Source of the DNA: Asticcacaulis sp.
Lineage (GTDB): Bacteria > Pseudomonadota > Alphaproteobacteria > Caulobacterales > Caulobacteraceae
NCBI RefSeq assembly: GCF_020217185.1
Contig: NZ_JAIWNX010000196.1
Location: forward strand, 1-14,706
Direction of reading: 5' to 3'
DNA length: 14,706 bases
In this document: positions 1-14,706 of the stretch, piece by piece
Layout: each line of letters opens with the position of its first letter
How positions within the stretch are numbered: position 1 is the stretch's first letter
The notes under the pieces: generated by a model
Database searches by the model: none
Seen by the model: only the letters and a program-made list of their open reading frames with translations
Told to the model about the DNA's origin: nothing
Program-made: the position numbers and the translations under genes

Positions 1-55
1 CCGGACGAATTTGTGAAAATGATACCGGAAACACCCATTTGCACGTCTGATCTGC

Positions 56-580
56 CTATCCGGCCAGCCTGTTCAGCAACGGCCACAGGTCGCTGTAGGG
101 AATGGCCAGCAGGCCCCCGGCACAGATGGCGACCCCATAGGGGATGTCCCCTTGCGGCTTGAGCAGGGTTTGCAGCCACTGAGGCAGGGTGGGGGTATAG
201 ATTTGCAGGAACTGCCGTGCCAGCAGCAGCAACAGGGTAAAGGCCCCGCCCACCAGAGCGGTGTAGGTCAGAAAGGCCAGAACGCCTTCCGGATGAAACC
301 ACAGGGCCGTCGCCGCGAGAAGTTTGGCGTCGCCACCGCCTAAAACCTTGAAGGCGAAGGCGGCAAAGCCCACAACGAGAATGCCCAAACCGATGCCGGT
401 ATGGAGGGCTATGCTGAGGGGTGACAGGCCCAGAAGCAGGGCGGCGGGAAAAAAGACGCCGGCAAGGATCAGGCTCAGGCGGTTCGGAATGGTCATCGAA
501 CGCAGGTCGCTGATGGCCGCCCAGACGAGACAGGCCGGATAGACGACGCAGAAGAGGGCGGGGATCAGAACGGCGGGCAT
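56..580 (-). CDS. cpaA: CpaA-type prepilin peptidase (A24 family)
   Basis: Inner-membrane aspartyl protease that removes the short leader of Flp prepilins and TadE-type pseudopilins for the Tad (type IVc) pilus. The 174-aa protein is almost entirely hydrophobic, with several membrane segments. Both catalytic aspartates of the A24 family are visible: D25 in ISDLRSMTIPN and D84 in the GxGD motif GGGDAK. A conserved IPYG stretch lies near residue 147. It has no zinc-binding N-terminal methylase domain, so it is the short CpaA/TadV form and not the long PilD form. It is the third gene after pilA and the second pilin on the same strand, 112 bp beyond the second pilin, and its substrates are those neighbours. 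The Shine-Dalgarno sequence before the ATG is weak. The family call is secure; the symbol follows the Caulobacter locus. Confidence 0.93.
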   Translation of the reverse strand: MPAVLIPALFCVVYPACLVWAAISDLRSMTIPNRLSLILAGVFFPAALLLGLSPLSIALHTGIGLGILVVGFAAFAFKVLGGGDAKLLAATALWFHPEGVLAFLTYTALVGGAFTLLLLLARQFLQIYTPTLPQWLQTLLKPQGDIPYGVAICAGGLLAIPYSDLWPLLNRLAG

Positions 581-692
581 CGGTCAGAGGCTCTCGATGG
601 CGATTTCACAGAGGCTCAGCCATAGACCGAACAGGGTTAAGAGAGTGTTTTACTGCAAATAGAGGCGATAAATTAAAGACCAGACCGCCGGT

Positions 693-869
693 TCAGTTTG
701 TCAGCGCGCCACCGATTTTGTCGCCGAGCGCTGTATAGTGTTCTTTCATGGAGTCGCCCCAGGCCAGTATAGCCGTCGATGCCACGAGAAAGATCAGGGC
801 CGCAATCAGGGCGTATTCAAGAGCGGTTGCGCCGGTCTCATCTGTCCAGAAGGTTTTGAGCGTGGGCAT
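693..869 (-). CDS. Second Flp/Fap-type pilin (minor or paralogous PilA)
   Basis: Small Flp-family prepilin of 58 aa, starting MPTLKTFWTDETG. The expected cleavage is after G13, giving a mature protein beginning ATALEYALIAALI, with Glu at mature position 5 and a single hydrophobic helix. The C-terminal part (WGDSMKEHYTALGDKIGGALTN) is polar and unlike that of the pilA product just upstream, so this is a diverged paralogue. I chose the ATG at 867-869, which has AGGA upstream. An in-frame ATG at 900-902 lies in the loop of a strong terminator hairpin and would be a poor start. It sits between pilA and cpaA, so CpaA is the likely processing enzyme. It could be a minor pilin or an alternative major pilin; the sequence does not say which. 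Confidence 0.88.
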   Translation of the reverse strand: MPTLKTFWTDETGATALEYALIAALIFLVASTAILAWGDSMKEHYTALGDKIGGALTN

Positions 870-882
870 CGGCGAGGTCCTG

Positions 883-917
883 AAAAAAAGGGCCGCAGAC
901 ATCGATCTGCGGCCCTT
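883..917 (-). terminator. Rho-independent terminator of pilA
   Basis: A perfect 12-bp stem (888-899 with 906-917) around the loop CATCGA is followed on the minus strand by seven Ts (883-889, partly inside the stem). It begins 27 bp after the pilA stop and ends just before the second pilin start. It should separate high pilA expression from lower read-through into the second pilin and cpaA. Confidence 0.9.
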
Positions 918-943
918 CGCCTGGGTTGCTAAACCGCGGTCAA

Positions 944-1108
944 TTAGCCGACGGCGTCTTTGATTTCGGTGAACTTGGCTTCCAGGTTGGTGCCGATGGT
1001 GGTCAGCACGCTGATCAGGACGACGGCGATCAGGGCGGCGATCAGGCCGTATTCGATAGCCGTGGCGCCCGATTCGTCTTTAGCAAAGTTCTTGATGAGG
1101 TTGGTCAT
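944..1108 (-). CDS. pilA: Major Flp pilin PilA
   Basis: Subunit of the Tad (Flp) pilus fibre. The gene encodes only 54 aa: a positively charged leader MTNLIKNFAKDESG, cleavage expected after G14, then mature ATAIEYGLIAALIAVVLI with Glu at mature position 5, which is the Flp pilin signature. A short polar tail ends EIKDAVG. The start ATG (1106-1108) has GGAG about 7 bases upstream, and a GANTC site (GAGTC, 1111-1115) lies between the two. A terminator follows directly. The upstream region is AT-rich and holds two CtrA-like boxes; pilA is a known CtrA target in Caulobacter crescentus, so similar cell-cycle control is likely here (inference). It resembles Caulobacter PilA closely in the leader and hydrophobic core. 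Confidence 0.95.
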   Translation of the reverse strand: MTNLIKNFAKDESGATAIEYGLIAALIAVVLISVLTTIGTNLEAKFTEIKDAVG

Positions 1109-1136
1109 GAGAGTCTCCATTAGAGTAGTATGCTAA

Positions 1137-1188
1137 GCAAGTGAGGTTTAACTTCGGACCGGGGTGGTGAGTTGTTTGGCTCACTTGC
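1137..1188. repeat. 9-bp inverted repeat in the pilA leader
   Basis: GCAAGTGAG at 1137-1145 is matched by its exact complement CTCACTTGC at 1180-1188, with 34 bases between. A short inner AACT/AGTT pair could extend the fold. It lies 29-80 bp upstream of the pilA start, so it could be an operator or an mRNA leader hairpin. Function unknown. Confidence 0.5.
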
Positions 1189-1265
1189 TCCCGAACACGA
1201 ATGCAGAATATGTGATCGCAATTAATATGAAGTAAACAATGGAAATTTTATGAGATTTTTCTATA

Positions 1266-1299
1266 GTTAATAATGATTTACTGTAAATTTTCGTTAAGG
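1266..1299. promoter_or_regulatory. Two facing CtrA-like boxes
   Basis: TTAA-N7-TTAC at 1267-1281 on the plus strand (GTAA-N7-TTAAC on the minus strand) abuts, one base away, TTAA-N7-TTAC at 1283-1297 on the minus strand. Each matches the CtrA consensus TTAA-N7-TTAAC with one mismatch. Together they form a near-symmetric pair about 160-190 bp upstream of pilA and of the CpaC-like gene. The region is AT-rich, so chance matches are possible. Confidence 0.45.
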
Positions 1300-1484
1300 T
1301 TAATTCTTATAAACGATGTTGTATATTGAAATTTGGTCAAATTTTTTTTCATTAATATTGCGTTCAGCATTTTTAAACATATCTTGTTTACCTGTGTTCC
1401 TAACCTGAAGCTCATATTCCTGAGGCAGGCTGGAAGCTGCGCCGGGGGCACAATCGTCCAGCGCCTTTGCAGATGGAGGCAAAG

Positions 1485-1913
1485 ATGACGAAACAGATGA
1501 TAATGGCCGCGTGTCTGGCTGTGGCGGCGCTTTTACCCGTCGGTGCGGCCGAAGCCGCCAGCAAGATCGTGGTCGAAAAAAACCACAGCGCACGGGTGGT
1601 CCTGCCGGCACCTGCCGGATCGGTGATCGTCGGAAATCCCGATGTGGCCGATGTGACCGTCGTCGATTCGCGCACTATATATATAATCGGTCGGGGCTTT
1701 GGCCGGTCTTCGGTTTCGGTCACCGACAGCACGGGCCGCAATATTTTTGACGCCGATGTGATGGTGGGCACACCGGTCGAGGGGGGCGTCACCGTTTATA
1801 AGGGCATGAAATCCAGCACCCTGATCTGTGGTCGTACCTGCATCGAGCAGACCGACGGGATGCAGTCGTCTTCCACCCCCGCGCCGGCACCGCCACCTAC
1901 CCCGGCGAGTTAA
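1485..1913 (+). CDS. Secreted protein with the CpaC-type pilus-assembly N-terminal domain only
   Basis: A 142-aa exported protein. Residues 1-24 form a signal peptide (MTKQMIMAACLAVAALLPVG..., cleavage likely after AEA). Residues about 28-95 match the N-terminal domain that precedes the secretin core in CpaC/RcpA proteins, with the typical GNPDVADVTVVD and a following IIGRGFGRSSVSV stretch. The secretin pore domain is absent; a Cys pair (C115, C119) and a Pro/Ala/Ser tail follow instead. The start at 1485 was chosen because GGAGG lies five bases upstream; an in-frame ATG at 1467 lacks this. It heads a plus-strand group with two TadE-like genes, so a role in the outer-membrane or periplasmic part of the Tad pilus is likely, but its exact function is unknown. 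Confidence 0.85.
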   Translation: MTKQMIMAACLAVAALLPVGAAEAASKIVVEKNHSARVVLPAPAGSVIVGNPDVADVTVVDSRTIYIIGRGFGRSSVSVTDSTGRNIFDADVMVGTPVEGGVTVYKGMKSSTLICGRTCIEQTDGMQSSSTPAPAPPPTPAS

Positions 1914-1987
1914 TCCTCCAATTTAACCCCCTGTTGACTCCCTCTCGTTTAGGATGTGGACACAGTTCTTTTGATGGGACGGACAGG

Positions 1988-2578
1988 GTGCGCAGACTGC
2001 TGACCAAAACCGCGATTTTTCGCCGCCGCCCCGGAGCGCATGGCGAAAGCCGTTTCACACGTTTCGCAACGCGTGCCAGATTTGGCCTATGGCGTGACCG
2101 CCGGGGTTCGACCGCGGTGGAATTTGCCGTTATTGCCCTGCCCTTTTTTGGTTTGATCATGGGCTGCCTCGAACTGGCGATCGTGCTGGTTGCCGGCGTG
2201 TCGCTCGATCTGGCCGCCAGCAAGGTGTCGCGTGAGTTGCGGACCGGCCAGTCCACCAAGCCGACCACGTCCAGCGCCTTCATTACCAAGGTCTGCGCGG
2301 AAATGGCGTGGCTGGGGTCGGATTGCACATCCAAGATGCGCGCCGATGTCCGCACCTTCACCAATTTCAAAATGGTAACCGAAGCCCCCAACGTCATCGT
2401 GAACGGTGAATTCACCAACCTGCAATATACGGCAGGGGGCAGCAGCCAGATCCAGCTGGTGCGCGTCTATTATCCCTGGCGGGTCGTTTCGCCGTTTATG
2501 AAGCCCGGTCTCGGCGCTCTGAGCAGCGGGGAAATGGTTGTCTCCTCCACCATCGTTTTCAGAAACGAGCCCTTCTGA
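1988..2578 (+). CDS. TadE-like pilus assembly protein (pseudopilin)
   Basis: Single-pass membrane protein of the TadE/TadG-like family, about 196 aa. The signature is a prepilin-like site: RRG then STAVEFAVIALPFFGL, with Glu at mature position 5, followed by a membrane helix and an extracytoplasmic domain rich in beta-type sequence. Cleavage by CpaA after G40 is expected. The start is uncertain. I use GTG 1988; the frame is open back to a TTG at 1934 with no ribosome site, and no start codon lies closer to the motif. The leader is therefore unusually long and basic. The stop overlaps the next start (TGATG), so translation is probably coupled to the second TadE-like gene. Confidence 0.85.
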   Translation: MRRLLTKTAIFRRRPGAHGESRFTRFATRARFGLWRDRRGSTAVEFAVIALPFFGLIMGCLELAIVLVAGVSLDLAASKVSRELRTGQSTKPTTSSAFITKVCAEMAWLGSDCTSKMRADVRTFTNFKMVTEAPNVIVNGEFTNLQYTAGGSSQIQLVRVYYPWRVVSPFMKPGLGALSSGEMVVSSTIVFRNEPF

Positions 2579-3132
2579 TGCTGAGATGTCTGGGTAAACA
2601 CCTGCGGTTTGGCCTCCGGGCGCAAGGCGGTACGGCGGCGGTGGAATTCGCCCTGATCGCGCCGGTTCTCATTGTCATCTACTGGGGGCTGGCCGATCTC
2701 AGCCTCGGTCTGATGGCCAGTCGCCGCACGTCGCACCTGGCCGCCAGCATGGGGGACCTGGTCGCGCAGTCCGAAAGCCTGACTCAGGCCAATGTGGACG
2801 ATATTTTTGAAATCGGCAGCAGTATTCTTGATCCCTTTCCCGCCGGGACCAAGTTACATATGCGTATCTCCAGTGTAACGCGCAACGCGACCACCGGCGT
2901 TATCGCGGCGGACTGGACACCGGCTCCGAGCAAAAACTGGCAGGGCACCCTACCGTTTGATACCAAAGGCCTGACCACGGATCAGTTGCCTGCGGGCCAG
3001 ACCCTGATCGTCACCGAGGTCATCTACGACTTCACGCCGCCGATCGGTAAGTTCCTGCCCATCAATACGACGTTCAAATCGACGACCTACCATCATCCGC
3101 GGTCGGGCAGTCAGATCCCGTTGAAACCTTAA
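2578..3132 (+). CDS. TadE/TadF-like pilus assembly protein (pseudopilin)
   Basis: A 184-aa TadE-family protein. The leader MLRCLGKHLRFGLRAQGG is followed by TAAVEFALIAPVLIVIYWGL; cleavage is expected after G18, with Glu at mature position 5 and one membrane helix. The rest is a non-cytoplasmic domain. Its ATG overlaps the stop of the preceding TadE-like gene by one base, so the two are translationally coupled and probably act as a pair, as TadE and TadF do in other Tad systems. Its TAA stop shares the four bases TTAA (3129-3132) with the stop of pabB on the opposite strand. No terminator is seen between the two genes. Confidence 0.87.
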   Translation: MLRCLGKHLRFGLRAQGGTAAVEFALIAPVLIVIYWGLADLSLGLMASRRTSHLAASMGDLVAQSESLTQANVDDIFEIGSSILDPFPAGTKLHMRISSVTRNATTGVIAADWTPAPSKNWQGTLPFDTKGLTTDQLPAGQTLIVTEVIYDFTPPIGKFLPINTTFKSTTYHHPRSGSQIPLKP

Positions 3133-4523
3133 TATCTGCGCTCCAGCACCTGTCGGAACAGGGACAGCTTGGTTTCGGTTTCGCGGCGTTCATCGGCCGG
3201 ATCGGAGTCGGCGACAATGCCGCCACCCGCACTGACCCTTAAGTGCCATTGGCCCCTTTCGTCGCGTTCACAGGCGGCCGTGCGGATCAGCACATTCGAG
3301 TCCATGGCACCCGACGCATCGACCCAGAACAGCGAGCCACAATAGGGACCGCGCGGCGCCTCCAGCGCCTGAATGACCTTCATGGCCTGCACCTTGGGCG
3401 CACCGGAAATCGAGCCGGGCGGGAAGGTGGCCAGCAGCACATCGGCGGCTGTGTGCCCGGCTTTCAGTTGCGCGGTGACGACGGACACCAGATGATGCAC
3501 ATTGGGATAAGATTCCAGCGCGTTCAGGGCTTCGACGCGCACCGAGCCGACCTCGGCGACCTTCGACAGGTCGTGACGCATCAGATCGACGATCATCAGG
3601 TTTTCGGCGCGATCCTTGGCGCTGTTCAGCAGTTCCTGACCCAGCTCTGAGTCAGTCTGCGGCGTGTGCCCGCGTGGGCGCGTGCCCTTGATCGGACGGG
3701 TTTCCATGCGCCCGTCGGCCTCAAGACGGATAAAACGTTCCGGGCTGTTCGACACCACGGCGCGGTCGCCAAAGCGCACAAAGGCGCCGAAAGGACTGGC
3801 CCCCGCTTCGGCCAGCGCCTGTAAAATGTGATCGGGCGCGAGGCCGGGTTTCAGAGCGCCGCGCCAGCCGCGCGCCAGATTGGCCTGAAACAGGTCACCG
3901 GCATGGATTTGCGCCACCAGCGTCGCCACCTTCGCCTCAAACTCGGCGTCCGGTGTTTCGCTGAGCAATGGGCTGTCCATCAAGGCGGCGGGTCGGGGCG
4001 GGGACGCCACGGTTTCGACCTGCGCCGCCAAGGCCTCGGCCCGCTGTCGCGCCGCTTCGGGCGTTGTGCCGCGCCCCAGTACCAGCCGCCGCTTCTGATG
4101 CAGGTCGAAAGCGAGAACCGCCGAAAAGCGCATCAGCACCAGTTCGGGCCACGGTTCAGCCCCCAACTCAAACGCACGCGGCGGCAGGTTTTCCAGCCGC
4201 GGGCCCAGCTCAAACCCGGCCAACCCGATCAGCCCGCCGGTAAAGGGCGGCAAATCCGCGATGTCGTTACCGTGGACATGGGTGTTACCCAACGCCTGCG
4301 CACAGGCCGTGCGCAACACCTCTTCCGGGTGGCGCGCATCGTCAAAGGCAAACACCTCTGTGTCATCGGGTGCCACACACAGCCACGACCAGCGCCCCAG
4401 CGCCCCGCCATCGGACAGGAAACCGGCGCAGCGCTCCGACCTCAGCACGCTGCCGAAAAAGGCTTCGGGCGGCCGGTAGGGCAAGGAGAGGATATGCAGA
4501 TGCTCAGGAAACGGGGGCGTCAT
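3129..4523 (-). CDS. pabB: Aminodeoxychorismate synthase component I
   Basis: Converts chorismate, with ammonia from a glutamine amidotransferase partner, to 4-amino-4-deoxychorismate for p-aminobenzoate and folate synthesis. At 464 aa it has family length. The chorismate-binding domain fills about residues 190-460. The motif PIKGTRPRG (277-285) carries the lysine (K279) typical of PabB, where anthranilate synthase TrpE has PIAGT; this argues for PabB over TrpE. Other family motifs are DLMRHDLSK (313-321), FPPGSISGAPKVQAM (367-381) and AGGGIVADS (432-440). There is no fused amidotransferase or lyase domain and no pabA or pabC next to it, so partners must be encoded elsewhere. A stop lies in frame nine bases before the ATG, which supports that start. 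It converges on the TadE-like operon with a 4-base overlap. Confidence 0.93.
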   Translation of the reverse strand: MTPPFPEHLHILSLPYRPPEAFFGSVLRSERCAGFLSDGGALGRWSWLCVAPDDTEVFAFDDARHPEEVLRTACAQALGNTHVHGNDIADLPPFTGGLIGLAGFELGPRLENLPPRAFELGAEPWPELVLMRFSAVLAFDLHQKRRLVLGRGTTPEAARQRAEALAAQVETVASPPRPAALMDSPLLSETPDAEFEAKVATLVAQIHAGDLFQANLARGWRGALKPGLAPDHILQALAEAGASPFGAFVRFGDRAVVSNSPERFIRLEADGRMETRPIKGTRPRGHTPQTDSELGQELLNSAKDRAENLMIVDLMRHDLSKVAEVGSVRVEALNALESYPNVHHLVSVVTAQLKAGHTAADVLLATFPPGSISGAPKVQAMKVIQALEAPRGPYCGSLFWVDASGAMDSNVLIRTAACERDERGQWHLRVSAGGGIVADSDPADERRETETKLSLFRQVLERRY

Positions 4524-4579
4524 TGGTGTTCACGGCGGGCGGCTTCAACTCTCACGGCAACTTGATTCGCCCGTTAAGC

Positions 4580-4721
4580 CATTGAGGATCATTATGATTG
4601 CAGGTTTCGCCACACAAGCCTGTCTTTTTAGACACTCTCTGGCATGTATGACGAGTGGCCTATGGATGGAGGTCCATGAGATGTATCCTGACGCCCGGTG
4701 CGACGCATCGGGCGTTTTTTT
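4580..4721 (+). ncRNA. Possible small RNA ending at an orphan terminator
   Basis: A convincing plus-strand terminator at 4691-4721 has no plus-strand gene before it: pabB upstream is on the other strand and starts at 4523. The 100-140 bases before it contain a hairpin ATGGA/TCCAT (4662-4666 with 4673-4677) that shows GGAGG in the loop. That arrangement would fit a small RNA or a leader peptide transcript. I could not find a convincing promoter, and the start given is a guess. It matches no RNA family I can recognise. Confidence 0.25.
4691..4721 (+). terminator. Strong rho-independent terminator, plus strand
   Basis: ACGCCCGGTGC pairs with GCATCGGGCGT (4691-4701 with 4705-4715), 11 pairs with one G-T wobble around a three-base loop GAC, followed by T7 (4715-4721). 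There is no T-run on the other strand, so it works for plus-strand transcripts only. Confidence 0.8.
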
Positions 4722-4782
4722 CAGGTCTTATACGCGCTCTGCCCGTGTGCGGATGCAACAACCCCCGCCCAAATAAAGGATA

Positions 4783-4905
4783 CCAACGGCCGAAGATGCT
4801 GACCGCATCCGGCCGTTGGACACACGAGACTGTCTCATATGTGTCAGTGAGATGAGACCGTCTCGAAAGGCATACCAAGAGCCATTTTCAATGACTCTCG
4901 GTATG
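4783..4905 (-). repeat. Three-hairpin intergenic repeat, copy A
   Basis: Read on the minus strand, downstream of ctpA, three stems follow each other. The first (4905-4871) has 16 pairs including two G-T wobbles and a three-base loop GAA. The second (4865-4825) has 13 of 14 pairs and a 13-base loop CTCACTGACACAT. The third (4819-4783) has 10 plus 5 pairs with a two-base bulge TT and loop GGTCA. Five-base linkers separate them. The same element, in the other orientation, occurs at 14589-14706. It has one GANTC site at 4893-4897. It carries no T-run after the last stem, so it is not an ordinary terminator. It begins 15 bp after the ctpA stop. Confidence 0.92.
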
Positions 4906-4920
4906 ATGCGGGGGTGTCGC

Positions 4921-6384
4921 TTACTTCGGTTGCGCCGAGCTTGAGGATGACGACGACGAAGCGGTCGCCGTATTGGGAGCCGCCGCCGGGGCTGGTTTGG
5001 CCGGACCGGCCTTGGTCTTGCCCGCAAAGCGCTCGCTCGGCGTATCGACCAGATCGGACATGGCCAGCTTGAGGCCGCGCGGGTGCGCCGCCGCCATCTT
5101 CACGTCGCCGCCATAGTTCAGCACGTCGATGGCGCGCGCCAGTTGGAAGTCACCGGTTTTGACGTCGTAGGAATCCGGCGGCACTTCGGACACGACGTGC
5201 GCTTCCTGACGCTTCTTGCCCTCATCGGCATCCAGCGCGTTCTTGTAATCGGCTTCCGAGAAGGAATAGGCGCGGTTGGCGATCACCTTGGCCTGATCGC
5301 GCGATTGCGCCACTTCCAGATCGGGCTCGATGCCCGTCTTCTGGATCGAGCGGCCCGACGGCGTGTAATAGCGCGCAATGGTCATCTTCACCGCGCGGTT
5401 TTCGCCCAGATTGATGACGCTCTGCACCGAACCCTTGCCAAAGGTGGTCAGGCCGACGGTTGAGGCCCGCTTGTGATCCTGAAGCGCGCCTGCAACGATT
5501 TCCGCCGCCGAAGCCGTACCCGGATTGGTCAGAACCACGATCGGCTTGCCGTTCATGATGTCGCCCTTATGGGCCTGATAGCGGGTGATGTCGTCGGGCT
5601 TGCGCCCACGCTGCGACACCACTTCGCCACCTTCGAGGAACAGGTCGGCGACGCCCACCGACTGATCGAGCAGACCGCCGGGATTGTTGCGCAAATCGAG
5701 GATCAGCCCCTTCATCTGCGGGTTCTTCGTGCGCAGATCGCTCAGCGCCTCATAGGATTCGCGCGCCGTATTCTCGTTGAAGTTCGAGATGCGCAGATAG
5801 CCGTAAGCGCCTTCCATGCGCGCCTTGACCGACTTCACATTGATGATTTCGCGCTTCAGCTTGACGTCGAACGGCTCGTCCTTGCCTTCGCGGTAGATGG
5901 TCAGCGTCAGGTCCGTCTCCGGCGTCCCCTTCATCTTGGAGACGGCCTCGTTCAGGCGCATCCCCAGAATCGAGGTGCCGTCGATGGCGGTGATAAAGTC
6001 ACCCGACTGGATACCCGCCTTCATGGCCGGGGTGTCGTCCATCGGGGTGACCACCTTCACCGCGCCGTCTTCGGACTGCACCTCAAGGCCGATGCCGCCA
6101 TAGGCGCCCTTGGTGCGTTCCTGAAGGTCGGTGAAATCATCCGCCGACAAGTAGTTGGAATGCGGATCGAGCGAGGACAGCATCCCCTGAAGCGCGGCTT
6201 CAATCAGCTTCTTGTCGTCCACCTCGACCACATAGTTCTGCTTGACCAGCGCCACGACGTCGCCAAACAGCTCAAGCATTTCATAGGTATCGGACTTGGG
6301 CGAAAAGGCCGGCTGATTGGCGTAGGCCACCGCACCAATGCTCAGGGCCAGAGCGGCGACGCCGCCCAGGAAATAATTTCTCAT
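4921..6384 (-). CDS. ctpA: C-terminal processing protease CtpA (S41 family)
   Basis: Exported serine protease with a Ser-Lys dyad that cleaves periplasmic proteins near their C termini; members of the family act on cell-wall enzymes and envelope proteins. The 487-aa product has an N-terminal signal or anchor (MRNYFLGGVAALALSIGAVAYA), a PDZ domain at about 100-170 (YGGIGLEV...), and the protease core with S292 in NPGTASAAE and K317 in TFGKGSVQ, the usual 25 residues apart. The motif LDLRNNPGGLL (244-254) is typical of the family. The last 30 or so residues are Ala/Pro/Ser-rich, including eight serines in a row. I chose the ATG at 6384 because AGAGGA lies just before it; a frame extension to 6429 lacks such a site and would put 15 residues before the signal peptide. 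It follows envC by 110 bp. Confidence 0.94.
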   Translation of the reverse strand: MRNYFLGGVAALALSIGAVAYANQPAFSPKSDTYEMLELFGDVVALVKQNYVVEVDDKKLIEAALQGMLSSLDPHSNYLSADDFTDLQERTKGAYGGIGLEVQSEDGAVKVVTPMDDTPAMKAGIQSGDFITAIDGTSILGMRLNEAVSKMKGTPETDLTLTIYREGKDEPFDVKLKREIINVKSVKARMEGAYGYLRISNFNENTARESYEALSDLRTKNPQMKGLILDLRNNPGGLLDQSVGVADLFLEGGEVVSQRGRKPDDITRYQAHKGDIMNGKPIVVLTNPGTASAAEIVAGALQDHKRASTVGLTTFGKGSVQSVINLGENRAVKMTIARYYTPSGRSIQKTGIEPDLEVAQSRDQAKVIANRAYSFSEADYKNALDADEGKKRQEAHVVSEVPPDSYDVKTGDFQLARAIDVLNYGGDVKMAAAHPRGLKLAMSDLVDTPSERFAGKTKAGPAKPAPAAAPNTATASSSSSSSSAQPK

Positions 6385-6494
6385 ATAGTCCTCTTTGGAG
6401 CTTCCTGGCTCCGTAATGGCCACCCGCAAACCTGCGGTGGCACAGACGCTTACTACCCATACTACAGGCTTTTAATGTGGCGTAAACAGGGCCT

Positions 6495-7634
6495 TTACAG
6501 CTTGCTCAGATCGAAGCCGGTGGCCGGATTGACGGGGTTTTCGCCCTGGCGCAGCTCCATATAAAAGACCGTCGGCTTGTCGGTCAGATTGGGCGTGCGC
6601 CCCAGCGGCTCCCCCCTGGCCACGGTGCGGTTGGGATCGACATAGACCCGCCCCAGCCCCGTCATCACCACATGATAGCCATTGCCGATATCGAGAATGA
6701 TCACCTGACCATAGCCGTCCAGCGGCCCGGCATATTCAACGCGGCCATTGCCGGGGCTGCGCACCTGCGCCCCCGGCGTGGTCTTCAGCCGCAGGCCGCG
6801 GCTGGTCTGACCGTCCACCGTCTCGCCATAGCTGGCGGCCTTTTCACCCACCACAGGCAGTTGTAGGTCGAGCGTCCGGCTCTGGGCCGGGCGCAGCGGC
6901 GAGGGCAGGCCCAGCAGGGTCCGCTGCCGCGCCTCAAGCTCCAGATTGCGCGCCTCAATGGCATCGGCTTCACGCAAAAGCTGGTCTTCCAGCGCCGCCC
7001 GATCGGCCATCAGGGTCTCTAACTGCTTCTGTTGCTCCGACACGTCGCTTTCGGAAATAAACAGCGCCTCGTTCTGCAAAGCCGCCTCGCGCCGCACGCG
7101 GATCAGGTTGCGGTTCTCCTCAGACAGCACGGCCGCGCGCTTTTTCAGCTCCGGCGTAATCTCTTTCAGCAATATGGCCGCGATCACCGCGTCATTGGCC
7201 TTGCGCGTCGAAACGAAAATCGTCGGCGGCGGGTTGCGCGAATAGATCTGCAAGGCGCTGAGCAACCGCGCCTGCTTGTTGCGCAACGTCCCCAGCCGCC
7301 GCGTCATATCGGCCTCAAGCAGGCTCAGCGTCTCCAGCCGCGCGCGATAGATCGCCGCCCGCTGTTCCGACGCCCCCTGCGTGCGGGCTATGTCGATCAT
7401 CTGCGCCCGCAGCCGCTCGATCTCCTGCGCGATCTCCCGCGCCGACTGATGCTTCTGCTCGCGCTTGCGGGCATTGGCGCGCAACTCCGCCCCCAGCGTG
7501 TCCAGCTCGGTCTGCGCCTGCTTACTTAAGGGTTTCTGAACCGGCTGCGCCCCCACCGTGCCCGTGCACAACAGCACGAGCAGCGTCAGCGCAACCGGCT
7601 TGGCGGCGCGCAGCAGGGCAGGGTAAGGGATCAT
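6495..7634 (-). CDS. envC: EnvC-like murein hydrolase activator (degenerate LytM)
   Basis: Periplasmic coiled-coil protein that, in known relatives, switches on cell-wall amidases at the division site. The 379-aa protein has a signal peptide (cleavage near VGA at 28), long charged helices with coiled-coil character at about 38-245, and a C-terminal LytM/M23-type domain at about 258-373. The metal ligands of active M23 peptidases are missing: the first motif reads SRGLRLKT (278-285) and the usual HFELR region reads FYMELRQ (357-363). The domain should therefore be a regulator and not an enzyme. The envC-ctpA order on one strand is common in alphaproteobacteria and supports joint function in the envelope. 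A CtrA-like box lies 24-39 bp before the start. Confidence 0.9.
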   Translation of the reverse strand: MIPYPALLRAAKPVALTLLVLLCTGTVGAQPVQKPLSKQAQTELDTLGAELRANARKREQKHQSAREIAQEIERLRAQMIDIARTQGASEQRAAIYRARLETLSLLEADMTRRLGTLRNKQARLLSALQIYSRNPPPTIFVSTRKANDAVIAAILLKEITPELKKRAAVLSEENRNLIRVRREAALQNEALFISESDVSEQQKQLETLMADRAALEDQLLREADAIEARNLELEARQRTLLGLPSPLRPAQSRTLDLQLPVVGEKAASYGETVDGQTSRGLRLKTTPGAQVRSPGNGRVEYAGPLDGYGQVIILDIGNGYHVVMTGLGRVYVDPNRTVARGEPLGRTPNLTDKPTVFYMELRQGENPVNPATGFDLSKL

Positions 7635-7657
7635 CCGCTCAGGCTAAGGGCAGAAGG

Positions 7658-7672
7658 TTAATGCGCCGTTAG
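7658..7672. promoter_or_regulatory. CtrA-like box upstream of envC
   Basis: On the minus strand this reads CTAA-N7-TTAAC, one mismatch from TTAA-N7-TTAAC (the last C falls at 7657). It lies close to the envC start and in the same orientation as the gene. A further TTAA lies at 7680-7683. Match only; no other evidence of binding. Confidence 0.35.
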
Positions 7673-7693
7673 GGGAGGTTAATTGATTCAAGA

Positions 7694-7720
7694 TGTGGGG
7701 GCGCAGCCCCCACACCCCGA
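7694..7720 (-). repeat. REP-like palindrome, copy 1
   Basis: On the minus strand a CGGGG head leads into a 9-bp perfect stem (7694-7702 with 7706-7714) with loop TGC. It matches the element at 7766-7792 at 22 of 27 positions, and four of the five differences fall as two complementary pairs within the stem. It lies beyond the nrdB terminator, in inverted orientation to copy 2. Confidence 0.75.
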
Positions 7721-7723
7721 TAC

Positions 7724-7759
7724 AAAAAAGCGCCCCATTGCCTGACAATGGAGCGCTTT
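7724..7759 (-). terminator. Rho-independent terminator of nrdB
   Basis: AAAGCGCCCCATTG (7727-7740) pairs with CAATGGAGCGCTTT (7746-7759), 13 of 14 pairs, loop of five. On the minus strand it runs into six Ts (7724-7729). It follows nrdB and lies between the two REP-like palindromes. Confidence 0.85.
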
Positions 7760-7765
7760 AATCAT

Positions 7766-7792
7766 CCGGGGTTTGGGGCCTGCGGCCCCAAA
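7766..7792 (+). repeat. REP-like palindrome, copy 2
   Basis: On the plus strand a CCGGGG head leads into a 9-bp perfect stem (7772-7780 with 7784-7792) with loop TGC. It lies 24 bp after the nrdB stop. A run of As continues past the stem on the plus strand, so on the minus strand the Ts come before the stem and it is not itself a terminator for nrdB. The heads of copies 1 and 2 face each other across the terminator. Confidence 0.75.
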
Positions 7793-7816
7793 AAAAACCT
7801 TTAAAGACCTTATCCC

Positions 7817-8869
7817 TTACACATTCACGCCGCGGGTGGCTTCCGAGCGCTTTTTGAGCAGGGTATCGAAAGCGTCCCACACACCTTCGCCGCCGGTCCA
7901 AGAGCCCTTGGTCGCGGCCTTGGAGTATTCGGTGGCACGGGCTTCGAAGAAGTTGGCGTGTTCGACGCCCGACAGCAGGACCTGAAGCCAGGGCAGCGGG
8001 TTTTCCTGCACGCCGAACACTTCGGGCAGTTCCAGTTGACGCAGGCGCCAGTCGGCGATGTAGCGGATATATTGTTTGATGTCGTCCGGCGTCATGCCCT
8101 CGACCGGACCCATTTCGAAGGCCAGTTCGATGAACTTGTCTTCGAGGCCGACCACGGTTTTGCAGCAATCGACGATGTCGTCTGCCACGGCCTTGGTCAC
8201 CGCGCCGGTTTCCTTGTTGAAGGCGTGGTAGAGCTTGATGATGCCTTCGCAGTGCAGGCTTTCGTCGCGCACCGACCACGAGACGATCTGCCCCATGCCC
8301 TTCATCTTGTTGAAGCGCGGGAAGTTCATCAGCATGGCGAAGGAGGCAAACAGTTGCAGGCCTTCGGTAAAGCCACCGAACATAGCGAGCGTGCGGCAGA
8401 TATCGGCATCGGTATCGACGCCGAACTTCTGCATGAAGTCGTGTTTGTCGCGCATGGCCTCGTATTCCATGAACGCGCCAAACTCGGCTTCGGGCATACC
8501 GATGGTTTCGAGCAGCAGGGCATAGGCGGCGATGTGCACGGTCTCCATATTGGCGAAGGCCGACAGCATCATCTTGATCTCGGTCGGTTTGAACACCCGA
8601 CCGTATTTTTCCATGTAGTTGTCCTGAACCTCGATGTCCGACTGCGTGAAGAAGCGGAAGATCTGGGTCAGCAGGTTGCGCTCATTGTCGTTCAGCTTGG
8701 ACGCCCAGTCTTTGACGTCTTCGCCCAGCGGCACCTCTTCGGGCAGCCAGTGCACCTGTTGCTGCTTTTGCCAGAAGTCGAAGGCCCACGGATAGCGGAA
8801 CGGCTTATAGGCAATCGAGGGGGTAAGCAGGCCCGCCTTGGGCTGGGCACCGGGGATGATGAGGCTCAT
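7817..8869 (-). CDS. nrdB: Class Ia ribonucleotide reductase beta subunit
   Basis: Small subunit of aerobic ribonucleotide reductase; it holds the di-iron centre and tyrosyl radical used by NrdA to make deoxyribonucleotides. The 350-aa protein has all expected ligands: D78, E109 and H112 (METVH), E169, E203 and H206 (RDESLH). The radical tyrosine is present as Y116, four residues after H112, as in E. coli R2. The C-terminal end is short and lacks acidic clusters I would expect in some families, so the NrdA contact is less clear. Its own promoter region with NrdR-like boxes lies upstream, and a terminator follows, so it is probably transcribed alone. nrdA is not in this window. A GANTC site (8882-8886) lies 13 bp before the start. 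Confidence 0.95.
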   Translation of the reverse strand: MSLIIPGAQPKAGLLTPSIAYKPFRYPWAFDFWQKQQQVHWLPEEVPLGEDVKDWASKLNDNERNLLTQIFRFFTQSDIEVQDNYMEKYGRVFKPTEIKMMLSAFANMETVHIAAYALLLETIGMPEAEFGAFMEYEAMRDKHDFMQKFGVDTDADICRTLAMFGGFTEGLQLFASFAMLMNFPRFNKMKGMGQIVSWSVRDESLHCEGIIKLYHAFNKETGAVTKAVADDIVDCCKTVVGLEDKFIELAFEMGPVEGMTPDDIKQYIRYIADWRLRQLELPEVFGVQENPLPWLQVLLSGVEHANFFEARATEYSKAATKGSWTGGEGVWDAFDTLLKKRSEATRGVNV

Positions 8870-8911
8870 GGCATGACTTCCGAATCGACACTGAACTGAG
8901 GCCCCATATCA

Positions 8912-8957
8912 CCACACTTTGTAGTTAACACCAGATGAATATCTACATCTTGTGTGG
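8912..8957. promoter_or_regulatory. NrdR-like boxes upstream of nrdB
   Basis: The better box at 8940-8955 contains CTACATCTTGTGT, which fits the NrdR consensus acaCwAyATaTwGtgt at 12 of 13 core positions. A weaker partner, CCACACTTTGTAG at 8912-8924, reads on the other strand as the same sequence with two bases missing. The centres are about 28-32 bp apart depending on alignment; known NrdR sites come as pairs near 31 bp. The location before a ribonucleotide reductase gene supports the call. Confidence 0.6.
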
Positions 8958-9101
8958 GCACAATGTCGCGTCTGGGGATAATTGGCCGCGCGGGTGAGTC
9001 GCCCGTCGCGCGTGCACCCTAGCACAGGCGCGGGGGCAGACAGGAGTCCCATTCTGGGGTTTTGGCCCGCATTTATCTTACGGGCGGCGCGGTTTTACAG
9101 A

Positions 9102-9935
9102 TCACCCGCCCTTGAGGCTGTTCCAGTCGCGGGCCGGGGCCGTGGCACCGGCGGGTTTCAGCGAGGCCTGAAGCCAGGCGAGGTTTTTATCCGCCACATC
9201 CGGCGGCAGGTCCTGCCGCAGCAGTTTTTCCGCCTCGGCCAGCTTGCCCTGCATCCCCAGAACGAGCGCCAGATTCTGACGCACCTGAATGGTCGCGCCG
9301 GGCAGGGTGACGGCGCGGCGCAGGATCGTTTCGGCCTGCGCCAGATCGCCATTGCCGGCCTTGTACATGGCCTGATTGGTGAGGACGGCGGGGTTATCGG
9401 GCGACAGGCTGAGCGCCTTGTCCCACATGGTCAGCGCCTCTTCGCTGCGCTTGGTCTGGTCATAGGCCACACCCAGAAGCGACCAAGCGCGCCAGTCATT
9501 GGGTTTCAATGTCGTGGCGGTTTGCAGCGGGTCGATGGCGTAGAAGGCGTCATTATTGGCGATGTGGCCGCGCGCCGCCGCCAGCAAGGCCTCGTAATTT
9601 TGCGGCGCGAACAACAGCACGCGGTGCGCCGTATCGGCGGCTTCCTTGGGGCTGCCCAGTGCGCGCTGCGCCTCCGACAGGGCCAGTCCGGCCTCAATAT
9701 CGGTCGGGTCATTGACAAATTCGCGATTGAAAAAGGCCGCGCGCCCCAGCGGGTCGAGGCGCATCGCCGCTTCGCGTTCGGCCCTGGTCGCCTTGACCGG
9801 CTTGGGCGGAGCCGGTGTCTCCACCAGCTTGACCGATTTCAGGCCTGATTTTTCGGCCGGTTTGGCGTCTTCGGCGGCCAGAACGGGAAGGGCCAGCAAA
9901 CCGCCAGCGAGCAACAGAACGGCAAGACGGGTCAT
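9102..9935 (-). CDS. TadD-like tetratricopeptide repeat protein
   Basis: A 277-aa exported protein with signal peptide MTRLAVLLLAGGLLALPVLA, a Pro/Lys-rich linker to about residue 55, and TPR-type helical repeats from about 78 to 255. Recognisable TPR units are AWSLLGVAYDQTKRSEEAL and AVLTNQAMYKAGNGDLAQAE. The last unit, VRQNLALVLGMQGKLAEAEK, closely resembles the C-terminal part of alphaproteobacterial TadD proteins, which help the secretin assemble in the Tad pilus. There is no lipobox cysteine, so a lipoprotein form is not supported. It lies 6 kb from the pilus genes in this window, beside nrdB and the aminopeptidase gene, so a Tad role is an inference from sequence. It may instead be a general periplasmic TPR adaptor. 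Confidence 0.78.
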   Translation of the reverse strand: MTRLAVLLLAGGLLALPVLAAEDAKPAEKSGLKSVKLVETPAPPKPVKATRAEREAAMRLDPLGRAAFFNREFVNDPTDIEAGLALSEAQRALGSPKEAADTAHRVLLFAPQNYEALLAAARGHIANNDAFYAIDPLQTATTLKPNDWRAWSLLGVAYDQTKRSEEALTMWDKALSLSPDNPAVLTNQAMYKAGNGDLAQAETILRRAVTLPGATIQVRQNLALVLGMQGKLAEAEKLLRQDLPPDVADKNLAWLQASLKPAGATAPARDWNSLKGG

Positions 9936-10053
9936 GCGACACCCTGAGACGGCCGGAGGCGTTCTGGCCTCGCAAAAACGAATACGGCTTTAAGCTTTGA
10001 TTTAGACCCCTAAATATATGGTTAAACCCTCTGCTGTTCCTGAGAAGACTGCC

Positions 10054-11466
10054 ATGCCCAAGCCCTTGCCCAACCCGCCCGCCAAAACGCCCGAAAACAT
10101 CATCTTCGGCCTGTTTGAGGATGAGGTGGAGGCGGCGTTGTCCGCCCTGGAGGCGACGCAGGCGGCGTTTTTGCGGGCGAAGGGCTTTACGGGTAAGGCG
10201 GGGGCGCTGGTCGTGCTGCCGCTCAATGGCGGTCTGGCGGCGTGGTTCGGTCTGGGGGTGCGCCGGGCCTATAATCCTCTGTGCTTCCGCGCCCTGCCGG
10301 GGCAGTTGCCTTCCGGGGTGTGGCGGCTGAAGGCCGATGAGGGGCTGGATCGCAAGGCCATCCATGTGGCGTTCCAACTGGGGGCTTACGTCTTTGATCG
10401 CTATAAGGCCGGCAAGGCCTTACGCGATGAGGTGCGGCTGGACGCCAGCGACCTTGATGCCGAGGCGCGCGACGCCGTGGCGCTGGAGGTTTCGGCGCAC
10501 GATCTGGTGCGTGATCTGGTCAATACGCCCGCCAATGATATGGGCCCGGCCGAGATCGAAGCAGCGGCGAGGTCGCTGGCCTCAGAGTTCAATGCACAGA
10601 TCAGCGTCATTACCGGGGATGCGCTGCTGCGTGAAAACTTCCCGGCGGTGCACGCCGTGGGTCGTGCGGCGGTCGAAGCCCGCGCCCCGCGCTTTATCGA
10701 AATCGACTGGACGCCGCAGGTCGAGGATATTTCCGATGTCCGCAAGCCGGTCATTGTTCTGGTCGGCAAGGGCGTGGTGTTTGACACCGGCGGCCTGAAC
10801 ATCAAGGGCGGGGCCGGTATGGCCCTGATGAAAAAGGATATGGGTGGTGCGGCGCATGTGCTGGGGCTGGCGCGCCTGATCATGGGGGCCAATCTGCGTG
10901 TGCGTCTGCACGTACTGATCAGCGCCGTTGAAAACGCCATTTCCGGCGACGCCTTCCGGCCGGGCGACATCATCGCCTCGCGCGCCGGGCGCTCGATCGA
11001 GGTCGGCAATACGGATGCCGAAGGGCGGTTGATTCTGGCCGATGCCCTGACGCGGGCCGCGGAGCTGGAGCCCGATCTGACGCTCGATTTTGCCACCCTG
11101 ACCGGCGCGGCGCGCGTGGCGCTGGGGCCGGAAGTCATCCCCTTCTATACGGACGACGAAGAGATGGCGCGGCGGCTGGAGGTGGCGGCCATTGCCGAGC
11201 ACGACCCGCTGTGGCGGATGCCGCTGTGGGCCGGGTATCGTGACGCTTTGGAGTCCGATATCGCCGATCTCAGGAACGATCCGCAGGGTTGGGCGCAGGC
11301 CGGATCGGTGACGGCGGCGTTGTTCCTGCAAAGGTTCGCGCCACAGACGGGGGCGTGGGTGCATTTCGACCTCTACGCCTGGAACCCGCGCGGCCGTCCG
11401 GGCTTCCCCGTCGGGGCCGAGGCCCAGACCCTGCGCGCCGTCTTCCGCCTGATCCGCGGGCTGTGA
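10054..11466 (+). CDS. Leucyl aminopeptidase family protein (M17)
   Basis: Cytosolic two-metal aminopeptidase that removes N-terminal residues from peptides. The 470-aa product has the complete M17 site with the same spacing as E. coli PepA: K239 and D244 (GKGVVFDTGG), K251, D262, then D321, E323 and R325 in NTDAEGRL. The N-terminal third is the variable domain of the family. An ATG at 10018 in the same frame is possible, but it has no ribosome site and lies in an AT-rich stretch that looks like promoter; the ATG at 10054 has GAGAAG upstream, so I prefer it. The gene diverges from the TadD-like gene and is followed, 201 bp on, by an NlpC/P60 cell-wall peptidase. That pairing suggests, but does not prove, a part in recycling wall peptides. 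Confidence 0.92.
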   Translation: MPKPLPNPPAKTPENIIFGLFEDEVEAALSALEATQAAFLRAKGFTGKAGALVVLPLNGGLAAWFGLGVRRAYNPLCFRALPGQLPSGVWRLKADEGLDRKAIHVAFQLGAYVFDRYKAGKALRDEVRLDASDLDAEARDAVALEVSAHDLVRDLVNTPANDMGPAEIEAAARSLASEFNAQISVITGDALLRENFPAVHAVGRAAVEARAPRFIEIDWTPQVEDISDVRKPVIVLVGKGVVFDTGGLNIKGGAGMALMKKDMGGAAHVLGLARLIMGANLRVRLHVLISAVENAISGDAFRPGDIIASRAGRSIEVGNTDAEGRLILADALTRAAELEPDLTLDFATLTGAARVALGPEVIPFYTDDEEMARRLEVAAIAEHDPLWRMPLWAGYRDALESDIADLRNDPQGWAQAGSVTAALFLQRFAPQTGAWVHFDLYAWNPRGRPGFPVGAEAQTLRAVFRLIRGL

Positions 11467-11545
11467 CAATCTGCGCCTCGCCGGTCGTGTCATTAACTCC
11501 ACATTCGCATCTTTGCGCTATGGTCTTGCTCTAAGCCTTTCTCTG

Positions 11546-11560
11546 TTAAGACTTTTTTAC
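11546..11560. promoter_or_regulatory. CtrA-like box upstream of the NlpC/P60 gene
   Basis: TTAA-N7-TTAC on the plus strand, or GTAA-N7-TTAAC on the minus strand: one mismatch from the CtrA consensus. It lies 108-122 bp before the NlpC/P60 start in an intergenic region that otherwise has no gene; a further TTAA lies 14 bp after the box's last TTAC begins. Motif match only. Confidence 0.35.
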
Positions 11561-11619
11561 GAAGGTTAAGCAGGTGAAAAGGGCATGATGGTGAGTTTTT
11601 TTGAACGCCTCATATATAT

Positions 11620-11644
11620 CCGAAAAGTGGTATCCACTTTTCGG
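11620..11644. repeat. Perfect 11-bp palindrome before the NlpC/P60 gene
   Basis: CCGAAAAGTGG (11620-11630), spacer TAT, then CCACTTTTCGG (11634-11644). It lies 23 bp before the ATG, so it would fold in the mRNA leader just ahead of the ribosome site, or act as an operator. Palindromes of this kind (CCGAAAAGTGG...) are familiar to me from intergenic regions of other alphaproteobacteria, function unknown. Confidence 0.7.
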
Positions 11645-11667
11645 TATGAGGCTCCAGAGGCAGCAGA

Positions 11668-12522
11668 ATGGCCCACGACGATTTCGACCCGCGCATGACG
11701 CCGTTCAAGGACGGCAAGGCCGATCAGCGCCTTCAGGGGCTGATGCGCGCCGAAACCTTTGTCGTTGGCGAAACCCTCGCCTGCGCCGCACCGGTCAGCG
11801 CTATCCGCGCCGCCCCCAGCGACAGCGCCGAGCAACTGGATCAGATTCTGTTCGGAGAGCGCTTCCGCGTGATCGAACGTTCCCGCGACTATGTGTGGGG
11901 TCAGGCCCTGCGTGACGGCTATTGCGGCTATGTGCGCGAAGCCGACCTGTCGCGCGACTGGTACGTGCCGACCCATTATGTTTCGACCCTGCGCAGCTAC
12001 GTCTTCTCGGAGCCGAACCTGAAATCGCAGATCGTTTGTGCGCTCAGCCGCAATGCGCTGGTCAGTGTCACCGGCACGGATGGCAATTATGCGCAGCTCA
12101 ATGATCTGGGCTGGATCTACCGCGCCCACCTGTCGGACTTTACGGATTTCGACCACGACTATGTCAGCGTCGCTGAAACCTATCTCAACGCCCCCTATCA
12201 GTGGGGGGGGCGCGAAAGCGAAGGCCTCGATTGCTCCGGTCTGGTGCAGCAGGCGCTCTACGCCGTCGGTCAGGCCTGCCCGCGCGATTCGGACATGCAG
12301 TCGCATATGGGCGAAGCGCTGGACATCGGTGCGGACCTGAAAGGCCTCTATCGCGGTGATCTGGTGTTCTGGAAGGGCCACGTCGCCATCATGCGCGACG
12401 AAGACCATATCATTCACGCCAATGGCCACCACATGAAGACGGTTATCGAGCCGCTGCGTGAGGCCGTGGACCGCATCGAAGCGGCGGGCGTGGGCCGACC
12501 GATCGCCTTCCGCCGACTGTAA
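11668..12522 (+). CDS. SH3-NlpC/P60 cell-wall peptidase
   Basis: Likely gamma-D-glutamyl-diamino-acid endopeptidase acting on peptidoglycan peptides. The 284-aa protein has two SH3-like segments (about 35-95 and 100-158) followed by an NlpC/P60 catalytic domain (about 163-284). The catalytic cysteine is C189 in GLDCSGLVQ, with H238 in GHVAIM and H250 in IIHANGHH as the histidine and third polar residue. No signal peptide is seen, so it may act on cytosolic peptides taken back from the wall, like the dipeptidyl-peptidase VI group, which fits its place after an aminopeptidase gene. AGAGG precedes the ATG. A terminator lies 20 bp after the stop. Confidence 0.9.
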   Translation: MAHDDFDPRMTPFKDGKADQRLQGLMRAETFVVGETLACAAPVSAIRAAPSDSAEQLDQILFGERFRVIERSRDYVWGQALRDGYCGYVREADLSRDWYVPTHYVSTLRSYVFSEPNLKSQIVCALSRNALVSVTGTDGNYAQLNDLGWIYRAHLSDFTDFDHDYVSVAETYLNAPYQWGGRESEGLDCSGLVQQALYAVGQACPRDSDMQSHMGEALDIGADLKGLYRGDLVFWKGHVAIMRDEDHIIHANGHHMKTVIEPLREAVDRIEAAGVGRPIAFRRL

Positions 12523-12542
12523 GAAATCAAGAGTCTGATGCA

Positions 12543-12570
12543 AAAAACCCGCCGTCTCCGGCGGGTTTTT
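12543..12570. terminator. Bidirectional rho-independent terminator
   Basis: AAAAACCCGCCG (12543-12554) pairs perfectly with CGGCGGGTTTTT (12559-12570) around a four-base loop, with a T-run on each strand. It lies between the convergent NlpC/P60 and cytochrome c genes and can serve both. Confidence 0.93.
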
Positions 12571-12581
12571 CTGTGTCTGGA

Positions 12582-13313
12582 TTACTGTGCGGCGGCCGGA
12601 GCCTCAGCCGATGCCGCCGGAGCCGGTGCGGGTGTGGCAGACGCCGCCGGAGCCGCTTTTGCAGAGGCAGGGCTGGCCGCTGTTGCCGGTGCGGCCGCCG
12701 CCTCAGCGGGCTGGGCCGGAGCGGCACCCGCTGAGGGCGCCGCGCCCGGCTGACGCGAGGGATCGGGGGCCGGGATCGGATAGCCGGTCGAACCCTTGGA
12801 ATGCAGGTAGGCGATCAGGGCGATGCGCTCTTCCGGCTTCTTGATACCGGCAAAGCCCATCTTGGTGCCCTTGACCCACTTCGCCGGATTGCCGAGGAAG
12901 TGATAGAGCTGATCATAGGTCCAGGTCGGCGCCTCGGCGGCGTGCGCCTTCATGCCGTCGGAATAGGCAAAGCCCGCATGGCCGGCCGTCGCGCGACCCA
13001 CCACGCCCCACAGGCCCGGACCGGTCATATTGGCATTGGCCGGATCGACATTGTGGCACGAGACGCACTTGCCGAAGGCCTTTTCACCGGCGGCCAGATC
13101 GGCGGTCGGCAGCACCGTGCCCCAATCCGGATCAAGCTCAACGGCAGCCGCGCCGCCACCCGCTTCGGCTTCGGCCACTTCGACGGCGTAGCCTGGCTTG
13201 GCCGGCGGTTCTGTGTGGTAAAGGGCATCGACGCCCACGCGCGCCACCACAATAACCAGCGCCGCCGTGAGGCCCGCCGCCATGATCTTGTTAAACTGAA
13301 GATTACCGCTCAT
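12582..13313 (-). CDS. Membrane-anchored class I cytochrome c
   Basis: Single-haem electron carrier facing the periplasm. The 243-aa protein starts with an uncleaved-looking membrane anchor (about residues 8-31), then an acidic, Ala/Gly-rich linker, then a cytochrome c fold at about 70-175. The haem site is C83-V-S-C86-H87 and the sixth ligand is likely M152 in GTKMGFAG; NMTGPGLWGVVGR (95-107) is typical of the class. It resembles the CycM/c552 type that links the bc1 complex to oxidases. The last 60 or so residues are almost only Ala, Pro, Ser and Glu, unusual for this family. It diverges from pheA. A GAGG ribosome site precedes the ATG. Confidence 0.92.
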   Translation of the reverse strand: MSGNLQFNKIMAAGLTAALVIVVARVGVDALYHTEPPAKPGYAVEVAEAEAGGGAAAVELDPDWGTVLPTADLAAGEKAFGKCVSCHNVDPANANMTGPGLWGVVGRATAGHAGFAYSDGMKAHAAEAPTWTYDQLYHFLGNPAKWVKGTKMGFAGIKKPEERIALIAYLHSKGSTGYPIPAPDPSRQPGAAPSAGAAPAQPAEAAAAPATAASPASAKAAPAASATPAPAPAASAEAPAAAQ

Positions 13314-13735
13314 GCCGCCTCTGACGTCCCGACTCTATATCCCAGCGTTCAGCCGCCTATTTGACCGGACGATCCCCTCGGGGTCAATGCCGGGTAGCGG
13401 CTCTTTATCTCTGTTCTCTGACACGAAAAGGCCTCATTGCGCAAGCCGCCTTTCGCGCGGCAAAGCGTCCTCAGGGCTTCTGTGTCAAATCGTCGCAGAA
13501 CCGCAAAAGCCGCCTGCGCACCTGTTTGCCTCTAAGCCAAATCGCGCCCTATTTCCAGCACTAGATAGAAATGACTTTGAGGTGAGGGGACATTTCGCTC
13601 TAATTTCTTGTTTCGCCGCCTGTATTTTCAAAACCTACCTTTCGCTTTAGGCATAGAGCTTTGCGCCGAAACCCTTGAAAAACGGCGGAAAGACAGGCAC
13701 AGACGGCGCTTTCTGTTGTTCAGGGTCTCTCTGCC
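13314..13735. other. Divergent intergenic region between the cytochrome c and pheA genes
   Basis: These 422 bp hold no convincing gene. Open frames across it lack ribosome sites and family-like sequence. A small hairpin GATCCCC/GGGGTC lies near 13370-13385. Promoters for both flanking genes must lie here, but I could not place them. Confidence 0.6.
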
Positions 13736-14590
13736 ATGACCGCTTCCCAAAAGATCGCCTATCAGGGCGAACCCGGCGCCTTCAGCCATCAGGCCTGCCG
13801 CCGCTGGTTCCCTGACTATACGCCGACCGCTTTCCCGTCCTTTGAGGCGGCCTTTGCGGCGGTGACGGCGGGCGAGTGCGCTCTGGGCATGATTCCGGTC
13901 GAAAACGCGCTGGCCGGGCGGGTGGCCGACGTGCACCACCTGTTGCCGCATTCGGGGCTGAAGATCATCGGTGAGCGCTTCCTGCCCATCGAAATGACCC
14001 TGATGGGGACGCCGGACGCCGAACTGTCGGATATCAAGGTGGCCTTTTCGCACACCATGGCCCTGATGCAGTGCCGCAACTCGCTGAACGCCCTGGGCAT
14101 CCGCCCGGAAATCTATCACGATACCGCCGGTGCGGCCCGCCGCCTCAGCGAGACGCAGGAGCGTGACCGCGCCGCCATTGCGCCGGAAATCGCGGCGGAA
14201 CTTTATGGCCTGAAAATCCTGCGTCGCAATCTGGAAGACGCGCACAACAACACCACGCGCTTTCTGGTCCTCAGCGCGCAGGCCGAAGTCTCTGACCCCG
14301 CGGAGGCCGAGCGCGTCCTGACCAGCTTTGTGTTTGGTGTGCGCAACATCCCGGCGGCGCTGTATAAGGCGTTGGGCGGTTTTGCCACCAACGGCATCAA
14401 TATGATCCGGCTGGAAAGCTATATCCGCGACGGCATCTTTGCCTCGACCTTCTTCTATGCCGAGGTCGAAGGCCGCCCCAGTGACCGCCTGCTGAAACTG
14501 GCCTTTGAGGAACTGGCCTTCTTCGCCGAAGAGGTCGAGTTGCTGGGCGTCTATGCCATGGACCCCTTCCGCGCCTCGCAGGGGGTATAA
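13736..14590 (+). CDS. pheA: Prephenate dehydratase
   Basis: Converts prephenate to phenylpyruvate in phenylalanine synthesis. The 284-aa protein is of the stand-alone type without a chorismate mutase domain. The catalytic domain (about 5-180) begins IAYQGEPGAFSH, has IPVENALAG (53-61), and ends with the TRF motif in NTTRF (172-176). A C-terminal ACT domain follows (about 196-275), with ALYKALGGFATNGINM. The phenylalanine-binding ESRP motif of other PheA proteins reads ESYI here (227-230), a form I believe is usual in alphaproteobacteria, so feedback control may differ. The ribosome site before the ATG is weak. The stop codon is directly followed by, and overlaps by two bases, the first stem of repeat copy B. 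Confidence 0.94.
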   Translation: MTASQKIAYQGEPGAFSHQACRRWFPDYTPTAFPSFEAAFAAVTAGECALGMIPVENALAGRVADVHHLLPHSGLKIIGERFLPIEMTLMGTPDAELSDIKVAFSHTMALMQCRNSLNALGIRPEIYHDTAGAARRLSETQERDRAAIAPEIAAELYGLKILRRNLEDAHNNTTRFLVLSAQAEVSDPAEAERVLTSFVFGVRNIPAALYKALGGFATNGINMIRLESYIRDGIFASTFFYAEVEGRPSDRLLKLAFEELAFFAEEVELLGVYAMDPFRASQGV

Positions 14591-14706
14591 TACCAAGGGT
14601 TATTGAAAATGACTCTTGGTATTCCATTCGAGAATTTCTCATGTCACTGACACATATGAGAAATTCTCGCTTCTTCAACGGCCGGATGCGGTCAGCATCT
14701 TCGGCC
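14589..14706 (+). repeat. Three-hairpin intergenic repeat, copy B (cut by the window edge)
   Basis: Same element as 4783-4905, in plus orientation after pheA. The first stem is 14589-14604 with 14608-14623 (16 pairs, two G-T wobbles, loop GAA). The second is 14629-14642 with 14656-14669 (14 perfect pairs, loop GTCACTGACACAT). The third starts at 14676 and its right arm is cut at 14706; its 31 visible bases equal copy A. One GANTC site lies at 14611-14615, on the arm opposite to the one used in copy A. Confidence 0.92.

Follow-up and report, generated by a model that had tools for sequence, protein, structure and literature searches.

Covarying three-hairpin repeats of Asticcacaulis and of Agrobacterium vitis-group plasmids are probably mobile DNA elements of MITE type

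Two copies of a short element lie on opposite strands of a 14,706-nucleotide stretch of Asticcacaulis DNA (the whole of which is referred to here as the window), and each is predicted to fold into three hairpins whose stems differ between the copies in ways that preserve pairing. Is this covariation the mark of an RNA selected for its structure, as an initial annotation of the locus proposed, or has it arisen in DNA that moves and is copied as a palindrome? Here we report evidence that the element, about 123 bp long and made up of three hairpins, is probably a MITE-type, non-autonomous DNA transposon. It would then represent a new family within a kind already known, perhaps with kinship to the CIR repeats, and not a new RNA. 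The case also carries a warning, in that covariation among dispersed repeats can stem from the repair of palindromes or from exchange between DNA copies, and does not imply a functional RNA.

The features of both copies are collected in Table 1. Read in the element's own direction, hairpin 1 (TACCAAG...CTTGGTA) is followed by hairpin 2 and then by hairpin 3, which ends in GTTGGTA. The two copies (120 nt, arms 86% complementary) gave z-scores of -8.7 (A) and -8.6 (B) for this fold, and none of 200 shuffles folded equally well; the coordinates and the folding bear out the description of two three-hairpin copies in opposite orientations. Inspection by eye likewise confirmed the reported differences in hairpin 2, where C-G in one copy stands against A-T in the other, G-C against T-A, and the G-A mismatch of copy A is T-A in copy B, as well as the passage of all four hairpin-1 differences via G-T; in hairpin 3, A and B agree at all 31 visible bases. 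Copy A begins 16 bases past a peptidase S41 (ctpA-type) gene. The missing end of copy B forms the start of contig C317, in which its right triplet, TAA, can be read; as this other half opens a contig, the element itself breaks the assembly.

Table 1. Positions of the two element copies and of their parts in the window
Feature	Position	Strand	Description
Copy A	4780..4904	minus	ATACC...GGTAT
Copy A, mobile unit	4781-4903	minus	TACC...GGTA
Copy A, left flanking triplet	4904..4906	minus	TCA
Copy A, hairpin 1	4872..4904	minus	15 pairs, loop GAA, GAGTC (GANTC) site inside
Copy A, hairpin 2	4825..4865	minus	14 stem positions per side, a G-A mismatch among them
Copy A, hairpin 3	4784..4818	minus	GATGC/GCATC top, two-base bulge
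Copy A, right flanking triplet	4778..4780	minus	TCC, one base off TCA
Copy B	14590..14706	plus	Element cut by the window end; rest in C317, another contig of this genome
Copy B, left target-site triplet	14588..14590	plus	TAA, also the stop codon of the prephenate dehydratase gene
Copy B, hairpin 1	14590..14622	plus	
Copy B, hairpin 2	14629..14669	plus	
Copy B, hairpin 3	14676..14706	plus	First 31 bases

The host genome yielded 58 matches at E values up to 1, at least 40 of them long (E below 1e-21) and 18 short or self-complementary; since scoring covered only the best 40 of 64 candidates, 40 is a lower bound, and some of the long matches are half copies at the ends of contigs. At least 40 long matches, from the best 40 of 73 candidates, were also found in the relative G005, which we take for Asticcacaulis excentricus M6 and whose third contig carries a copy at coordinates matching those on the M6 plasmid pASEM-1. 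A DNA search of 41 genomes was positive in the host and in four of 24 other Asticcacaulis genomes, and negative in all 16 from other families. A covariance-model search, as suggested by the initial annotation, matched eight of 299 Caulobacteraceae genomes, all within one of 22 genera, and three of the eight solely via diverged relatives of 118-167 bases. A pattern for the end hairpin occurred in eight of 348 genomes, at 3 to 88 places each, with none for the reversed control among the rows listed. The 21 other Caulobacteraceae genera sampled gave no match, either to this pattern or to the covariance model, which was run with strict filters or with two scored candidates per genome.

Copies reside on Asticcacaulis chromosomes and plasmids, and also on plasmids from the Agrobacterium vitis group. 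Identity between the Asticcacaulis and A. vitis elements is 72% over about 126 bases, which places the element in the Rhizobiaceae as well, and the rhizobial model matches an Asticcacaulis plasmid copy at 5.5e-18. The end hairpin alone was present in at least 111 stretches, the listed titles of which include Azospirillum, Niveispirillum, Allorhizobium, Agrobacterium, Rhizobium, Roseospira, Acidisphaera, Inquilinus and others. In being short, gene-free and dispersed in many copies the element resembles a MITE. The only two Rfam matches both fell under the gathering score and outside the element. We recognised no description of the three-hairpin family in the literature, surveyed mostly at the level of titles and abstracts and apart from the original CIR report, and the family may bear another name.

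Pairing was assessed in 52 copies, aligned from 55 references after removal of three repeats, with 12 copies cut at a contig end or locus edge excluded. In this alignment 97.2% of stem cells were paired and double changes occurred at 10 of 43 pairs; pairing and double changes at this level were reached by none of 500 shuffles, and slid partners paired in 34-43% of cases. The rhizobial alignment (14 of 17 rhizobial rows) gave 95.6% pairing and double changes at 10 of 44 pairs, the five measures being reached by 0 to 6 of 500 shuffles; its stems exchange UA-GC, GC-AU and CG-GC, and the wobble state is absent at those three pairs. Across 82 nearest-copy pairs there were 33 doubly changed pairs where 5.0 were expected, and 26 of the 33 went from Watson-Crick to Watson-Crick. 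Copy counts, and pairing compared with shuffles in both sets, therefore uphold a dispersed element of three hairpins with covarying stems. The initial annotation had named stem-breaking copies, or a lack of any further copies, as findings that would speak against it; further copies exist, and they keep their stems.

From 193 raw copies, 145 had 30 flanking bases and were non-identical when taken with their flanks, and these formed 112 site clusters (95 Asticcacaulis-type and 17 rhizobial); as flanks were demanded, window copy B is absent from the site statistics. The 3-mers on the two sides were identical at 60 of 94 Asticcacaulis-type sites and at 13 of 17 rhizobial ones. TNA stood on both sides at 68/94 and 14/17 sites, respectively, and N agreed in 59 of those 68 and 13 of those 14. 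When the 52-copy set was examined, N was equal in 29 of 35 cases, which none of 20000 permutations reached. The element thus shows a target-site duplication of fixed length, TNA, as MITEs do, and shares with them terminal inverted repeats, which are short (TACCAA/TTGGTA in the Asticcacaulis consensus); some rhizobial copies have the ends TACGAA/TTGGTA. Against the MITE reading, the two triplets of copy A differ, and an identical pair is likewise lacking in L062, the only orthologue of copy A among these copies; L246, considered as an orthologue of copy A, was rejected for its mismatching flanks.

Empty sites were also found. At the position of copy B, G010 and G023 have the next sequence directly after pheA, the stop there being TGA; the site is filled in G000 and G005, with the element between TAA and TAA, and G019 carries other DNA. 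On one A. vitis plasmid, a LysR gene with the ending GGCTAA is followed by the element and then by a second TAA, and four related plasmids read GGCTAA and then the downstream sequence (a fifth record was listed only). At a second site of the A. vitis group, TTA is duplicated in S4 pAtS4e by comparison with the empty site of pRvVAR0630b, as judged by eye from alignment rows in which the aligner had misplaced the gap. Target duplication and empty sites are now available for this repeat family; the same kind of evidence was judged wanting for the similar CIR repeats in the review PMC2229807.

The genomic context was analysed after setting aside 26 of the 112 clusters (17 rhizobial, six without a listed locus and three with flanks under 500 bases) and 29 of the remaining 86 that had no identical TNA pair, which left 57 sites whose neighbouring genes were called by a codon-usage script. 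Both neighbours were called at 54 sites, 21 of which lie between convergent genes, 15 in tandem sense, nine in tandem antisense and nine between divergent genes. Among 53 sites, 20 had a stop codon as the triplet, where 12.1 were expected (p about 0.001 by simulation), and in these insertions hairpin 1 adjoined the stop in 16 of 20 and hairpin 3 in four. We read this pattern as tolerance together with a mild target or orientation preference; the excess, which is moderate, may be an overestimate, given that the triplet is protected where it is a stop codon. Insertion at a stop would be tolerated because a duplicated TAA or TGA preserves it, and would offer such elements one route to spread with little harm.

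Selection for a structured RNA at each locus, either an sRNA or a 3' UTR element whose hairpins act within the upstream gene's transcript, would account for the covariation beyond shuffles, for the sense position behind a gene of both window copies and of 15 of 24 tandem sites, for the preponderance of hairpin 1 next to the stop (16/20) and for the lower divergence of stems than of flanks in orthologous pairs, described below. We nevertheless regard it as unlikely. A selected RNA should tolerate G-U and not A-C, yet over the 95 Asticcacaulis-type sites, with pair 11-27 set aside, 66 G-U cells stood against 49 A-C cells (p 0.135), and the same transitions in the unpaired control numbered 132 and 111 (Fisher p 0.65 against the stem counts). 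Pair 11-27 is G-T at 60 of the 95 sites, which we read as one widely inherited variant; if it is counted in, a large apparent G-U excess results from that single variant. As G-U does not clearly exceed A-C, these counts give no sign of an RNA strand: the strand-specific pairing of a structured RNA was not found, and the claim that pairing holds only in the proposed direction does not carry over to these sites. The nine antisense tandem and nine divergent placements among the 54 sites, the patchy occurrence (four of 24 other genomes of the genus in the DNA search), the empty sites and the lack of an Rfam match within the element also argue against RNA function. The initial annotation had read the stem pattern as pointing to a structured RNA rather than to a neutral repeat. 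Target duplication, empty sites, the absence of a clear wobble strand bias and loops inverted at two sites do not support this, and they fit a mobile DNA palindrome.

How, then, could paired changes arise in DNA? One result speaks against the mobile-DNA reading: in 26 orthologous site pairs, differences per site amounted to 0.051 in stems, 0.074 in the 60-base flanks and 0.106 in unpaired parts (stems against unpaired parts, p 3e-8). Since stems change more slowly than flanks and unpaired parts, some constraint, repair or conversion acts on them in place; the cause could be repair by template switching, conversion of one copy by another, or a real constraint on the structure of each locus. Singletons per column (0.77 in stems against 0.67) favour an absence of constraint, but this measure is biased by saturation in variable columns. 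The alternative offered by the initial annotation, a structure-dependent DNA element, is possible in view of the slower change of stems than of flanks at orthologous sites. Twelve paired changes occurred within single sites of these pairs. The states involved were present at nine or more other sites for nine of them, at one other site for two and nowhere else for one; as most recur elsewhere, conversion would explain most of them as well as template switching does, and both are possible sources. The hairpin-1 loop is inverted, and the rest of the element is not, in L015, L257 and L264; L015 and L257 represent one orthologous site, so that such loops occur at two of the 112 sites, a hint of template switching between the arms. 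Template switching has been published as a source of compensatory changes (PMC8794818).

For a MITE-type transposon these observations suggest a scheme in which a putative transposase, supplied in trans, would act on the two ends, both of them located at a hairpin foot. The paired stem changes would come mainly from DNA synthesis that switches template within the palindrome, one arm being copied onto the other, or alternatively from conversion between copies, with selection on those copies that are able to move; RNA function at each locus would not be required. Most likely, the matching of the stems is kept at the level of DNA.

A more speculative extension, which we think unlikely, is that folded hairpins, either extruded or single-stranded, are what the transposition machinery recognises at the ends, in place of linear inverted repeats, and that it nonetheless duplicates a 3-bp TNA. 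It is prompted by the slower change of stems than of flanks and by some rhizobial copies in which pairing of the 5'-end hairpin is kept and the match to the 3' end lost, so that the pairing outlives the match of the ends. If true, this would be a mode of transposition between those of DDE elements and of hairpin-reading Y1 elements, and would explain the matched arms of alphaproteobacterial palindromic repeats, possibly those of CIR too.

A CIR-type repeat that serves cell-cycle regulation by providing the CcrM methylation site GANTC appears to us rather improbable. Hairpin 1 contains GANTC at 83 of 112 sites and lacks it at 29, and these GANTC sites sit in the stem and vary with it; the placement at or in the terminal loop that is typical of CIR was not found, although by eye it is often present in two-arm relatives from Asticcacaulis and other Alphaproteobacteria. 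The CIR of Chen and Shapiro (2003), as described in PMC2229807, has a form of about 110 bp, with two arms and a linker, TA ends and GANTC at a loop. The element agrees with that description in size class, hairpin arms, TA ends, intergenic location, GANTC and occurrence in Alphaproteobacteria, and differs in having three hairpins and GANTC in the hairpin-1 stem. No match was obtained in 21 other sampled genera of the Caulobacteraceae, the family in which CIRs were described. Kinship in form to the Caulobacter CIR, as compared by description and not by sequence, is nonetheless plausible. A second family (L086, L094, L101 and L088, from G014, G009 and G006) of 138-167 bases has two arms, one of them with GANTC at its loop, and its members have a linker motif in common; the genome with 88 end-hairpin places is an Asticcacaulis genome that carries this family.

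Other short repeats can be compared in the same way. The element duplicates a 3-bp TNA, unlike the MITEs ERIC, RUP and Correia/NEMIS, which duplicate TA. Like them it is short and present in many copies, with stable hairpins and a target duplication; in theirs a single stem loop forms by pairing of the two ends, according to PMC2229807, and here there are three separate hairpins. RIME (Osteras 1995) are likewise palindromic intergenic repeats of Rhizobiaceae, according to PMC2573895. The rhizobial model R2 found no match on pSymB, the one S. meliloti replicon covered, and matched three other plasmid records in the same search.

We consider it very unlikely that a Y1 (HUH) transposase moves the element in single-stranded, folded form, as in REP or IS200-IS605-like elements. 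Such a mode would suit the position of each end within its own hairpin, as well as the rhizobial 5' end TACGAAG, which changes together with its hairpin partner (C-G to G-C, four of 14 rows) as the 3' end stays TTGGTA, but Y1 transposition is not known to produce a 3-bp target duplication. Least likely of all is a transcription terminator spread by duplication, which the strong hairpins behind genes and the 21 of 54 sites between convergent genes might suggest, since the precise TNA duplication marks transposition and a pattern scan of 4500-5000, which took in copy A only, found no terminator-like site inside that copy and two at 4600-4716 outside it.

That neither a transposase nor an autonomous partner was found, with three transposase families searched in five genomes, counts against the MITE reading. 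Elements of the IS1031 group of the IS5 family have TNA as their target, so that the 3-bp duplication resembles theirs, but no TACCAAG end pairs surrounded the IS5-type transposase loci examined. In 64 loci of DUF4096, PF01609 and PF13586 matches from five genomes (three PF01609 matches got no locus), scans for TACC ends accompanied by TNA, and for inverted ends of any sequence, revealed no matching end pair of an autonomous relative. Single TACC-like sites were present in a few transposase loci, and one locus with two such sites 137 bases apart was rejected because its sequence is not the element. When a second end was sought up to 4 kb from the 111 end-hairpin loci, the elements recovered measured 80 to 300 bases; there were also eleven longer matches, which we take for chance. 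Six weak matches in G010 (L300-L305), viewed with wide flanks, resemble truncated or degraded copies. Partial plasmid matches, for which the gene table is incomplete, enclosed no transposase between such ends and included no autonomous element; one of them, L379 from an A. salinitolerans plasmid, is half an element with IS66-family genes nearby.

A few further observations concern single loci. In a copy from Rhizobium paknamense (L180:2087-2218), a different palindrome replaces much of the hairpin-1 stem and the remainder is little changed. The ORFs at 56-3132 of the window resemble what we take to be a pilus assembly block (a prepilin peptidase-like protein and two short membrane-anchored proteins). 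In the gap between copy A and a pabB-type gene, two terminator-like sites lie on the plus strand at 4600-4720, with both neighbouring genes on the minus strand, and these sites are possibly the end of an unannotated plus-strand small RNA.
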